From NCBI RefSeq assembly GCF_030540775.2, contig NZ_CP141266.1, positions 523,501 through 587,500 of the forward strand: DNA of 64,000 nt. Direction: 5' to 3'. Below are positions 1 through 64,000 of this stretch, one piece after another. The position numbers were made by a program, and so were the translations under genes. The notes below the pieces were generated by a model. It was not told the origin of the DNA. It did no database searches and was given only the letters and a program-made list of their open reading frames with translations. The stretch is from Flavivirga abyssicola (lineage in GTDB: Bacteria; Bacteroidota; Bacteroidia; Flavobacteriales; Flavobacteriaceae). The first letter of the stretch is position 1. Each line of letters starts with the position of its first letter.

Positions 1-605
1 AAAATTAATTTATCATTAAATTTTAAATCAATAGAACTTAAGTTTCTATAGTCTATAGGGTTTCCATCAATGTCTCTTATTGCCATATCTGGTACAATAG
101 TATCATAAACATCTATGGTTAAGGTATATTCATAAACCCATTTGCCATTAATAAGTTCTGTGCGTGTCGTATCAATAATTGTACTCCCAGCAACAGGATC
201 AAATCCAGTATTTAAAATGAATTCAGTATACTCATCAAATTCATTATAAATTGTAATTTTTGCTACTGAATCTGCCTCTTTAAAAAGCACAAGTGCAGTT
301 CGATCATTTGTAATAGTATCACCAGGATTTATGATAAATTCATCAAGGTTAGTTGCATTACCAGGAATTGGCCCTTTTAAGAAAAAAGCTGTTTTAGGAA
401 TACGCCATTCGTGGTATGTTGCACCTGAAGATAAATCTAAAAATCCAGAATAATCGTTAACATCTACTTCCTTTGCACCTAGACCTAAGCTACTCGTAAA
501 CGCAACATCCACAAACTCATTTGGTGGAACAAATTCATCATCGTCACAACTGCTTACTATAAAAAGCAATAATATTACTTTAAAAAGATTTTTTATATTT
601 TTCAT
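1..605 (-). CDS. Surface lipoprotein of PUL 1, 3' end cut by window edge
   Basis: An open frame runs from an ATG at 605 to the left edge, about 201 residues without a stop. It starts with a lipoprotein signal peptide: charged MKNIKN, a hydrophobic stretch, then the lipobox VSSC followed by DDDE, a sequence typical of surface-exposed Bacteroidota lipoproteins. The mature part is acidic and beta-rich and I recognise no catalytic motif. It lies 26 bases after the susD stop on the same strand, so it is probably the third gene of the susC-susD operon and a surface glycan-binding protein. The glycan-binding role is inferred from position. The C-terminus is outside the window. Confidence 0.7.
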   Translation of the reverse strand, partial: MKNIKNLFKVILLLFIVSSCDDDEFVPPNEFVDVAFTSSLGLGAKEVDVNDYSGFLDLSSGATYHEWRIPKTAFFLKGPIPGNATNLDEFIINPGDTITNDRTALVLFKEADSVAKITIYNEFDEYTEFILNTGFDPVAGSTIIDTTRTELINGKWVYEYTLTIDVYDTIVPDMAIRDIDGNPIDYRNLSSIDLKFNDKLI

Positions 606-631
606 TTTTCTTGTTTTATTTTGTTTAAAGA

Positions 632-2554
632 TTATTGATCTACAATATCATTCCAGTTTAAATTGGCATCTATTTCACTTTGTGGTATTGGTAAATAATC
701 ATGGAAATTTGAATTATAATTATTGGCCGCTACAACTTTGTCCTGTATCTCTATTTGCCCCGAAAAGAACTTTACACCCTGCGCATTTGGGTCAAAAGTT
801 TGAGGTAGTTCTCCTGTACGTGTTAAAAAACACTTAAATCGTACACCGTGTTTTCCATTTGTGTTTTTAGGATAATGCCAATAGTCATATGGAACTGATG
901 CCATCTCACTTAATACATTTCCAAAAACACCCCATCTTCTTAAATCTGCAGCTCTGTCTCCTTCTAAAGATAATTCCAAAGGAATTTCTTTAAACCTTAA
1001 ATGTTCCATTAAATTACTTACAGTTACGACATCACTTCCTGATAAATCTAAATTTATATCATCTACATAAGTGGTCTCTGCGTTATTAAATTCTGCACCG
1101 GGATCCGTTGCTTTTCCTAAAAGCATAATATGAGAACGTTTTCTTACTCTGTTTATATAACGTAATGCTTCAGATAAGTCTCCTTTCTCTAACATACATT
1201 CGGCATAACTTAAATAGATATCAGCTAACCTAATAACTATTATATTTATATCTGATCTGCCATCAAACTCTGTACTTTCATCTTCTCCAGCACCGCCACC
1301 TATAGTATTCCAATGAGTATATTTTTTAAATGTAGCTGTTAAACCTCTTGAATAAGGACGTACACCAGGCACGTTACCAAATTCGCCACCTGGTACACCG
1401 TAATATAAATGATCTGGATCATCAACCTGTCCCATAAGGTTTCCCATTCTTAAGCTATAAAGTCGTGTTGCTGGAACTGTCCCATCTATTTCTCCCTGTG
1501 CAGTATAAATAGTACGCTCTACATTATTTATAGGATCTGCAGGATCAACCTTCTCTTCTCTATACAATAGTATTAAACGACTACTAGGCATAATTCCACC
1601 ACTACCAATAATGTGTGTTACGCCTTGAGACACAGCTTCTTCACCATCTGCCAATAAATTTACCCCAGTAGTAACGTTTACTTCGAATATAGATTCAGAA
1701 TTAAATTCGTCTATACCTGTAAAACATTTCGTTAAATCATCTACCAATTCATAATTATAATTATCTATAACACTTTTAAAATGTAATTCTGCATTTGTAA
1801 AATCATTTTCGTATAAATAACTTTTTCCAAGTAATGCATCACATGCACCAGCTGTAATTCGCCCAAGATTATTATTTCCTACATCTAACCATTCAGAATA
1901 TGTTTTTGGTAGATTTTCCAACCCAAATTGAAGATCTGCTCTGTAAAAATCTTTTATTTTTTGAGATGTTGAAAAGGCTTTCTGGAAATCATCAAAAGTT
2001 TCTGGTATAGTTTCTAATAAAGGTACTGAACCGTCATTGAAACTATTATTTAACACGAAGTAAAAATACCCTCTTAAAGCTCTTGCTTGTGCTAAAATTC
2101 TCAAGCCTTCTTCTCTCGATGCTTCATTTTGATACCCTGCAGAAACAGTCTCATAGTTTTGAATAACTTGATTGGCTCTAAATACCCCTAAGTACAATGC
2201 ATTCCATTTATTATTTACATAATCAGTATTTGCCGTATATTCTAGGTCATACATCTGGGTTCCTGTTCTTCCTCTTCTAAAATTTGCTGGCACTGCTAGG
2301 TCAGTTCTTACAGATTCTGATTCAATGCCTTGTACATCATTGTCTTTCAAAACACTGTATACTGAAATTAAGCCTGCGTTTAAATCGCCATTATTCTCCC
2401 AGAAGTTATTAGATGTCAAAGCATTTGGATTCGTTTGATCTAAAAAATCATCACATGAGTAAAATGATAGTAAAAAGCAAACTACTGGTATAATTCTCCA
2501 AATGATGGTTTCATTTGGTTTAACTTTAATGTTTATAATTTTTTTCATTTTCAT
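632..2554 (-). CDS. SusD/RagB-family glycan-binding lipoprotein
   Basis: 640 residues, a usual length for SusD/RagB. The N-terminal signal ends in the lipobox FYSC with DDFLDQ behind it, so it is a surface lipoprotein. Family signs include an early NFWEN stretch, an N-terminal TPR-like helical part (ARALRGYFYFVL) and the C-terminal region with RLADIYLSYAEC and LRRWGVFG. SusD proteins sit as a lid on the partner SusC barrel and pass oligosaccharides to it. The gene starts 5 bases after the susC stop, so the two are one transcript. The substrate is inferred from the neighbouring sulfatases and fucosidase: a sulfated algal glycan. Confidence 0.93.
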   Translation of the reverse strand: MKMKKIINIKVKPNETIIWRIIPVVCFLLSFYSCDDFLDQTNPNALTSNNFWENNGDLNAGLISVYSVLKDNDVQGIESESVRTDLAVPANFRRGRTGTQMYDLEYTANTDYVNNKWNALYLGVFRANQVIQNYETVSAGYQNEASREEGLRILAQARALRGYFYFVLNNSFNDGSVPLLETIPETFDDFQKAFSTSQKIKDFYRADLQFGLENLPKTYSEWLDVGNNNLGRITAGACDALLGKSYLYENDFTNAELHFKSVIDNYNYELVDDLTKCFTGIDEFNSESIFEVNVTTGVNLLADGEEAVSQGVTHIIGSGGIMPSSRLILLYREEKVDPADPINNVERTIYTAQGEIDGTVPATRLYSLRMGNLMGQVDDPDHLYYGVPGGEFGNVPGVRPYSRGLTATFKKYTHWNTIGGGAGEDESTEFDGRSDINIIVIRLADIYLSYAECMLEKGDLSEALRYINRVRKRSHIMLLGKATDPGAEFNNAETTYVDDINLDLSGSDVVTVSNLMEHLRFKEIPLELSLEGDRAADLRRWGVFGNVLSEMASVPYDYWHYPKNTNGKHGVRFKCFLTRTGELPQTFDPNAQGVKFFSGQIEIQDKVVAANNYNSNFHDYLPIPQSEIDANLNWNDIVDQ

Positions 2555-2559
2555 TTTTT

Positions 2560-5500
2560 TTAAAATTGAAGTTGTAAACCTGCCTTATATTGTGAACTTA
2601 TAGGGTATGTACCTCGGTCTATACCTCTTGTACTAAACCCATCATTTCCTACTTCAGGATCAAACCCAGAATAACTTGTTATGGTTATTGGGTTTTGTGC
2701 CTGTACATAAAATCTTAATTTATCTATTCCAAACTTTTCAGTTATTTTTTTAGGCAACGAATAGCCTAATGCTACATTTCTTAATCTAATAAAAGACCCA
2801 TCTTCTAGAAAATAATCCGATGCACCTCTATAAGAAGCACTATTTGTAGTTCCGTTGTAAAATGGAATTTGAGATTCTGTATTTAATATTGTCCATGAAT
2901 AATAAATATCTCTATGAGTACCCGATTGGTAAGCATATGCTTTACTTCCGTTTAGCACTTCTGCTCCATAAGACCCATACCAGTTCATCGTAAAATCAAA
3001 TCCTTTATAACTGGCATTAAAATTGAGTCCCATATTAAAATCCTCAGTACCACTTCCTTTGTAAACTTTATCATTTTGATCAATTATACCATTTCCTGAA
3101 TCTGCAATGCCATCTCCATCAGTATCCTCTGTTAACTGGTCAATATATCTAAATTCTCCTAATGCTGCATTAGGATCTTCAACTCGATTTGTATATTCAT
3201 CCAATTCTTCTTGGGTATTAATAATGCCGTCTGTTTCTCTTAAGAAAAATGATGCTGCTTCGTGACCTTCAGTAATAACACTTACTAATTCTGGTACCCT
3301 TGGTCTATTTGAAATAAAACTATTATTTAAGAATATAATCGGGTTATTAGGGCTTGTTTTAGTTACCTTATTATCATTTTGCGCATAGGTTAATGAGGCA
3401 TTCCATTTAAAACCCTTTTTACCTTTATGCTTATAATTTAGAGTATATTCTACACCAATATTTCTCATGTTTCCTATGTTTAGAATACTAGTTCTGTTTT
3501 GACCAGAAACCCCTGTTGAAGGTGGATTAACAACTCCAAACAATAAATTTTCCTTTTTATTAACATAATAATCGCTAGAAAAAGTTAGTTTTTCTTTAAA
3601 AAAACCAAGATCAAAACCAAAATTGGTTCCAATTGTAGATTCCCATTTAACATTAGGGTTCGCAAAACGTGCTTGTGTAGTACCTAAACCAAGAAGTTCG
3701 CTACCAGAATTTAAACCTGAAGTGGCATTATTACTTCCAAAAACATAATTCTGCCCTAATTGCACTACAGCCTGATCACTATAAGCTGGAATTCTGTCGT
3801 TTCCTGTTTCACCATAACTGGCTCTTATTTTGAAAGAACTTGCCGTACTTTTTAATGGCTCCCAAAACTTTTCATCAGAAACATTCCATCCTCCTGTAAC
3901 TTGGTAAAAGGTTTCCCATTTATTTGCTGGACTAAAATTTGATGATCCATCTCTACGCACACTAAAGCTGAATAAATATTTCCCATCATAATTATATTGT
4001 AGTCTTCCTATTGTCCCTACTCTTGTTAAAGTTAAATCTCTACCATTAGATCGAATAAGGTCGCTACTCGTATATCCATCAAACACAAGAATAGAGGGGT
4101 TAGCTTGATCTTGCTTTTGTGCATCAAAATATTCTGAGTTAAACTCTTCAGTAGAAACTGCCCCTAATAAAGAAATATTATGCATACCAAAAGATTTTGT
4201 ATAGGTCGCAATAAATTCTCCTGTTAATTTATTCGATGTAAGATGTGATGTTCTATTTGAAGATACATCTCCAGGATTTGGCTCAATAAGATCTCCAGCA
4301 GTATTATATACATCCAACCTTGGTACAATTCTTATCCCTTTAGTATCTGAAAATGTAGCACCTGCCCTTGTTGTTAATTTTAAGTTTTTTGTTATATCAA
4401 AATCAATTTGGATATTACCAGTAGTCCTGGTATTATTTCTATCTTCTTTAGTGTTCAAGTTTCTTGCAACGCCTCCAAAACTACGAATAGGACCTAAACC
4501 TCTAGGATCATCCAATTCATCATCAGTAACATCAAAAAGCTCTGTATCACCAAGCGTTATAGGCTGTTGGAATGGTTTATATCGTAAAATTAGATTAAAC
4601 ACACCATTATTAGGAATCACTCTTTGATCTCTTTTAAAGGTTATTCCTGTGGTTACTTTCCATTTACCTTTAGTAAAAATGGTATTAGATCTTACATTAA
4701 AACGTTTATATCCTGAATTGATCATAACACCCTCTTGATCAAAATAATTGGCATTGAAGGCATATCTTAAACCTTTGTTTCCACCAGAAATATTTATAGA
4801 ATGGTTTTGAATAGGGGCTAAATCTTGTAATATAACACCACTTATATCTGTATTGTTACTAAACCAACTTCTGTTTCTGTGTATATCTGCAAGAACATCA
4901 CCTACGGGTTTATTTGTTCTTAAGGCTGTACGTAACATTTCCATATAGGTATGTTGATAGCCTTCCATTAATGGCACAGCAGAAGTAATATCTTGCACAC
5001 CATACTCAGAATTGACCCTAATAGCCATTTGTCCTACTTTACCTTGTTTTGTAGTAATAAGAATAACACCAGCAGCACCTCTAACTCCATAAATAGCCTT
5101 AGATGCAGCATCTTTTAAAACATCAATAGTTTCAATTTCGTTAATACTTAATTGCGGATCAGACTCAAAAGGAATACCATCTACAACATATAGTGGTGAA
5201 TTATTTCCTAATACAGAACTAAAACCTCTAATTAATATGTTAGCCTCGGCTCCAGGTTCACCTGAATTTGAGGTTACACTTACCCCTGCTATTTGGCCTT
5301 GTAAAGCTGTACCAATATCAGATGTTGTGGTTTTAGCAAGTTCTTCAGACTTTACTTGCCCTACTGCTCCTGATACTTCTTTCCTTTTTTGAGTACCATA
5401 ACCAATTACTACTACTTCCTCTAAGGCAGATACATCCTCTACCATGGTTAAATTAATAATAGTTTGATTTCCAACTAATACCTCCTCGGTATTATATCCT

Positions 5501-5745
5501 ACATACGAAAAGATCAGGGTTTGATTTGCGCTAACTTTGATTTCATAGCCTCCATCAAAATCAGTTACAGTTCCTGTGTTTGTTCCCTTGACCAAGACGG
5601 ATACTCCTGGAAGGGAAATTCCATCTGCTGCCACATTACCTGTAACAGTTTTAACCTGCGCATGAGAAAGGCTAAAACAAGAACAGCAGATAATTAATGT
5701 TAAGAGGATTTTCGTCATCCTCTGAAAGAGTAAATTCAATTTCAT
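2560..5745 (-). CDS. SusC/RagA TonB-dependent outer-membrane transporter
   Basis: 1061 residues. A signal peptide (cleavage after SHA) is followed by a carboxypeptidase-D regulatory-like beta domain (about 33-110, with GVSVLVKG and TDFDGGYEI), then the TonB plug (about 115-235, with VVIGYGTQKRKEVSGAV, LYVVDGIPF and AIYGVRGAAGVILITTK) and a beta-barrel ending in aromatic QLQF. It imports oligosaccharides across the outer membrane using TonB energy, together with the SusD encoded 5 bases downstream. It lacks the STN domain seen in the other SusC of this window, which agrees with control by the adjacent hybrid sensor and not by an anti-sigma factor. About 200 bases separate its start from the sensor gene stop. 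Confidence 0.95.
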   Translation of the reverse strand: MKLNLLFQRMTKILLTLIICCSCFSLSHAQVKTVTGNVAADGISLPGVSVLVKGTNTGTVTDFDGGYEIKVSANQTLIFSYVGYNTEEVLVGNQTIINLTMVEDVSALEEVVVIGYGTQKRKEVSGAVGQVKSEELAKTTTSDIGTALQGQIAGVSVTSNSGEPGAEANILIRGFSSVLGNNSPLYVVDGIPFESDPQLSINEIETIDVLKDAASKAIYGVRGAAGVILITTKQGKVGQMAIRVNSEYGVQDITSAVPLMEGYQHTYMEMLRTALRTNKPVGDVLADIHRNRSWFSNNTDISGVILQDLAPIQNHSINISGGNKGLRYAFNANYFDQEGVMINSGYKRFNVRSNTIFTKGKWKVTTGITFKRDQRVIPNNGVFNLILRYKPFQQPITLGDTELFDVTDDELDDPRGLGPIRSFGGVARNLNTKEDRNNTRTTGNIQIDFDITKNLKLTTRAGATFSDTKGIRIVPRLDVYNTAGDLIEPNPGDVSSNRTSHLTSNKLTGEFIATYTKSFGMHNISLLGAVSTEEFNSEYFDAQKQDQANPSILVFDGYTSSDLIRSNGRDLTLTRVGTIGRLQYNYDGKYLFSFSVRRDGSSNFSPANKWETFYQVTGGWNVSDEKFWEPLKSTASSFKIRASYGETGNDRIPAYSDQAVVQLGQNYVFGSNNATSGLNSGSELLGLGTTQARFANPNVKWESTIGTNFGFDLGFFKEKLTFSSDYYVNKKENLLFGVVNPPSTGVSGQNRTSILNIGNMRNIGVEYTLNYKHKGKKGFKWNASLTYAQNDNKVTKTSPNNPIIFLNNSFISNRPRVPELVSVITEGHEAASFFLRETDGIINTQEELDEYTNRVEDPNAALGEFRYIDQLTEDTDGDGIADSGNGIIDQNDKVYKGSGTEDFNMGLNFNASYKGFDFTMNWYGSYGAEVLNGSKAYAYQSGTHRDIYYSWTILNTESQIPFYNGTTNSASYRGASDYFLEDGSFIRLRNVALGYSLPKKITEKFGIDKLRFYVQAQNPITITSYSGFDPEVGNDGFSTRGIDRGTYPISSQYKAGLQLQF

Positions 5746-5953
5746 CGTTTAGATTGTTTAATTAGTTAGACAAATCTTTTAATTTATTCTCTCAACTCGC
5801 AATAGATATGTTTTAGAATAAGCAACAAATGTGTTTAAATGTGTAAAATATTACATATTTAAAGTTATTTTGTAAGATTAAGTCTAAAAAAATAAACCAT
5901 ATGCCTTAATAAGGTTAACTTTAAATTTATAAAAAAAACTATTAGGCAAATAA
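5746..5953. promoter_or_regulatory. A+T-rich leader and presumed promoter of the susC operon
   Basis: 208 non-coding bases lie between the hybrid regulator stop and the susC start, both on the minus strand. This is the only upstream region available for the leftward susC-susD-lipoprotein operon. It is very A+T rich. I could not identify a clean core promoter or a strong terminator hairpin in it, so the call rests on position. Confidence 0.35.
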
Positions 5954-8900
5954 TTATTTAACAAAAGTTGTCTTGTTGCGCTTTATTTGTTTCACATATT
6001 CACTAGGCAGTGACCCAAATTGCTTCCTGAAGCATTTAGAGAAATATGATGACGTGTTAAACCCGGTCATATACATAATTTCCTTAACGGAATTATCACT
6101 TTGCTCTAACAGTTGAACGGCTCTTTTTAAACGAATATTTCTAATAAATGCACTAGATGACAAACCTGTAAGATCTTTAAGCTTTATATATAGATTACTA
6201 CGACTTAAACCTATTTCCTTTACCAACAACTCTACATTAAAATCTGTGTTCATCATATGTTTTTCCACAATTTCTATAGCTTGTTGAAGAAATTTTTCAT
6301 CTAAAGAAGTTACTGTAACATCTTCAGGCTGTAAAGTTATTTCTCTATTAAACTTTTTTCTTAACTCTTCTCTATCCTTTAATATATTATTTAGTTTAAG
6401 TTTCAAAATATTAATATCAAAAGGTTTTTTCACATAACCATCTGCTCCTGTTTTTAATCCAGACACTTCACTTTCATTTGATGTTTTTGCAGTAAGCATG
6501 ATAATAGGGATATGACTTGTTTCTGTTTGGCTTTTTAGTGTGTTGCACAATTCAATCCCATCCATAACAGGCATAACCACATCCGTTAAAACAATACTTG
6601 GAATGAAATCATTAGCTATCCTCAACCCTTCTTCGCCATTGCTTGCCTCTACAATATTAAAAGTATCGCTAAGTGCTAATCTTATAAAGGTTCTTATATC
6701 ATCATTATCATCAACAACTAAAACAAGTGGTTTTTTTGATTGTTTTTTTACAATATTGGCATCAGTAATTTCATCATTCATATCTATTGCGAATGACTCA
6801 TTTTCTGAAGTTCTTGTTAAAAAATCACTTTCGGTTTTATCTTTAATACTTATTTCTGGAATGTTTTTATATACATTTTTATCTAATGGCAACTTAACCA
6901 TAAAACTTGTACTGTGGTTTGGGGTGCTTTTTACATCAATGCGTCCTTGATGAAATTTTATTAAACTTTGCGTAAAAGACAGACCAATCCCCGCTCCATT
7001 TTGGGGATTATGTTTATTATTGTTTTTAGTATAAAATCTGTTAAACACACTCTTTATTTCTTCTTCACTAATCCCAGATCCCGTATTTTCTACTTCAATA
7101 ATGACATATCCGGGATCTGAAGCATTTGATACACTCTCTTTTGAAATAACTACATTTATCTTACCATGTGCTGAAGTAAACTTGAATGCGTTGGATAATA
7201 AGTTTTTTATAATTTTTTCAAGAGCATCGTGATCAAACCAAACTTTCATGCTTTTATGAATCGATGAAATATTGAAGTCTATATTTTGCTTATGCGATGT
7301 AAATTGGAAAGGCTCACCTACCTCTTTTACAAAAGCAATAATATCTGTATGACGCATTACCAACCTCATTTTACCTTGATTGATTTTTCTAAAATCCAAC
7401 AATTGATTAACTAACCGCATTAAATAATCAGTATTCTTACTCATTATGCTAAACTGCTCTTTTGTTTCAGGACTTTTTTGTGTGCTTTCAGCATTCATTA
7501 AATAGTCTAAGGGCCCCTTAATCAGTGTTAGTGGTGTTCTAAATTCATGAGATATATTAGTGAAAAATTCTAATTTAGCTACTTGTATTTCTTCCTGTTT
7601 TTCTTTTTCTATATGCTCTAACTCAAGTTGATGTTTTCTGGTCGTTTTTATTATTGTAAATTTCCTAAATGCAAATAATAACCCAAATGCTAATAGTGCA
7701 TAAAAGATATATGCAGGATACGTCTTCCAGAAAGGCGGTGCTATGTGAAGGTTAATGACTTTAGGGCTTGCATCCCAAACACCATCACCATTTGAAGCTT
7801 TAACTTTAAATGTGTAATTACCATGTGAAATATTGGTGTAATTTGCAAACCTTTTTTCTGAGGATGTTTGTATCCAATCCTTATCATATCCCTCCAAAAT
7901 GTATGAAAACTTATTTTTTAGTGAAGCTGCATAATGTAAACCCGCAAACTCTATTGTAAAACTATTTTGATCATATTTTAAATTAATATTATTAATATAA
8001 TTTATTGAGCTATCTATTAATACTTTTCCGTTGTATGCTTCTCCAGGGTTTATTTTATTATTAAAAACCGAAAAGCTTGTAACTACAGTTTGTGCAGGAA
8101 AAACATTTTCATTAATCTCTTCAGGGAAAAAAACATTGAATCCATTAATCCCTCCAAATAGCAAAGAACCATCGCTTCTTTTTAATCCTGCTAATTCTTG
8201 AAATTCGTTATTCTGTAAACCATCATTAACATCGTAGTTTTTAAAACTTTGGGTTTTAGTATCAAACTTTGAAAGCCCTTTATTAGTTGACAACCATAAA
8301 TTACCTAAATCATCTTCAAGAATCGATTTAATAACCTCATTAGCCAAACCATCTTTTTGATAATACCTTACAAATTGATCATTATTCTTACCGTTCCCTG
8401 GCACATATTTATTTAAACCCCCACCAAATGTCCCAACATAAATATCGCCTTCTTTACTTTCATAAATTGGCAAAATATAGTTATGGCTTAAAGAGGTGCT
8501 ATCAGTTGGAATATTTCTATAAACCTCAAATTTCGGGTTATCTTTCAACAATTCTTTTGAGGTAAGCTTAGAAAGCCCTTTTGCCGTCCCAAACCAAATG
8601 TTTCCTTTACTATCTTGATAAATGTTCCTTATAATATTACTTGGAATACTACTTTTGTTATTTTGAATATGTTCAAAAACATCTACTTTATAAGCATTAG
8701 AATTCTTCTGAGGTATTAATCGATAAACGCCTCCTCCATAAGTTCCTAACCAAATATTTTTGTTATTATCTTGTAAAATGGTAAACACACTGCCCATGGT
8801 ATTTACAAAGAGATCAATATTTTGGTTAGAGTTTTTATTTGCTTTATCTATATCTAGTTTAAACAACCCTGGCTTATTTCCAGTTCCAATTAAAAGTGTT

Positions 8901-10162
8901 TTCCTATTATTGACAACAACTTCCTCTAGAGCAAATATTTTTGATAAATCATTAAACTTTTTGAAGTTATTAAACCTCCGGTTTCCATTTTTAGAATTGA
9001 GCAAGTTTAAGCCTCCTCCTTCAGTTCCAACCCATAAATCATTATTACTATCTTCATAAAAAGCCCTTATTTTATCGTAGCTCAAGCTATTTGAGTCTGA
9101 GGTTTTATTTATATGCTGAAATTGTTTTCTGTTAGGGTCAATTTTATTAACCCCTCCTCCATTTGTACCTATCCATAAAATGCCTGTTCTATCTTCATAG
9201 ATACTATTAACGATATTTTTACTTATACTATTAAGGTTAATGGGGTCGTATTCAAAATGATTTTTCTTTTTTAAATCCTTTTCGTTTACAATCCTATTCT
9301 GAGATAAACCTTTATTATTACCAACCCAGTAATTATTATTTTCATCAACAATAAAAGCACGTGTATTGGTATGGGTTAGTTGTATTATTTCATCACTTCC
9401 ATTGACATTCTTCTTGATAAACATCCCTGTATTTGTGGCAATAATAAGTTCGCCATTTTGGTTTTCTCCTATCTGGTTAATTAAATTAAAATCATAGTTA
9501 ATTTTAATAAAATTAAACTGGTTATCTTCATCTTCTATTACTACGTATAGGTCACTATTAGCACCAACCCATACATTCCCATATATATCCTGATAGATAT
9601 CATTTACATTTACAGATTCTTTTGAATTAATTTTCACAAATACTGGGTTGTTTTGTGACGTGCTCAAATCAAGTAAATTAACTCCTTTTTTAGTACCTAC
9701 CCATAGTCTATTATTTTTATCATCAACATAAACACTGTTTATAATATTACTATCCAGTGTATTATCATCATTTACATCATGCAGATATCTCGTGAACTTT
9801 TTCGTTTTTTTATTAAATCTATTTAAGCCTCCTCCAGTTGTTCCTATCCATAAATTACCGCTCTTATCTCCAGTAATATCAAATATAATATTACTACTTA
9901 TACTTTCCTCATTATTAGCGTCAGGTAGATAATTAATAAATTCATAACCATTATACTTGTTAAGCCCATCATAGGTTCCAAACCACATAAACCCGTCTTC
10001 ATCTTGATAAATGCAATTTATATCACTTTGAGATAAACCATCATTAGTAGTAAGGTGGTCAAAAATGATATTGTTTTGAGAATAGCTAATACCAAACATG
10101 AAAAAACATGCTGCTACCCTCAATAAAAATTTATAAAAAAAAGTACGTTTGCTGTGTGTCAT
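5954..10162 (-). CDS. Hybrid two-component system sensor/regulator (HTCS) of PUL 1
   Basis: 1402 residues. An N-terminal signal (MTHSKRT, then hydrophobic) precedes many two-component-propeller repeats (motifs such as GNLWIGTTGGGLNRF and GLSQSDINCIYQDEDG), forming a periplasmic double propeller. A Y_Y_Y domain (about 740-820) and one membrane helix (YIFYALLAFGLLFAF, about 833) follow. Then come a histidine kinase with SHEFRTPLT (His near 872), an HATPase with NLLSNAFKFT and GAGIGLSF, a receiver (VVDDND near 1150, phospho-Asp in LTDVVMP near 1193, K in VKKPF) and a C-terminal AraC DNA-binding domain. HTCS proteins bind an imported oligosaccharide and activate their PUL. It lies between the leftward susCD genes and the rightward hydrolases, ideal for controlling both. 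Confidence 0.96.
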   Translation of the reverse strand: MTHSKRTFFYKFLLRVAACFFMFGISYSQNNIIFDHLTTNDGLSQSDINCIYQDEDGFMWFGTYDGLNKYNGYEFINYLPDANNEESISSNIIFDITGDKSGNLWIGTTGGGLNRFNKKTKKFTRYLHDVNDDNTLDSNIINSVYVDDKNNRLWVGTKKGVNLLDLSTSQNNPVFVKINSKESVNVNDIYQDIYGNVWVGANSDLYVVIEDEDNQFNFIKINYDFNLINQIGENQNGELIIATNTGMFIKKNVNGSDEIIQLTHTNTRAFIVDENNNYWVGNNKGLSQNRIVNEKDLKKKNHFEYDPINLNSISKNIVNSIYEDRTGILWIGTNGGGVNKIDPNRKQFQHINKTSDSNSLSYDKIRAFYEDSNNDLWVGTEGGGLNLLNSKNGNRRFNNFKKFNDLSKIFALEEVVVNNRKTLLIGTGNKPGLFKLDIDKANKNSNQNIDLFVNTMGSVFTILQDNNKNIWLGTYGGGVYRLIPQKNSNAYKVDVFEHIQNNKSSIPSNIIRNIYQDSKGNIWFGTAKGLSKLTSKELLKDNPKFEVYRNIPTDSTSLSHNYILPIYESKEGDIYVGTFGGGLNKYVPGNGKNNDQFVRYYQKDGLANEVIKSILEDDLGNLWLSTNKGLSKFDTKTQSFKNYDVNDGLQNNEFQELAGLKRSDGSLLFGGINGFNVFFPEEINENVFPAQTVVTSFSVFNNKINPGEAYNGKVLIDSSINYINNINLKYDQNSFTIEFAGLHYAASLKNKFSYILEGYDKDWIQTSSEKRFANYTNISHGNYTFKVKASNGDGVWDASPKVINLHIAPPFWKTYPAYIFYALLAFGLLFAFRKFTIIKTTRKHQLELEHIEKEKQEEIQVAKLEFFTNISHEFRTPLTLIKGPLDYLMNAESTQKSPETKEQFSIMSKNTDYLMRLVNQLLDFRKINQGKMRLVMRHTDIIAFVKEVGEPFQFTSHKQNIDFNISSIHKSMKVWFDHDALEKIIKNLLSNAFKFTSAHGKINVVISKESVSNASDPGYVIIEVENTGSGISEEEIKSVFNRFYTKNNNKHNPQNGAGIGLSFTQSLIKFHQGRIDVKSTPNHSTSFMVKLPLDKNVYKNIPEISIKDKTESDFLTRTSENESFAIDMNDEITDANIVKKQSKKPLVLVVDDNDDIRTFIRLALSDTFNIVEASNGEEGLRIANDFIPSIVLTDVVMPVMDGIELCNTLKSQTETSHIPIIMLTAKTSNESEVSGLKTGADGYVKKPFDINILKLKLNNILKDREELRKKFNREITLQPEDVTVTSLDEKFLQQAIEIVEKHMMNTDFNVELLVKEIGLSRSNLYIKLKDLTGLSSSAFIRNIRLKRAVQLLEQSDNSVKEIMYMTGFNTSSYFSKCFRKQFGSLPSEYVKQIKRNKTTFVK

Positions 10163-10302
10163 AGTTTTAATGTAACATAATAATGGCCTTTTTATGCTTT
10201 CTAATTTAAAGGCATGCGAAAAGCAGCCCCCTACTCAAATATAAATAAAAAATAACCTAATTCTAGATTGAGCCCCTTAAGACACTAAATATTTTTGCTA
10301 AA

Positions 10303-10398
10303 AAAACTCATTTATAATGTAAACAAAGACATATGTTGCCATTTAAAAAAGAAATGAGCTACAAAAATCATTTATTCTACAAACAAAATCATTTGTTC
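10303..10398. repeat. Imperfect 36-base direct repeat, candidate HTCS operator
   Basis: Copy a is 10303-10338 and copy b is 10363-10398, exactly 60 bases apart and about 75% identical. Shared blocks are TCATTTAT, AAACAAA and a terminal ATNTGTT. Copy b ends 23 bases before the TAGATTTG -7 element, where an activator would contact RNA polymerase. Binding of the neighbouring HTCS is inferred. Confidence 0.4.
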
Positions 10399-10421
10399 GG
10401 TGCATTGCTTTGGCTAAATTT

Positions 10422-10429
10422 TAGATTTG
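10422..10429 (+). promoter_or_regulatory. -7 promoter element (TAGATTTG) for the hydrolase genes
   Basis: TAGATTTG matches the Bacteroidota -7 consensus TAnnTTTG. It would give a leader of about 63 bases before the fucosidase ATG at 10499. I see no good TTTG -33 box at the usual spacing, consistent with an activator-dependent promoter. Confidence 0.45.
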
Positions 10430-10498
10430 CTTAGTGTATAATTACACTTATAGTTACTAAAAATCTAAAAGAATTAAATAAATAAAACATCAGAAATA

Positions 10499-12061
10499 AT
10501 GCCATTGAATTATAAAGAAAAATTAATGCTCCTGTTTATATCTCTAAATATTTGCATTATTTCAAATGCTCAAAAAAAACATGACGCCTATCAAGAAACT
10601 TGGGAGTCTGTAAACAAAGTAAATCCTGCACCTGATTGGTTTCAAGATGCAAAATTTGGTATTTATACACATTGGGGACCGATTTCTGAAGCATTTGACG
10701 ATGCTGATCCTAACATGAATTACCGTGGGTGGCATGGTATGAAAATGTATGATAATGGCAAATTGGAAAAAGGGATAAAAAACAAACCCACAACAAATTA
10801 CATACACCACAAAAAGAAATATGGCAACCCAAAAAAGTTTGGTTACAAGCATGTTATTGAACAATTCAACCCTACGGCTTTCAATGCTTCTGAATGGGCA
10901 GAGTTATTCAAAATCTCTGGAGCTAAGTTTGCAGGCCCTGTAGCTATGCATCATGATAATTTTGCCATGTGGGACTCTAAAGCTACAAGATGGAATTCTA
11001 TGAATTATGGTGGTATTGATCCTTCGGCTAAATTAAAAAAAGAATTAGAAGCTAGAGGCATGAAATTCATGGCTTCCTTTCATCATGCTTTTACATGGCA
11101 ATATTTTGCGCCAGCTCATGCTTATGGCGGTGTGAGTAAAAAGGATTATGACCTTTATACTAACCCACATGAACTACATTCTGATACCCCAGATGACCAA
11201 TTTTATAACGATTGGTGGGCAAAACTTAAAGAATATATTGATGTATATCAACCAGATTTAATTTGGTTTGATTGGTGGCTAGAAAACATGACCGAAGAAT
11301 CCAGATTAAAATTCTTAGCATATTATTACAATAAAGGATTAGAATGGAATAAAGACGTGGCTGTTTGTTACAAAGAAAGTACTTTTAATGAAGCTTCTGC
11401 TATTAAAGATTACGAGCGCGGTCGCCCTAACCAACCTAAAGAAAATGTTTGGCTAACAGATACATCTCCTGGAACATGGTTTTACCGTCCTAACGCAAAG
11501 TTTAAAACGCCTAATGAACTCATTGATATCTTGATTGATATTGTGGCTAAAAACGGCAATATGCTGTTAAACGTTCCACCAAACCCAGATGGATCCATTC
11601 CTAAAGAAATGGTTAACCTCCTTACAGAAATGGGGCAATGGCTAGCCATAAACGGAGATGCTATTTACGAAACTAGGCCTTGGACTATTTTTGGGGAAGG
11701 ACCAACACGCTTGCCTGAAGGCGGTCATAAAATTGAAAAAATTAAAATAGTTTATAATAATGCTGACATCAGATTTACTAAAAAATCTGATAAAGAGTTT
11801 TATGCTATTGTAATGGCTACTCCTATTAATGAAACAGTTATTAAATCATTGAGTACAGATATTGGTGTACTTAACTCCAAAATAATGAATATTCAACTTT
11901 TAGGAAGTGACCAAAAAGTTTACTGGGAAAGAAACGAAAAGGGCTTAATTATTAAGGCTCCTAAAGTTATGCCAAGTAAATATGCGCATGCTTATAAAAT
12001 CACTCTTCAAGGTTATACCGAAAATGATATTGGTGGAGCTGTTACCGCTCATTTAGATTAA
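10499..12061 (+). CDS. GH29 alpha-L-fucosidase, exported
   Basis: 520 residues with an N-terminal signal peptide cleaved near SNA-QKK. The catalytic barrel shows GH29 hallmarks: PAPDWFQDAKFGIYTHWG near the start, GAKFAGPVAMHHDNFAMWDS, and PDLIWFDWW, where Asp258 aligns with the GH29 nucleophile. NGNMLLNVPPNPDGSIP is the usual C-terminal barrel motif. The enzyme removes alpha-linked L-fucose with retention, probably in the periplasm because no lipobox is seen. It is the first rightward gene of PUL 1 and is followed after 35 bases by a sulfatase, so it probably acts on a desulfated fucosylated oligosaccharide. Exact linkage cannot be read. Confidence 0.93.
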   Translation: MPLNYKEKLMLLFISLNICIISNAQKKHDAYQETWESVNKVNPAPDWFQDAKFGIYTHWGPISEAFDDADPNMNYRGWHGMKMYDNGKLEKGIKNKPTTNYIHHKKKYGNPKKFGYKHVIEQFNPTAFNASEWAELFKISGAKFAGPVAMHHDNFAMWDSKATRWNSMNYGGIDPSAKLKKELEARGMKFMASFHHAFTWQYFAPAHAYGGVSKKDYDLYTNPHELHSDTPDDQFYNDWWAKLKEYIDVYQPDLIWFDWWLENMTEESRLKFLAYYYNKGLEWNKDVAVCYKESTFNEASAIKDYERGRPNQPKENVWLTDTSPGTWFYRPNAKFKTPNELIDILIDIVAKNGNMLLNVPPNPDGSIPKEMVNLLTEMGQWLAINGDAIYETRPWTIFGEGPTRLPEGGHKIEKIKIVYNNADIRFTKKSDKEFYAIVMATPINETVIKSLSTDIGVLNSKIMNIQLLGSDQKVYWERNEKGLIIKAPKVMPSKYAHAYKITLQGYTENDIGGAVTAHLD

Positions 12062-12096
12062 TTATATTGTTTCATTTAAGAAGACGATTATTACTT

Positions 12097-13959
12097 ATGT
12101 TTCAATCAAAATTTAGCTTAATACTCTATATTGCACTATTTAACCTTATAAGTTCTTGCAACTCAAAACAAGCCGAACCAACAACACCTCCAAATATTGT
12201 TTGGATTACTTCTGAAGACAATTCAAAACATTACATGGACTTGTTTGATAAACATGGTACAAGCACTCCAAATATCGAAAAGCTTGCCAATCATGGCATT
12301 CGCTTTACTCATGCGTTTTCAAACGCTGCTGTTTGTAGTGCTGCAAGATCAACTTTAATATCTGGGTCTTATGGTCCAAGATTAGCAACCCACTACCATA
12401 GAAAACTGCAAAAAGTACCCATGCCTGAGGACTTAGAAATGTTTCCCTACTATTTAAGGCAAGCTGGATATCACACAACTAACAATTCTAAAGAAGATTA
12501 TAATATTTTTAAATCTGATAGTGTTTGGGATGATTCTTCAAAGCATGCTACTTGGAAGAACAGAAAACCAAATCAACCCTTTTTTCATGTATTTAACATA
12601 GGAACCACCCACGAGGGGAAATTACATTTCACTGAAGAAGACATGAAAGCAGGAACAAAGACAAATCCTGATTCTACATTTGTATTCCCAAATCATCCAC
12701 AAACCGAACTTTTTAAATATACAAATGCGCTTTATCTCGACAAAATAAAACAAATGGATACCGAAGTTGGACAAGTAGTTGATAACCTTGAAAAGGAAGG
12801 TCTACTTGAAAACACATTCATTTTCTATTTTGGAGATCATGGCGGTGTACTTCCTGGTAGTAAAGGCTATTTATACGAAACGGGTTTACATGTTCCATTA
12901 GTGGTATATATTCCTCCTAAATACAAAAATTCAATAAATCTGAAACCTAACACAACATCAAATGCTTTTGTAAGCTTTGTAGACTTTGGTCCCACGGTAT
13001 TGAATTTAGCTGGTGCCAAAATTCCTAAAGGTATAGATGGAACGCCCTTTCTTGGTAAAAATATTACGAAAGAAGACTTAGCTAATAAAAATGAAACTTT
13101 TAGTTATGCCGATAGATTTGATGAGAAGTACGATATGGTACGTGCCCTTAGAAAAGGAAAATATAAATACATTAGAAACTATCAAGCATTTAACTTTGAT
13201 GGTTTAATGAACGAATACCGTTATCGCCAACCTGGATATAAAACATGGAAAAACTTATACGAAGCTGGTAAATTGAATGATATCCAGTCGCAGTTTTTTC
13301 AACCGAAACCTACTGAAGCCCTTTATGATTTAGAAGTTGACCCTTATGAAACTAATAACTTAGCAAATCAGGAAGACTATACCAAGATCTTAATTGACAT
13401 GCGAGAAAACTTAAACTCGCGTGTTAAAACAATGCCAGACCTATCCTTTTATCCTGAGTTTTATTTGATTAAAAATGCTTTTGAAAACCCTGTTGCATTT
13501 GGGCAAAAACATAAAGCACATATTCAAAATTATATCGACATTGCGAACCTTAGTTTAGAAAATTTTGATAGTGTCAAGTCTAAAATTGAAAACAGTTTAA
13601 AATCATCAGATCCCTGGGAGCGTTATTGGGGGTTGATTACTTGTAGTAATTTTGGAAAAGAAGCTATATCATTAAAGGATGATGCCATTACTATTTCTAA
13701 AACAGATAGCGAACTGATTAACCGTGTACGTGCCGCAGAGTTTTTGGGATTAATAGGTGCTGAAAACCCAATTCAAGTAATGACTGAAGCACTTTACAGC
13801 AGTGAGGATTCATCGGAAGCTTTATTAATTTTAAATTCTATGACTTTAATGAAAGAATGTCAACATAAATACAGGTTTAACATTGATAGAACAAAACTTA
13901 AAAACAATATATTGTCTATTAAATTGATAAAAACTAGAGTGGATTACCTATCCAGTTAA
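12097..13959 (+). CDS. Family S1 sulfatase lipoprotein with CSAAR maturation motif
   Basis: I place the start at the ATG at 12097; an earlier in-frame TTG at 12067 only adds a charged extension. The signal ends in lipobox ISSC. The formylglycine motif is CSAAR with Cys80, a CxAxR variant of the usual CxPxR. Other sulfatase features are the N-terminal NIVWITSEDNS metal site, FYFGDHGG, and NLKPNTT with the late FVDFGPTVLNLAG. The overall layout resembles heparan N-sulfatase-like S1 enzymes. The last 90 or so residues look like short HEAT-type helices (INRVRAAEFLGLIG). It hydrolyses sulfate esters or sulfamates on PUL 1 oligosaccharides in the periplasm or at the membrane. Regiospecificity cannot be read. 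Confidence 0.88.
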   Translation: MFQSKFSLILYIALFNLISSCNSKQAEPTTPPNIVWITSEDNSKHYMDLFDKHGTSTPNIEKLANHGIRFTHAFSNAAVCSAARSTLISGSYGPRLATHYHRKLQKVPMPEDLEMFPYYLRQAGYHTTNNSKEDYNIFKSDSVWDDSSKHATWKNRKPNQPFFHVFNIGTTHEGKLHFTEEDMKAGTKTNPDSTFVFPNHPQTELFKYTNALYLDKIKQMDTEVGQVVDNLEKEGLLENTFIFYFGDHGGVLPGSKGYLYETGLHVPLVVYIPPKYKNSINLKPNTTSNAFVSFVDFGPTVLNLAGAKIPKGIDGTPFLGKNITKEDLANKNETFSYADRFDEKYDMVRALRKGKYKYIRNYQAFNFDGLMNEYRYRQPGYKTWKNLYEAGKLNDIQSQFFQPKPTEALYDLEVDPYETNNLANQEDYTKILIDMRENLNSRVKTMPDLSFYPEFYLIKNAFENPVAFGQKHKAHIQNYIDIANLSLENFDSVKSKIENSLKSSDPWERYWGLITCSNFGKEAISLKDDAITISKTDSELINRVRAAEFLGLIGAENPIQVMTEALYSSEDSSEALLILNSMTLMKECQHKYRFNIDRTKLKNNILSIKLIKTRVDYLSS

Positions 13960-14025
13960 CCTATAAAAATGGTGTTGAATTGAATAGTAACATATTGTTT
14001 TCATAAATCAAAAAAATAACTTATC

Positions 14026-15315
14026 ATGAAATTTATATTTCAAAAAACAATAGCAGTTCTATTTTTAGGGCTACTCATTTTTTCTTGCTCCTCAGAAAAA
14101 AAAGAAGTTAAACCCATATCTCAAAATGAAAATACTGAAGGCTTTCCATATTTATTACCAGAGAAGAAACCAAATCGCTCATTAAGCAAAGCATTAGAAC
14201 GTAATTATACTTATCCAGCCTCAAAACCTGAGAACAATGAACTATACACTTTATTTAAGTATACCAAACTTAAAGGGTTTGATTATAACGATCATGATGG
14301 CACCATATCAAGAAGAGACCCTTCAAAAATAATTTTTGAAAACGATAAGTATTATGTTTGGTACACACATCGTAAAACTAATACGCCGCCGCAAGGCGCC
14401 GACAAATGCAATGACACCATTCCATCAAGTGATTGGGATTTATCTGAAATATGGTACGCCACTAGTGTTGATGGTTTTACTTGGGAAGAACAAGGTGTAG
14501 CTATTCCACGTCCACCAAAACCAAATGTAGGATGGCGTTCAGTTTCAACAGCAGATGTTTTAAAATGGAACGGTAAATATTATATGTACTATCAAGGCTT
14601 TATGGAAGCTAGTGGGAAACGAGGCGATGATTGTCCAGTGGCGATGTCGTCTGCTGATTCTCCTGATGGCCCTTGGACACCACTAAATAAAATTGTGATT
14701 CCTAATGGCAATGAAGGCGAATGGGATCAATTTTCCATCCATGACCCATATCCTTTAGTCCGTGACGGTAAAATATATTTATACTACAAATCTGATTTTG
14801 ATAAAAATCCCAGATATGTTCGTATGCAAGGCTTAGCAATTGCAGATAACCCTGAAGGACCTTTTACAAAACATCATTTAAATCCTGTTATTTCATCTGG
14901 ACATGAAACGACTTTGTTTCCATTTAAAAAAGGCATTGCTGCTCTTGTTATAAGAGATGGCCATGAGCATAATACGATTCAATATGCTGAAGATGGTGTT
15001 AATTTTGAAATAGCCTCTATAGTTGAGCTTATGCCAAATGCAGGTGGGCCATTTATTCCTGATGCGTTTTCAAACACTCGTTTTGGACAAGGTATTAATT
15101 GGGGATTATCTCACTTTACGAATTTAGGTGGAAAAGGTAAATCACATTCTATTTTAGCACGTTTTGATTGTGATCTTAACTTGAACACCAATTATCCTGA
15201 AATGAAAAAAAATCGTCCTCGTCATAATCTTGATGTATATTTCAAACAGGGTTTAAGCAAAAAACAGCGAAAATTGATCATGGAAGACAACGAAAGATTA
15301 AAAAACAAATCCTGA
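14026..15315 (+). CDS. GH117-like glycoside hydrolase lipoprotein
   Basis: 429 residues with a lipoprotein signal (lipobox IFSC). The fold is a five-bladed propeller, judged from repeated KYYVWYT, KYYMYYQG and KIYLYYKS strands. Features recalled from GH117 (3,6-anhydro-alpha-1,3-L-galactosidases) are RRDPSK with Asp98, HDPYP with Asp240, GHETT with His293/Glu294, and HEHNTIQYAEDG. In characterised GH117 enzymes an Asp acts as base and a His as acid, which these residues could supply. A GH43/GH117 relative with other specificity cannot be excluded, because clades differ in function. If truly GH117 clade A, the PUL would act on an agar or porphyran type galactan, with the nearby fucosidase as an added activity. 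Confidence 0.75.
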   Translation: MKFIFQKTIAVLFLGLLIFSCSSEKKEVKPISQNENTEGFPYLLPEKKPNRSLSKALERNYTYPASKPENNELYTLFKYTKLKGFDYNDHDGTISRRDPSKIIFENDKYYVWYTHRKTNTPPQGADKCNDTIPSSDWDLSEIWYATSVDGFTWEEQGVAIPRPPKPNVGWRSVSTADVLKWNGKYYMYYQGFMEASGKRGDDCPVAMSSADSPDGPWTPLNKIVIPNGNEGEWDQFSIHDPYPLVRDGKIYLYYKSDFDKNPRYVRMQGLAIADNPEGPFTKHHLNPVISSGHETTLFPFKKGIAALVIRDGHEHNTIQYAEDGVNFEIASIVELMPNAGGPFIPDAFSNTRFGQGINWGLSHFTNLGGKGKSHSILARFDCDLNLNTNYPEMKKNRPRHNLDVYFKQGLSKKQRKLIMEDNERLKNKS

Positions 15316-15662
15316 TATTACGTGAGTTTGACTTAACGATGAAACTATTGATACATTTTTATCATTCCACTTTCAGTTATTGTGTTTTTTGAAATTGATT
15401 TAACGAGTATTGTATGAGTATTTGTATATTTAGTTGCGTATAAAAAAATCAAGATTCGTTGGTGGAGTGCTAATTTTATTGAGGGATTATTAATTATAAT
15501 AATTCCAATAATTATTTGTTGCTCAATTAAGATGGAGGTTTTAGTCCAAAACTTATGCTTAAAGCAGTTATAACCTTTTTAGAATTTTTATTTTATACTA
15601 TTTAGGTTGGAAAAGCAGAACGTATCGTTTCAAAAGAATAATATTAAAATTCATATTTATAA
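15316..15662. other. A+T-rich spacer without a supported gene
   Basis: 347 bases between the GH117-like and the dehydratase genes, all on one strand. All frames are broken by stops. The length suggests that a separate promoter drives the downstream dehydratase and sulfatases, but I cannot point to a convincing core promoter. Confidence 0.4.
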
Positions 15663-16820
15663 ATGAAAATAACGGCAGTAAAACCATATCCGATTAATGT
15701 TGGATCAGGAAGTCAATTAGTTGTTAAAATAGAAACAGATTCTGGAATTTATGGATGGGGAGCTTCTGGTTTGTCGGGAAGAGAACATGCCGTAGTAGGA
15801 GCCTTGAAACATTACGCCCCATTAATTATAGGTAGAGACCCTATGGAAATTGGAGCTATTTGGCAAGATTTATATAGAGGACAATATTTTGAAGGTGGTC
15901 GTGTGTTAACCGCTGCAATATCAGCTATAGATATAGCGCTTCACGATATAAAAGGTAAAAAGCTAGAAGTTCCTGTATATGAATTACTCGGAGGGAAACA
16001 GCGTGATTTTGTGGAGTGTTTTGCTTCAGTGCGTTTTTCAACTTTAGACACATTATTAAATCAATCCAAAAAATTAGTGAGTGAAGGGTGGAATATGTTA
16101 AGATTAGCACCAGCTGAGTTTGAAGATCAAGAAGACATATCAAGATTTGAGCCACGAGAATCCATTGCACTTTTAGCAGATTGGATGATTAAACTTCGAG
16201 AGTTAGTCGGTAAAAAAATAACCATAGGGTTAGATTATCATACAAGATTAACAGCGGCTGAAACCTATTCTTTTATGAAACGTATGCCAGAGGGGACTTT
16301 AGATTTTATAGAAGAACCTATTCGAGATGAAAACCCTGAAGCTTATGAAAGCTTACGAAACATGATAGATATTCCATTCGCTATAGGTGAGGAGTTTTCA
16401 AGTAAGTGGCAATTTTTACCATTTATAGAGCGAAATATTACTCAATATGCAAGAATTGATGTCTGTAATGTTGGAGGTATTACAGAAGCGATGAAAGTAG
16501 CTTCAATGGCAGAATCGCATTATATAGATTTAATGCCTCATAACCCATTAGGTCCTATTTGTACCGCTGCAACTATTCACGTAGCTGCCGCTTGTCCTAA
16601 TTTTAGCTGGTTAGAAGAGGTAAATACAGGAGCCCATGTTTCTACGAATGATCCAAAATTTTATCCGGTGCAACCTAAATTAGCTGGTCCAAGATACCCT
16701 GTTTTAGATACTCCAGGTCTTGGGGTAGATGTCAATGAAGAATTTATAAAAGAAAACAAATTTATCCCAGTAGAAATTCCAAGATTAAGGCGAAATGATG
16801 GTTCTTTTACGAATTGGTAG
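15663..16820 (+). CDS. Enolase-superfamily sugar-acid dehydratase (mandelate racemase/galactonate dehydratase type)
   Basis: 385 residues without a signal peptide, so cytoplasmic. It has the N-terminal capping domain and a TIM barrel with the metal ligands in series: IGLDYHTR (Asp191 with catalytic His193), FIEEP and IGEEF, then MPHNPLGP with the second catalytic His. The D-x-H arrangement matches galactonate dehydratases (DgoD-like), which remove water from a sugar acid to give a 2-keto-3-deoxy acid. Anhydrogalactonate cycloisomerase of agar catabolism is also in this superfamily and fits the GH117-like neighbour. L-fuconate dehydratases are usually longer. The downstream sulfatase has an in-frame possible start inside this gene, but its likelier start lies 28 bases after the stop. 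Confidence 0.85.
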   Translation: MKITAVKPYPINVGSGSQLVVKIETDSGIYGWGASGLSGREHAVVGALKHYAPLIIGRDPMEIGAIWQDLYRGQYFEGGRVLTAAISAIDIALHDIKGKKLEVPVYELLGGKQRDFVECFASVRFSTLDTLLNQSKKLVSEGWNMLRLAPAEFEDQEDISRFEPRESIALLADWMIKLRELVGKKITIGLDYHTRLTAAETYSFMKRMPEGTLDFIEEPIRDENPEAYESLRNMIDIPFAIGEEFSSKWQFLPFIERNITQYARIDVCNVGGITEAMKVASMAESHYIDLMPHNPLGPICTAATIHVAAACPNFSWLEEVNTGAHVSTNDPKFYPVQPKLAGPRYPVLDTPGLGVDVNEEFIKENKFIPVEIPRLRRNDGSFTNW

Positions 16821-16848
16821 CAAGATAAAATATTGTAGTTTAGTATCC

Positions 16849-18339
16849 ATGAGATTTTACACAGTGGTATTTTTGGTTTTTTTATGCTTTAGCTGCGATT
16901 CGACGCACAGAAATAAAAAACCTAATGTCATTCTATTTGTGGTAGACGACTTAGGATGGACAGATTTATCATCCTTTGGGAGCGATTTGTATCAAACCCC
17001 CAACGTTGATAAATTAGTAGCTAATGGAGTAAAATTTACAAATGCATATGCATCTTGTACTGTTTGCTCACCATCTCGATCTAGTATAATGACAGGCAAG
17101 TATCCAGCTAGAATTAATTGTACTGATTGGATTGCAGGTCATCAGAAACCATTTGCCAAAATGAAAGTTCCCGATTGGACAAAACAGGTTAACCTTGATG
17201 AGATTACCTTGGCAGAAGCCTTGAAAAATGAAGGTTATAACACAATTCACTTAGGGAAGTGGCATCTTGGGGAAGAAGATAAGTATTGGCCAGAAAACCA
17301 GGGGTTCGATATCAATATTGGTGGGTGGGCTAAAGGAGCACCACAGAAAAGAAAAGAAAGTAATGGCTATTTCTCTCCATATGGCAACCCTAGATTAAAA
17401 GATGGCACTGAAAACGAATATCTTACTGAAAGGTTAGCTTCAGAAGCTGTTCAATATTTAGAATCAAATCGAGATTCAGATTCTCCTTTTTTTATGAATT
17501 TTTGGTTTTATAACGTTCATACACCACTTCAGGCTAAACAAGAAAAGATAGATAAATACAAAGCACAAATTACGGAGATAACCAATCATAAAAATGCGAC
17601 TTACGCAGCTATGGTAGAACACATGGATGATGCAGTAGGAAATATTATAAGCAAATTGAAGGAATTGGATATTCTAGACAATACCCTTATAATTTTTACA
17701 AGTGATAACGGCGGATTAATAGGTAATTATGGATCTAGAGAACAAGTAACTTCAAATTTCCCTCTTAGGTCTGGAAAAGGAGATATGTATGAAGGTGGTG
17801 TACGCGTACCTTTTATTGTGCAATGGCCAAATAAAATTCTCAAAGGAAAAACTGTAGACATACCGTTGATTTCTCCAGATATATACCCAACAATTTTAGG
17901 GTTAACAGAAACTATGGGTAATACAGCGCATAATAAAAATATGGATGGTGTAGATTTTTCAAAAGTTTTAATGGCTGAAGACAAATTAGATAGAGCATCT
18001 ATTTTTTGGCATTATCCACACTACCATTTAGAAGGAGCAAAACCATATAGTGCTATTAGAAAAGGACATTGGAAACTTATCGAAACTTTTGAAAACGATG
18101 GTTTAGAGCTTTATAATTTAAAGGAAGATATTGGTGAAACAAAAGACTTAGTTCTTGATAATCCTAAAAAAGTTGCAGAGTTGATGAAGGATTTAAATGC
18201 GTGGAGAACTAAAGTAAATGCTCAAATACCAGAAGAGAATCCAAACTTTAACGAAGATTTTAAAGACATTTATAAAAAGGGAAAGTGGGTAAACAAGTCT
18301 GATGACGAATTTTTACAGTACCTTAAAATATCTAATTAA
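16849..18339 (+). CDS. Family S1 sulfatase lipoprotein (CSPSR)
   Basis: About 496 residues from the ATG at 16849. A longer frame begins at 16795 inside the dehydratase gene, but the 16849 start directly yields a lipoprotein signal (MRFYTVVFLVFLCFSC), so I prefer it. NVILFVVDDLGWTDL is the metal site, CSPSR with Cys73 is the formylglycine motif followed by SSIMTGKYP, HLGKWHLG holds catalytic residues, and FTSDNGG is the second metal site. It is a standard arylsulfatase-type enzyme acting on sulfate esters of glycan fragments at the inner face of the envelope. It sits between the dehydratase and the sulfatase-lactonase fusion. Activation requires a formylglycine-generating enzyme or anSME, not encoded here. 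Confidence 0.92.
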   Translation: MRFYTVVFLVFLCFSCDSTHRNKKPNVILFVVDDLGWTDLSSFGSDLYQTPNVDKLVANGVKFTNAYASCTVCSPSRSSIMTGKYPARINCTDWIAGHQKPFAKMKVPDWTKQVNLDEITLAEALKNEGYNTIHLGKWHLGEEDKYWPENQGFDINIGGWAKGAPQKRKESNGYFSPYGNPRLKDGTENEYLTERLASEAVQYLESNRDSDSPFFMNFWFYNVHTPLQAKQEKIDKYKAQITEITNHKNATYAAMVEHMDDAVGNIISKLKELDILDNTLIIFTSDNGGLIGNYGSREQVTSNFPLRSGKGDMYEGGVRVPFIVQWPNKILKGKTVDIPLISPDIYPTILGLTETMGNTAHNKNMDGVDFSKVLMAEDKLDRASIFWHYPHYHLEGAKPYSAIRKGHWKLIETFENDGLELYNLKEDIGETKDLVLDNPKKVAELMKDLNAWRTKVNAQIPEENPNFNEDFKDIYKKGKWVNKSDDEFLQYLKISN

Positions 18340-18397
18340 ACAAGTCCAGAAGGAGCATTAGATTTCACTTTCAAAAAATTTAGAAAAACAATTTCAA

Positions 18398-20695
18398 ATG
18401 AAAAAAAATCAAATATTTTATTTTTTAAAAGTGATAACTAAATATTTCTTGTTGCTCGCTGTATGCTGTTTGTTGGGGTGTGAATCTTCAAAAAAACAAT
18501 CGAAACAAAAGCAACCTAACATTATTTTGATAATGGCTGACGATTTAGGTTTTGAGTGTATTGAAAGTTATGGAAGTACTTCATATAAAACACCCAATAT
18601 AAATAAACTAGCAGAAACAGGCATACAGTTTAATAACGCTTATGCACAACCCCTATGCACGCCTACAAGGGTTGAACTAATGACTGGTAAATACAATTTT
18701 AGAAACTGGAAAGCTTTTGGGATTTTAGATCCAAATGAAAAAACATTTGGACATCTCATGCAAGATGCTGGCTATAAAACATGTATTGTAGGTAAATGGC
18801 AATTACAGAGTTATGATACCATTGGACATCCAGGAGCAAAATACAGAAGAGGTTCGGGTATGAAAGTTGGTGATGCTGGTTTTGATGAATATTGTTTGTG
18901 GCATACAGGGCATCAAGAAGACAAAGGGTCTAGATATCCTAACCCTAAGATTTTACAAAATGGAACCTTTTTAGAAGGCGTAAAAGATAAATATGGGCCA
19001 GATATTTTTTCAGATTATTTAAATGAATTTGTCAATAAACAAGATGATAAACCATTTTTTATCTATTATCCAATGGCTTTAACTCATGATCCTTTTTCTC
19101 CAACTCCAGATAGCGAGGCATGGTCAGATTATGACCAAAGATTTGAAGACCATCCAAAGCATTTTGGAGATATGATAGAGTATATGGATAAAATAGTTGG
19201 TAAAATTGTAAATAATTTAGATGAAAAAGGGATTAGAAATGAAACGCTTATTCTTTTTTATTCTGATAATGGCACGCATCAAAAGGTAACCTCATTATTA
19301 AATAACAAACCGTATAAAGGAGGTAAAGGCTTAACAATAGAATCGGGTATTAAAGTTCCATTTATTGCAAATTGGTCTGGTAAAATTAAACATGGAGTAA
19401 AAATAGATGAGTATATAAGTGCAGTTGATTTTTTACCAACAGTTTTAGATGCAGCAGGAGTTGAAGTTTCTACTATATCCCAAACAGATGGACAAAGTTT
19501 TATGTCTGCACTTAAAGGAGAGACAAGTGATAGAAGGGATTGGGTGTATATTGGTTACAACCCAAAACCAGGGATTGGGAAAGAACGGTTTGATCTGCAT
19601 GAATTTACTCTAAATTCTAAATATAAATTATACAGCGATGGCCGTTTTTACAATACACAAAATGATGTTTTAGAAGAGAATGAATTAGACGATGAAACTA
19701 TTTCAGATTATGAAAAATCAATACAAAAGAAGTTTAAGAACATATTAGATTCATTAAATAAGTATCCACCTTATGGTTATATTGATCGTTTAGATGCATC
19801 TATTGATGATATTATTGCTAAAAATGTAAAAATTGAACTAGTAGCCAGAGGTTTTAATTGGTCTGAAGGCCCCGTTTGGTTACCTAAAGAAAAGAAGCTC
19901 CTTTTTTCTGATGTGCCTGAAAATAAAATCTATGAATGGAGTGAAAAAGATGATTTACAGGTTTATATATCGCCTTCAGGATATACAGGTTCAAATAAAA
20001 ACATCACTAAAGGCTCTAATGGATTATCGCTTGATGCAGATGGAAATCTAGTTTTATGTCAAGTCGGAGATAGACGTATTAGTAAGCTTAAAAGTCTCTC
20101 TAATCCAAACCAGCCAGAGTTTGAGCCCGTAGTTACCCATTATAAAGGCAAAAGATTTAACTCACCTAATGATTTAGTATATGATAAAAAAGGAAACCTA
20201 TATTTTACAGATCCTTCTTTTGGATTAAGAGAAAAGAAAAGTGAGATAGGGTTTAATGGTGTTTATTTTTTTGGTAAAAATGGAAATCTCATTCTATTGG
20301 ATAAAACCATTGATAAACCTAATGGTATTGCTGTATCCCATAATGGAAAGATCCTTTATGTGGCAGATTCTAATTCCGATAGACCATCCATTTGGGCATT
20401 TGATATTGTATCAGAAGGTGTTGTAAAAAATAAAAGACGCTTTTTTGATGCTACAAAAGCTTTAAATGGAAGCATAGATAAGCAAAAAGCTGATGGAATG
20501 AAGTTGGATAGTAAAGGAAACATTTTTCTGGCAGGTCCAGGAGGTGTTCTTATTATAAATCCGGAAGGAAAGCATTTAGGAACTATAACATTAGATAAAT
20601 CTACTGGAAATTGTGAGTTTACAGATGATGAAAAATACCTTTTTATTACTTGTGATAATTATTTAATGCGTGTTGAATTAAAACCAAAATTGTAG
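18398..20695 (+). CDS. Sulfatase fused to an SMP-30/gluconolactonase domain
   Basis: 765 residues in one uninterrupted frame. After a lipoprotein signal (lipobox LLGC), residues about 35-455 form an S1 sulfatase: NIILIMADDLGFECIE, CTPTR with Cys87 and VELMTGKYN, VGKWQLQ and FYSDNGT. From about 471 to the end is a six-bladed SMP-30/gluconolactonase propeller: VARGFNWSEGPVWLP (metal Glu), GSNGLSLDADGNLV, FNSPNDLVYDKKGNLYFTD and DKPNGIAVS, AVADSNSD-like, with ADGMKLDSKGNIF. The first half removes sulfate, and the second probably opens a sugar lactone, which links to the dehydratase of the same cluster. The GKW-H histidine of many sulfatases is Gln here (GKWQ). The fusion is unusual; see findings. 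Confidence 0.87.
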   Translation: MKKNQIFYFLKVITKYFLLLAVCCLLGCESSKKQSKQKQPNIILIMADDLGFECIESYGSTSYKTPNINKLAETGIQFNNAYAQPLCTPTRVELMTGKYNFRNWKAFGILDPNEKTFGHLMQDAGYKTCIVGKWQLQSYDTIGHPGAKYRRGSGMKVGDAGFDEYCLWHTGHQEDKGSRYPNPKILQNGTFLEGVKDKYGPDIFSDYLNEFVNKQDDKPFFIYYPMALTHDPFSPTPDSEAWSDYDQRFEDHPKHFGDMIEYMDKIVGKIVNNLDEKGIRNETLILFYSDNGTHQKVTSLLNNKPYKGGKGLTIESGIKVPFIANWSGKIKHGVKIDEYISAVDFLPTVLDAAGVEVSTISQTDGQSFMSALKGETSDRRDWVYIGYNPKPGIGKERFDLHEFTLNSKYKLYSDGRFYNTQNDVLEENELDDETISDYEKSIQKKFKNILDSLNKYPPYGYIDRLDASIDDIIAKNVKIELVARGFNWSEGPVWLPKEKKLLFSDVPENKIYEWSEKDDLQVYISPSGYTGSNKNITKGSNGLSLDADGNLVLCQVGDRRISKLKSLSNPNQPEFEPVVTHYKGKRFNSPNDLVYDKKGNLYFTDPSFGLREKKSEIGFNGVYFFGKNGNLILLDKTIDKPNGIAVSHNGKILYVADSNSDRPSIWAFDIVSEGVVKNKRRFFDATKALNGSIDKQKADGMKLDSKGNIFLAGPGGVLIINPEGKHLGTITLDKSTGNCEFTDDEKYLFITCDNYLMRVELKPKL

Positions 20696-21012
20696 AGAAC
20701 ATAATCGACATGAATATAGAACATTAACGTATTCTAAGATAAAACCAAATATTTAAGTATAAAATCAGTTGAAGCTCATATTATCAAAGCTTTTGGAATA
20801 TTGCGTGAAACAATTGGTCACAAAGTGCAAAGTATTTTGTTTTTACTCTTTGGAACAAACGTAATAAATGCAAATCAAACTTAACCGCTATATTTTGACT
20901 TGAGATTATTAATTTCATTTAAAACACCTTACTTAGTCGATGACATGATTTAGATGATCCTTTTACATCACATTTGTTGCAAATTAAAGCGTTGCTTTAA
21001 TTTATCTAAAGC
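20696..21012. other. Spacer after PUL 1 without a supported gene
   Basis: About 320 bases between the last rightward PUL 1 gene and the terminator of the leftward tRNA gene. I find no open frame with a plausible start and no repeat of note. Confidence 0.4.
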
Positions 21013-21052
21013 AAAAAAACTTGTTTAAGAAAGTATACTTTCTACACAAGTT
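21013..21052 (-). terminator. Rho-independent terminator of tRNA-Pro
   Basis: Read on the minus strand, AACTTGT pairs with ACAAGTT, enclosing a palindromic AGAAAGTA/TACTTTCT stem, followed by seven T residues (21013-21019). It lies 16 bases downstream of the tRNA gene. Confidence 0.75.
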
Positions 21053-21067
21053 CTTCACTTTAGTTTG

Positions 21068-21142
21068 TCGGGATGACAGGATTTGAACCTGCGACCACAC
21101 GGCCCCCAGCCGTGTACGCTAACCGGACTGCGCCACATCCCG
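21068..21142 (-). tRNA. tRNA-Pro (anticodon GGG)
   Basis: 75 bases fold as a complete cloverleaf: acceptor CGGGATG with CATCCCG, D stem GCGC/GCGT with AGTCCGGTTA loop, anticodon stem CACGG/CCGTG with loop CTGGGGG giving anticodon GGG, and T arm GCAGG-TTCGAAT-CCTGT. The discriminator is A. CCA is not encoded. It decodes CCC and CCU proline codons. Confidence 0.95.
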
Positions 21143-21326
21143 AATAATATTAATTTAAGTTTCAAATAACGTGTTTTTTAGCAAAAAAGTAAAAACTTTT
21201 TGCTAAAATTTTAGCGTGTATTATTTTCTATATCCAAATTAAGTAGATGTAATGCTTTTACTGAAAATAAGGAGTTTTAAAAGACCTATAATTACTCCTG
21301 TTGAAACTTGAGTTCATTTCATAAAT

Positions 21327-21374
21327 AAAACAGTGTAAAACTATTCTAAATCAATCATAGTTTTACACTGTTTT
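21327..21374 (-). terminator. Strong hairpin terminator of the PUL 2 operon
   Basis: An 18-base perfect inverted repeat (21327-21344 and 21357-21374) with a 12-base loop lies just past the stop of the last PUL 2 gene. On the minus strand it ends in TTTTATTT. It separates the operon from tRNA-Pro. Confidence 0.8.
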
Positions 21375-21404
21375 AAAGTGATTTTGTTTAATAAATTATA
21401 ATCT

Positions 21405-22715
21405 CTATTCTATATCTAAAAGCATCCAATTATCATTTACTACGCCGTCCAAAATATTTTCAACACATAAATTCCAACTAATAAAACCTACTATTTTTCC
21501 ATCTTTATCTACATGATCGTGACTTGGTGCTAAAGGCGCTCCCGAATCGGCATGATAGTTCTCGTGCATTGTGTCATATTTTTCAATATCATTTAATAAC
21601 AGTGTTCCTAAAGTTTCGCCTAACCAATTTAATTCTTCATCAAAGCCATATTTTTTTAAACCAATTGAATAAATATAATTTGCTATAGGCCATACTGGAC
21701 CTTGCCAATTGGAAAATGGTACTATTATATTTTTATTATTGTAATTAGGATCTTGAGCAGATAAAGACCTATATCCATATTTAGCTTTCATGTGATCTGA
21801 ATGAATCAAGTATTTTTTTATCGTTTTTTTTCCTGCTTCTTGAGGCGCTAATCCTGCTAAAAGTGGCACAAAAGACGAGTAACTTACTCTTTTATAAAAA
21901 TTACCAGTTTCCCTATCAACGGTGTAGTATACACTATCATCTTGAGACCATAAAACCTTGTTGATGGCAGTTTTAAGCATTTTTGCTTTTTGTGTATAGT
22001 TTTTAGCATCTTCTTCCTTACCTAATTGTTTTGCAATTGCTGCTTGGGCCAAATATTCTTTATACTGCCATGTACTAGCATCTGGAGCAAGGAAAGAACG
22101 TGTGTCTTTCATAAAATAGTTCATTGCAGGGTTATTATCTGCACCACTTTGCATAGCAATATCCCAGAAAAAGAGTCCTGTTAAGCTATCTTGTTGCGTT
22201 TTTTCTCTGTATTCTAAAACTTTTTTTAATTTATTGTAATGCGGTTTTATCCAACTAAAATCATTTAATTTTTTTGATGACAAATATACCCCTTGTGATA
22301 AAAAAGGCTTCATTGCAAATTTACCGAAAATAGCACGAGGGCCATTCGTGGTAGCACATCCAGAAACATACCCTTCTTCATCTATGCCAAGAATAAGATT
22401 TAATGCCCAATATTTTAAATATTCAGGTTTCCCCTTACTTACAAAGTAGTTTCCCATAAAAAAACCATCCCAATCCCACATTTGTTTATAAAAACCAGCA
22501 GGAATTAAATAAGGATATTCTAGATAGCCTTCAGCTGGTTGAATAACTCGGGTACTTAGTGTATTGTATTTTGTTTTTAAGTTTAAATGAATATTTTTTA
22601 AAGCTTCTTTGTTCATGATAGGTATTTCATTTGTTGTTTCAATGCTTGTTTCTTTTTGTTTCATACAACTCAAGCATAGTCCTAGTAGCAAGGCAATACA
22701 TAATTTTTTAGTCAT
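21405..22715 (-). CDS. GH63/GH37-like (trehalase-type fold) glycosidase lipoprotein
   Basis: 436 residues, lipoprotein signal with lipobox CLSC. The mature protein is an (alpha/alpha)6 barrel of the GH37/GH63 type: AGFYKQMWDWDGFFMGNYF near the start, an internal ASTWQYKEYLAQAAIA helix, and NWQGPVWPIANYIYSIGL near the end, which is typical of GH63 mannosylglycerate hydrolases and bacterial GH63-like enzymes. It should cleave an alpha-glycosidic bond with inversion. The exact sugar is not readable. It is the last gene of the PUL 2 operon, about 120 bases after the GH36-like gene, and a strong terminator follows. Confidence 0.8.
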   Translation of the reverse strand: MTKKLCIALLLGLCLSCMKQKETSIETTNEIPIMNKEALKNIHLNLKTKYNTLSTRVIQPAEGYLEYPYLIPAGFYKQMWDWDGFFMGNYFVSKGKPEYLKYWALNLILGIDEEGYVSGCATTNGPRAIFGKFAMKPFLSQGVYLSSKKLNDFSWIKPHYNKLKKVLEYREKTQQDSLTGLFFWDIAMQSGADNNPAMNYFMKDTRSFLAPDASTWQYKEYLAQAAIAKQLGKEEDAKNYTQKAKMLKTAINKVLWSQDDSVYYTVDRETGNFYKRVSYSSFVPLLAGLAPQEAGKKTIKKYLIHSDHMKAKYGYRSLSAQDPNYNNKNIIVPFSNWQGPVWPIANYIYSIGLKKYGFDEELNWLGETLGTLLLNDIEKYDTMHENYHADSGAPLAPSHDHVDKDGKIVGFISWNLCVENILDGVVNDNWMLLDIE

Positions 22716-22835
22716 TGTGATTATTAATTATTGGTTTATCTAATCGCTGTAATCGTGAAGAGTATTATCAGTCTAGCCTTTTTTAAACAGTTCATTACAT
22801 TAAAGAATTATAATGAGCAAAAGTCTATCTGCACA

Positions 22836-24707
22836 TTATCGAAATTTAATATTTGTCATACCAGATGCTGGTAATTCTAAACTATTTAACCCTTTTTTGA
22901 AATTTGTTTTGCCTTCAAAAATAATTTTGCCTTTACAATCTTTTACCGTAACGTAAGCAGGCCTTTTGTTACCTAAACTAAAAGCAATAGTATGGGTCGT
23001 TTTGGCATTAATAATGTCTATCACGTTTATGTTTTGTTTAACTTCTATACTAATATCTTCATAAACCGTAGAAATTTGCTTGTCATTTTTTAAAGCTGTT
23101 AAAATAGGATAATTAGCTCCCGGGTTTGATGGTATAAAGTCCCCTTCAATTAGTATATGCTTATTAGTATTCCAATACTTAAACCAATGTTCTATCATTT
23201 CTAAATGGTTTTTGGGTATGGTATTTAATTTTACAGATAGTTGTGGAACACTATATAAAATATTTAAAATTTGAAGTGCTGCTTGCTCTACGGTTTCTTC
23301 TGGTCTCCAAATAAACATATCGCTATGTACAGCTGTATTTTGTGCCATAATGCGTAAGTTGGTAACTTCAATTTTGTTTGCTACGGCATTGTTTGGGGCA
23401 TCTACACCTCTAAACATATTTCCGTATTTACGCATTAAAGGACCAATATAGGACTGTCTAAATTCAATTAAAACATCTGGTTTTAGTGCAGTGAGCTTAG
23501 TCGTTATTTCTGTCATCAAATAATCTGTAGCAGCATTAACACTCGCAAAATCTCTGCCGTCATCCGTAGTAAGTTTGGTATTTCCATTAGCAGTAAACCA
23601 ACCCATAAAATCAAGTTTAAAGCCGTCAAGATTCCAATCTTGCATTGCTTTTACGTATGTATTAACTATATACTCTCTAACTTCTGGATAACGTGGGTCT
23701 AGAACGTAAGTCCCTTGACTTCTCCAATAGCGTAAATATTTCCCTTTAAATTTAGCATGATTTTTCGCCTTTTCTCCCATAAAGGGTAATGAGTACCAGA
23801 GTATAAACTTCATACCTTCTTTATGGACGTTCTCCACAAATTTTTTCATTTCAGGGATTCTATCGGGTGTCCAATCGCCAGTATGGGCATAACCACGGTT
23901 ACTATCGTTAGTTTGCCAACCATCATCTACAATTACAGCAGCACAACCTAAAGACTTTGCTATTTTACATTCGGCTACAATCTCATCTGCTGTAATATTT
24001 TGATGGTAACTATACCAAGTTGAATACATAGGTTTTTTTGCTGCATCTGGAACTTGCATAGGTTTGTATGACGGATTGTTTGCCCACCAACTAGCTACAT
24101 CGTCTATACTTTTGTAATAGGGTATGGTTCTGGTATCTATTAATAATTTTACCTTATAGCTTTTTGTTTTGGGCATTTTCTCTCTGAAGAGTTTTATCTT
24201 TGGATAAAAATGTACATCCTCTTCTTTAACCTGACATTCAAAGTCTGATCTATTTAATGCATCAGATAGTGCCATTGTAATTCTGTTATCTAATGCATTA
24301 TTGTAGAAAGCTAAAACAGGTGCATTACTTGATGCTTTTGCTGAAAAACCACTACGGTAGTAGTTCACTTTGTCTATGGCTCTGCCAGGATTCCAAAAAC
24401 CATTAATACTTAACGATGGGAAATTAAAGGTAATGGTTGTAGGTTTTAATTCTGAAGGTGTTTCAGCAGAAAAATTGAAGGTTACAATTTTAACACCAGG
24501 TTCAAGTGTTTTTACCCTTTTATCAACTTTAAAACTCCCTAAATCGCCCTCAATTTTTATACTATCTGAAAGGATTTTCAATGGTTTTATCGTTTCAGCA
24601 CTGGTTATTTGATAATCTAATTTAGAATCTTCCTTACAAGAACATAGTACCCCAAAAATAATAGCAAGAAGTATAACATTTGTTTTTAATTGCTTATTTA
24701 TCATCAT
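22836..24707 (-). CDS. GH36-like alpha-galactosidase-type lipoprotein
   Basis: 623 residues, lipoprotein signal with VLCSC. An N-terminal beta-sandwich is followed by a TIM barrel: TWYSYHQNITADEI, AAVIVDDGWQTND, GMKFILWYSLPF and NLDGFKLDFMGWF. Asp366 in KLDFM fits the nucleophile. Asp436 in RGVDAPNN fits the acid/base; the 70-residue separation equals that of a characterised GH36 as I recall it. GH36 enzymes release alpha-galactose or alpha-N-acetylgalactosamine with retention. It could also be a related GH27/GH31-clan subfamily. The gene is in the same leftward run as the metalloprotease, TlpA and plug lipoprotein genes. Confidence 0.8.
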   Translation of the reverse strand: MMINKQLKTNVILLAIIFGVLCSCKEDSKLDYQITSAETIKPLKILSDSIKIEGDLGSFKVDKRVKTLEPGVKIVTFNFSAETPSELKPTTITFNFPSLSINGFWNPGRAIDKVNYYRSGFSAKASSNAPVLAFYNNALDNRITMALSDALNRSDFECQVKEEDVHFYPKIKLFREKMPKTKSYKVKLLIDTRTIPYYKSIDDVASWWANNPSYKPMQVPDAAKKPMYSTWYSYHQNITADEIVAECKIAKSLGCAAVIVDDGWQTNDSNRGYAHTGDWTPDRIPEMKKFVENVHKEGMKFILWYSLPFMGEKAKNHAKFKGKYLRYWRSQGTYVLDPRYPEVREYIVNTYVKAMQDWNLDGFKLDFMGWFTANGNTKLTTDDGRDFASVNAATDYLMTEITTKLTALKPDVLIEFRQSYIGPLMRKYGNMFRGVDAPNNAVANKIEVTNLRIMAQNTAVHSDMFIWRPEETVEQAALQILNILYSVPQLSVKLNTIPKNHLEMIEHWFKYWNTNKHILIEGDFIPSNPGANYPILTALKNDKQISTVYEDISIEVKQNINVIDIINAKTTHTIAFSLGNKRPAYVTVKDCKGKIIFEGKTNFKKGLNSLELPASGMTNIKFR

Positions 24708-24742
24708 GTTTTTAGCACTTGAAATTATATTTTATGGGGCTT

Positions 24743-25192
24743 TTATTCTTTTAATATTATTTCTATGACACCAGCACCACCTCTTGAGCCATAAAATGAA
24801 GCTTGACTCCCTTTTAGAACACGAATGGATTGTATTTGGTTAGGTATTATGTTGTAAAAGACACTTCTAATACCGTAACCCATAACAGTACCGTTTACTA
24901 AAAAAAGTGGTTGAGAACTTCCTGTATTAACGGTATTAACGCCTCTTATTATTATGGACGCATCAGCTCCAGAACCTTCAATAAGTACTCCAGATACTTT
25001 GCTCAGCATATCGACAATATTCTGGGTATCAGATTCTAAACTATTGGGTTTTACATCAACAGACGCTGAGGTATTTGCATTACCAGTATTTTTTTTAGTG
25101 GTAATTTCTTTAGAGGTATTGCATTGAAACAGTAAAAATGTACTGAATACAAGTAATAAAATATATTGAATATGCTGTGTTCTACTTTTCAT
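24743..25192 (-). CDS. Stand-alone TonB-receptor plug domain lipoprotein
   Basis: About 149 residues from the ATG at 25192; an upstream in-frame start at 25216 would overlap the preceding gene by 14 bases and spoil the signal. The signal ends in lipobox LFQC. The rest is a TonB-dependent receptor plug: VDMLSKVSGVLIEGSG, ASIIIRGVNTVNTGSSQPLFLVNG, IQSIRVLKGSQASFYGSRGGAGVIEI. It then stops; no beta-barrel follows in any frame. It is therefore a genuine plug-only lipoprotein and not a frameshifted receptor, because the next gene begins 35 bases later with its own signal. Role unknown: perhaps a periplasmic partner or decoy for a TonB transporter. It lies directly after the thioredoxin gene. Confidence 0.82.
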   Translation of the reverse strand: MKSRTQHIQYILLLVFSTFLLFQCNTSKEITTKKNTGNANTSASVDVKPNSLESDTQNIVDMLSKVSGVLIEGSGADASIIIRGVNTVNTGSSQPLFLVNGTVMGYGIRSVFYNIIPNQIQSIRVLKGSQASFYGSRGGAGVIEIILKE

Positions 25193-25202
25193 AACTATAT
25201 AT

Positions 25203-26606
25203 TTATTTCCCAGCAATGATTTTATCTAAGTAATCTGTTTCTATAATTTCTGAAGGTTGTTTTGCATTTGCTGAAATGATGTTTCCAGACGTATCAAAAA
25301 GCATAAAACGTGGTATGCCAGTAATACCATAGTTTTTCATTATTTCTGAATTATTAGCATCATCAGCTATCAATTGAATGCCTCCTAACTGTTTTTCATC
25401 AACAAATTTACGCCACTTATCTTTGCTAGAATCTACTGAAATACTTACAAATGCGATATTAGCATCATGGTATTTTTTTTCTAATTGCTCCAAAAATGGA
25501 ATTTGTCTTTTACAAGGTCCGCACCAAGTTGCCCACATATCAACATATACATATTTTCCTCTTAAGTCCTTAAAAGATGTGGTCCCTCCTTTATGATTTT
25601 CAAACTCAAAAGGAAAACCTGGGTTGCCTTTAACAAGTCGTTTCGCTGTTTTATATTTTTTTTCAATCTTATTAAGCGCTGAAGAGTCAGTTAAAGATTC
25701 AGTAATTCCGACATATAAAACATCTAAATTTTTCACATCTGGATTAATATATCTTGACATACTTTCTAACAAGTAATTTTTGATGTTTTTACTTTGTAAT
25801 GATTTTATTTTAGTGAAGACTGTATTCAAGGTATCTGGGTGATCCAAATTTGTGACTCTTGGATAGTAAGAATAAGATAAAAATTTGTATACAGATAATA
25901 CTCGATAATCAGCGGAATGCTCAAAATCAGTTGCATTATCATAATCAATAGTTTTGGTTATATTTTTTATGGTTTCACTCGCTTCAAAATCAGGATTATT
26001 TGTGTATTTCCTATGAAGTCGTTCGTATTCGCTTAACTTGAATTTATAGTAATAATCTAAATCTCGTTTTTCGAATTCATAAAATTTTGGATACACATCT
26101 TTTAATGGCTCTAAAAGCTTTAATATTTCTTTGTTTACGTCTGAAAACAACGATATATATTTAGCTTCATCATATTTTATATAAGTCCTAAAACTAGGCA
26201 CGAGCTTTTTTTTCTTCCGTTTTTTTTCTAAAAAGTAGTCATTGATAGAGGTATTACTACCTGAAAAGACAATCGGTGTATTTCTATCCTTAGGATTAAA
26301 AATAAGGTTCAAGCTATCAGCAGGTTGTAAATAAATGGATTTACCATAAAAATTATAAATACCAGCAGTATTCATGTAAATGGTATCTATAAATGTTTTA
26401 TCTTCATTTAGGGTAATATTTTTTTCTAAATTATCCCCAATACTAGAGTGTTTTCTGGAAATGGGAACTTTAGTTTCATCAAAGTTTTCAACTTTACCTG
26501 TTATTATAGCATAATTAACTTCTTTTTTGTTGCAGGATAAGCATAGTAAAAAACTAATAACGGCAACAAATAGCATATTGTTTTTAAGTGTTTCTTTTGT
26601 ATTCAT
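25203..26606 (-). CDS. TlpA-like thioredoxin lipoprotein (with N-terminal DUF4369-like region)
   Basis: 467 residues, lipoprotein signal with CLSC. The N-terminal half (about 30-130) resembles the beta-sandwich common in Bacteroidota TlpA relatives, and a helical middle follows. The C-terminal thioredoxin domain (about 325-467) has WATWCGPCKRQIPFLEQL with redox Cys362 and Cys365, and GITGIPRFMLFD with the cis-proline. It should reduce or oxidise disulfides in periplasmic proteins. Such proteins are often encoded beside SusCD or peptidase genes. It ends 11 bases before the plug lipoprotein start and begins 11 bases after the metalloprotease stop, so co-transcription is likely. Confidence 0.87.
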   Translation of the reverse strand: MNTKETLKNNMLFVAVISFLLCLSCNKKEVNYAIITGKVENFDETKVPISRKHSSIGDNLEKNITLNEDKTFIDTIYMNTAGIYNFYGKSIYLQPADSLNLIFNPKDRNTPIVFSGSNTSINDYFLEKKRKKKKLVPSFRTYIKYDEAKYISLFSDVNKEILKLLEPLKDVYPKFYEFEKRDLDYYYKFKLSEYERLHRKYTNNPDFEASETIKNITKTIDYDNATDFEHSADYRVLSVYKFLSYSYYPRVTNLDHPDTLNTVFTKIKSLQSKNIKNYLLESMSRYINPDVKNLDVLYVGITESLTDSSALNKIEKKYKTAKRLVKGNPGFPFEFENHKGGTTSFKDLRGKYVYVDMWATWCGPCKRQIPFLEQLEKKYHDANIAFVSISVDSSKDKWRKFVDEKQLGGIQLIADDANNSEIMKNYGITGIPRFMLFDTSGNIISANAKQPSEIIETDYLDKIIAGK

Positions 26607-26617
26607 TTTATTAAATT

Positions 26618-29125
26618 TTATTTATCTATTTCTAAAATATGGTCTATACGCTCCACAATATCTTCTAAATGGTACTTACTAATTTTGTCCGATACTTTTG
26701 GGATTGCTCTTCTAATGCTTTGTTTTAAACGCCTTAGCTCACCTTTAGCAACCGATGGAATATCTGATTGACTGGTAAATATTGGTGTCGATTTTGATGG
26801 ATTATATCTTGATTTACTTTCGCTTTTAGCGGTAATTAAATAAGCTAGCCTTTCTACATGGGCTTTTTGAAGATTTCTACGGTATACATCAATCTTAGAA
26901 GCGGCGTATAGTTCTTTCCATAAACCATTTCTTAAATCACCCATAATATCTGTGATTTTATAGGCGTTATTACCATTTATGGCTTCATTTTCAATACTTC
27001 TTGCTAAATGTCTTGGTGCTAAAATTCGATTTAACGTTCTAACTTGAACCCCTCTAATTCTATCTATATACCCAGAGGCTTCAATCTTATTAAAAATATC
27101 GGGATCAATAAGCCATTTGGGAGTTTTAAATAATTGGTCTTGGATGAAATTTAAACATTTTTTTTGGTGCGTTTTATCTACATGTGTGTACACAGCACCT
27201 GCTTGTTCAAAGGTTTTGTAATCTTCATATATACCACCAATATTATTAACTACATGCCCCATATAACGACTGTATTGTTTTATTAATTGATCATAGATTT
27301 CTTTTAAATCGTCATAGTCTTCACTGTCTTTGGCTAACCAAATTCTAAGGTTTGGCACAATTCTTTTCAAGTTTTTAATGCCATAGTTACTGGCTTTTAT
27401 AGCATCGTTTCCTAAATCTTCAGTCTGTGAGCTAGGGTCTATAATTTCTATATCTGCGTATTGTTGTGCACCAAAGCGATATAAGGGATCTCCTGTATGT
27501 TTTAATATCCATTTATTTAAGGTGCCTTTTTCATTTTCTGCAGAGGTATTCAGGATAGGGCGATATCCCCAGTTTATTGAATACTTATCATACACTCCAA
27601 TTTTAGGATACAAATAAACATCTTTATCTTCTGGCTGTGCTATATAATTAAATCTGGCATAATCCATTATAGATGGTGCTGTACCATATTTTTTTGTGAA
27701 TGTAGCAGACCTTAAAGAATCTACTGGGTAAGCACTGCTACTGCCCATGTTATGTGGGAGTCCTAAAGTATGTCCTACCTCATGAGAAGACACAAACCGT
27801 ATTAGTGTCCCCATGACCTCATCTTTAAATTTTGCACTTCTGGCGTCGGGGTTTATAGCTGCTGTTTGCACAAAAAACCAATTATGAACAAGTGTCATGA
27901 TATTATGATACCAATTAATATCTGATTCTAAAATCTCACCACTACGTGGGTCACTTACATGTGGGCCATTGGCATTTGGAATATTAGAGGCTAAATATCT
28001 TACTACAGAATAACGCACATCTTCTGGAGACCACTCAGGGTCTTCTTCTGGCGTTGGTGGTTCCTTGGCTATTATAGCATTTTTAAAACCAGCATCTTCA
28101 AAAGCTACTTGCCAATCTTCAATCCCTGCTTTTATGTATGGAACCCATTTTTTAGGAGTAGCTCTATCTATGTAATACACAATCTGTTTTTTAGGTTCGA
28201 CCAATTCTCCTCTTTTGAATTTTTCGATATCCTCATCCTTTACTTCTAATCGCCACCTATCTATATAAGTAACTGTTTTACTTTTATGTGCTTCAAGTCC
28301 AAAATCTACTTGTCTACTATTAAACCAGCCTACGCGCTCATCAAAATAGCGCCTTTTCATTGGTTTTTTTGGTAGTAGTATCATAGAATTATTCATCTCT
28401 ACTGAAACTGCCCCTAAACTTTTATTACTTGGTGCATTACCAGCAGGATACGTTTTTACGTGTCTTGCTTCAATATTTAAAGGGTAACTTTTAATGGATT
28501 CTATAAAACTTCTGCTAGCATCCAGTCTCCCTATTTTATAGGCTTTTTTTTGCCCTGACGTAACGTTTAATGTATTAACGTCTGAAGTGAATAGTTTAGT
28601 AACATCTATAACCGTGGCAGGGTGTAACGAGTTTTTTTTATTATAAGCTTTAATATCAAAAGCATAGAGTATAGGCTCAAAATTAGAATTGACTACAGAT
28701 TCGTAAATAGGTAAGGAGTCTGCCGCTACATTTCTATGGGATACCACACGCAATAATATTTTTTTATTTTTTTTCTCCCAACGTAGCATTTGTGTATTGT
28801 TCTTATTCCCACCAAAGTCAATACCTGTGGCAGTTTTAGCGATTCGTGTTACCATAAGCATCTCTCTGCCTAATAATGAGTCTTGAATTTCATAGAAATA
28901 ACTCTCACCAATTTTATGAACATCAAAAAGGCCTGTATCTGTTTTTGCTTCTTTGGTTATTACCTTATCATAAGGTTTTATAGCGTCTTTTTTTGGTTTA
29001 GGTTTTTTGATAGTGTCTTTTTGTTCAGTCTTTTTCTTTTTTTTCTTAAAAAGCTGAGCTTCTGCAGTATTGGTTAGACATAAAGCAAAAAGTAATGACA
29101 AAAGAATGGTGATCTTGTATTTCAT
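26618..29125 (-). CDS. Zinc-dependent metalloprotease (DUF5117/DUF4953 type)
   Basis: 835 residues. The signal peptide is cleaved near AEA-QLF and is followed by a lysine-rich stretch (KKKKKKTEQKD). The domain order fits the DUF5118-DUF5117-DUF4953 metalloproteases: MLMVTRIAKTATGIDFGG, VGWFNSRQVDFGLE, KWVPYIKAGIEDWQVAFEDAGF. The metzincin zinc motif is HEVGHTLGLPHN with His448, Glu449, His452 and His458, and SIMDYARFNY supplies the Met-turn. It is probably a secreted or periplasmic endopeptidase. Its place in a SusCD operon with glycosidases suggests a glycoprotein or peptide-linked substrate, which is inference. Confidence 0.9.
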   Translation of the reverse strand: MKYKITILLSLLFALCLTNTAEAQLFKKKKKKTEQKDTIKKPKPKKDAIKPYDKVITKEAKTDTGLFDVHKIGESYFYEIQDSLLGREMLMVTRIAKTATGIDFGGNKNNTQMLRWEKKNKKILLRVVSHRNVAADSLPIYESVVNSNFEPILYAFDIKAYNKKNSLHPATVIDVTKLFTSDVNTLNVTSGQKKAYKIGRLDASRSFIESIKSYPLNIEARHVKTYPAGNAPSNKSLGAVSVEMNNSMILLPKKPMKRRYFDERVGWFNSRQVDFGLEAHKSKTVTYIDRWRLEVKDEDIEKFKRGELVEPKKQIVYYIDRATPKKWVPYIKAGIEDWQVAFEDAGFKNAIIAKEPPTPEEDPEWSPEDVRYSVVRYLASNIPNANGPHVSDPRSGEILESDINWYHNIMTLVHNWFFVQTAAINPDARSAKFKDEVMGTLIRFVSSHEVGHTLGLPHNMGSSSAYPVDSLRSATFTKKYGTAPSIMDYARFNYIAQPEDKDVYLYPKIGVYDKYSINWGYRPILNTSAENEKGTLNKWILKHTGDPLYRFGAQQYADIEIIDPSSQTEDLGNDAIKASNYGIKNLKRIVPNLRIWLAKDSEDYDDLKEIYDQLIKQYSRYMGHVVNNIGGIYEDYKTFEQAGAVYTHVDKTHQKKCLNFIQDQLFKTPKWLIDPDIFNKIEASGYIDRIRGVQVRTLNRILAPRHLARSIENEAINGNNAYKITDIMGDLRNGLWKELYAASKIDVYRRNLQKAHVERLAYLITAKSESKSRYNPSKSTPIFTSQSDIPSVAKGELRRLKQSIRRAIPKVSDKISKYHLEDIVERIDHILEIDK

Positions 29126-29179
29126 TTTTTTATGATAGATTTTTGAAAAGGATTTTGGTTAAAACTGGATAGTAGTCTA

Positions 29180-29219
29180 GAAAAAAGGAAGCTGGCGTGT
29201 TGTACCAACCTCCTTTTCA
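29180..29219 (-). terminator. Hairpin terminator or attenuator inside the PUL 2 gene run
   Basis: On the minus strand a 13-base stem (AAAAGGAGGTTGG with CCAGCTTCCTTTT, two G-U pairs) encloses a 9-base loop and is followed by T residues. It lies between the surface lipoprotein and metalloprotease genes, so it may reduce transcription into the downstream half of the operon. Confidence 0.6.
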
Positions 29220-29284
29220 GACAAACTCAAAATAAACTAAAACTAAACTAATTCAATTTAGATTTTTTATATATGTTTCTGTTT

Positions 29285-30049
29285 TTAAAAAATACAGTAA
29301 TTAAGATTTGGTGTTTCATCTACAAAAGCAGTATTATTAGGATAACTAACTTCACTTAAAACAACCTCGCCATCAGGATTTAATAACTGAAAACGTACTT
29401 CGCTTGTCCAGAATTCGCCATCACCATCAAAGGAAATAGTCATTTCTGAAGCTCCTGGACTTACATCAAAAGGAAAGTCAATATCGGCTCTACCTGGTCC
29501 CGCATTGGTAAAGTTTTGTGCAACACCATCTACAGTTATTGTTACAAATGGTGTTCCTGCTGTGTACGCCCAACCATCACCAAAAGTATCTCGAGTTCTT
29601 AAAATCCATGTGCCTGGAGATGGTCCAGTTACAGGACAAAATAATGACATATTTAAAGTGACGCTTGCTGGATTATTTACAGAATCACCATCAATGATTA
29701 GGGTTAAAACCTCACCAGTACTATCTATAGCATCACCAGCTTCTATCTGTATATTTCCTTGGTTTTCACCTTGCGCTATAGTTATTTGAGACGCTATATT
29801 ATAAGCATTAGCTGTATATGTACTATTCTCTTCATCTACAGTTACACTAAATGTTTCGGTAGAGGATAAAGGAAATGAATGAAAAACTGGGATACTAAAA
29901 TTACCAGTTTCTCCAAGAGTGACTGTAAAGTCATATTCATCATTAGCCACGTCTATAAATGCAAACTTATTATTTGTAAAATCTATATTTTCTTCACATG
30001 ACAATACTAGTAGTGTAGTTGCCAATAATAAAAATTTTATTTTTTTCAT
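29285..30049 (-). CDS. Beta-sandwich surface lipoprotein of PUL 2
   Basis: About 254 residues from the ATG at 30049; the longer frame at 30073 overlaps susD by 8 bases and adds a polar stretch before the signal. MKKIKFLLLATTLLVLSC is a clean lipoprotein signal. Residues about 30-130 resemble a Calx-beta-like domain (FSVTVDEENSTYTANAYN, GEVLTLIIDGD). The rest (GTWILRTRDTFGDGWAYTAG, YPNNTAFVDETPNLNYC) is a second beta domain of a type seen in surface proteins. No catalytic motif is seen. Position after susC-susD suggests a surface binding protein. Confidence 0.72.
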   Translation of the reverse strand: MKKIKFLLLATTLLVLSCEENIDFTNNKFAFIDVANDEYDFTVTLGETGNFSIPVFHSFPLSSTETFSVTVDEENSTYTANAYNIASQITIAQGENQGNIQIEAGDAIDSTGEVLTLIIDGDSVNNPASVTLNMSLFCPVTGPSPGTWILRTRDTFGDGWAYTAGTPFVTITVDGVAQNFTNAGPGRADIDFPFDVSPGASEMTISFDGDGEFWTSEVRFQLLNPDGEVVLSEVSYPNNTAFVDETPNLNYCIF

Positions 30050-30065
30050 CTTAGAATGTGTTATG

Positions 30066-31616
30066 TTAATCAATATTATTATTTAAACGAGATTCTATTT
30101 CTGGAATTGGATACGTCCACAGTGGATCACCCGCTGGTACTTCCAATAGTGTGGGTCTAGTAGTATCATGATTAGCATCTGTTCTATCCAATGGCAGGTT
30201 ATTTCGTTTTAAATCTAGAAAACGGAACCCTTCTCCCCAAAGCTCTAATCTTCGGTACAGCCAAATTTCTTCTAAAAGATCCTGCCCCGTATTAGTAGAC
30301 AACACAGCATTTGCATCTCTATTACTATTTAGTTCAAACAACGTCATTGCTGCAGTACCATCATCACCATTACGTTGTTGTGCTTCTGCTTTTATTAAAA
30401 GCATTTCTGCAGCACGCATTGCTGGGGTGTCACCTTGTTGAAGGTTTCCTCGTCTCCAATCTCTCGCCTTAAATTTAAAAGCATGATAAGGTACTTTCTG
30501 GTGACTACCAAAAGCAGTAAAAGGGTCTCCATTCTCATCTATATCTTGAAACCTGTCATCTCCTGGGATGTCTCTACTAAAATTTGCTAATCGAATATCT
30601 GTATCAGAAATAGTTACTACATCATCATAAAGTGTTGACAAAATACGTTTTGGATTTTCTCTAACGTGTCCAGAATTTCCATTCCATGTCATATTCACGA
30701 AAAAATGTCCAAAAAAGTTAGCATTAAAAAGTTCCCTAGGCCATGCCCATAGCCATTCTTGGTTAGAGACATCATTAAACCCAGTTAAGTAATCTGCATT
30801 TTCCATTAGTGGAAATCCTGCTAAAGCAGCATCTGCCATAGTTATAGCTAAATCCCAATCTTCTTGTATTAAAGCAACACGCGCCATAATACCTTGAGCT
30901 ATATTTTTGTTTATGTAGTATTTACTATCTCTTTCTTCAGTAAGTAAATCTATAGCTCTTTCTAAATCTGAGTTTATAAGGGTATAGGTTTCTCCAACTG
31001 TAGATCTAGGTGCTGTGTCTTGAGTAGAGGTTGTATAAATTACAGGACCTAACTGCGTGTTCTCTGTACCTGCAACATAACGATCTCCAAAAAGTTGTAC
31101 TAAATGCAAATACGCGAAAGCTCTAACGGTTAGCGTTTGCCCTTTAATGTTATCTTTTATTGAATCGGGACCAGATGTACCATCTATATTATCTAGTATT
31201 AAATTGGCTTGATTTATAATAGCATAGGAATGTGCCCAAGCCATTTCTACAAGACCACTTTCAGCACCCGTTAACATTTCCCAAGTATAGGCGTCTTGAT
31301 ACCTTATATCAAAAGAAAGGTCACCTGCTACAAAAGGAATATCTTCACCTAGAAAATCCATTTGCACAAGTTGTATTGGGTAGCCTCCTCTTTCTTGACT
31401 ATTTATTGTTGCCGATTGAGAGGTTACAACTCTATTGGTCATAGAGCCTATTAACCCATCTAAGGCTAATTGAGCATTTTCCACATTGCCTAAAATAACA
31501 CCATTAGAAGGTGCATCCTTATTGATGTTTTCTAAAAAATCTTCTGAGCAAGAAGCAGTAAAAATTACCGCTAAACAGATTGCAATTTTTTTTATGTGTT
31601 TTATTGTTCTTTTCAT
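30066..31616 (-). CDS. SusD/RagB-family lipoprotein of PUL 2
   Basis: 516 residues from the ATG at 31616, four bases after the susC stop; an upstream in-frame start overlaps susC. Lipobox TASC, then SEDFLENINKD. Family hallmarks: TVRAFAYLHLVQLFGDRYV, MAWAHSYAIINQANLILDNI, the LIKAEAQQRNGDDGTAAM helix pair, and ELWGEGFRFLDLKRN at the end. It binds the substrate at the surface for the SusC encoded just upstream. It shares only family-level features with the SusD of PUL 1, so a different ligand is likely. Confidence 0.93.
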   Translation of the reverse strand: MKRTIKHIKKIAICLAVIFTASCSEDFLENINKDAPSNGVILGNVENAQLALDGLIGSMTNRVVTSQSATINSQERGGYPIQLVQMDFLGEDIPFVAGDLSFDIRYQDAYTWEMLTGAESGLVEMAWAHSYAIINQANLILDNIDGTSGPDSIKDNIKGQTLTVRAFAYLHLVQLFGDRYVAGTENTQLGPVIYTTSTQDTAPRSTVGETYTLINSDLERAIDLLTEERDSKYYINKNIAQGIMARVALIQEDWDLAITMADAALAGFPLMENADYLTGFNDVSNQEWLWAWPRELFNANFFGHFFVNMTWNGNSGHVRENPKRILSTLYDDVVTISDTDIRLANFSRDIPGDDRFQDIDENGDPFTAFGSHQKVPYHAFKFKARDWRRGNLQQGDTPAMRAAEMLLIKAEAQQRNGDDGTAAMTLFELNSNRDANAVLSTNTGQDLLEEIWLYRRLELWGEGFRFLDLKRNNLPLDRTDANHDTTRPTLLEVPAGDPLWTYPIPEIESRLNNNID

Positions 31617-31620
31617 GATT

Positions 31621-34600
31621 CTAAAATTTAAAATTAACACCTAAGCTGAAGATACGTCCTGGGGTAAACCTTGTTAATCCTTGTCCACCACTAACGTTTC
31701 CATTGATACCTTTCTTAGTACTAAAAAATGCCAAGTTCTCTCCAGTTACATATATGTTAGCAGCTTTCATATTTATCTTTTCGACAAGATTTTTAGGGAA
31801 TCGCCAATTTAGAGTGACTCGCCTTAATACCATGTTATCACGCTTTATAAGCCACCTATCTGATTGCCCTGTGACATGTCCGGCGTGTGTAGCTCCTAAA
31901 TCGAATCTTGGAATATCTGTGATATCTCCAGGTTTTTGCCATGCATTTAAAATGTCTCTGGAAGCTGAACTACCTGCCGTAGGATGTAGGAATGTTCTAG
32001 ACGGTTGATCTATAATATAGCCTCCTAACTGGTAGGATAGTAGTGCTGCTAAGCTAAAGCCTTTATACCTAAGGGTATTGGTAATCCCTCCAAAAAGATC
32101 TGGTGTTGAATTTTTTCCAGTTCTATGCCTTTGTGCAACGGCTCTGTTAGGTGTTAAGGTGTCTTGACCTACAATAATATCTCTATTTTCACGGTAAAGC
32201 CTAGGTTCTCTAAGTCCACGATATAGAGGATCTCCGTTAGCTGGGTTAACTCCAACATAATTACGACGATACCATTCAAACAACTGTCGTCCTTCAGTTA
32301 AAATCCTTGAGCCTAAATCAATTGGTTCGCCATTGGCTAGTTTGGTAACTTCTGTATCTGTTGTTGCTATATTTACGTTAAGATTCCAAGTAAAATCTTT
32401 GGCTCTAATAATATCACCTTGTAATTGTACTTCTACTCCTTTATTTACAATCTCACCGATATTTAAACTTAAAACAGGAGTATCGTCTATAAAGGATGGT
32501 CTTGGTAAGCCTAACGACGGTGCAAATGGTACATTGAATATTAAATCTCTAGATGTTTTTTGGTAGTATTCTACAGTACCAGAAATTCTGTTTTTTAATA
32601 CATTAAATTCTAAGCCAAGATCTAGTGTTTCCTGTCCTTCCCAAACTAGGTCTGGTGCACCAGGTGTACCAGGAACATAACCAGGATTAACAATATTACC
32701 ACCTCGTTTAAATGTGGCTTGAGAGACGTAAGATGAGAGGCCGCCTGTGTTTCCAGCTGTTCCTATAGACGCTCTTAATTTTAAAAAATCTATCCATTTT
32801 ACATTATCCATAAAAGATTCTGAGCTGATATTCCACCCTAAACCTACGGAGTAGAATTCTCCCCATCTGTTTTTTTCACTTAGTATAGAAGATCCATCAC
32901 TTCTATATGAAAATGAGGCTAGATATTTGTTTTTAAAATTATAATTTAATCTAGTGAAATAACTTTCTAGTGAAAATTCATCTAGATTGGAATCTAAGGT
33001 AAACCTATCGTCTAATGTTTCTGGAGTACCAACTATTTCTGGGTCAAAATTTGAAAACTCGATGTTGCCATCAAAAATTTGATTTTCTTGTCTTGCAAAA
33101 AGATATTCACTTGTTCTTTGAAAACTTTCATGACCTAGTAATACGCTAAAATCATGGTCTCCAAAACTTTTATCATAGGTTAACAATTGATTAAACGTAA
33201 TAGCTCTTGATACGTTGTAACTTCTAGATGCATTTCTATCTATTGGTAATCTTGAAAAGGCAAAGGCTCTATTTTGTCTGTTATATAAATCTACACCAAC
33301 ACCCGTTCTGAGTTTTAAGTTTTTAGTAAAGTTAATTTCTAAAAAACCTCTGGAAGACAATACGGTAGCTGTATTTTTAGAATCATCTAACCCTGCTGTT
33401 CTAATAGGGTGAACTCCCGCTTGAAAAGCTCTTCGTCCACTTCTAATACCAAATGCATCAGGATATATTTCTTGACCATTACTGTCCAACTCTTGTGCGC
33501 CTAAATCAAACTCTGGGTTTCCACTTGCATCTAGTACTCTATTGCCGTTTTCATCTAATAAATAAACAGGGTATATAGGCGCTATTGTTCTTGAAAAAGC
33601 TAATAAACTTGCATTGTTGCCATCAGCACCACTGTCTAGTGTAATATTGTGTGATGCATTGATGTTGAAGCCTACATTAAGCCAGTCAGTAGCTTGAGAA
33701 TTCAAATTTAACCTAGCGTTAAAACGCTCAAAAGAAGAACCTACAACAAAGCCGTCTTCTTTGGTATACCCAACAGAAGCAAAGTAGTTTGATTTTTGAT
33801 TCCCAGCAGATACATCAAAACCATAATTTTTTCTAAATGCTAGAGGCGTAGCCGAAGCCCACCAATCTAAATCGTTTGGATTTACAAGTAATTGGGCATT
33901 GGGATTAAGTACTCCATCCGTACCTACCAACTGATCATCAGGAACATCATAGATATTATATCCTAAGGTATTTATAAGATTATTTGTAGCGAATTGTGAG
34001 GCGTCTTGTTCACTGAATCCTGCAGTTACTTGACGATTTCTAAGACCTGTCCACATTAACTCATAATATTCCTTACTATTAAGTGAATTGTCAAGTGGGA
34101 TAGCAGATGTTACAACCCCTTCTTGTAATCTTAAATTGAATGTAGCTTTTTGCCCCCTCCCTTTTTTAGTTGTAATTAAGATGACACCATTGGCTGCTCT
34201 AGATCCATAAAGTGCTGTTGCAGAGGCATCTTTTAAAACTGAAACACTCTCAATATTATCAGGATCAAGAGCAGCTAGAGGGTCGGTAGCATCGGTAGTA
34301 TCAAATACACCACTAAATGCACCTACATCATAAGGAAAACCATCTATAACGTAAAGTGGACTAGAGGCATTAAGTCTTGCAGAGCCTACACCACGTATTA
34401 TAATTTCTGGACTTGAACCAGGAGCACCTGAAGTCGCAAAAGTTTGTAGACCAGGTATAGTACCTACAAGCGCATTAGTTATATTTGTTACTGGTCGTTC
34501 TGCGAAATCTTCTGATTTTATAACAGCTACTGATCCTACTAAAGATTGTCTTTTAGAAGTTCCGTATGCTACAACTATTGTTTCCTCTAAAGCCTCAATG

Positions 34601-35205
34601 GAATCTTCCATAACAACATCAATAACCTTTGAATCTCCAACTAATAATGTCGTGACTTTTTTACCAAGGTAATTAAAGACCAGTTTTTGGCCTTTTTCTG
34701 CAATAATTCTGTAGCCTCCATCAAAATCGGTAAGTGTCCCTCTATTTATACCTTGGACTGACACGGTTACACCGCTCATAGGCAATCCATTCTCATCGAT
34801 TACTACTCCAGTAATAGGTTCTTGCAAAGGAGACAGATTACGCTCCTTTAAAACAATGGTTCTATTGGGAGCTAATTCATAATACAAATTACCAAAGGCT
34901 AGGCTTTTAACTAATAAATCATGTGCATTTATTAGTCCTTTTTTCACTTCAATCTCAGGTGCATCTATAAAAGCATCCGATCTGTAAGCAAACCTGTAAT
35001 CTGTTTGCGTTCTTATAATTTCAAAAACTTCATCTACAGTAAGAGTTCTGTCCGACTTAATTTCAATTTTTACATCTTGAGAAAATAGGTCTCCGGAAGA
35101 GAAACTAAATGCTGCAGTGCAAAACAAGAGTATAAATGTTCTCATAATGAAATTAATAATCTCTTTTCTTTTTAGGAAAAGAACTTGGTTAGTTTTTATT
35201 TCCAT
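31621..35205 (-). CDS. SusC/RagA TonB-dependent transporter with STN signalling domain
   Basis: 1194 residues. The N-terminus has a signal sequence with a charged lead (as usual in STN-type SusC). An STN domain (about 45-120, with RTLTVDEVFEIIRTQTDYRF) is followed by a carboxypeptidase-regulatory domain (GVTVSVQGINRGTLTDFDGG), the plug (IVVAYGTSKRQSLVGSVAVI, SPLYVIDGFPYD, ALYGSRAANGVILITTKKG) and a barrel ending in GVNFKF. STN domains touch a FecR-type anti-sigma factor, and fecR is the next gene upstream, so this transporter probably both imports its ligand and signals its presence to switch on the operon. It is the first structural gene of PUL 2. Confidence 0.95.
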   Translation of the reverse strand: MEIKTNQVLFLKRKEIINFIMRTFILLFCTAAFSFSSGDLFSQDVKIEIKSDRTLTVDEVFEIIRTQTDYRFAYRSDAFIDAPEIEVKKGLINAHDLLVKSLAFGNLYYELAPNRTIVLKERNLSPLQEPITGVVIDENGLPMSGVTVSVQGINRGTLTDFDGGYRIIAEKGQKLVFNYLGKKVTTLLVGDSKVIDVVMEDSIEALEETIVVAYGTSKRQSLVGSVAVIKSEDFAERPVTNITNALVGTIPGLQTFATSGAPGSSPEIIIRGVGSARLNASSPLYVIDGFPYDVGAFSGVFDTTDATDPLAALDPDNIESVSVLKDASATALYGSRAANGVILITTKKGRGQKATFNLRLQEGVVTSAIPLDNSLNSKEYYELMWTGLRNRQVTAGFSEQDASQFATNNLINTLGYNIYDVPDDQLVGTDGVLNPNAQLLVNPNDLDWWASATPLAFRKNYGFDVSAGNQKSNYFASVGYTKEDGFVVGSSFERFNARLNLNSQATDWLNVGFNINASHNITLDSGADGNNASLLAFSRTIAPIYPVYLLDENGNRVLDASGNPEFDLGAQELDSNGQEIYPDAFGIRSGRRAFQAGVHPIRTAGLDDSKNTATVLSSRGFLEINFTKNLKLRTGVGVDLYNRQNRAFAFSRLPIDRNASRSYNVSRAITFNQLLTYDKSFGDHDFSVLLGHESFQRTSEYLFARQENQIFDGNIEFSNFDPEIVGTPETLDDRFTLDSNLDEFSLESYFTRLNYNFKNKYLASFSYRSDGSSILSEKNRWGEFYSVGLGWNISSESFMDNVKWIDFLKLRASIGTAGNTGGLSSYVSQATFKRGGNIVNPGYVPGTPGAPDLVWEGQETLDLGLEFNVLKNRISGTVEYYQKTSRDLIFNVPFAPSLGLPRPSFIDDTPVLSLNIGEIVNKGVEVQLQGDIIRAKDFTWNLNVNIATTDTEVTKLANGEPIDLGSRILTEGRQLFEWYRRNYVGVNPANGDPLYRGLREPRLYRENRDIIVGQDTLTPNRAVAQRHRTGKNSTPDLFGGITNTLRYKGFSLAALLSYQLGGYIIDQPSRTFLHPTAGSSASRDILNAWQKPGDITDIPRFDLGATHAGHVTGQSDRWLIKRDNMVLRRVTLNWRFPKNLVEKINMKAANIYVTGENLAFFSTKKGINGNVSGGQGLTRFTPGRIFSLGVNFKF

Positions 35206-35305
35206 AAATTTGTTATGTGTTAGTTAATTAATAATTGATTAATACGTACCAGAGGGAAATACAGGTTTGTAGTGTGAGAATTCCGAACCTTGTTTCCTTC
35301 TTTTT

Positions 35306-36454
35306 TTATTTAAAAATAATAATGTTGTTTTTTATGTCATAAGCTATGTTATTTGAGTTAGTTATTATTGAAAGTATATCTTCTATTTTTTGATCCTTAC
35401 CTAAAACCCCTGTAAACTCTATAGTTTCTATCTCTGGATTTGTAAAGATAGCTTCTGTATCATACCATCTTGATAAGGTTTTCATAATATCTTTTAGGGG
35501 TAATTTTTTAAAACTGAAAATACCATTTTTCCATGCTATAGCTTCAGAAACATTTGCTTCTACAATGCTTATTTCTGGAGAATTATTATTTACGATAGAT
35601 TGATAATTTGGAGAAAGTAACTTCGTATTGATTTTATTGTTTATTGAAACACTGCCTTCTATAAGTGTGGTAAATGTGCTATCTTCATCATCATAGGCTT
35701 TAATATTAAATTTAGTCCCTAAAACTTCTATATCTTGTAACTTTGAATGGACTATAAATTTTGAACCATCATTTTTACTACTGGAAGTAACCTCAAAATA
35801 AGCTTCTCCGTAAACTAATTCTACTGTTCTAGGATTGCCTTTAATAAAGTTTACAGGATATTTTAATTTTGAATCTGAATTCAACCATACTTTGGTGCCA
35901 TCTGATAATTGGACCGTATACTGTCCGCCTCTGGGTATGGTTAAATAGTTATAAGCCGTTTCATTTACATCATCTTTTTGGTGGTATATTAATTGATTAC
36001 CATCGCTCTTTATGTATTCTGATTCGTATGATTTATTTTTTTCTAAAATAATTTCATCTCCTCCATTTATAGTTAATATAGCTTTGTTGGAACCTGCTCT
36101 AATGGTCTCTTCTGATAGTTTAGGGCTGTTGGTTAATACAGGATCTGTATTTTTATTAAGAAATGGAATGGTTAACAAAACTGCCATAATAGCAACGACG
36201 GCATATTTACTGAATTGTTTTATACGTTGTATCCTTAAATTCTTTTTAAGTTTTTTCTTTACGTTTAATTTTGCCTTTTCTAAATCAAAATCATCCATAC
36301 TTAGTGCAATTAAATATTCTGTTTTTGCAAATCGATTAAAAGTTTCTATATTTTTTTCGTTTCTCAGCCATAAATCTAGTGTGATTAGCTCTTCATGGCT
36401 GGCTTCCTTATTAAGAAACTTTACAATAATTAATTCTATTTTTGTCTTTTCCAT
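35306..36454 (-). CDS. FecR-family anti-sigma factor
   Basis: 382 residues. The N-terminal cytoplasmic helical part (about 1-75) binds sigma; one membrane helix (YAVVAIMAVLLTIPFL, about 83-99) follows, then the periplasmic FecR domain with the hallmark TIPRGGQYTVQLSDGTKVWLN and YGEAYFEV, and a C-terminal DUF4974 part ending LPLKDIMKTLSRWYD and IEDILSIITNSNNI. It holds the ECF sigma factor inactive until the STN domain of SusC reports ligand. It precedes susC by 100 bases on the same strand. The sigma gene is divergent from it, not upstream in the same direction as in the usual order. Confidence 0.94.
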   Translation of the reverse strand: MEKTKIELIIVKFLNKEASHEELITLDLWLRNEKNIETFNRFAKTEYLIALSMDDFDLEKAKLNVKKKLKKNLRIQRIKQFSKYAVVAIMAVLLTIPFLNKNTDPVLTNSPKLSEETIRAGSNKAILTINGGDEIILEKNKSYESEYIKSDGNQLIYHQKDDVNETAYNYLTIPRGGQYTVQLSDGTKVWLNSDSKLKYPVNFIKGNPRTVELVYGEAYFEVTSSSKNDGSKFIVHSKLQDIEVLGTKFNIKAYDDEDSTFTTLIEGSVSINNKINTKLLSPNYQSIVNNNSPEISIVEANVSEAIAWKNGIFSFKKLPLKDIMKTLSRWYDTEAIFTNPEIETIEFTGVLGKDQKIEDILSIITNSNNIAYDIKNNIIIFK

Positions 36455-36583
36455 CCTGCTTGTTCTATTACATATGATACAAAAAAATGCCTCCCCCCTT
36501 TCTTTTTTATCATTTTTTTGTTATTTTTTTTTAGATTTGTTAATGATTTAGTTAAATTTATTACAAATTTTTCATTATAGGTT
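36455..36583. promoter_or_regulatory. Divergent promoter region between fecR and sigma genes
   Basis: 129 A+T-rich bases between two genes that start away from each other. Both promoters must lie here or within the gene ends. No core element is clear enough to place. Confidence 0.4.
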
Positions 36584-37180
36584 TTGGATTTTAACAATAA
36601 TAAATACTTGTCGGCAAGGTTAAAATTAGGGGATGAAAAGGCCTATGATTTTTTAATGGATGTGTATTATAAAAAGCTATGTTCCTATGCGCGTTCTTTA
36701 ACTAATGACAAAGAAAAAGCTGAAGATATTGTTCAAAACGTAATGGTGAACATTTGGAATTCCCGTAAAAAAATAGAGTATAATGTTTCAATAAATAGCT
36801 ATTTATATAAATCGGTTTATAATGAGTTTTTAAGTGAATTTCGAAAGAATGCAAAAGTTATTTATTTAGAAAAGAAATATTTAGAAGCTATTGATTTAGT
36901 TATGGAAGACAATGATTTGGATATTGATGTTTTAATGAATGTCGTAAACAAAGAAATAGATAAGCTACCATCTAAATGCAAAGAAGTATTTGTTTTGAAT
37001 AAGAGACAAGGCTTAACACATACTGAAATTTCCGAGCATTTAAATATTTCAATTAAAACTATTGAAGGCCATATGACTAGGGCTTTTAAAATTTTAAATG
37101 AAAAACTTAGTAAAAAAATGAAACCTATCCTTTTTTTGCTTTTTGGGTTTAAAGATGACTTGAATAAAGCAATACGTTAG
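36584..37180 (+). CDS. ECF sigma factor (FecI-like), TTG start
   Basis: About 198 residues. The frame opens at a TTG (36584) two codons after an in-frame TAG, and no ATG precedes the conserved region, so TTG is the likely start. Region 2 (LKLGDEKAYDFLMDVYYKKLCSYARSLT, EDIVQNVMVNIWNSRKKI) and region 4 (LPSKCKEVFVLNKRQGLTHTEISEHLNISIKTIEGHMTRAF) are intact. It should direct RNA polymerase to the PUL 2 promoter once released by FecR. Its location on the opposite strand from fecR means that sigma and anti-sigma are not translated from one message. The C-terminal KPILFLLFGFKDDLN is a hydrophobic tail of unclear meaning. Confidence 0.9.
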   Translation: MDFNNNKYLSARLKLGDEKAYDFLMDVYYKKLCSYARSLTNDKEKAEDIVQNVMVNIWNSRKKIEYNVSINSYLYKSVYNEFLSEFRKNAKVIYLEKKYLEAIDLVMEDNDLDIDVLMNVVNKEIDKLPSKCKEVFVLNKRQGLTHTEISEHLNISIKTIEGHMTRAFKILNEKLSKKMKPILFLLFGFKDDLNKAIR

Positions 37181-37313
37181 ATCATTAAATGTTACATGCC
37201 ATATAGGAGTTTCAAAGAAAACAATTCCATAAACAGCATTTTTCTATAACATTACTTTAACTCGATTTAATTTTTTTTATAAAAATAATATTAAGTCAAT
37301 GATTTTTAGTCGT

Positions 37314-37360
37314 TTGTCATTTCGACAGAGCGAAGTATGAGCGACGAGAAATCTCATAAG
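37314..37360. repeat. Short intergenic repeat, ATTTCGAC...GAGAAATCTCA type
   Basis: A member of a repeat family common between flavobacterial genes, containing GTCATTTCGAC, GCGAAG and GAGAAATCTCAT. Related pieces occur at 54650-54692, 59146-59176 and 59765-59812. Confidence 0.5.
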
Positions 37361-37381
37361 GAAGGGAACAATAAAAAACAC

Positions 37382-37560
37382 AAAAGAGGTCTAAAAAGTG
37401 TCATTCTGAATATTACCGAGAAACAAAATATATTTTGTTTCGAAGGTATCAGCGAAGCTGTGAAGAATCTCTTTTAAAATAAACAGCTCTGATTATGAGC
37501 GGAATAAGATTCTTCGCGTTGCTCTGAATGACAAAATTAATCACTTTTTAGACCTCTTTT
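37382..37560. repeat. 179-base palindromic element with perfect 19-base terminal inverted repeats
   Basis: The ends 37382-37400 and 37542-37560 are exact reverse complements (19 bases, starting AAAAGAGGTCT). Inside are further complementary pieces (TCATTCTGAA with CTCTGAATGA; GAAGAATCTC with AGATTCTTC). No open frame is inside. The structure is that of a miniature, non-coding mobile or hairpin-forming element. No clear target duplication is seen. Confidence 0.65.
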
Positions 37561-37608
37561 ATATCATACCATTTCATATGAGAACTGGTATAAAATAAAT
37601 TTCTTTAA

Positions 37609-37778
37609 CTAACGTGAATCTTGGATAAGAAAATTTATGTCAGTTAGAGTGATTTTTGCAAAAAATCGTATCGAAAATAAATAAATTTTCGACAAAAGAA
37701 GCTTCTCGATACATCCCGAAGCAAGTTCGGGACACTCGAAGTGACATCTTGAACTCTCAAACAAGATTCACGTTAACT
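37609..37778. repeat. Second palindromic element, adjoining the trxB stop
   Basis: Ends 37609-37623 and 37762-37776 form a 15-base inverted repeat (TAACGTGAATCTTG core, one mismatch). The inside contains AAATTTTCGA and CATCCCGAAGCAAGTTCGGGA hairpins. It reaches the trxB stop codon, so it may serve as the trxB transcription terminator. Confidence 0.5.
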
Positions 37779-38757
37779 AGTTATAATTTGAAGTAGACAC
37801 TTCAAAATTAGAGTCTTTAGCTGCCAAATAACGTTCAGCATCTAAAGCTGCCATACAACCTGTCCCAGCTGCGGTAACCGCTTGTCTGTAAACATGATCT
37901 GCTGCATCACCAGATACAAATACACCTTCTATATTTGTTTTAGATGTTCCTGGTTTATTAATAATATACCCTGTTTCATCTAAATCTAAAAAGCCTTTAA
38001 AAATATCGGTATTGGGTTTATGTCCTATAGCCACAAAAAATCCTGTAGCAGGAATTTCATGTTTTTCATTCGTTTTATTATTAAAAACTCTTACGCCGGT
38101 TACCACTTGACCATCACCTAAAACCTCATCTGTTTCGGTATTGAAAAGAATCTCTATATTCTCTGTATTCTTAACTCTGGCAGCCATAATTTTAGATGCT
38201 CTAAACTCATCTCGTCTAACCAACATAGTAACTTTAGTACATAGTTTAGATAAATAATGAGCTTCTTCACATGCAGAATCTCCTGCTCCTACTATAACGA
38301 CTTCTTGATTTCTATAAAAGAATCCATCACATACAGCACATGCAGATACACCTCCACCCAATTTTAAATATTTCTGTTCAGAATCCAAACCTAAATATTT
38401 GGCTGAAGCTCCTGTAGAAATAATAACCGTATCACAATGAATTTCTTTGGTATCATTAACCCATACCTTATGCACATCTCCAGAAAAATCAACTTTTGTA
38501 ACCCAACCATCTCGCACATCTGTTTCAAAACGCTCTGCTTGCTTTTGCAATTCAATCATCATTTCTGGCCCGGTTATACCGTTAGGGTATCCTGGGAAAT
38601 TTTCAACTTCATTAGTTGTTGTTAATTGACCTCCAGGTTGCGTGCCTTGGTACAAAACAGGCGACATATTAGCCCTAGCTGCATAAATGGCTGCTGTATA
38701 ACCAGCAGGTCCCGAACCTATAATTAAGCATTTAATCTTTTCTATTGTATCAGACAT
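37777..38757 (-). CDS. trxB: Thioredoxin-disulfide reductase
   Basis: 326 residues, the standard length. FAD motif IIGSGPAGYTAAIYAARA near the N-terminus, QPGGQLTTTNEVENFPG, the redox pair in CAVCDG (Cys140 and Cys143), NADPH motif VVIVGAGDSACEEA, and the C-terminal FVSGDAADHVYRQAVTAAGTGC. It transfers electrons from NADPH to thioredoxin in the cytoplasm. It is a single-gene unit; a TACTTTTG -7 element lies at 38782-38789 on the minus strand, giving a leader of about 20 bases. It is a core gene and likely marks ancestral chromosome next to the mobile regions. Confidence 0.97.
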   Translation of the reverse strand: MSDTIEKIKCLIIGSGPAGYTAAIYAARANMSPVLYQGTQPGGQLTTTNEVENFPGYPNGITGPEMMIELQKQAERFETDVRDGWVTKVDFSGDVHKVWVNDTKEIHCDTVIISTGASAKYLGLDSEQKYLKLGGGVSACAVCDGFFYRNQEVVIVGAGDSACEEAHYLSKLCTKVTMLVRRDEFRASKIMAARVKNTENIEILFNTETDEVLGDGQVVTGVRVFNNKTNEKHEIPATGFFVAIGHKPNTDIFKGFLDLDETGYIINKPGTSKTNIEGVFVSGDAADHVYRQAVTAAGTGCMAALDAERYLAAKDSNFEVSTSNYN

Positions 38758-38781
38758 AATCTTTGTTAATTTTAATCAAAG

Positions 38782-38789
38782 CAAAAGTA
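38782..38789 (-). promoter_or_regulatory. -7 promoter element of trxB (TACTTTTG)
   Basis: On the minus strand TACTTTTG fits TAnnTTTG and ends about 25 bases before the trxB ATG. No clear -33 element was found at the usual distance. Confidence 0.4.
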
Positions 38790-39729
38790 GAATATTTGAT
38801 TAAATCCTTACATATATTTTATCAACAGTTTTTATGAAAAGATAGAATTTGATTATAAGAGCGCTTATTACTACAAAAAAACTTGTTGTGAGTCAAATAA
38901 GTTTGCTTCCCCCAGAACTGCCAAAAAAGACAGTTCTGACTTATCCGAAGAAGCCCTATATCATTGGAAGCCCTAACGCAAAACGTCGAGGCATTCTTTA
39001 TATTAACGAGCTTTTAAATATACATTTTTCAATGGTCATATTTAACATTATGTTCATAAAAGCAATAAAGAATTTCTTGAAACGAACTATCCTCAAGGCA
39101 GGGCTATAGAAGTATTTCGCTCGTTTCATACCCAATCAAGTTGCCCACAAGGCTTGACCTTTGGATCAAAAACGAAATTCTGTTATTTAGATTCCCGTTC
39201 CTGTCTGCCATGCCTTTGGATTGGTAAACCGACAGCTACAATGTACCCACATCTTAAAAAAATCATTATTTACTTTTCTTTGCGCGTCCAAAGAAAAGTA
39301 ACAAACCTGCTCCTTTATATTCCTCTATTAACTTACGATAGGCTATCTGATATTTCTGAATTTTATTTATTTCTGTTTTAAGACCTTTTCCTGTTTGAAT
39401 CAAGCGATTCATATTTATTGTAATAACATCAATAGAGCCTGCTGCCCCTTGCTCCATGGGAATAACTAAACGTATTATAACTTATCTCATTTTTCTAAAA
39501 TTTGATGACGAAATTGAGGAAGCTGCTAAATAAAATTGTAATTAAAAATACGTTTTAAAACAACGTGTCCTAAAAAAATTGCTTGAAACTTTTTTACTCA
39601 GAAAATCCTACGGATTTTCCTCTGGTTCGTTCCATTTTTATTAAGTTAGTTGTTTAATTACAAATTACCCTTATACCAGCCATTGTGATTAAACAAACAG
39701 ATTACCCCGATTAAAAATTAGTATAAAAG
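38790..39729. other. About 940 bases without a supported gene; degenerate region
   Basis: Several open frames of 60-90 codons exist on both strands, but none has a recognisable family, start context or composition. The only structure is a perfect 12-base inverted repeat, TACTTTTCTTTG at 39271-39282 and its complement at 39289-39300. A minus-strand frame at 39266-39457 ending FFGRAKKSK runs through that repeat and could be the remnant of a gene. I treat the stretch as degraded intergenic DNA. Confidence 0.4.
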
Positions 39730-40305
39730 ATGGAGCTGAGCAAAATAGAAAATATAATAACTGGCATTAGAAAATATTATTCTGTATCAAATGATTCAAT
39801 TAACAAAATAGCCAACCTGCTTACTGAAAATCATTTGCCTAAGCATCATTTATTAACAAAGGCTGGCTGCATTGATAATTCTGTTTACTTTATCGAAAAA
39901 GGCTGCACTAGGACTTACTTTTTAGTTGACGGGAAAGAAATTACAAATTGGTTTAGCAAGGAAGGCGATATAACATTTTCTTCAGATGCTTTATATCATA
40001 GGGCAAAAGGCATTGATTTTGTTGAGCTATTAGAAGATTCAACTATATTTTCAATGCCAATTACAGCATTAAATCATCTATATGAAACTGATATTGATAT
40101 TGCAAATTGGTCTAGGGTAATTCATCAAGAAGTATTGCTAAAAATGCAAGCCTTGCGAATTGACCGATTATCCATATCATCAAAAGAACGTTACGAGAAT
40201 TTTCTTAATGAGAACCCTAATTTAATTAATCGTGTTAATCTGGGATATATTGCTTCATATTTAGGGATGACACAACAGCATTTAAGTACTATTCGTGCAA
40301 GTTGA
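39730..40305 (+). CDS. Crp/Fnr-family transcriptional regulator
   Basis: 191 residues. An N-terminal cyclic-nucleotide-binding-like beta roll (HHLLTKAGCIDNSVYFIEKGCTRTYFL, GKEITNWFSKEGDITFS) is followed by a dimer helix and a C-terminal helix-turn-helix (VNLGYIASYLGMTQQHLSTIRAS). The protein ends right after the recognition helix, as in many Bacteroidota members. The cAMP-specific residues are not evident, so the ligand is unknown. It precedes the acetyltransferase and HAD genes by 67 bases and may share a transcript with them. Confidence 0.85.
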   Translation: MELSKIENIITGIRKYYSVSNDSINKIANLLTENHLPKHHLLTKAGCIDNSVYFIEKGCTRTYFLVDGKEITNWFSKEGDITFSSDALYHRAKGIDFVELLEDSTIFSMPITALNHLYETDIDIANWSRVIHQEVLLKMQALRIDRLSISSKERYENFLNENPNLINRVNLGYIASYLGMTQQHLSTIRAS

Positions 40306-40372
40306 TATATTTTAAGATAGATGAAAAAAATGCCGCTATATTATACTTACTTTTATGATTAAATAATAGTAT

Positions 40373-40972
40373 ATGAAAACAGAATTACAAAAGTGTTTAA
40401 GCGGAGAAACTTTTAATACATCAAATGAAGAAATACAAAACTTTATTCATTCAGCTAGGAGACTTACCAAGATATATAATACAACTCCAAGCACTGATTC
40501 TAAAAAGAGACATGAGATATTAAGCGAATTGTTTGAAAAGAAAGGCGACAATGTAAATATTGATACCCCTTTTTATTGTGACTATGGCAGACATATCTCC
40601 ATTGGCAACAATGTGATTATTAATATCAATTGCACATTTGTTGACTGTAATAAAATTGAAATTGGAAACAATGTATTAATTGCATCAAATGTCCAAATCT
40701 ATACTGCTACGCACTCACCCGATGTTAATGAAAGGCTTATAGAAAACTGGAATTACGAATCTGGAACACCTTATTTTAAAACCTATGCATTACCTGTTAA
40801 AATAGAAGATAACGTCTGGATTGGCGGCGGCGTTATTATCTTATCAGGCGTTACCATAGGTAAAAACTCCGTTATTGGAGCAGGGAGTATTGTTACAAAA
40901 TCAATTCCTGAAGATTGTGTGGCAGTCGGAAACCCTTGTCGTGTGATTCGGAAAATCAATGAAAAAAAGTAA
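40373..40972 (+). CDS. Sugar O-acetyltransferase (maltose/galactoside acetyltransferase family)
   Basis: 199 residues. An N-terminal helical cap (FIHSARRLTKIYN...) and then left-handed beta-helix hexapeptide repeats: FYCDYGRHISIGNNVIIN, CNKIEIGNNVLIASNVQIYTATH and VWIGGGVIILSGVTIGKNSVIGAGS. The His in TATHSPDVNER matches the catalytic His of LacA/Maa/NodL enzymes, which move acetyl from acetyl-CoA to a sugar hydroxyl. The acceptor sugar is not readable. It is separated by only 5 bases from the HAD gene, so the two are likely one operon. Confidence 0.9.
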   Translation: MKTELQKCLSGETFNTSNEEIQNFIHSARRLTKIYNTTPSTDSKKRHEILSELFEKKGDNVNIDTPFYCDYGRHISIGNNVIININCTFVDCNKIEIGNNVLIASNVQIYTATHSPDVNERLIENWNYESGTPYFKTYALPVKIEDNVWIGGGVIILSGVTIGKNSVIGAGSIVTKSIPEDCVAVGNPCRVIRKINEKK

Positions 40973-40977
40973 AGATT

Positions 40978-41625
40978 ATGGAGAAGATTAAAGCTGTTAT
41001 TTTTGACCTCGATGGTACCATAGGAGATACAGTTCCATTATGCATTCTTGCTTTCAGGAAATCTATAGAAACCCTTATAAACAGATCTGTATCCGACGAA
41101 GAAATCATAGCAACCTTCGGACCTTCAGAAGAGGGAACAATAATGGCATTGGCTCCTAATCATTATGAACAAGGAGTTGCTGATTATTTGCGCTACTATA
41201 AGATGTTTCACGATATCTGTCCAAACCCATTTCATGGAATAAAAGAATTACTTGATAGTCTTAAAGAAAAAGGTGTTCGTATTGCAATGGTTACTGGTAA
41301 AGGTAAGTACAGTACAGAAATATCTTTGGATAAGTTTGAATTGAAGAATTATTTTGAAATAATAGAAACAGGACATCTTGAAGGAGGTAGAAAACCAGAA
41401 GGCATACAAACGGTGTTAGATAGTTTTAATGAACTATCCAATCATGAGGTAGTTTATGTTGGTGATGCTCCGAGTGATATTACTGCTAGCAAAGAGGTTG
41501 GAGTTCCTGTCATTGCAGCAGCATGGTCGGATACCGTCAAGCCTGAAAGACTTGCTGAATTAAAACCAGATGAATTATTTTGCAGCATAGATGCTTTTGC
41601 AAACTGGATAAATCTGAAGATTTAA
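40978..41625 (+). CDS. HAD-superfamily hydrolase (phosphoglycolate-phosphatase-like)
   Basis: 215 residues. HAD motifs in order: VIFDLDGTIGD (nucleophile Asp), MVTGKG (motif II Thr), a Lys near GRKPEGI and VVYVGDAPSDITASK (motif IV acids). A helical cap lies between motifs I and II. It should be a cytoplasmic phosphatase of small phosphorylated molecules. The specific substrate is unknown. It starts 5 bases after the acetyltransferase stop. Confidence 0.88.
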   Translation: MEKIKAVIFDLDGTIGDTVPLCILAFRKSIETLINRSVSDEEIIATFGPSEEGTIMALAPNHYEQGVADYLRYYKMFHDICPNPFHGIKELLDSLKEKGVRIAMVTGKGKYSTEISLDKFELKNYFEIIETGHLEGGRKPEGIQTVLDSFNELSNHEVVYVGDAPSDITASKEVGVPVIAAAWSDTVKPERLAELKPDELFCSIDAFANWINLKI

Positions 41626-41745
41626 TAGAAAGTACTACACACGACAAAGAACAGAGTTAAAAAAATGGGTGTTCTTTAGGTAACTGAAACCTAATCCAAT
41701 TATTTATTTGAGTTTTTTGTTTGAAACCAAACGCACAAAAAACAA

Positions 41746-41783
41746 AAAACACTGATAATCATACAATTAACAGTGTTTTGATT
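41746..41783 (+). terminator. Terminator after the HAD gene
   Basis: AAAACACTG (41746-41754) pairs with CAGTGTTTT (41771-41779) over a 16-base loop, with a T-rich run after it and an A run before it. It may work in both directions. Confidence 0.6.
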
Positions 41784-41797
41784 TTACCTATTTCTAG

Positions 41798-41816
41798 GTT
41801 CGTCGGGGTGGCAGGA
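41798..41816 (-). repeat. Fragment resembling a tRNA 3' end, possible attachment-site remnant
   Basis: GTTCGTCGGGGTGGCAGGAT matches the reverse complement of the acceptor and 3' T-stem of common Bacteroidota tRNA genes. The match ends at GGAT, and the following bases do not continue as a T loop. Integrases often recombine at tRNA 3' ends and leave such fragments. The partner site is not in the window. Confidence 0.4.
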
Positions 41817-41993
41817 TGATAGTTAAACTGCCACTATGCAGTAATATCAATACTTTACAAAATAGACCAAAAAGTGTTAACCGAATCGTGAACCTATCTG
41901 TTAGATTGAAATAGTATTTTTTATCTGAACGTCTCTACACAAATTTACAATTTTAGTAACATTAATACTAGATAAAACAAATCAAATATTATG
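41817..41993. other. Spacer after the tRNA-like fragment
   Basis: About 180 bases with no gene. Together with the terminator and fragment before it, this makes a 368-base gene-free stretch between the HAD gene and the small leftward gene. Confidence 0.35.
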
Positions 41994-42191
41994 CTAAAAT
42001 GTTAAATATTGACACACAATTTCTTCTTTAATTCCTGTGTATTCTGAGAACTCATCTACTGTTATAAACTGATGCGACTCTTTGTCTAATGACTCTTTTA
42101 TAGTTTGAAGTAGTTTTCGACCATAGCGCTCGCTCCTACCTGTGATAAGTTGGATGTCTTTTGGATATATACAGGCTCTAATAGTATTCAT
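41994..42191 (-). CDS. Small basic protein, probable DNA-binding, of the DUF5675 cassette
   Basis: 65 residues. It looks like two helix-rich halves: an HTH-like DIQLITGRSERYGRKLLQTIKE and a second FITVDEFSEYTGIKEEIV, which resembles a MerR/excisionase-type helix pair. I recall similar short proteins in Bacteroidota genomes but no function. It is transcribed away from the following cassette, and its upstream region holds CTATAC repeats (42203-42229) that it may bind. Autoregulation is inference. Confidence 0.6.
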   Translation of the reverse strand: MNTIRACIYPKDIQLITGRSERYGRKLLQTIKESLDKESHQFITVDEFSEYTGIKEEIVCQYLTF

Positions 42192-42202
42192 TTAGGCTTT
42201 AT

Positions 42203-42240
42203 CTATACTTTATGTATAGTTAATCTATACTTAGTCTATA
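42203..42240. promoter_or_regulatory. CTATAC repeat cluster, candidate operator
   Basis: CTATAC-TTTAT-GTATAG is a perfect 6-base inverted repeat (42203-42219). Another CTATAC begins at 42224 and CTATAT at 42236. They lie 12 bases upstream of the small leftward gene, in the divergent region towards 42349. Confidence 0.4.
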
Positions 42241-42348
42241 TGTCAAATTTCGGAAAAAAATACTTGTCTCGGACGGAATGACTTCTTACTTTTTTATTTG
42301 AATACAAATCTAAGTTGTTTTGTTCTATTAATTTAAAAATGAACTATT

Positions 42349-43104
42349 ATGGCAAAACAAACTGGAATTATTAAACTTAAAGGAACTATCGGAGATATTT
42401 CCTTTTATAAAAGCACAGATGGCCACTTAGCAAGGTCGAAAGGTGGTGTTGACGGTAAACGTATCGCTAATGATCCTGCCTTCCAAAGAACTCGTGAAAA
42501 TGGTTCTGAATTTGGACGTGCTGGTAAAGGTGGTAAGGTTTTACGAAATGCAATTCGTATTCTTTTGCAGAATGCTAAAGACAAACGTGTGGTTAGCCGA
42601 TTGACTAAGGACTTATTGGCTATCGTAAAGACCGATGCTACCAATACAAGAGGCCTTAGAACTGTTCAAGATGGAACTTTAAGTTTGTTAGAGAACTTTG
42701 AATTCAATTTGAATGGGAAATTAGGCTCTACACTTTATGCGGCTTTTACTAAAGCCTTTGATCGCGCTTCTGGCGATGCTACTTTAGGTCTTGCAGCCTT
42801 TTCTCCAACCGTTAGAATTGCCGCACCTATTGGAACGACACACTTTAAAATAGTGATGGGTGCTTCAGAATTGGATTTTGTAAATGAAACCTCAACATTT
42901 GAAAATGATGAGACGGCTATTTTACCTTACACAGCTGCTAATACTGCTGCGATTGCTCTAACGGCTTCTTTAACGGCTAACTCTACGTTACCAGTAATTC
43001 AAGTCTTAGGTATTGAGTTCTATCAAGAGGTAAACGGACAAATGTACACGCTTAAGAACGGTACTTACAACGCCTTGGCTATTGTCACTATTGATACACC
43101 CTAA
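42349..43104 (+). CDS. Conserved protein of unknown function, first gene of the DUF5675 cassette
   Basis: 251 residues, no signal peptide. The N-terminus GIIKLKGTIGDISFYKSTDGHLARSKGG is basic and glycine-rich, followed by a helical, Arg/Lys-rich part up to about 125, and a beta- and Thr/Ala-rich C-terminal half (about 145-251). I recognise no characterised domain, though I recall similar proteins annotated as hypothetical in Bacteroidota. The layout of a basic arm, helical body and beta domain is compatible with a structural or assembly protein of phage origin, but nothing proves it. It is separated by 2 bases from the DUF5675 gene. Confidence 0.7.
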   Translation: MAKQTGIIKLKGTIGDISFYKSTDGHLARSKGGVDGKRIANDPAFQRTRENGSEFGRAGKGGKVLRNAIRILLQNAKDKRVVSRLTKDLLAIVKTDATNTRGLRTVQDGTLSLLENFEFNLNGKLGSTLYAAFTKAFDRASGDATLGLAAFSPTVRIAAPIGTTHFKIVMGASELDFVNETSTFENDETAILPYTAANTAAIALTASLTANSTLPVIQVLGIEFYQEVNGQMYTLKNGTYNALAIVTIDTP

Positions 43105-43106
43105 TT

Positions 43107-43502
43107 ATGGAGTTAATACTTAACAGAGCTTATTTTAAAGAGGGTACTAATGGTACTCTCTTTTGCGCTGATAAATTCTTATGTCATACCATTGAGTTAC
43201 CCTGGAGAGAAAACAAACGATCTATTTCTTGTATTCCTGAAGGGCGTTATAAAGTTGTTAGCAGATATTCGAAACGCTTTAAGAACCATCTTTGGATAAA
43301 AGGTGTTTCTAACAGGCGGTTAATTCTTATTCATCCTGCCAATGATGCACTAAAAGAGCTTGAAGGCTGTATTGCTCCAGTGACTTACCTGGGAGGCTTA
43401 GGTAAAGGTATTTATTCGCGAGATGCCATGCAAAAATTATTGTTTTTGGTCCATCAGGCTCAAGACAGAAAAAAAACTATTTTTTTAACTATTAAATCCT
43501 AA
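43107..43502 (+). CDS. DUF5675-family protein
   Basis: 131 residues. ELILNRAYFKEGTNGTLF, LCHTIELPWRENKRSISCIPEGRYKV, LILIHPANDALKELEGCIAP and IYSRDAMQKLLFLV fit DUF5675, a small conserved domain that I recall from Bacteroidota and their phages. The layout (an early ELPWRxN then IPEGxY, then HPAN and GC) recalls small peptidoglycan-acting folds with a His and a Cys, but the enzymatic role is unproven. It is the second gene in a tight cassette: 2 bases after the first gene and 4 bases before the next. Confidence 0.75.
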   Translation: MELILNRAYFKEGTNGTLFCADKFLCHTIELPWRENKRSISCIPEGRYKVVSRYSKRFKNHLWIKGVSNRRLILIHPANDALKELEGCIAPVTYLGGLGKGIYSRDAMQKLLFLVHQAQDRKKTIFLTIKS

Positions 43503-43506
43503 AATC

Positions 43507-43743
43507 ATGAATCTAGTAGAACGTTACAAAAAACCAACTCCGAAGTTTTTCAAAACTTTACGAAATATTGGCATTGCTCTAGCTGCTGCTGGAGGAGCTA
43601 TTATCGCTGCTCCTATTGCTATGCCCGCACTCGTAATTACTATTGCTACTTATATGACTGTTGCTGGTACTGTGGCTACCGCAGTAAGTCAGGCAGTTGT
43701 TATTGATGAAAGTAAAACGAATGCAGCTGAAGGTGGATCATAA
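43507..43743 (+). CDS. Small membrane protein with two hydrophobic segments (holin-like)
   Basis: 78 residues. A short basic head (ERYKKPTPKFFKTLRN) precedes two adjoining hydrophobic, Ala/Gly-rich segments (IGIALAAAGGAIIAAPIA and ALVITIATYMTVAGTVATA), ending in a polar tail. Such a pattern is seen in holins and other small membrane proteins. It begins 4 bases after the DUF5675 stop. The holin role is inferred from neighbours and topology only. Confidence 0.6.
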   Translation: MNLVERYKKPTPKFFKTLRNIGIALAAAGGAIIAAPIAMPALVITIATYMTVAGTVATAVSQAVVIDESKTNAAEGGS

Positions 43744-43744
43744 T

Positions 43745-43915
43745 ATGAAAGCAAGTGTGTTTGGAGGCACATTTTTTGCATCGATTGTTAATATTGGTGT
43801 AGAAGATCTTGTCACTACCTCCATACTTGCTTTTGTTGGTGCTGTTGTGAGTTTCTTCGTTTCAGTCATTTTAAAATTTCTATTTGAGAGGTTTAAAAAT
43901 AGACTCAAAAGATAA
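43745..43915 (+). CDS. Small membrane protein, last gene of the cassette
   Basis: 56 residues from the ATG at 43745, one base after the preceding stop. A longer frame from 43697 overlaps the preceding gene and is unlikely. A hydrophobic region (TTSILAFVGAVVSFFVSVILKFL) is followed by a basic tail (ERFKNRLKR). It may pair with the previous small membrane protein. A strong hairpin follows. Confidence 0.55.
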   Translation: MKASVFGGTFFASIVNIGVEDLVTTSILAFVGAVVSFFVSVILKFLFERFKNRLKR

Positions 43916-43971
43916 TTTTGAAACGACAAACCCATCAACATTAATTTTACAAAGAGAAACGAAAAAGCTTA

Positions 43972-44040
43972 AAAAAGGAAAGAGAAAGCAGAGAACACCA
44001 AGCACGCTAGTGCTTATCTTTGTTTTCTCTTTCCTTTTTA
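43972..44040 (+). terminator. Long hairpin terminator after the cassette
   Basis: AAAAAAGGAAAGAGAAAGCAGAGAAC pairs with its near complement in 44018-44040 (TTTGTTTTCTCTTTCCTTTTT), with an inner perfect AGCAC/GTGCT stem at the tip. The T-rich end makes it a rightward terminator. Confidence 0.75.
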
Positions 44041-44077
44041 ATATTAAAGTTCAAAAAATATTGAAACAAGGGTAATA

Positions 44078-44146
44078 TTTACCTCTACAATTTAAACGAG
44101 TGTAATTTTTTAGTATATTTACCTCTGTTTAAATTACAGGTGTAAT
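44078..44146 (+). promoter_or_regulatory. Two 29-base direct repeats upstream of fic, candidate operators
   Basis: Copies at 44078-44106 and 44118-44146 both begin TTTACCTCT and end TGTAAT, with TTTAAA in the middle, and are 40 bases apart. They directly precede the Fic gene start at 44162 and are partly palindromic (TTAC...GTGTAA). The binding protein is unknown. Confidence 0.4.
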
Positions 44147-44161
44147 CATTACTCTTATAAA

Positions 44162-45247
44162 ATGGCAAAATTTAATAGAACAATACCTTATAACGATTTA
44201 CCTCTTTTACCACCAAAGAAGGATTTAGAAACTACAAAAGTATTGCGAAAAACTATTGATGCCAGTAGAGCCTTGGCTCAACTTAATGGGATGCTTACCA
44301 ATTTACCAAATCCTACGTTGTTTTTAGATACGATACACTTACAAGAGGCTAAAGCTAGTTCTGAAATAGAAAATATCATTACTACTAATGATGATTTGTA
44401 TAAAGCTATAGTCGCTGATAAAAAGTTTGATAATCCTGCAACGAAAGAAGTCATAAGTTATAAAGAAGCACTTTGGGATGGTTTACGAGACATTGAAAAA
44501 CGCCCTTTTATAACTACTAATTTATGTGTAGACATAGTACAAAGCATAAAAAAGAATACTGCCGGTATAAGAACAACACCAGGAACTGCTCTTAAAAATG
44601 CAAAAGGAGATACTATTTACACACCACCAACTGGGGAAGACACTATAAGAAAGAAACTAGCCAATCTTGAAACTTTTATTAATGGAGAAGATACTATTGA
44701 TCCACTAATTAAAATGGCGTTAATGCATTATCAATTTGAAGCCATACATCCCTTTAGTGATGGTAATGGTAGAACTGGTCGTATTTTATTGTTACTATAT
44801 TTAAAGATTGAAAACCTTTTAGATACGCCTGCTATTTATTTAAGTGAATACATTATTAAAAATAAAGCAGATTACTATGTGAAATTACGGAATGTTACAG
44901 AAAATGAAGATTGGGAAGCATGGGTACTTTATATGCTTGAAATGATAGAATTTACTGCAAATAAAGGCTTAAAGCGTCTAAAAGATGTAACAGCGCTTAT
45001 GAAGATTATGTCTGAAGAAGTAAAAGCTACAATACCCAAGGTATATTCTAAAGAACTTATAGAAATCTTATTTAGATTGCCTTATACAAAACGTCAATTT
45101 TTAATTGATGCAGGATTAGGTACTCCGAAAACTGTTGGTAATTATCTCATGGAATTAGAACATGCTGGTTTTTTAACTTCTCAAAAAGTAGGTAAAGAAA
45201 AATTATACTTAAACCATAGTTTAATGGCTGTTTTAGAGAAAGATTAA
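44162..45247 (+). CDS. Fic-domain AMP-transferase, class II (self-inhibited)
   Basis: 361 residues. N-terminal Fic_N domain with inhibitory helix motif SSEIEN (66-71, fitting [ST]xxxE[GN], Glu70), then the Fic core with HPFSDGNGRTGR (catalytic His196), and a C-terminal winged-helix part (TKRQFLIDAGLGTPKTVGNYLMELEHAGFL). Such proteins transfer AMP from ATP to target side chains, or de-AMPylate them, and are kept silent by their own helix. No separate antitoxin gene is next to it. Two 29-base direct repeats upstream suggest regulation. Common in Bacteroidota; target unknown. Confidence 0.93.
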   Translation: MAKFNRTIPYNDLPLLPPKKDLETTKVLRKTIDASRALAQLNGMLTNLPNPTLFLDTIHLQEAKASSEIENIITTNDDLYKAIVADKKFDNPATKEVISYKEALWDGLRDIEKRPFITTNLCVDIVQSIKKNTAGIRTTPGTALKNAKGDTIYTPPTGEDTIRKKLANLETFINGEDTIDPLIKMALMHYQFEAIHPFSDGNGRTGRILLLLYLKIENLLDTPAIYLSEYIIKNKADYYVKLRNVTENEDWEAWVLYMLEMIEFTANKGLKRLKDVTALMKIMSEEVKATIPKVYSKELIEILFRLPYTKRQFLIDAGLGTPKTVGNYLMELEHAGFLTSQKVGKEKLYLNHSLMAVLEKD

Positions 45248-45597
45248 TACATCTATTTCACGGGGCAAAATGACGTAGGTGGAAGTAATTATTGATGTTG
45301 TGCCAGGAAAAAATAAATAAAGTACATTATGGAAATAATGTGCTTTTTTTATGTGCGGTGTTGAGGTGTGTAAATGAAATGAATGATTCCCTGATAAGGG
45401 ATTAAATGAATGTAATTTACTTACCGCAGACACATGGGGACATTGATAATTGCTGGAAGCTACTCCTTTGAATGGGTGGGGGGGGGGAAAGAGGCACACG
45501 GATTTTAAGTCCTTGTATCTGTTATACTAATGCGGAGAAAGAGGGATATTCCGCCTCGGAAATTTTATAAATTGTCCTTTATCTAAGACAAGTTAAT
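45248..45597. other. Spacer with a run of ten G residues
   Basis: 350 bases between the convergent Fic and DUF1801 genes. They contain G10 at 45478-45487 in otherwise A+T-rich DNA. No gene is supported, though a minus-strand frame of 88 codons crosses it. Confidence 0.4.
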
Positions 45598-45963
45598 TTA
45601 AGGATTTTCTTTTTCTTGATGCCATTTTAAACTTAGGGACAAAATTGACTTAATTGACTCCATAGGCAAATCTGTTTGAGGGTTTATTCTAAGTAGCGCA
45701 ATGCTTCTGTGATTTGTTTGCTCTAGGTCGGGATGGTTTAATTGTTTTCCTTCTTCTATTAGAAGACAAGGTTCATTTGTTTTTTTATCTACCCATAAAT
45801 AACAAAACACACTTTCTCTGTACTTAAAAACTGGAGTTTTGTACTTTACTGATTCAGTCAAAAATTGATTGTGACTCAATACTATATCCCTCAAGGCCAA
45901 TAAGCATTCTCTATTTTGTTCATTTTGGTTTAAGAAATAATCGTCAATTTCTTTAAGCATCAT
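45598..45963 (-). CDS. DUF1801-family protein
   Basis: About 121 residues from the ATG at 45963; the open frame also reaches an upstream GTG at 46008, but that adds a residue stretch not needed by the domain. LALRDIVLSH, LTESVKYKTPVFKYRESVFCYLWV and the later QTDLPMESIKSILSLSLKWH fit DUF1801 (YdhG-like) single-domain proteins. Function is unknown in the family. It is transcribed leftwards, about 480 bases from the restriction-like operon, and is probably a separate unit. Confidence 0.75.
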   Translation of the reverse strand: MMLKEIDDYFLNQNEQNRECLLALRDIVLSHNQFLTESVKYKTPVFKYRESVFCYLWVDKKTNEPCLLIEEGKQLNHPDLEQTNHRSIALLRINPQTDLPMESIKSILSLSLKWHQEKENP

Positions 45964-46443
45964 GCTATTCTTATCATTTCTAACAAATATAAAATCTATA
46001 AGAGACACTTTGTGTCAGGCGTACTGATTTTTTAATTGCCTTAAAGATACTTATAAATAGTACTTAATAATGTTTGAAGTTCTAAATTGAGCGCAAAGGC
46101 AAGCTGCTATTTTACATAATGGCGTTATTACTACAGCTTTGGGGATGTGGTGGGTGTAGCCGCTGATGTTATAACAGACCGTTATGTAACTTAGCTTGGG
46201 ATAGGGTTTAAATTATTAGCTTTTTGTTGGAGCAGCTCTTTATAGTTGTGAAATGAGGTACGAATGGAACAAGCTGTAATGTGCTGCAAATGCGTTGGAA
46301 ATTTAAACACTATAGAAGTGTGGCGCGCGGAACAAACCAAAAGACAGAGGGTTTTGAGCTTTCGTCAGGCTCAAGCCAGGGCAAGCGAGAAAACTGGGTT
46401 TTGGTTTGTGGGGAATTAAAATTCCAAAACAATACCTATCATT
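45964..46443. other. 480-base spacer, less A+T rich, no supported gene
   Basis: The stretch separates the DUF1801 gene from the end of the restriction-like operon. It has a noticeably higher G+C content around 46120-46200 and 46320-46400 than its neighbours. An open frame on the plus strand (46281-46463) overlaps the HNH gene and is not credible. It may mark the island edge. Confidence 0.35.
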
Positions 46444-47241
46444 TTAACTTTTTGATGGATTAACTCTTCTATGGTTCTCTAAATAATCTAAATTTGGCCA
46501 CCACAATTTATTTTTTGGTAGTATTATTTTCTGGTTATTAAAGCTACCTGTTAAGGTTTCATCATGACTTGATGATTGTTTTAGCTTTGGGTTAATCATT
46601 ATTTTGTAATTATCACTTATTTTGATGTACCCTTTATCAAATAAACCATGATGATTAGCACATAAAAGCAGTCCATTACAAATATCCATTTTTTGATTAT
46701 TATTTGACTTGGACCATGGTATTATATGAGCTGCTTGTAAAATAATTTTGTAACTGATGCCACAAATAGCACATTTAGATTTATATGCTTTTAATAATGC
46801 TTTCCGGAAAATTATTTGAGCTGTTCCTCGAACTTTAACTTTCTGGAAAACTGTATTTGATTTTTCAGGTTTTTCTAATAGTGTATTAATTAAATCCTGT
46901 TCGTTTTCTTCTGTTAACGCATAGTTAAAAGGGTTTGTAAACTGTGACCAATTGTAGTTGTAAACTTCTCTCTTGCCTTCTTTAATATTATCTCTATCCC
47001 AAGCAATAAAACCTTTTCCAGGCATACCACTTTCATCTCCTATGAGAATTGTAAGAGGTGGTAATTTATTCTCTAAACAATATTCTTGAATAACCGCAAG
47101 CACAAATCTAATGGCTCTATGGTGTATGCCAATTTTATCACCGAGCCCCTTGTATCTAACAAAGTCTTTCTTTTCTGCAACTTTTATTAATACTTCCCAT
47201 GCTTTTGCTGCTCGTTGATGTTGGTTTACTTCTTTACTCAT
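46444..47241 (-). CDS. HNH endonuclease with N-terminal DNA-binding domain
   Basis: About 265 residues from the ATG at 47241, which overlaps the preceding stop by 8 bases; an upstream in-frame start at 47271 overlaps more. The N-terminal part (about 10-85) resembles the winged-helix of alkyltransferase-like proteins: YKGLGDKIGIHHRAIRFVLAVIQEYC, LPPLTILIGDESGMPGKGF. The C-terminal HNH has CAICGISYK, AAHIIPWSKSNNN, MDICNGLLLCANHHGLFDKGYI. It should bind DNA and cleave it with a metal. It is the last gene of the hip-hsd operon, so it is a candidate nuclease of that system in place of HsdR. Confidence 0.85.
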   Translation of the reverse strand: MSKEVNQHQRAAKAWEVLIKVAEKKDFVRYKGLGDKIGIHHRAIRFVLAVIQEYCLENKLPPLTILIGDESGMPGKGFIAWDRDNIKEGKREVYNYNWSQFTNPFNYALTEENEQDLINTLLEKPEKSNTVFQKVKVRGTAQIIFRKALLKAYKSKCAICGISYKIILQAAHIIPWSKSNNNQKMDICNGLLLCANHHGLFDKGYIKISDNYKIMINPKLKQSSSHDETLTGSFNNQKIILPKNKLWWPNLDYLENHRRVNPSKS

Positions 47242-48298
47242 TACGAATTTTTGAAGAGTTTCTGGATTCATTTATAGCCTCTATCAAAGAGTCATAATTT
47301 TTAAGCTCTGATAAGAAAGGTGACTTAAGAAACCCTAAATGCTTATTTGAATCATCATCAATGATTGTATCAAAGGATTTTTGAATTGTATTTTTTGTTT
47401 TACGCTGTTTCTCCAAAACATCACCCAACCAGCTTTTGCCATTTTGTGCTACCTGTCCGAAAAATCTTTTACCTATTTTAAATATGTAATCCCATGATTC
47501 TATTTCTTCATTAAATTTGGCATCACAGACAATATCAATTTTCAATTCTTTTTCTTCTATACGTTCTTTTTTATTTATGTATTTGAATAAAGTTTTAGGC
47601 TCTACTTTAACATTAAAATCTATTTTTGGATGGTTTTTATTAAACGGATAAAATATTTTCTTGCCTTTTTTTAAGATATCCGTTTCCCCTTTAGAATCAG
47701 AATTACAATCATTACATAATGGAAATAAATTGTTGAAGTTAACAGCAGAAAATGGGTAATGTTTTAAGGGTAAGTAATGATCATATGCCGAATGACCTTT
47801 ATCGTAAACATTTTTAATAATACCATATCCGCAGCCTGGGCAAAAACTAAACTCATTATCCCATATTAAATCGTCATAATATTCCTTTTTTGTACCAAAT
47901 TCAGAGAATACATCTTTCCAAGAAAGAAATTTAGAATATAATTCCTTAAAAAAGTCTATTAATAATCCTGAAATTTCATCTTTAACAGAAGATATAGGCA
48001 ACCTCTTCGTTGGATTTAAACACAGATACTCAATATTGTTATTGTTATCAAAAACCTCAATCAATTTTACCCTTTCTTTATTATCTAATTTTTTACTCTC
48101 TTTATAAATAGTTTCAATGGACTTTTTAAACCAATCTGAACGATTATTATCATATAATTTTACTAAAATAGGATATGCCTTTAACTTTGTATAACAGTCT
48201 TCGTTATCTGCTTTACATATAACTTCTACAACCAGATTTCTAATCAAATCATGAGCTTTAAAAATTTTATGTTCTATTTTATGATAACTATATAGCAT
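47234..48298 (-). CDS. HNH-type nuclease partner of the ATPase (Septu/PtuB-like context)
   Basis: 354 residues. A helical N-terminal half is followed by a zinc-type HNH: FCPGCGYG, then AYDHYLPLKHYPFSAVNFNNLFPLCNDCNSDSKG, with four Cys for structural zinc and a D-H pair at the active site. The C-terminal part (about 230-354) is helical. Its ATG overlaps the stop of the ATPase by one base (TAATG), which implies translational coupling. An AAA ATPase with an HNH nuclease partner is the arrangement of Septu (PtuA-PtuB). This call of function rests on context; the family assignment was not searched. Confidence 0.82.
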   Translation of the reverse strand: MLYSYHKIEHKIFKAHDLIRNLVVEVICKADNEDCYTKLKAYPILVKLYDNNRSDWFKKSIETIYKESKKLDNKERVKLIEVFDNNNNIEYLCLNPTKRLPISSVKDEISGLLIDFFKELYSKFLSWKDVFSEFGTKKEYYDDLIWDNEFSFCPGCGYGIIKNVYDKGHSAYDHYLPLKHYPFSAVNFNNLFPLCNDCNSDSKGETDILKKGKKIFYPFNKNHPKIDFNVKVEPKTLFKYINKKERIEEKELKIDIVCDAKFNEEIESWDYIFKIGKRFFGQVAQNGKSWLGDVLEKQRKTKNTIQKSFDTIIDDDSNKHLGFLKSPFLSELKNYDSLIEAINESRNSSKIRNE

Positions 48299-49995
48299 TA
48301 TTTCTTTTTAAGTTCATTCAGTTTAGTAAACAGTAGAATTTTTTCTATTGAATCTCCTAAATCATTTGTTCTATTTTTATATGTTCTTACTTCTTCTTCT
48401 GTTAACGACTTTTTGTTTTTTATTTCTTCTTCAATTTCTAAAATAATTCTTGACGAAAAATCTCCAATAGTATTACCTCTATTAAAAATATTATCCATGA
48501 TTAAGTCTACTGAAGTTCCAAAAGTTCTAAAATTCATGTTAAAAGCACTTTTTGGTTGCTTTCCTTTTTCAAAAACTAATACTTTATCTGGGAAACAGTC
48601 TGAAATAATGAAGGGTGAATGTGAAGTGATTAGGATATCCCTCATTAAATGATTGGTTCCACTTTTACTTAAACTATCCTTTAGTAAACTTATAAACTCT
48701 GAACGCCACTCTGGATTAAAATGTGTTTCTGGCTCATCAAGAAGCATCAATGTGTTTTTATCTTTTAAAATCAAACAAATACCCATTGTGTGTAGAAACT
48801 GATGCTCTCCATCTGAAAATGCCTTTAATAACATTTTGTCTAATGAGTTTTTCTTCTTTATTTTAAATAAATTGAAATGAAATACGAGTTCTGACTCTTC
48901 AAAAGAAGGAACTTTATACATGGCATATAAACTATCTGAATTATAAATCTCTTTCTTAAGCGACTTACTAACTACTCTTAAATTTAATAAATTGAGTATT
49001 TGAAATGCCTTAAATAGCTCTATTGGCGAGTTAAAATGTATCTTAAAGGCTTTTTTTAATTCACTACTTTTAGTTTTAGAATCTTGATCAAAATAAAAAT
49101 CTAATATTTCTATTTTATCATTAGTATTTTGGAATACTGCAGTAGCGCAACTACGCAATTTTTCTAGAATCTCATCTGCAAGTGGTAATAGGTAACCAAG
49201 TTCTGGGTCGTCTGCTTTATGGTATAATTTATGGTCGTTTATTACTAATCTAAAACTATGTAACTTATCTATTTCTAGTTGTTCTTTAATAGGTTCTAAG
49301 GTATCATCATCTTGAATTAAAAAGTTTGCCAGCAATATGGCTTGACTCATATGATAATCCATATACACTAAACTACTTTCGGGTTTTTCATTTAGGTTAT
49401 AAGTAAGCTTTAATTTATTTCTATTTTTAAGATGATAATAGTACTCGTCTAATTGTAGTAATCTTGATTTAACAAATGGAAGGCTTAAAATCTCATTTTC
49501 TCCTGAAGAGTATCCAATAACTAATTCTGGTAAATAACTTCTTATTGGGTTTGAAATCTCTATAAATACAGATTCTGTAATTTGGTCTTGAGCAGTAATT
49601 TTAATCTTTGGCGCTTCTAACTTCTCTTTTCGTATAATTACATTGGCATAATCTTCTACAGATTTTTTTTCGCTCTCTTTAGGAATTATGTAATATTCTA
49701 ATTCATAAGCTATAGGGTCTGATTTTTTTAAGTCAAAATCGTTATCTAAAAACTCTGATGTATTAGAATCAAGTGTACTGCATTCTAAATGATAAAAAAT
49801 ATTAGCCAACGCTTCTAATACATTAGACTTACCACTACCGTTTAAACCTGCGAAACAATATGGATGAAATTGCGTCCATTTTTCATTAGGTTCATCTTCT
49901 CTAAAAAGGACTGTAAAATCTTCAAAACCTTTTTTTGCTTTAATTTTTTTTAAGCTACGAAACTGTTCTAATATAGTAAGCCTTACTAATTTCAT
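48298..49995 (-). CDS. AAA/SMC-like ATPase associated with a restriction-type operon
   Basis: 565 residues. Walker A FAGLNGSGKSNVLEALA near residue 50, a long coiled or helical insert, an ABC-type signature FSDGEHQFLHTMG, Walker B LMLLDEPETHFNP and a switch His in LITSHSPF. Such OLD/RecF-like ATPases are annotated next to type I systems (RloA-like) and form the A component of Septu-like systems. It overlaps the HsdS stop by 4 bases (ATGA) and the following HNH start by one base. It lacks its own nuclease domain (no Toprim seen after about 500), so the adjacent HNH protein is the likely effector. It may sense foreign DNA or nucleotides. Confidence 0.88.
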   Translation of the reverse strand: MKLVRLTILEQFRSLKKIKAKKGFEDFTVLFREDEPNEKWTQFHPYCFAGLNGSGKSNVLEALANIFYHLECSTLDSNTSEFLDNDFDLKKSDPIAYELEYYIIPKESEKKSVEDYANVIIRKEKLEAPKIKITAQDQITESVFIEISNPIRSYLPELVIGYSSGENEILSLPFVKSRLLQLDEYYYHLKNRNKLKLTYNLNEKPESSLVYMDYHMSQAILLANFLIQDDDTLEPIKEQLEIDKLHSFRLVINDHKLYHKADDPELGYLLPLADEILEKLRSCATAVFQNTNDKIEILDFYFDQDSKTKSSELKKAFKIHFNSPIELFKAFQILNLLNLRVVSKSLKKEIYNSDSLYAMYKVPSFEESELVFHFNLFKIKKKNSLDKMLLKAFSDGEHQFLHTMGICLILKDKNTLMLLDEPETHFNPEWRSEFISLLKDSLSKSGTNHLMRDILITSHSPFIISDCFPDKVLVFEKGKQPKSAFNMNFRTFGTSVDLIMDNIFNRGNTIGDFSSRIILEIEEEIKNKKSLTEEEVRTYKNRTNDLGDSIEKILLFTKLNELKKK

Positions 49996-51401
49996 TTAAC
50001 TTGTAATTTTAAATTGTTATCAGTAAGTTCTTGTATAATTTCGTCTTCCTCAATTAATTGAAATAGCTTTTCTTTTGCATTAGAATAATCCTTTAAATCA
50101 TCAAACTTTTTTGAATCGAATAAATCAATTAAAAATTGAAGCCTTTTTTTATTTCCTTTTAAATCTTCAAACGTGAATTTTTTAATTAACTCTTTGAATA
50201 TTGGCTCTTCATCTATTACCGTACCTTCTTTAAAAGCATTTTGTAGTACAGATTGAAAAAGAGCTTTCATTAGTGATAAAGATTCTTCCATTTGATTTCT
50301 TAACTCATCTAACTGCTTAACTATTATTGAAAAGTCGTTTTGTAGCTTTAAGTCTGGAACAGGTATTTTTATTTCCCTTAATTTGATGAGACTTATTTCT
50401 TTGAATGTAGCTCCCTTCAATTGTTTATCAAGTAAAAATTGAAAACCACTACTTAATAAAGTATAGTATAAAAAGGAAGGATTAATAAGTTCTTTATTTG
50501 TGCTTAAAATAGCAATACCTCTTGTCAAATTATATCCTACAAATTCCTTACTTATATAAGCAACATCACCCACATTAGCTCTTATAGTTAACAATACATC
50601 ACCTTCAGCACAAATAGTTCTATTGTATTTTTCAGAGATTTTTTCACTTGTTTTTAATTGGGTAGAAATATTAATTGCTCCATTTTTTATATCTCCAGAT
50701 CTTAAATATGGAACCCCATTTTCAATATGAGGACCCGCTTGTACTATCCCATAAGTTATACCCTTATCTTTTTTTACTATTTGATTTAACTTTTTTAATG
50801 GATATTTATTTTGATTATTTACTGGATCACCAAACTCCCTATGATATATCGATTTTGATAGTTTATTGATAACCTCAATCATCTCAATACGGTTATCAAT
50901 AGATGATTGAATTAGATTTAAACTCTCCACAATTTTTCTCTGAAATTCTAAACTCTTTGGAAATTTAATTGATAAGCTCTTTAATGATTTATTGTTTAGA
51001 ATAGGTATTGTAGCTCTATTTGCCTTAAATTTCAAAAGCTTTTTATTTAGATAAACCCAATAATAGAAGAAATGAGGAAGAATAATTTTATTGTTTACAT
51101 TTATTCCTGTAATTTGTTGGTTTGACGCTACTGGCTTTTTTACCACAGCTACTTTAGCAATATTTTCTCCAATTGTAGATATTAATACTGTATTACTAGT
51201 ATGTAAAAATGCTTGCTTTTCAATTACAGCTAAACCTGTAAGAGTCCTTTCTGATGAAAGAATAAACATTTGGCCTTTCAAGTCTCCTGGTGTAACGAAC
51301 GGAATATTTCCATCAAAATACAATGACTCTTTGGTGCTTGGTGTTTTCCCAGTTTTTATTGAAAGGACTATATCTTCAATTTTTTTTGAAATAAATTCCA
51401 T
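49992..51401 (-). CDS. hsdS: Type I restriction-modification specificity subunit HsdS
   Basis: 469 residues from the ATG at 51401; the open frame also has a TTG at 51419. Two target recognition domains are visible: FISKKIEDIVLSIKTGKTPST... with PHFFYYW and VESLNLIQSSIDNRIEMIEVINKL, then YPLKKLNQIVKKDKGITYGIVQAGP... with PSFLYYTLLSS and IIVKQLDELRNQMEESLSLMKALFQSVLQ. The spacer helices between them set the split target sequence. An extra acidic, helical tail (about 395-469) follows the second coiled region. It pairs with the HsdM encoded upstream. The target sequence cannot be predicted from sequence alone. Confidence 0.92.
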   Translation of the reverse strand: MEFISKKIEDIVLSIKTGKTPSTKESLYFDGNIPFVTPGDLKGQMFILSSERTLTGLAVIEKQAFLHTSNTVLISTIGENIAKVAVVKKPVASNQQITGINVNNKIILPHFFYYWVYLNKKLLKFKANRATIPILNNKSLKSLSIKFPKSLEFQRKIVESLNLIQSSIDNRIEMIEVINKLSKSIYHREFGDPVNNQNKYPLKKLNQIVKKDKGITYGIVQAGPHIENGVPYLRSGDIKNGAINISTQLKTSEKISEKYNRTICAEGDVLLTIRANVGDVAYISKEFVGYNLTRGIAILSTNKELINPSFLYYTLLSSGFQFLLDKQLKGATFKEISLIKLREIKIPVPDLKLQNDFSIIVKQLDELRNQMEESLSLMKALFQSVLQNAFKEGTVIDEEPIFKELIKKFTFEDLKGNKKRLQFLIDLFDSKKFDDLKDYSNAKEKLFQLIEEDEIIQELTDNNLKLQVK

Positions 51402-51402
51402 A

Positions 51403-53055
51403 CTAAAATTCTTTTTCAAAAATTTTTAATGATTCCTTTATTATATTTTCAAGTTCACTTAATTTCTTTATCAACTTTTCAGGCGGTTCATAATTCTTGT
51501 CTTCAAAAACAAATTCTTTGTAAAAATTAAAGTTTAGCTCCAGAGCATTATCTTCAATATCTTTTAAAGGGACATAGAAGTGATTTTGCTTCCTGTCTTT
51601 TTGAGGATTATTTCTTTTATCTTTAGTTTTATACTCATTAATCAGTATGGGTAACGGATAGTCATCTTTAATTTTTTTTCTACTACTATCTAGAGTGTAC
51701 CCATCAGATTCCAGACCATAGAACCAAACCTTTTTAGTATGAAATGTTTTGCTATTGAATTGTTTTTTTGTGAATACTAAAATAGACGTTTTAACAGCGG
51801 TATATGGGTTAAACACACCACTTGGCATAGAAATTACAGCCTCTAAATCGCAATCCTTTAAAAGTATTTCTCTAGTTTTTTTGTATGTTTTACTTGAACT
51901 AAATAATACCCCTTCTGGCACGACCACAGCAGCACGACCACCTTTTTTGAGCATATAAATGATACGTTCTAAAAATAACAACTCAGTTTTTAGCGTTTGA
52001 TTTTTCTTTGCATCTGGTTTGATATCATAAATCCTATTAAGGTTTTTACTAATAACCTTACTATTTACTTTGGCAGCAAATGGTGGATTGGCCAGTATGT
52101 AACTATACTCTTCTTTCCCCCAATTAGTTGTTTTTTTAGTGGGCGATTTTGTAGTTTTGATACTTGCCTTTACTTTGCCATCTATTAAATTGCCTACAGT
52201 AATTTGATTTAAATATTTCTGCTCAAAATAATCTTCATACTGATTTGATAGTGTATTTAAATGAATGATATGTGGTTTTTCAATACCATGCATCATCATA
52301 TTCATCATACCTATACGTACCATGGTTGCATCAATATCAAAACCATAAAACGTATTCTCTTTTAAACGTTGTTTGTCATCTTCTGATAACTTATCGCCAT
52401 CTAATCCTTTTGGTAACTGGTTGTCTTCATCTAATTCTACTTTTTTAGAATTTTCTTTTAGTACATATTGGAAGCTCCCTACTAAAAAACCAGAACTTCC
52501 ACTTGTTACATCACAAATTTTAGTATCTGAATCAACAATTGTTGGCGCAACTAATTCTGCCATCATTTGGATAATGTGCCTTGGTGTACGGAATTGTCCA
52601 TTTTTACCAGCTTCGTTAGTAGCTCTTAACAGGTATTCATAAACATCTCCTAATAAATCTTGAAAGTTTTGGTGTTTGCTTTCTTCTTTTTCAACTAACG
52701 TAAATATCTCATCAATAATACTTACAGCGTCTTCTAATAGTGATGGTGTAGAGATACCAAACTTTGCTTTTTTCATTTCTTCCGCAAAAGGATCTTCTTC
52801 TTCTTCTTCATTAGATAAATCGTTTTGAATAAAATGAAAAACTTCATCGAACTTTGCTTTTAGTTCATTTCCATTTAGCTTATGGTACTTACTCCATTTA
52901 AATTTATCATCTACCTCTTCATGAAACTTCTCTAATCGTTTCATGAAAATTAAATAAGAAATATTTTCGATAGCTGTTATCGGGTTTGAGAGACCTCCAC
53001 CCCAAAGTCTATCCCACAATAACTGTATCTTACCTTTTATACCTGTTGTTAACAT
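51403..53055 (-). CDS. hsdM: Type I restriction-modification methyltransferase HsdM
   Basis: 550 residues. HsdM_N domain (GKIQLLWDRLWGGGLSNPITAIENISYLIFMKRLEKFHEEVDD) is followed by the N6-adenine methylase core: ICDVTSGSSGFLVGSFQYVL as motif I (Ser in place of the common Cys) and ILANPPFAAKVNSKV as the catalytic NPPF. With HsdS it would methylate adenines at an asymmetric split site. Its start lies 8 bases after the HipT-like stop, and HsdS follows after one base, so it is in the middle of a single operon. The N-terminal LWGGGLSNP is a known HsdM_N sequence. Confidence 0.94.
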   Translation of the reverse strand: MLTTGIKGKIQLLWDRLWGGGLSNPITAIENISYLIFMKRLEKFHEEVDDKFKWSKYHKLNGNELKAKFDEVFHFIQNDLSNEEEEEDPFAEEMKKAKFGISTPSLLEDAVSIIDEIFTLVEKEESKHQNFQDLLGDVYEYLLRATNEAGKNGQFRTPRHIIQMMAELVAPTIVDSDTKICDVTSGSSGFLVGSFQYVLKENSKKVELDEDNQLPKGLDGDKLSEDDKQRLKENTFYGFDIDATMVRIGMMNMMMHGIEKPHIIHLNTLSNQYEDYFEQKYLNQITVGNLIDGKVKASIKTTKSPTKKTTNWGKEEYSYILANPPFAAKVNSKVISKNLNRIYDIKPDAKKNQTLKTELLFLERIIYMLKKGGRAAVVVPEGVLFSSSKTYKKTREILLKDCDLEAVISMPSGVFNPYTAVKTSILVFTKKQFNSKTFHTKKVWFYGLESDGYTLDSSRKKIKDDYPLPILINEYKTKDKRNNPQKDRKQNHFYVPLKDIEDNALELNFNFYKEFVFEDKNYEPPEKLIKKLSELENIIKESLKIFEKEF

Positions 53056-53063
53056 ACTGATTA

Positions 53064-54017
53064 TTATTTCTTAAAATTTAAATTTACTTGTTTTGCTCTT
53101 GTATTTATAAGCTCTAATACTGTTTCCTTCATATCCTCACTTAAAAAACTATTGTTTATTAGTTGTGTCCAATTTTGCATGCCTTTTTCTATCCTATTCC
53201 AAAGGTTTTCTATTGCCTTTTCAGGAATATGTGCTTTGGCCATAACCTCATTAAAATCTTTTCGTTTTAACTTTCTTTTTTTACCATTAAGATTTAGGGC
53301 CAATTCTTCCGGGTCATCGGGGATTAATAATTTTACTGCTACCATATCATAAGCTGGTGCTAACTGATATTGGTTGTTTTTAAGGGCTATTAGTGAAAAG
53401 TTCTTTAAGTGCATATCGTTATTTCCGATAAGAAAGGACACGATTACTTGCTGGTAAAACTTTACTACTTCCAACAGCGGGTTTTGTGCATAAGTTATTA
53501 TTCCTTTTGCTATCTGTTCATACGAGCCACGGTATTTGTGCTCTGTTAAGCGCTCGGTAAATTGACACGCATCTTCCATTGGGTGTTTTTCATCTTTAGT
53601 AGTTCGGTCTATGCGCCTTGTTAAATATGCTAACTCTCCACTTTTCATTGGTATCAATAAAAATGGTACTGTATCAATACCGCATGCCTGTGTTAGTAAC
53701 ATTGATAATGCTTCTATCTCTGGCATTTGAGGATATAATTCAAAAGGTGGTTTTAGAATGTATCTACCATTTAATGCTCCCACAATGGTTAATCTATTCT
53801 TATCTTCCCCTCCGGTAAACCCTAATGATAATTTTGGTTGCACTCCAGTCACTATGACCCGTTGTACTATATTTTCTTTTGCCAATTCTACTATTTTGGA
53901 AAGCTCATAGTCTAACTCCAGGACAGGTGTATCTTCTTGCCAAAATGTTTTTAAGCAACTTTCGTGGTACTTTAAATTACCTTCCAACACTTTATTACAG
54001 GCTAAACAGTAGCTCAT
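53064..54017 (-). CDS. HipA C-terminal kinase (HipT-like toxin)
   Basis: 317 residues from the ATG at 54017, which overlaps the previous stop by four bases (ATGA); a longer start at 54101 overlaps it by 88. N-terminal zinc-like CLACNKVLEGNLKYHESC is common in Bacteroidota HipA. Kinase features: VTGVQPKLSLGF loop, GRYILKPP, FLIGNNDMHLKNFSLI (catalytic Asp and Asn) and LAPAYDMVA (Mg-binding Asp). In E. coli HipA the loop holds an autophosphorylated Ser; by my alignment (VIVTGVQ against ISVAGAQ) the residue here is Ile. It probably phosphorylates a tRNA synthetase or similar target. Subdomain 1 is encoded separately by the gene before it. Confidence 0.9.
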   Translation of the reverse strand: MSYCLACNKVLEGNLKYHESCLKTFWQEDTPVLELDYELSKIVELAKENIVQRVIVTGVQPKLSLGFTGGEDKNRLTIVGALNGRYILKPPFELYPQMPEIEALSMLLTQACGIDTVPFLLIPMKSGELAYLTRRIDRTTKDEKHPMEDACQFTERLTEHKYRGSYEQIAKGIITYAQNPLLEVVKFYQQVIVSFLIGNNDMHLKNFSLIALKNNQYQLAPAYDMVAVKLLIPDDPEELALNLNGKKRKLKRKDFNEVMAKAHIPEKAIENLWNRIEKGMQNWTQLINNSFLSEDMKETVLELINTRAKQVNLNFKK

Positions 54018-54328
54018 ATACTTCTTACACTTATATTCCCTATACAATCCCGACAGATTGTTAGTAACAGCCCCATACGATCCCGTGGGTTTATTTTCCA
54101 ATTTTTATGTGCTATGTCCAACAACCATCCTTCTGGTATGAGACCGTCAAAAAAAGGAAATAAATTTTCTGAATGAAATGGGTCTTTTTGTAATGGCAAG
54201 GTCAACGACACCGGTAATGCTTTTTCTTGCTCTAAATACTCTTTCTGGTAATTAAAGTGATAGCCGTTATCGTCTTCAGTCAATATTCCTGACAATTGAT
54301 TATTCACCCAAATTTCTCCTTGTCTCAT
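54014..54328 (-). CDS. HipA N-terminal subdomain protein (HipS-like)
   Basis: 104 residues from the ATG at 54328 (the frame also has an adjacent GTG). GEIWVNNQLSGILTEDDNGYHFNYQKEYLE and LFPFFDGLIPEGWLL, DRMGLLLTICRDCIGNISV are the couple_hipA subdomain normally fused to the kinase. Here it ends with its own TGA and the kinase starts with an ATGA overlap, so it is a separate protein. In the E. coli HipBST system this small protein is the antitoxin. Its start overlaps hipB by 29 bases. That it is antitoxic here is inference. Confidence 0.88.
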   Translation of the reverse strand: MRQGEIWVNNQLSGILTEDDNGYHFNYQKEYLEQEKALPVSLTLPLQKDPFHSENLFPFFDGLIPEGWLLDIAHKNWKINPRDRMGLLLTICRDCIGNISVRSI

Positions 54329-54542
54329 CACTTATAGGTGTTGGCGTTAATGTATGCCCAAAAAACAACAATATTTGGTTGATTTTATCTGTCATTAAAT
54401 TGGGTTTTCCTTGTTCTAACTCGCGTACAAAACGAACTCCTACACCTGTTATATCTGCTAATTCTATTTGGGTTAGGTTTGATTTTTTGCGTCTATTACG
54501 TACAAAGTCTGCTATTGCATTATTTCTATTCCACTCTTGCAT
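54300..54542 (-). CDS. HipB-like helix-turn-helix regulator
   Basis: 80 residues, a Cro/C1-type domain: FVRNRRKKSNLTQIELADITGVGVRFVRELEQGKPNLMTDKINQILLFFGHTL. It is the first gene of the leftward operon hipB-hipS-hipT-hsdM-hsdS-ATPase-HNH-HNH. The three palindromic boxes at 54545-54564, 54586-54605 and 54626-54645 just upstream are the expected binding sites, analogous to HipB operators. As a regulator it would control both the toxin module and the methylase/nuclease genes, if they share one message. Confidence 0.9.
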   Translation of the reverse strand: MQEWNRNNAIADFVRNRRKKSNLTQIELADITGVGVRFVRELEQGKPNLMTDKINQILLFFGHTLTPTPISDETRRNLGE

Positions 54543-54544
54543 AG

Positions 54545-54645
54545 TTATACCTTTACGGGTACAATATAATGAATTTACATTAACATTATACCTTTTTGGG
54601 TATAATTTATATTAAAAACATATTTTTATACCCTTTTGGGTGTAA
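54545..54645. promoter_or_regulatory. Three 20-base palindromic operators upstream of hipB
   Basis: Box 1 (54545-54564), box 2 (54586-54605, a perfect TTATACC-N6-GGTATAA) and box 3 (54626-54645, TTATACCC-N4-GGGTGTAA) are spaced 41 and 40 bases apart, about four helical turns. Box 1 is next to the hipB start codon, so a bound repressor would cover the leader. Binding by HipB is inferred. Confidence 0.7.
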
Positions 54646-54649
54646 TTTA

Positions 54650-54692
54650 AAATAAGAGATTGCCACGCTTCGCTCTCAATGACACGAAACAT
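54650..54692. repeat. Short intergenic repeat (AAGAGATTGCCACGCTTCG...TCAATGACACG)
   Basis: AGAGATTGCCACGCTTCGCTCTCAATGACACGA belongs to the same short-repeat family as 37314-37360 and 59765-59812. It follows the third hip operator. Confidence 0.45.
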
Positions 54693-54775
54693 TAAACTTT
54701 GACAAATTTTACATTTTTTGCCAAAGTTTAATTTGGTGTTTTTGTATAGATTTGTCGGTGTTGTGTCGGTGTTGT

Positions 54776-54828
54776 CATTCATTTTATCAACACTTTCTTT
54801 ATCAAAAGCGATTAAGTTCAACTCCATC
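54776..54828 (-). pseudogene. Remnant of the 3' end of a DnaC-like gene, copy C
   Basis: Reading leftwards it encodes ELNLIAFDKESVDK, matching the C-terminus of the intact DnaC-like protein at 58380-59042 (FNLIAFDKKSVDKRN). Nothing of the ATPase upstream is left. The frame runs on to 54612 through the short repeat. It marks one end of a cargo segment. Confidence 0.7.
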
Positions 54829-54906
54829 AAAATTTTGGTTTGGTTACCATTTTATTGATAAAAACTAGAATTGGTTCAATTTTAAGTAAAGTAAAAGCAG
54901 TAAACT

Positions 54907-55416
54907 TTACAAAACATAAGCACTACATTTCATTTTTATTTCTTCAAGAGCCATAAGAACTTCTTTTAAGTCAAGCGTTTCATTACGAAATGTCAATATT
55001 CTATCAACTTGATTATATGCTCTTTGATAAAATTTTGGAATTTGCCACTTTTCAGGTTTAAAAGGGTTGAAAGCCAGGTCAACAAAACTAATACTCGATT
55101 GCCCCTCAAATAAACTTTCGATACGTTCGTCATAATGTTCAAAATGATTTCGAAGATTTCTATCAGCAATAATATTGTTTTCATCTATGCACAATAATTC
55201 CCTTAACTTTTTACCTCTTTTTTTACTTTTTTTCGATATTGGCCAAAGTATTTTGGAAACATTTCCTGTTGCCACAAGTATAGATTGAATTGAACACCAA
55301 ACTTCTATGTGATCAAAATTTCCAGGATCTGTTGGTAAGCGATTTGCTGCTCGTTGTGCAATTTTTACCTGAAAAACTATTTCGCTTAAATAAACTGAAT
55401 AGGCAAACTCTTTCAT
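54907..55416 (-). CDS. HEPN-like protein, unknown function
   Basis: 169 residues, helical, no signal. The stretch DRNLRNHFEHYDERIE contains an R-x4-H arrangement (RNHFEH, about residues 88-93) as in HEPN ribonuclease domains. The rest (AQRAANRLPTDPGNFDHIEVWCSIQSILVATGNVSKILW) does not name a family I know. HEPN proteins are often toxins or RNA-cleaving effectors of defence systems. No obvious nucleotidyltransferase (MNT) partner is next to it. It is alone between two DnaC 3' remnants. Confidence 0.65.
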   Translation of the reverse strand: MKEFAYSVYLSEIVFQVKIAQRAANRLPTDPGNFDHIEVWCSIQSILVATGNVSKILWPISKKSKKRGKKLRELLCIDENNIIADRNLRNHFEHYDERIESLFEGQSSISFVDLAFNPFKPEKWQIPKFYQRAYNQVDRILTFRNETLDLKEVLMALEEIKMKCSAYVL

Positions 55417-55458
55417 GAAAATTTATAAAAAAATTGATACCGTTAAAATTAATTAAAT

Positions 55459-55560
55459 TAACTACGCTTATCTACACTTTCTTTGTTGAAGGCTATTAGG
55501 TTGAAGAGTTGGCGTAGTGCTTTTCTTGTTCTTGGGCGTTTAAGATTGGTTTGGTGGTTT
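55459..55560 (-). pseudogene. Remnant of the 3' end of a DnaC-like gene, copy B
   Basis: Reading leftwards it encodes RKALRQLFNLIAFNKESVDKRS and a stop, close to the C-terminus of the intact copy at 58380-59042 (RMRQLFNLIAFDKKSVDKRN). The Walker region is missing. It separates the HEPN-like gene from the AraC/tenA cargo. Confidence 0.75.
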
Positions 55561-55632
55561 TTGTAAATAAGCACAAACCTTTCGATTTGCACTTATTAAC
55601 TATGTTTTCTGCACGTTGTAGTACACCGTTTT

Positions 55633-56553
55633 TTATTCAACTGGGATATGCAAATCAACAATGAATTTGTTCTCTGGATGTTCTCTGTAATCATTATGAT
55701 AAATTTCAAATGGATTTTCAGGACTTTTCTTGTATCCATTCTCGTTCATCCAAATAAAGAGGCTTGTCCAAGACTTTTCAAATTCGGTAGGTGTTATTAC
55801 AAAACGACCAACGATACATTTACTTTCATTGATTGTCAACTTATTAATTTCACCTTCTGCTTTAAAAGGTTCATTAGTTGTCAAGAAAATACTCATACGA
55901 ACCTTGTCAGGCGCAGTAACTTTGAAACTATCGTAGAAAATTCTACCCATTTTATTTTCTGAGTTTTTGAATAAGCCTTTAGTTATAGCCCATTTTGCGA
56001 GCTTTTCAAACACTTTTTCAATTCCGTTTACTCCAACATGAGTTACTCCTGCAAGATTTAATTTAGGTGTTTGTTTAATTTCAATTTTTGCATTCATTTT
56101 TGTCCATTTTTTTAGATTATCAATGATGCAAATGTATTTTTCATAGTCAGGATATTCTTGTCCGTTCTTGCTTTTAAGTTGACGTATCTTGCTATGTCGA
56201 TTTGGGTTTTCCCTTTTGAATGCTGTTGGACTTACTCCAAAATACTTTTTAAAAGTTCTTGAATATGATGAATTATCGCTAAATCCGTATTTGTGAGCTA
56301 ATTCTGTTGTGGTAATGTTCTTATGTAATAAATCTAAAGCTGACTTTTCAATTTTTCGTCTTGTTACATATCCATTCAGAGTTTCTCCTGTAACAAATTT
56401 GAAAACTCGATGAAAATGAAATGGTGAGAAAAAAGCAATTCCCGAAACTGTTTTCAATGATAAATCCGATTCCAAGTTTTCGTCGATGAATTCAAAAACT
56501 CGATTAATTCTATTTTTATAATCGGTTTCTATTTCTTTATCCAATATTTTCAT
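55633..56553 (-). CDS. AraC-family regulator with GyrI-like ligand domain
   Basis: 306 residues. An N-terminal AraC DNA-binding domain (INRVFEFIDENLESDLSLKTVSGIAFFSPFHFHRVFKFVTGETLNGYVTRRK... with HKYGFSDNSSYSRTFKKYFGVSPTAFK) is followed by a GyrI-like/AraC effector-binding domain (about 155-306, with NLAGVTHVGVNGIEKVFEKLAKWA and YHNDYREHPENKFIVDLHIPV). This resembles the Rob or multidrug-regulator layout and would sense a small hydrophobic ligand. It is transcribed away from the tenA unit. Its target genes are not evident. Confidence 0.9.
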   Translation of the reverse strand: MKILDKEIETDYKNRINRVFEFIDENLESDLSLKTVSGIAFFSPFHFHRVFKFVTGETLNGYVTRRKIEKSALDLLHKNITTTELAHKYGFSDNSSYSRTFKKYFGVSPTAFKRENPNRHSKIRQLKSKNGQEYPDYEKYICIIDNLKKWTKMNAKIEIKQTPKLNLAGVTHVGVNGIEKVFEKLAKWAITKGLFKNSENKMGRIFYDSFKVTAPDKVRMSIFLTTNEPFKAEGEINKLTINESKCIVGRFVITPTEFEKSWTSLFIWMNENGYKKSPENPFEIYHNDYREHPENKFIVDLHIPVE

Positions 56554-56795
56554 TTGTGGTCAAATGCTGTACAACGTTTAGCATATGAAAAGTAGGGCAA
56601 TTGATAAGCACTTATTTTCGGTTTTGTACTTAGCCATATTTTTCATTTTATTTTTATCTTTTCACTAAAATACAAATTAAAAATATAGCGGACTTTGTTA
56701 ATATTCACTGACTTTTCGGTTTAGCAAAAACGCCCTATGTTTTTTATACATCTTCGTTGTACACATTATTTCTATTCAATTTACTTAACAAATAC

Positions 56796-56803
56796 TATAT
56801 TTG
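56796..56803 (+). promoter_or_regulatory. -7 promoter element (TATATTTG) of the TPP-riboswitch transcript
   Basis: TATATTTG fits TAnnTTTG exactly and lies 8 bases before the first conserved base of the riboswitch at 56811, the correct place for a start site near 56809. Confidence 0.6.
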
Positions 56804-56810
56804 TCAAGCT

Positions 56811-56885
56811 TTAGGGGTATTCTATATAAGAATTGAGAGAGTCCCTTTGAACCTGATATGGTTAACACTATCGTAGGGAAAAGTC
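56811..56885 (+). promoter_or_regulatory. TPP (thiamine pyrophosphate) riboswitch
   Basis: The conserved pieces appear in order: TTAGGGGT, GAGAGAGTCCCTTTGAACCTGAT and ATGGTTAACACTATCGTAGGGAA (pyrophosphate-binding and pyrimidine-binding junctions). The structure is complete, though the P3 side is short. It controls the downstream tenA and HAD genes. When TPP binds, expression should fall. Confidence 0.93.
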
Positions 56886-56928
56886 TAGTAATTAATAAGA
56901 GAGAACTTCCTCTTTTATTAATCAGACC
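56883..56928 (+). promoter_or_regulatory. Candidate expression-platform hairpin of the riboswitch
   Basis: GTCTAGTAATTAATAAGAGAG (56883-56903) pairs with a later GTCTGATTAATAAAAGAG complement near 56911-56928. A short T-rich tract follows at 56940. It could act as a terminator in the TPP-bound state, although no long T run is directly behind it. Confidence 0.4.
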
Positions 56929-56967
56929 TATCTATCCATATTTTTATTAAATTAAATTATATAAAAT

Positions 56968-57630
56968 ATGACTTGGTCAGATAAATCTTGGGAAACAATT
57001 AAGCCTATTTTTAACTCAATTTTAAAAATGTCTTTTATTCAGGAATTGATGAATGGAAATTTAAATAAAGAAAAATTTAAGTTTTATATGCAACAAGATT
57101 CTAAATATTTAGAAAATTTCGGAAAAACTTTATCCTTGTTGGCATCAAAAAGTTATGATGTCAAAGAGACAATATCTCTTATACATTTTGCTGAAACTGC
57201 TATTATAGCTGAAAGAGAATTACACGAGTTCTATTTCAAAGATTTTAATATTGTTCCGTCAAATGTTATTGAGCCTGTAATTCATCATTATACAAGTCAT
57301 ATCAAAGCTGTTTCTTCATTCGAATCAGTTGAGATTGGAATGGCATCAGTATTACCTTGCTTTTGGATTTATAAAAAAGTTGGGGAATATATCTATGAAA
57401 ATCAGAAAAGTAAAAATAACCCGTATCAAAAATGGATTGATACATATGCAGGTAATGACTTTGATTTAGTTGTTAAAGAGGCTATTGACATTTGCGATAA
57501 TTTTGCTTTAAATGCATCGACAAAAATTCAAGCTCGTATGACAGAAGTTTTCATTACATCTACAAGATTGGAATTTGAGTTTTGGGATTCATCATATCAA
57601 ATAAAAAAATGGAAAAAGTTTAAAAAATGA
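56968..57630 (+). CDS. tenA: TenA-family thiaminase II / aminopyrimidine aminohydrolase
   Basis: 220 residues, all-helical TenA fold. KFYMQQDSKYLENF (Asp of the binding site), LHEFYFKDF, SVLPCFWIYKKVGE with the conserved Cys nucleophile, and RLEFEFWDSSY with the catalytic Glu near the C-terminus. TenA converts the degradation product of thiamine, aminomethyl-HMP, to HMP for salvage. A TPP riboswitch precedes it, which agrees strongly. The next gene overlaps its stop by four bases. Confidence 0.94.
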   Translation: MTWSDKSWETIKPIFNSILKMSFIQELMNGNLNKEKFKFYMQQDSKYLENFGKTLSLLASKSYDVKETISLIHFAETAIIAERELHEFYFKDFNIVPSNVIEPVIHHYTSHIKAVSSFESVEIGMASVLPCFWIYKKVGEYIYENQKSKNNPYQKWIDTYAGNDFDLVVKEAIDICDNFALNASTKIQARMTEVFITSTRLEFEFWDSSYQIKKWKKFKK

Positions 57631-58289
57631 GAGAAGAAATAAAAGCGGTGATTTTTGATATGGATGGTGTTTTGATTGATTCTGAACCTTTCTGGGAAAT
57701 TGCAGAAAAAAAAGTTTTTGGTTCATTAGGTGTAAGCTTAACACCTGAATTATGTAATCAAACAAAATTTATGACCACCAATGAAGTTACTAAATTTTGG
57801 TACCGTCATTATCAATGGGAAGGTAAATCATTTCAAGATGTTCAAAACGAAGTTATTGAATGCGTGAAATTGCTGATTAAAAAAGAAGGGAAAGAAATTA
57901 AGGGAATAAAAGGTCTTTTGAAATTTATAAAAACTAAAGGATTTAAAATAGGACTCGCAACAAATGCACCATATGAGCTAATTCCAATAGTTCTTGAAAA
58001 ATTAAATATATCTGATTATTTTGATTTTTTTACATCTGCCGAATTTGAAAAAATGGGTAAACCAAATCCAGCAGTTTATTTGTCCGTTGCTAAAAATCTG
58101 AAAATCAATCCCAAAAACTGTGTTGTTTTTGAAGATTCTTATTCTGGCTTATTATCAGCAAAAAGTGCAGGAATGAAAACTGTGGCATATCGTCCAAAAA
58201 AAGAAAATTTAATAATGAAAGAAAAAATTGAAGATTTCGTAATTCATTCATTTTCGAATCTAAATTCAATAAGTAGAATTTTCAATTAG
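57627..58289 (+). CDS. HAD phosphatase co-transcribed with tenA, probable thiamine-related phosphatase
   Basis: 220 residues. VIFDMDGVLIDSEPFW (nucleophile), ATNAPYELI (motif II), KMGKPNPAVYLSVAKNL (Lys) and VVFEDSYSGLLSAKSAGMKT (acids). It resembles hexitol or 2-deoxyglucose-6-phosphate phosphatases (HxpB/YniC-like). Because its ATG overlaps the tenA stop (ATGA) under a TPP riboswitch, a role dephosphorylating HMP-P or thiamine monophosphate is plausible; this is inference from context. Confidence 0.87.
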   Translation: MREEIKAVIFDMDGVLIDSEPFWEIAEKKVFGSLGVSLTPELCNQTKFMTTNEVTKFWYRHYQWEGKSFQDVQNEVIECVKLLIKKEGKEIKGIKGLLKFIKTKGFKIGLATNAPYELIPIVLEKLNISDYFDFFTSAEFEKMGKPNPAVYLSVAKNLKINPKNCVVFEDSYSGLLSAKSAGMKTVAYRPKKENLIMKEKIEDFVIHSFSNLNSISRIFN

Positions 58290-58379
58290 TGACGGATGTT
58301 TTTTTATATTGTGTACAACAATTAGATAAACACAATTGTGCTTATTTCAGTTATATTTATTTCGTTAAAATTAGATAAA

Positions 58380-59042
58380 TCAATTTCTTTTATCTACACT
58401 CTTTTTATCAAAAGCAATTAAATTAAATAGCTGGCGCATTCTGGAGCGAACCCGATTTCCATATTTATCTTCTAATTCTTGCGCATTTAGATTAGTAGTT
58501 GCATGAGTTTTAATATTGCTTTTTAAAAATAAATCGTAGCGGGATAAGAGAATTTCTCCCATAACGTTACAATCTTTCCCAAAATGACGCCCAGTTGTTT
58601 CTACTCCTAAATCATCAAAGCAATAAAAGCTACTATTGCCATATTCTTCAATAGTTTTATAACCAATATTATTAAAAGTAAATGTTATATTTCTTGCAGG
58701 AATAACTTCATACGGTTTTATATGAGGCACTATATGGCGTAATAATTTCATTAAACTTGTTTTACCACATCCTACTGGACCAGATAATAAAATTCCCTTG
58801 TTAGGATTTATTTCTAATTTTTTGCAAGCTTCGAAATCACGAATAAAATAAACACAAAGCTTGTAAAGAATCACCTCATCTTCTTCATAAATCTTAAACT
58901 TTTTACCAAATAATAGTTTTCCTTTGAAATCTAAGTATATTAATATTTTCTTGAAATCGTATGAGATGCTATTATCTTTAAATTCTCCTAATCGATATTG
59001 GACACTTCCTTCTTGTATGATATGTGGTTGTATGTTATTCAT
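58380..59042 (-). CDS. DnaC/IstB-like ATP-binding protein of an integrative element
   Basis: 220 residues. Walker A GPVGCGKTSLMKLLRHI near residue 93, Walker B FYCFDDLGVE, sensor region ATTNLNAQELEDKYGNRVRSRMRQLFNLIAFDKKSVDKRN. These are helicase-loader type ATPases found next to replication genes in Bacteroidota mobile elements. Its 3' end occurs again as broken copies at 55459-55560 and 54776-54828, see those entries. It follows the DNA-binding gene upstream by 48 bases. It loads a helicase at an element origin, by family analogy. Confidence 0.87.
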   Translation of the reverse strand: MNNIQPHIIQEGSVQYRLGEFKDNSISYDFKKILIYLDFKGKLLFGKKFKIYEEDEVILYKLCVYFIRDFEACKKLEINPNKGILLSGPVGCGKTSLMKLLRHIVPHIKPYEVIPARNITFTFNNIGYKTIEEYGNSSFYCFDDLGVETTGRHFGKDCNVMGEILLSRYDLFLKSNIKTHATTNLNAQELEDKYGNRVRSRMRQLFNLIAFDKKSVDKRN

Positions 59043-59090
59043 AGTTTTAGATGATGAGATACTGAAACAAGTTCAGTATGAGGCAAAGCG

Positions 59091-59768
59091 TTATAAAGGC
59101 TCATTGTAGTTTTTATTTTTACTAGTCTTAAGGTTGTCTTGATTCTGAGACCTTTCGACTGCGCTCAAGGTGACATTAGTTTTCTTTTTTATTTCTTCAG
59201 CTTTTAGTATCCAATTTTTAGCTGTTGCTTGCCAGTTGACAATTTTTGTTTTACCACCTACTTTCCAACCTATGCCATCATAATGATTGAAGAATTTTTG
59301 AGCTTCAATTATTGGCCAGTTTTCTTTTTTAAAAAAATCAATAACTTCAATTTCATTTTTAGGCTGGTCTAGTTTATTGATGTTTTTATTAGTTTGTATA
59401 TGTTTATTAATAGATACCAGTGCTTGTCCATTTTTAGGACTGTATGTGTCCACTACTTGTTCAGAGCTTGTCTCAAAATTGAACATCTTAATTTTACTAC
59501 CCTTAAATGGATTGTGTGATGGATAGTAAATGATATATTTCCAATGATTTAGCTCTTTAATACACTTATGATATGTAGACTTGGAACCTATCTTTGAAAA
59601 GCTCATAACTTCTTCTCGATTGATATAGAATTCTTCCATAAATCGATTACTATTCCAAATTTGAAATAGTGCTACATATAGACTAATATGTGTTGGATTT
59701 AAACGACCATCTTTTGAGAATTGAAGAAATACACCTTTTAGGTGTAATATGTAGTTGACATTGTTCAT
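59091..59768 (-). CDS. Replication-type protein of the element with repeat-derived C-terminus
   Basis: 225 residues. The N-terminal part looks like a winged-helix (LHLKGVFLQFSKDGRLNPTHISLYVALFQIWN, YINREEVMSFSKIGSKSTYHKCIKELNHWKYI), common in replication-associated proteins of Bacteroidota elements. The middle (IEVIDFFKKENWPIIEAQKFFNHYDGIGWKVGGKTKIVNWQATAKNWI) is helical. The tail NVTLSAVERSQNQDN derives from a short intergenic repeat (59146-59176) that has become coding. It is encoded just before the DnaC-like gene and probably works with it. Confidence 0.75.
   Translation of the reverse strand: MNNVNYILHLKGVFLQFSKDGRLNPTHISLYVALFQIWNSNRFMEEFYINREEVMSFSKIGSKSTYHKCIKELNHWKYIIYYPSHNPFKGSKIKMFNFETSSEQVVDTYSPKNGQALVSINKHIQTNKNINKLDQPKNEIEVIDFFKKENWPIIEAQKFFNHYDGIGWKVGGKTKIVNWQATAKNWILKAEEIKKKTNVTLSAVERSQNQDNLKTSKNKNYNEPL
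59146..59176. repeat. Intergenic-type repeat captured inside a coding region
   Basis: ACCTTTCGACTGCGCTCAAGGTGACATT is a familiar short repeat of flavobacterial intergenic DNA. Here it lies within the 3' part of the 59091-59768 gene and encodes VTLSAVERS. Confidence 0.5.
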
Positions 59769-59812
59769 GATGGAAAGATTGCCACGTCGTTGCCTCCTCG
59801 CAATGACATTTT
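59765..59812. repeat. Short intergenic repeat (GATTGCCACG...GCAATGACA)
   Basis: AGATTGCCACGTCGTTGCCTCCTCGCAATGACATT fills the 42-base gap between two element genes and matches the family seen at 54650-54692. Confidence 0.45.
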
Positions 59813-60089
59813 AGAATTTGTTATGAATACGGTTGTCTTCCATTACTTGTTGAATTTCTTCATAATCATAATAAATAACTCCTCCTACCTTTGTGTATGG
59901 TAATGTGCCATTAATACGGAGGTTTTGTAATGTTCCTGGTGAAATACTTAATAAGTCGCGAACTTCTGGAGACTTTAACCATTTTTTAGGAGCAAAGCCT
60001 GATTGGTGGTTTATGATTGCTTTAATATCTTCTAACAATTCATGTTTAAATTCGTGAAGATCTTCTGTTGTAATAATTGTTGCTGCCAT
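59811..60089 (-). CDS. Excisionase-type MerR-like HTH protein
   Basis: 92 residues. KKWLKSPEVRDLLSISPGTLQNLRINGTLPYTKVGGVIYYDYEEI is the HTH_17 type seen in Bacteroidota excisionase or element-regulator proteins. A helical N-terminus (DLHEFKHELLEDIKAIIN) precedes it. Such genes lie beside the replication genes in conjugative transposons and genomic islands. No integrase gene is nearby in the window. Confidence 0.85.
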   Translation of the reverse strand: MAATIITTEDLHEFKHELLEDIKAIINHQSGFAPKKWLKSPEVRDLLSISPGTLQNLRINGTLPYTKVGGVIYYDYEEIQQVMEDNRIHNKF

Positions 60090-60447
60090 AATAACGTTTT
60101 AAGTTTAAAATAGCTACCGCCTTGAACTTGCATTCGCAGCAGTAGCTATTAATTTGATTTAGCTCACGAACTTTAATATTTTATTAAATAGGCGTTCGTG
60201 AAATGAAAAATTTGCTTGCCAAATTTAAATTCGGCTAAGCCAATCTTCGATTTGACTTTCGTTTGACAAATATGAAAGGTTTTATTATGATTTATTCACA
60301 AGCTAACACCAACTTGGGTGATTTTTCTCACTCATTTTTAACGCATTACATTAATTTACTTTGATACTTTAGATTTAAAATTGACCACATAAAAAAGTGC
60401 AAATTATATGGTAATAACTTGCACTTAAAAACACCCAAGTTGGGTAT
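60090..60447. other. 358-base region with inverted repeats between HTH and rteC genes
   Basis: No gene. AATAGCTAC...GTAGCTATT (60109-60149) could be a hairpin. A CCAACTTGGGTG/TTTTT motif occurs at about 60307-60325 and, inverted, at 60429-60447 (CACCCAAGTTGGG), bracketing an AAGTGCAA/TTGCACTT hairpin. The latter, just past the rteC stop, is a likely terminator for rteC. Confidence 0.5.
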
Positions 60448-61293
60448 TTACTCATCAGATTCGAGCATCTTATATGAGAGAGCCTCTTTAAGTTTATCTA
60501 TGAATTTTGTTTGATTGATTTTCCTTGAGCGAATTTCTAAGAAGGAACGGTAGTAGTCTCCTAAACTGATATTAAACATTTGCTCACATGCTAATGCCAC
60601 TTCTTTGATATCTGCAGTACCACTATTTACAACTCCTGTACTATGAAGCGCATAAATTAACTCTATTAAGTCTGTTTTGTTTCCTGTCCAAAATAATTTG
60701 GATTGCTTTTGAAAAATGCTGCAATTTACTTCCATTCCATTATTATTTTCCAGTTTATCGATTTCGGTTTTCAGGTATACTATGAGCATATCATAGCCCA
60801 AAATAGTAGCCACCATACTGTCATGACTTGTTGAAAATTGTTCATCAATGAAATAATGAAACGTGTCCGGAAACAAACATAGCTCTGTTTTCCCACGCAA
60901 GAAATATTGCTCATCTAAGGACGTTTCATTTCTACGATAATAATGATAAAACTCCAGGTTATCGTTAAAGTAATTTTGAAGCCTATCTATGTGATGGTTT
61001 AAATACTTTATTTGTGATTTATTACTGCTTCGAGGACGCTTACTTTCAACATTAAACAACTTTACATAATAAATAAGTTTACCATATATTTTTGGCTTAA
61101 TATTCTTAAAAAAGTGAATTTCTTCTTGTTTATTTTCAAATTCATAAGCCACTACATTATTTCTAATTTCTTTAAGTGTTTGCTTTATAACTTTGATACT
61201 TTTCTCTGATTTTATAAGAATATCGATGGTTTCTAGATCCAAAGATTCCAAATGAACGTCAAGCGCTTTTAATATTTCTTCATATTTATTCAC
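60448..61293 (-). CDS. rteC: RteC-family regulator of a conjugative element
   Basis: 281 residues starting at a GTG. EEIHFFKNIKPKIYGKLIYYVKLFNVE, the RRNETSLDEQYFLRG stretch and the C-terminal NKTDLIELIYALHSTGVVNSGTADIKEVALACEQMFNISLGDYYRSFLEIRSRKINQTKFIDKLKEAL match RteC proteins. In CTnDOT, RteC activates the excision operon. The gene lies upstream of the excisionase-type gene on the same strand, in agreement. The usual RteA/RteB partners are not next to it here. Confidence 0.92.
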   Translation of the reverse strand: MNKYEEILKALDVHLESLDLETIDILIKSEKSIKVIKQTLKEIRNNVVAYEFENKQEEIHFFKNIKPKIYGKLIYYVKLFNVESKRPRSSNKSQIKYLNHHIDRLQNYFNDNLEFYHYYRRNETSLDEQYFLRGKTELCLFPDTFHYFIDEQFSTSHDSMVATILGYDMLIVYLKTEIDKLENNNGMEVNCSIFQKQSKLFWTGNKTDLIELIYALHSTGVVNSGTADIKEVALACEQMFNISLGDYYRSFLEIRSRKINQTKFIDKLKEALSYKMLESDE

Positions 61294-61370
61294 TTTGGGG
61301 CGTTGAGTTTACATAACCCTTCATTGTTGCATAACCTCATTACTCAACTAGGGTGGTGCGTGTTCTTAAT

Positions 61371-61853
61371 TCAATTATTTTTTTGTGTTAATTCAAATGT
61401 CATCCCCCATGGGCTTTCAAAATATATCCACTTTACCCCCTTTAAAGCACCTGAAATATTTTTTAATGACGGATTATTATATGTGTATGAACCACATACT
61501 TTTATATTATTTCTTTTGAGAAAAGAAACACTTTCTTCAATATCGTTAACTTCAAAAGCTATATGATATCCACTGTAATCACTATTTTTTGAAACTTCTT
61601 TCTTTTGATCTGGACTAGTATATTGAAATAGCTCAATAATACTATCATCAAAAAGCTGTATCAACGTAAGTTTTTCGATAACAGCTCTTGGATTTACATT
61701 AAGATGCTCCTTCATCCAATCATCATCAGAACTGAAATTATTAGCTTTTCCGATAATTTTAGCATTGAAAAACTTTTTGAAAAAATTAATCGCTTCTGTC
61801 ATATCGGGAACGACAATACCGATATGGTCTTTCTTTATTAATCCTTTTATCAA
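61371..61853 (-). CDS. VOC (glyoxalase-like) superfamily protein
   Basis: 160 residues. The N-terminal KKDHIGIVVPDMTEAINFFKKFFNAK supplies the first metal His; later elements are IQLFDDSIIELFQY and YHIAFEVNDIEESVSFLKRN and a final WIYFESPWGMTFELTQ with Glu. The start is a TTG because in-frame stops lie directly upstream and a later ATG would lose the metal His. The reaction is unknown. Such proteins act on metal-bound small molecules. Likely cytoplasmic. Confidence 0.83.
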   Translation of the reverse strand: MIKGLIKKDHIGIVVPDMTEAINFFKKFFNAKIIGKANNFSSDDDWMKEHLNVNPRAVIEKLTLIQLFDDSIIELFQYTSPDQKKEVSKNSDYSGYHIAFEVNDIEESVSFLKRNNIKVCGSYTYNNPSLKNISGALKGVKWIYFESPWGMTFELTQKNN

Positions 61854-61865
61854 TATATTTTATTA

Positions 61866-62435
61866 TTAAATGTTTTGTTCGATTCTTTTTTCGGGTATAA
61901 ACCAAATAATAGCCACTATGATATAACAAAGAATAGCCAGAATTCCATTAAAGAATGTTAAACCAACACCAATAACATACAATGCAATTGATATTTTTCC
62001 TTTGATATCCTTTCCTAATGCCTTCCTTAAAACAAAGTTCTCATCATGGTGTTTAAGTATTTGAATCTGTAATATATTATATGCTAAAGCACTCATCAAT
62101 AAAACAATTCCGTAAAACGCAATTGGAGCGGGTTCAAAATGACTTTCTCCAATCCAAGACGTTGTAAACGGGATTAGTGACAACCAGAATAATAGGTGTA
62201 AGTTAGACCATAATATTTTCCCATTTACACGCTCGGTTATTTGAAATAAATGATGGTGGTTATTCCAATAAATCCCAATATAAATAAAACTTAAAAGGTA
62301 ACTTAAAAATATAGGCATAACTTTTAAGAGTGCTTCAAAATTGGCTTCATGAGGTGTTTTTAACTCCAATACCATAATGGTAATTACTATGGCAAGTACG
62401 CCATCGCTAAATGCTTCAAGTCTATTTGTTTTCAT
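61866..62435 (-). CDS. TMEM175-family (DUF1211) potassium channel-like membrane protein
   Basis: 189 residues. RLEAFSDGVLAIVITIMVLEL is the FSDG signature of bacterial TMEM175 proteins. Several hydrophobic helices follow (PIFLSYLLSFIYIGIYW, LWSNLHLLFWLSLIPFTTSW, APIAFYGIVLLMSALAYNIL, ISIALYVIGVGLTFFNGILAI). Family members are potassium-conducting channels. It overlaps the preceding 4Fe-4S gene by 14 bases. Confidence 0.87.
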   Translation of the reverse strand: MKTNRLEAFSDGVLAIVITIMVLELKTPHEANFEALLKVMPIFLSYLLSFIYIGIYWNNHHHLFQITERVNGKILWSNLHLLFWLSLIPFTTSWIGESHFEPAPIAFYGIVLLMSALAYNILQIQILKHHDENFVLRKALGKDIKGKISIALYVIGVGLTFFNGILAILCYIIVAIIWFIPEKRIEQNI

Positions 62436-62649
62436 CTATCGTTTCTTTATAGCTTAACGCTCCGGATGGGCACGCATTAATTTGATTTTTCAATGCCTCT
62501 ACATTAGCATTTTTGGGTTTTATCCAAGGTTTATCTTTAGGATTATAGACTTCGGGTAGTGTTTTAACACATACCCCTGCGTGTATACATTTTTCAGGTT
62601 GCCAAACAACAGTTAGACTGTCATTTTTGTATTCTTTTGTGGTTGCCAT
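62422..62649 (-). CDS. Divergent 4Fe-4S mono-cluster protein (ferredoxin-like)
   Basis: 75 residues. VVWQPEKCIHAGVCVKTLPEVYNP and NQINACPSGALSYK carry the Cys residues of the Fer4_19/mono-cluster family. It is likely a small cytoplasmic electron carrier or metal-binding domain. Such proteins are often next to GNAT-like genes, as here with 12 bases between them. It overlaps the channel gene. Confidence 0.87.
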   Translation of the reverse strand: MATTKEYKNDSLTVVWQPEKCIHAGVCVKTLPEVYNPKDKPWIKPKNANVEALKNQINACPSGALSYKETIDENK

Positions 62650-62661
62650 TTTTAGTTGGTT

Positions 62662-62946
62662 TTATTGTTTTAGTACATCTCTTATGTCTTCTAATTTTTT
62701 GAACATTGCATTAGCAAAAGGACATAATGGGATAATTTTTAAATTCTTCTCTCTAGTCATTTCTACAATTTTATAGAGCATTTTTTTTCCTACCCCCTTA
62801 CCATTAAATTCTGGTTCTACCTCGGTATGGTCAATGATAATAAAATCGCTATCGGGAATTGAATAGGTCATTACACCCACTTTTTTTGAATTCTCTTTAG
62901 CGATAGAAAACCCCTTGCCTTCTCTTTCTTTTAATTCTACTTCCAT
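62662..62946 (-). CDS. GNAT-like N-acetyltransferase (YjdJ type)
   Basis: 94 residues from the ATG at 62946; the frame also has a TTG at 62979. VGVMTYSIPDSDFIIIDHTEVEPEFNGKGVGKKMLYKIVEMTREKNLKIIPLCPFANAMFKK is the compact YjdJ/acetyltransf_CG domain with the acetyl-CoA loop GKGVGKKML and a conserved PLCPF cysteine. The acceptor is unknown. It probably shares a transcript with the mono-cluster protein. Confidence 0.88.
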   Translation of the reverse strand: MEVELKEREGKGFSIAKENSKKVGVMTYSIPDSDFIIIDHTEVEPEFNGKGVGKKMLYKIVEMTREKNLKIIPLCPFANAMFKKLEDIRDVLKQ

Positions 62947-63022
62947 ATTTTCACTTTTTAATAACTTTCTATTATTCAACTATTTATATTCTAATATACA
63001 TTTAAGTTTTCGTAATTACTAG

Positions 63023-64000
63023 TTAGAATTTAACCTCGGTAGTAAACACAAAATGATTTAACGTAGCTCCTCTAGCACTTTCTTTAAGAAAAGCCCCTGG
63101 AAAAATGATGTTATATTCTAATTCTATATTTATGTGTCGGTTAAATTCATAGCCCACTATTGCTCCGAATTGATTGGCTATAAATTTTTCATTATTGGTA
63201 TCTGGATACTCTAAAAGTAAGGCGGCATTATAAACGCCATCATTTGTGGAATATCTCCAAAATGCATCATAATCTATTTCAATAAACAAATCGTTAAAAT
63301 TCGTATTGATATATGGATGAATATCGATAAGGTTTGATGGTCCAAATCTGGCTACTCGCCCAAAATAGGCTCCTCTAGGATAAAGAGCATCAAAGGTATT
63401 CATGCTATTATCATTTTCCGCTTTATCTCCACTAATGATCTCAGTTTTTAGACCTGTATTAAAATTATGATTGAATAGATTGGTTTTGTTTTCTAATTGA
63501 AATGATAGCGTCCACGCTTTGATATTTTGATTTCCGAAATCACCAAATTGATACACTAATTCATTGTTATATACTAATGATTTGTATGTTCCGAAATACC
63601 TTGCTCCAATGGAGACGCGTCGTTCGTTTTCACTTCCATTATTATACATAACATTATCATCTTTTTGATAGAATACATAGGCATCCAGATTATTTGATTT
63701 ATTAAATCTTGTAGTTGTGTACAGACCTGAAAAGGTTTCATCAAACTGCAAAAAATCATTATCAAAAACTTCGGGTCTTGGTTTTACTGGAATTGCAAAA
63801 AAACCTTTTACAGAAAATTTATAGTTACTAAAATTTACTTGTGCCAAATCAAATGAACGTCTTACGTTAGGGCCTTCCCTAATATCTACCAATCTTCTTG
63901 CACCAAATTCTAAATTTTCCCTCCCTATACTTATACACCAGTTATTATTGAAATGATACTTTAAAAATAATTGATTGAATGCCAATACATTTTTATCTAC
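63023..64000 (-). CDS. Outer-membrane porin of the alginate-export type, 5' end cut by window edge
   Basis: At least 325 residues, open to the right edge, and no convincing start is in view. It is rich in amphipathic beta-strands with FGARRLVDIREGPNVRRSFDLAQ, GARYFGTYKSLVYNNELVYQFGDF and a final FVFTTEVKF, which ends in Phe as an outer-membrane barrel should. These features fit Alginate_exp-domain proteins. The N-terminus with signal peptide is outside the window. It is followed by a 76-base gap to the GNAT gene. Confidence 0.8.
   Translation of the reverse strand, partial: VDKNVLAFNQLFLKYHFNNNWCISIGRENLEFGARRLVDIREGPNVRRSFDLAQVNFSNYKFSVKGFFAIPVKPRPEVFDNDFLQFDETFSGLYTTTRFNKSNNLDAYVFYQKDDNVMYNNGSENERRVSIGARYFGTYKSLVYNNELVYQFGDFGNQNIKAWTLSFQLENKTNLFNHNFNTGLKTEIISGDKAENDNSMNTFDALYPRGAYFGRVARFGPSNLIDIHPYINTNFNDLFIEIDYDAFWRYSTNDGVYNAALLLEYPDTNNEKFIANQFGAIVGYEFNRHINIELEYNIIFPGAFLKESARGATLNHFVFTTEVKF

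Follow-up and report, generated by a model that had tools for sequence, protein, structure and literature searches.

The locus consists of eight genes, all on the minus strand, which occupy positions 46444-54542 according to the reading frames of the window (the whole stretch of DNA analyzed, 64 kb long). It starts with three Hip genes: hipB (54300..54542), encoding an Xre-type HTH protein (HTH_3, 30.6 bits in Pfam; TIGR03070, 68.3 bits, just below the cut-off of 71.65); hipS (54014..54328), in which the N-terminal subdomain of HipA is a gene of its own (Couple_hipA, 96.4 bits in Pfam; TIGR03071, 109 bits); and hipT (53064..54017), with the HipA_C kinase domain of a HipBST-type toxin (149.6 bits in Pfam). 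Then come hsdM (51403..53055), for a type I N6-adenine methyltransferase of 550 aa (N6_Mtase, 178.7 bits in Pfam; MTase_I, 425 bits in PADLOC), and hsdS (49992..51401 with the ATG start that we adopted, a TTG at 51419 being the alternative), for a specificity subunit with two target-recognition domains and an extra C-terminal domain. This tail (49992..50225, residues 398-475 numbered from the TTG start) is a candidate docking arm for the products of the two genes that follow, a PtuA-like ABC/AAA_21 ATPase of TIGR04435 (48298..49995, 565 aa) and HNH1, a PtuB-like HNH nuclease (47234..48298, 354 aa). The last gene encodes a second HNH protein, HNH2 (46444..47241; HNH_2 domain, 56.8 bits in Pfam), whose start is the ATG within the ATGAGTAA junction, with 47271 as an alternative. 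An earlier note on this DNA counted seven genes, one fewer than we do, and correctly described one strand with tight junctions: the coordinates agree, with TAATG between the ATPase and HNH1, ATGAGTAA between HNH1 and HNH2, 4-base overlaps of hipS with hipT and of hsdS with the ATPase gene, and 8 bases between hipT and hsdM. The core of the system is made of HsdM, HsdS, the ATPase, and HNH1; the flanking hip genes and HNH2, a window-specific accessory gene, are not conserved with it.

The ATPase and HNH1 are, judging by profiles and predicted fold, a Septu-like PtuA and PtuB. The ATPase scores 547 bits against TIGR04435 (restriction system-associated AAA family ATPase; curated cut-off 300) and 179 bits against PADLOC PtuA1 over residues 1-546, its profile matches PtuA chains of the PDB (E down to 2.2e-10), and the GxNGSGKSN and LLDEPETH columns are conserved. 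For HNH1, the sequence gave no credible match in the PDB and lies far below the NCBIfam PtuB model, an equivalog for retron Ec78 (16.3 bits for a cut-off of 150). However, the five best matches of its predicted fold are all PtuB, and a PADLOC PtuB model matches 70 of the 71 HNH1 scanned, 71 being also the number of HNH1 sequences aligned. The two are thus a recognizable pair, not an unknown one. The NCBI name of the ATPase is already "restriction system-associated", so the association had been noted, though not necessarily in its HsdR-less form.

HsdR had been reported absent throughout the window, and our search of the window agrees. We extended the search to the host genome (a single contig of 4.68 Mb, 99.91% complete) with profiles and protein queries, and found no HsdR. 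The only match of the HSDR_N profile is a 957-aa protein that Pfam reads solely as MmeI_N, and the only match of a cognate HsdR used as query is a 543-aa helicase. The latter and a 996-aa helicase-like protein, which lacks an HSDR_N match, are the SWI2_SNF2 matches of the genome. We thus rejected the presence of hsdR elsewhere in this genome: of the components of type I restriction-modification, HsdM and an HsdS with two target-recognition domains are there, and HsdR is not found.

The order HsdS-ATPase-HNH1 is found in all 87 related loci, and the genes are strictly adjacent in 85 of them; out of 200 relatives the 80 most similar to the window were kept, a choice that over-represents HsdR-less relatives close to it. 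The two exceptions to adjacency are an ATPase split across two frames (L081) and a RhuM-like gene between HsdS and the ATPase (L109). HsdM is present in 78 of the 87 loci. The other nine are seven at contig edges (L053, L073, L085, L094, L095, L096, and L098, of which L085 and L098 keep HsdM-like pieces), L060, which has a 459-aa HsdM-like frame, and L103, where an integrase-like gene (read by eye) takes the place of HsdM. Such a fixed order makes chance implausible as an account of the core, in answer to the possibility raised earlier that these were chance neighbors; HsdM and HsdS with the ATPase and HNH1 are a genuine recurrent unit. More distant PtuA-like ATPases, below the cut-off, adjoin HsdM/HsdS in 8 further loci, and 4 of the 13 loci fetched for distant ATPase-HNH pairs have no detected HsdM/HsdS (L246, L248, L249, L251; L248 is a 5.4-kb contig). 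Plasmid matches came from 4 records, and phage records gave none. Two viral contigs carry full loci, both in the order R-M-S-ATPase-HNH1 (L252 and L253), and a third gave a weak partial match (L254).

Of 74 informative loci, the window counted, 46 carry HsdR together with the ATPase-HNH pair and 28, including the window, are HsdR-less; 14 loci without upstream room or, for L078, ending in a partial HsdR-like frame were excluded, L069, with a remote HsdR-like gene on the opposite strand, was for that reason scored HsdR-less, and the upstream room before hsdM in HsdR-less loci goes down to 2.4 kb (L083). The HsdR of the 46 relatives are of one family and lie upstream; they are assigned to the EcoEI type from one member scanned with Pfam, and two of the frames are short (734 aa in L060, 514 aa in L092). 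The earlier note placed the ATPase and HNH proteins in the stead of HsdR. However, the pair is not simply a substitute and is not tied to HsdR-less life, because most informative loci hold both. The HsdR-less state is clustered yet found in several clades (14 changes of the noR label against a shuffled mean of 24.0; 8 changes once 14 "cut" rows are excluded), and a quick LG+G4 tree rejects a single clade. The nearest relatives of the window (L040, L041, L042, and L048) are all HsdR-less. Direct loss is visible in L056, where a 43-residue match, 88% identical to the C-terminus of HsdR, lies upstream of a YhcG-like gene and hsdM. No other HsdR-less locus has remnants at a tblastn E of 1e-4, save the remote gene of L069. 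SWI2_SNF2 proteins are encoded in the genomes of 25 of 27 HsdR-less relatives, so that only for the present genome and the 6 without an HsdR-sized match can HsdR acting in trans be called unlikely.

The HsdR-less copies do not look like the decay of one strain, a scenario that we rejected given the 28 rows, the motifs kept (the NPPF columns of HsdM in 27/27 HsdR-less and 45/45 HsdR-bearing rows), and the purifying selection seen in the only trio for which it was estimated. In this trio (L044, L045, and L046, from two orders) dN/dS is 0.05 for HsdM, 0.04-0.05 for the ATPase, and 0.07-0.10 for HNH. The three share common DNA from HsdM to just beyond HNH1, with an exchanged block within hsdS. The HsdR-less cassette thus recurs and transfers as a unit, with boundaries close around the four genes. 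That specificity is swapped even where HsdR is missing suggests a continuing importance of recognition, although swaps of target-recognition domains could instead reflect passive recombination.

The HsdS tail is linked to the ATPase. Its HMM matches 86 of the 89 HsdS of the system that formed the training set and 3 of 4 independent ones. It matches none of 40 control HsdS whose downstream sequence could be seen, among which are R-M-S operons with HsdR of the same family. The controls exclude L169, L215, L216, and L218, whose sequence stops at or within about 100 bases of the hsdS end and would hide any ATPase behind it, as well as a fragment (L221) and two weak fusion proteins (L228, L232). 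No tail was detected in L239 (ATPase of 331 bits) or in any HsdS from the 8 loci where the ATPase falls short of the cut-off; the tail is therefore no universal dock. The alignment of HsdS covered 43 sequences. The predicted model of HsdS matches solved HsdS by fold across the core, and the tail of the relative L044 had no credible match in the PDB by sequence.

The split Hip genes have the domains HTH_3, Couple_hipA, and HipA_C in the order hipB-hipS-hipT, matching the hipBST organization described in PMC8262856. Three palindromes TATACC-N6-GGTATA (54546-54563, 54587-54604, and 54627-54644, spaced by 41 and 40 bases) are the only sites in the 64 kb with 0-1 mismatch to this motif. HipB is likely an autorepressor of the operon and the palindromes likely its operators, which makes a regulatory role more plausible than the growth-arrest backup formerly ascribed to a HipA-type kinase. 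In the flanks of the 87 related loci, as far as fetched, HNH2 has one weak match (L055) and the HipBST trio occurs once (L049, ca. 4 kb from HNH1), neither adjoining the core. Near-full-length relatives of HNH2 occur in 2 of 247 genomes of the class, and the short flanks available there showed none of the core genes. We thus rejected HNH2 and HipBST as conserved parts of the system.

The operon probably serves as a defense against phages, with a mark on DNA restraining a nuclease. We give a probability of about 0.5 to a four-gene defense module, HsdR-less here, where HsdMS senses and an HsdS-docked PtuAB-type pair is held silent by methylation. HsdM2S would methylate a bipartite site on host DNA, and the ATPase/nuclease complex would dock on it by way of the additional domain at the C-terminus of HsdS, staying silent while HsdMS meets methylated sites. 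Once HsdMS encounters unmodified sites on DNA that enters the cell, or its own function is perturbed, the ATPase would release or activate the HNH nuclease. The latter may then cut phage DNA or a tRNA, as Septu EcB88 and retron-Eco7, whose PtuAB cleave tRNA-Tyr (PMC11555353, PMC13096335), and so stop the infection. Docking, trigger, nuclease target, and antiphage role are what we infer; methylation would mark self, which the swapping of target-recognition domains in HsdR-less copies favors. More tentatively, the system could be a form of restriction free of HsdR, where M2S reads unmodified DNA and switches on the Septu (PtuAB) effector through the dedicated domain of HsdS; specificity regions and HNH effector would then be swapped as cassettes around a constant HsdM and ATPase.

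A possible, if somewhat doubtful, explanation is a guard akin to PrrC: PtuAB would lie latent in HsdMS(R) until a phage anti-restriction protein (Ocr or Stp-like) disables the complex, then cleave tRNA and abort the infection, the HsdR-less copies keeping HsdMS as bait. PrrC indeed belongs to a type I system, whose inhibition sets it free (PMC3874165, PMC12707154), a cloned HsdR-HsdS-PrrC-HsdM set is a precedent (PMC11555353), the tRNA-Tyr cleavage cited above fits, and HsdR lies upstream alongside the pair in the 46 loci. However, HsdMS would be a bait without restriction function in HsdR-less lineages, yet HsdM is under strong purifying selection and the specificity regions of HsdS are exchanged in the three copies measured. 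It is improbable that PtuAB attacks the cell's own DNA or replication unless HsdMS methylates, with self-killing upon methylation failure as the defense: methylase and nuclease pair show a fixed co-occurrence, and co-expression of PtuA and PtuB arrests growth in the retron-Eco7 study (PMC11555353), but the HsdS tail would be needless. Even less credit goes to two independent modules, an orphan type I methylase alongside a Septu, that do no more than move together; the 4 distant ATPase-HNH loci without a detected HsdM/HsdS point that way, against which stand co-occurrence in fixed order in 87/87 loci, the link between tail and ATPase, and transfer boundaries close around the four genes. The least probable is the earlier version of a single eight-gene system, in which HNH2 would be another nuclease and the Hip kinase would provide the growth-arrest backup. 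Its genes are co-directional, with short gaps or none, and the sites resembling HipB operators precede the first gene, but the near absence of HNH2 and HipBST around the relatives speaks against it.

If the methylation-restrained module that we favor is true, a sequence-specific methylase would be a third sensor for PtuAB, which would become a general plug-in effector, and HsdR-less methylases would be explained. Should the effector cut tRNA, this would be restriction-modification that recognizes foreign DNA by methylation and kills by stopping translation; a type I methylase as self/non-self sensor of an abortive system is directly testable here. Meanwhile, "orphan" HsdMS beside a TIGR04435 ATPase should not be labeled inactive restriction systems.

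Among known systems, HipBST toxin-antitoxin shares the hipB-hipS-hipT order and domains (PMC8262856); here it stands directly upstream of a defense operon, on the same strand, as an accessory outside the core. MADS (methylation-associated defense) and BREX share the logic of methylase plus ATPase, and M, S, and the ATPase distantly resemble MAD2, MAD5, and MAD3, with scores far below the curated cut-offs (127.9/720, 59.3/400, and 17.9/420 bits; 24.5/900 bits for BREX-6 PglX). PrrC unites its ATPase-type and nuclease parts in a single protein. EcoprrI/PrrC is alike in having an ATPase-type effector within a type I operon (PMC3874165, PMC12707154), whereas ATPase and HNH are here separate proteins of PtuAB type, HsdR may be missing, and the Pfam and NCBIfam matches of the ATPase (AAA_21/TIGR04435) do not include PrrC. 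The EcoEI type of restriction-modification (type IB) likewise has HsdM and HsdS, and 46 relatives have the upstream HsdR; this locus differs by the lack of an HsdR found in the host genome, the added ATPase-HNH pair, and the extra domain of HsdS. Septu is known to occur either as a pair on its own or as the effector of retrons, where the retron complex neutralizes it. Septu (PtuA-PtuB) and the retron I-A effectors (Ec78, Ec83) share with our locus a PtuA-like ATPase next to an HNH protein of PtuB fold, with Walker and HNH residues. HNH1 is longer than the matched PtuB chains (354 aa against 205-258), no reverse transcriptase (retron type I-A/Septu type II) was found among the ten proteins scanned (the eight of the operon and one neighbor on each side), and the pair is here coupled to HsdM-HsdS.

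The operon consists of eight co-directional genes on the minus strand of the window (46444-54542): hipB, hipS, hipT, hsdM, hsdS, a PtuA-like ATPase (TIGR04435), a PtuB-like HNH nuclease (HNH1), and a second HNH protein (HNH2). An earlier note had counted seven, while its description of the gene junctions is borne out. It had also claimed that HsdR, the motor-nuclease subunit of type I restriction, is absent from the window; in the whole genome, a single contig of 4.68 Mb (99.91% complete) of which the window is positions 523501-587500, searches with HSDR_N, a cognate HsdR query, and SWI2_SNF2 found none either. In this genome, the sole HSDR_N (PF04313) match is a 957-aa protein read by Pfam only as MmeI_N, the cognate query found a 543-aa helicase, and SWI2_SNF2 additionally a 996-aa helicase-like protein lacking an HSDR_N match. 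In 14 control genomes, HSDR_N was detected in 9, SWI2_SNF2 in 10, and N6_Mtase in 13. For N6_Mtase, the genome has a single full-length match, which is the hsdM of the window; the other match spans 105 of 311 positions. Another island of this genome (L039, 3.81-3.83 Mb) has a 957-aa MmeI_N protein, and also a tyrosine-recombinase-like gene and a 723-aa helicase-like protein (both by eye).

Among 395 genomes of the phylum, TIGR04435 scores above its cut-off in 8, and among 12 of the genus in 2; both counts take in the window's genome. We compared 87 loci, from the 7 other genomes of the phylum survey and the best 80 of 200 relatives, with hosts among Bacteroidota, Desulfobacula, Methylobacter, Stenotrophomonas, Paenibacillus, and others. 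The order HsdS-ATPase-HNH1 is kept in all 87, with strict adjacency in 85 (L109 has an inserted gene, and in L081 the ATPase is broken into two frames), and HsdM is present in 78. Eight loci (L056, L057, L059, L090, L099, L102, L107, L109) have additional genes within the operon or at its edge, including a YhcG/DUF1016 nuclease, a Schlafen/AlbA-HATPase protein, and RhuM (Pfam on 1-2 members per cluster). In L222, HsdR and HsdM were detected, HsdS and the ATPase were not, and a 114-aa HNH1-like frame remains; it is possibly a degraded member.

HsdR of a single family (Pfam ResIII, EcoEI_R_C, and HSDR_N in the one member scanned) precedes the ATPase on the same strand in 46 loci, at a distance of 3 to 6 genes. 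It is absent from 27 loci and the window; 14 loci are uninformative. All members of the window's clade (L040, L041, L042, L048) lack HsdR, and one clade of 42 rows takes in 24 of the 28 without it, along with 12 HsdR-bearing and 6 uninformative rows. HsdR absence changes 14 times on the tree, which does not give the direction of change, against a shuffled mean of 24.0, and 8 times with the 14 uninformative rows set aside. A single clade of all HsdR-less rows was rejected under this quick tree. One loss is visible in L056, where 43 residues that match the C-terminus of HsdR are encoded ahead of a YhcG-like gene and hsdM. In another HsdR-less relative (L075, 3630-6782), the place of HsdR is taken by a 1050-aa SIR2_2 protein, separated from hsdM by 5 bases.

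Among the 27 genomes with HsdR-less relatives, 2 match the cognate HsdR family over nearly its full length (34-35% identical), 3 more (G408, G413, G415) match it in part, with frames of 797-831 aa, and 25 have SWI2_SNF2 proteins. Six have no HsdR-sized protein: G417 and G419 (a 2.7-Mb MAG, perhaps incomplete) gave no match, and G400, G405, G411, and G418 only frames of 505-559 aa. An HsdR acting in trans is therefore unlikely in these six genomes and in that of the window; in the others it may exist.

Three HsdR-less loci, from Flavobacterium beibuense (L044), Aestuariivivens (L045), and a Prolixibacteraceae MAG (L046), share DNA at 81-90% identity that starts at hsdM or as much as about 200 bases ahead of it and ends about 100-160 bases past HNH1; beyond it there are short matches of 106-145 bases, in L044/L045 only. 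Within hsdS, a block of about 560 bases (9170-9730) has been exchanged, and the HsdS tail, an extra C-terminal segment, is situated on its ATPase side. By NG86, hsdM has a dN/dS of 0.05, the ATPase gene 0.04-0.05, HNH1 0.07-0.10, and hsdS 0.18-0.26. These patterns show the HsdR-less cassette to be one unit that is under selection. Across relatives, HsdM and the ATPase stay constant and HsdS and HNH1 vary. Identities between L062 and L065 are 84% (HsdM), 60% (HsdS), 91% (ATPase), and 45% (HNH1); ATPase and HNH1 are 76 and 70% identical between L056 and L065, and 78 and 45% between L056 and L057. Between the window and L040, HsdM, ATPase, and HNH1 reach 70, 68, and 26%. The HNH1 effector has apparently been swapped independently of the ATPase, much like specificity domains.

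The tail of the window's HsdS comprises about 78 residues, modelled as helices and a hairpin with fair to good confidence (pLDDT 79-91, 10-residue blocks). The ten best rows of solved S subunits align within HsdS residues 2-404, with the exception of an EcoKI model fitted to EM data (residues 5-438). A tail HMM matched 86 of 89 HsdS of the system, which are its own training set, and 3 of 4 independent ones, each followed by the ATPase (L177/L233, a single gene, L252, and L253; L239 was missed). It matched none of 40 controls, i.e., HsdS with visible downstream sequence lacking such an ATPase (26 from the family search, 14 from HsdM-anchored loci), including R-M-S operons with HsdR of the same family (L214, L219, L220, L224, L230; 1365-1718 bits). 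Fisher's test gave p = 2.3e-4 with 44 controls, four of which were later set aside, and ignores relatedness. This distribution suggests that HsdS is physically linked to the ATPase and HNH1. In HsdS adjoining more distant ATPases, no such tail was found.

Among 13 further loci (weaker TIGR04435 homologues and L239), HsdM and HsdS lie by the ATPase in 9 (L239-L245, L247, L250; HsdM downstream in L240) and went undetected in 4 (L246, L248, L249, L251). In L240-L245 and L247, the ATPase is followed by genes that resemble PtuB-type HNH when read by eye (KCWYSE...DHFRPK or CxxC...EHF), L244 less clearly so, with weak Pfam support in L243 only. HsdR is present in L239, L243, and L250, and absent among the genes read in L241, L242, L244, L245, and L247. 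The coupling of HsdMS to PtuAB therefore appears to extend across several lineages of PtuAB, whether HsdR is present or not.

The earlier note had included HNH2 and the Hip genes in the system, which the 87 loci do not support: HNH2 has a single weak match (L055, about 4.7 kb past HNH1), complete HipBST is seen in one locus (L049, about 4 kb beyond HNH1), and lone HipA-like genes occur in three further loci (L044, L078, L119). Near-full-length HNH2 relatives were found in 2 of 247 genomes of the class, with no core genes detected within their short flanks; apart from the window's own genome, remaining matches mostly cover the HNH half. HNH2 and HipBST are accessories of this single locus. Directly upstream of hipB are three palindromes TATACC-N6-GGTATA, spaced by 41 and 40 bases, the only such sites in the 64 kb with at most one mismatch; with two allowed, there are 7 where 3.25 are expected, a count that 4 of 100 shuffles reach. 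Given these sites, HipB may control the locus. Small HTH genes upstream of hsdM occur in several relatives (L043, L044, L083, L089; one cluster), that of L043 matching Pfam HTH_26/HTH_3. Just past the operon's 3' end is a SoFic-like Fic/DOC-family protein (44162-45247, plus strand); a DUF1801 protein lies at 45598-46008.

Elsewhere in the window, a TPP riboswitch (56803-56896, plus strand; RF00059, 74 bits) precedes two genes, one of 220 aa at 56968 and one of the HAD family at 57627. An intergenic stretch of roughly 190 bases (about 56560-56751), with no Rfam match, has relatives at about 68-94% identity on both strands of genus genomes, often in several copies each, and elsewhere in its own genome; it is a dispersed repeat.

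We propose, with a probability of about one half, a module in which HsdMS would be the sensor, of unmodified DNA or of disturbance, and PtuAB the effector docked on it. The trigger would be either unmodified DNA or inhibition of the complex. In two reports (PMC11555353, PMC13096335), the PtuAB of retron-Eco7 and of Septu EcB88 cleave tRNA-Tyr, EcB88 requires the PtuA Walker and PtuB HNH residues, and DNA cutting is reported for the Septu of ATCC 25922. The inhibition trigger is favoured by the precedent of PrrC, a tRNase that can be restrained by a type I complex (PMC3874165, PMC12707154), and by the many relatives that have HsdR. Unmodified DNA as the trigger is favoured by the swaps of specificity regions and the purifying selection seen where HsdR is missing. 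A strict PrrC-like guard seems to us less likely than the module proposed here.

Among the open-access papers searched, none has the family name or TIGR04435, and no title or abstract opening among those listed has HsdMS with PtuAB. The PADLOC paper splits Septu, the PtuA-PtuB system, into stand-alone and reverse-transcriptase-linked types (PMC8565338). The link to restriction has already been noticed, as NCBI's family name shows.
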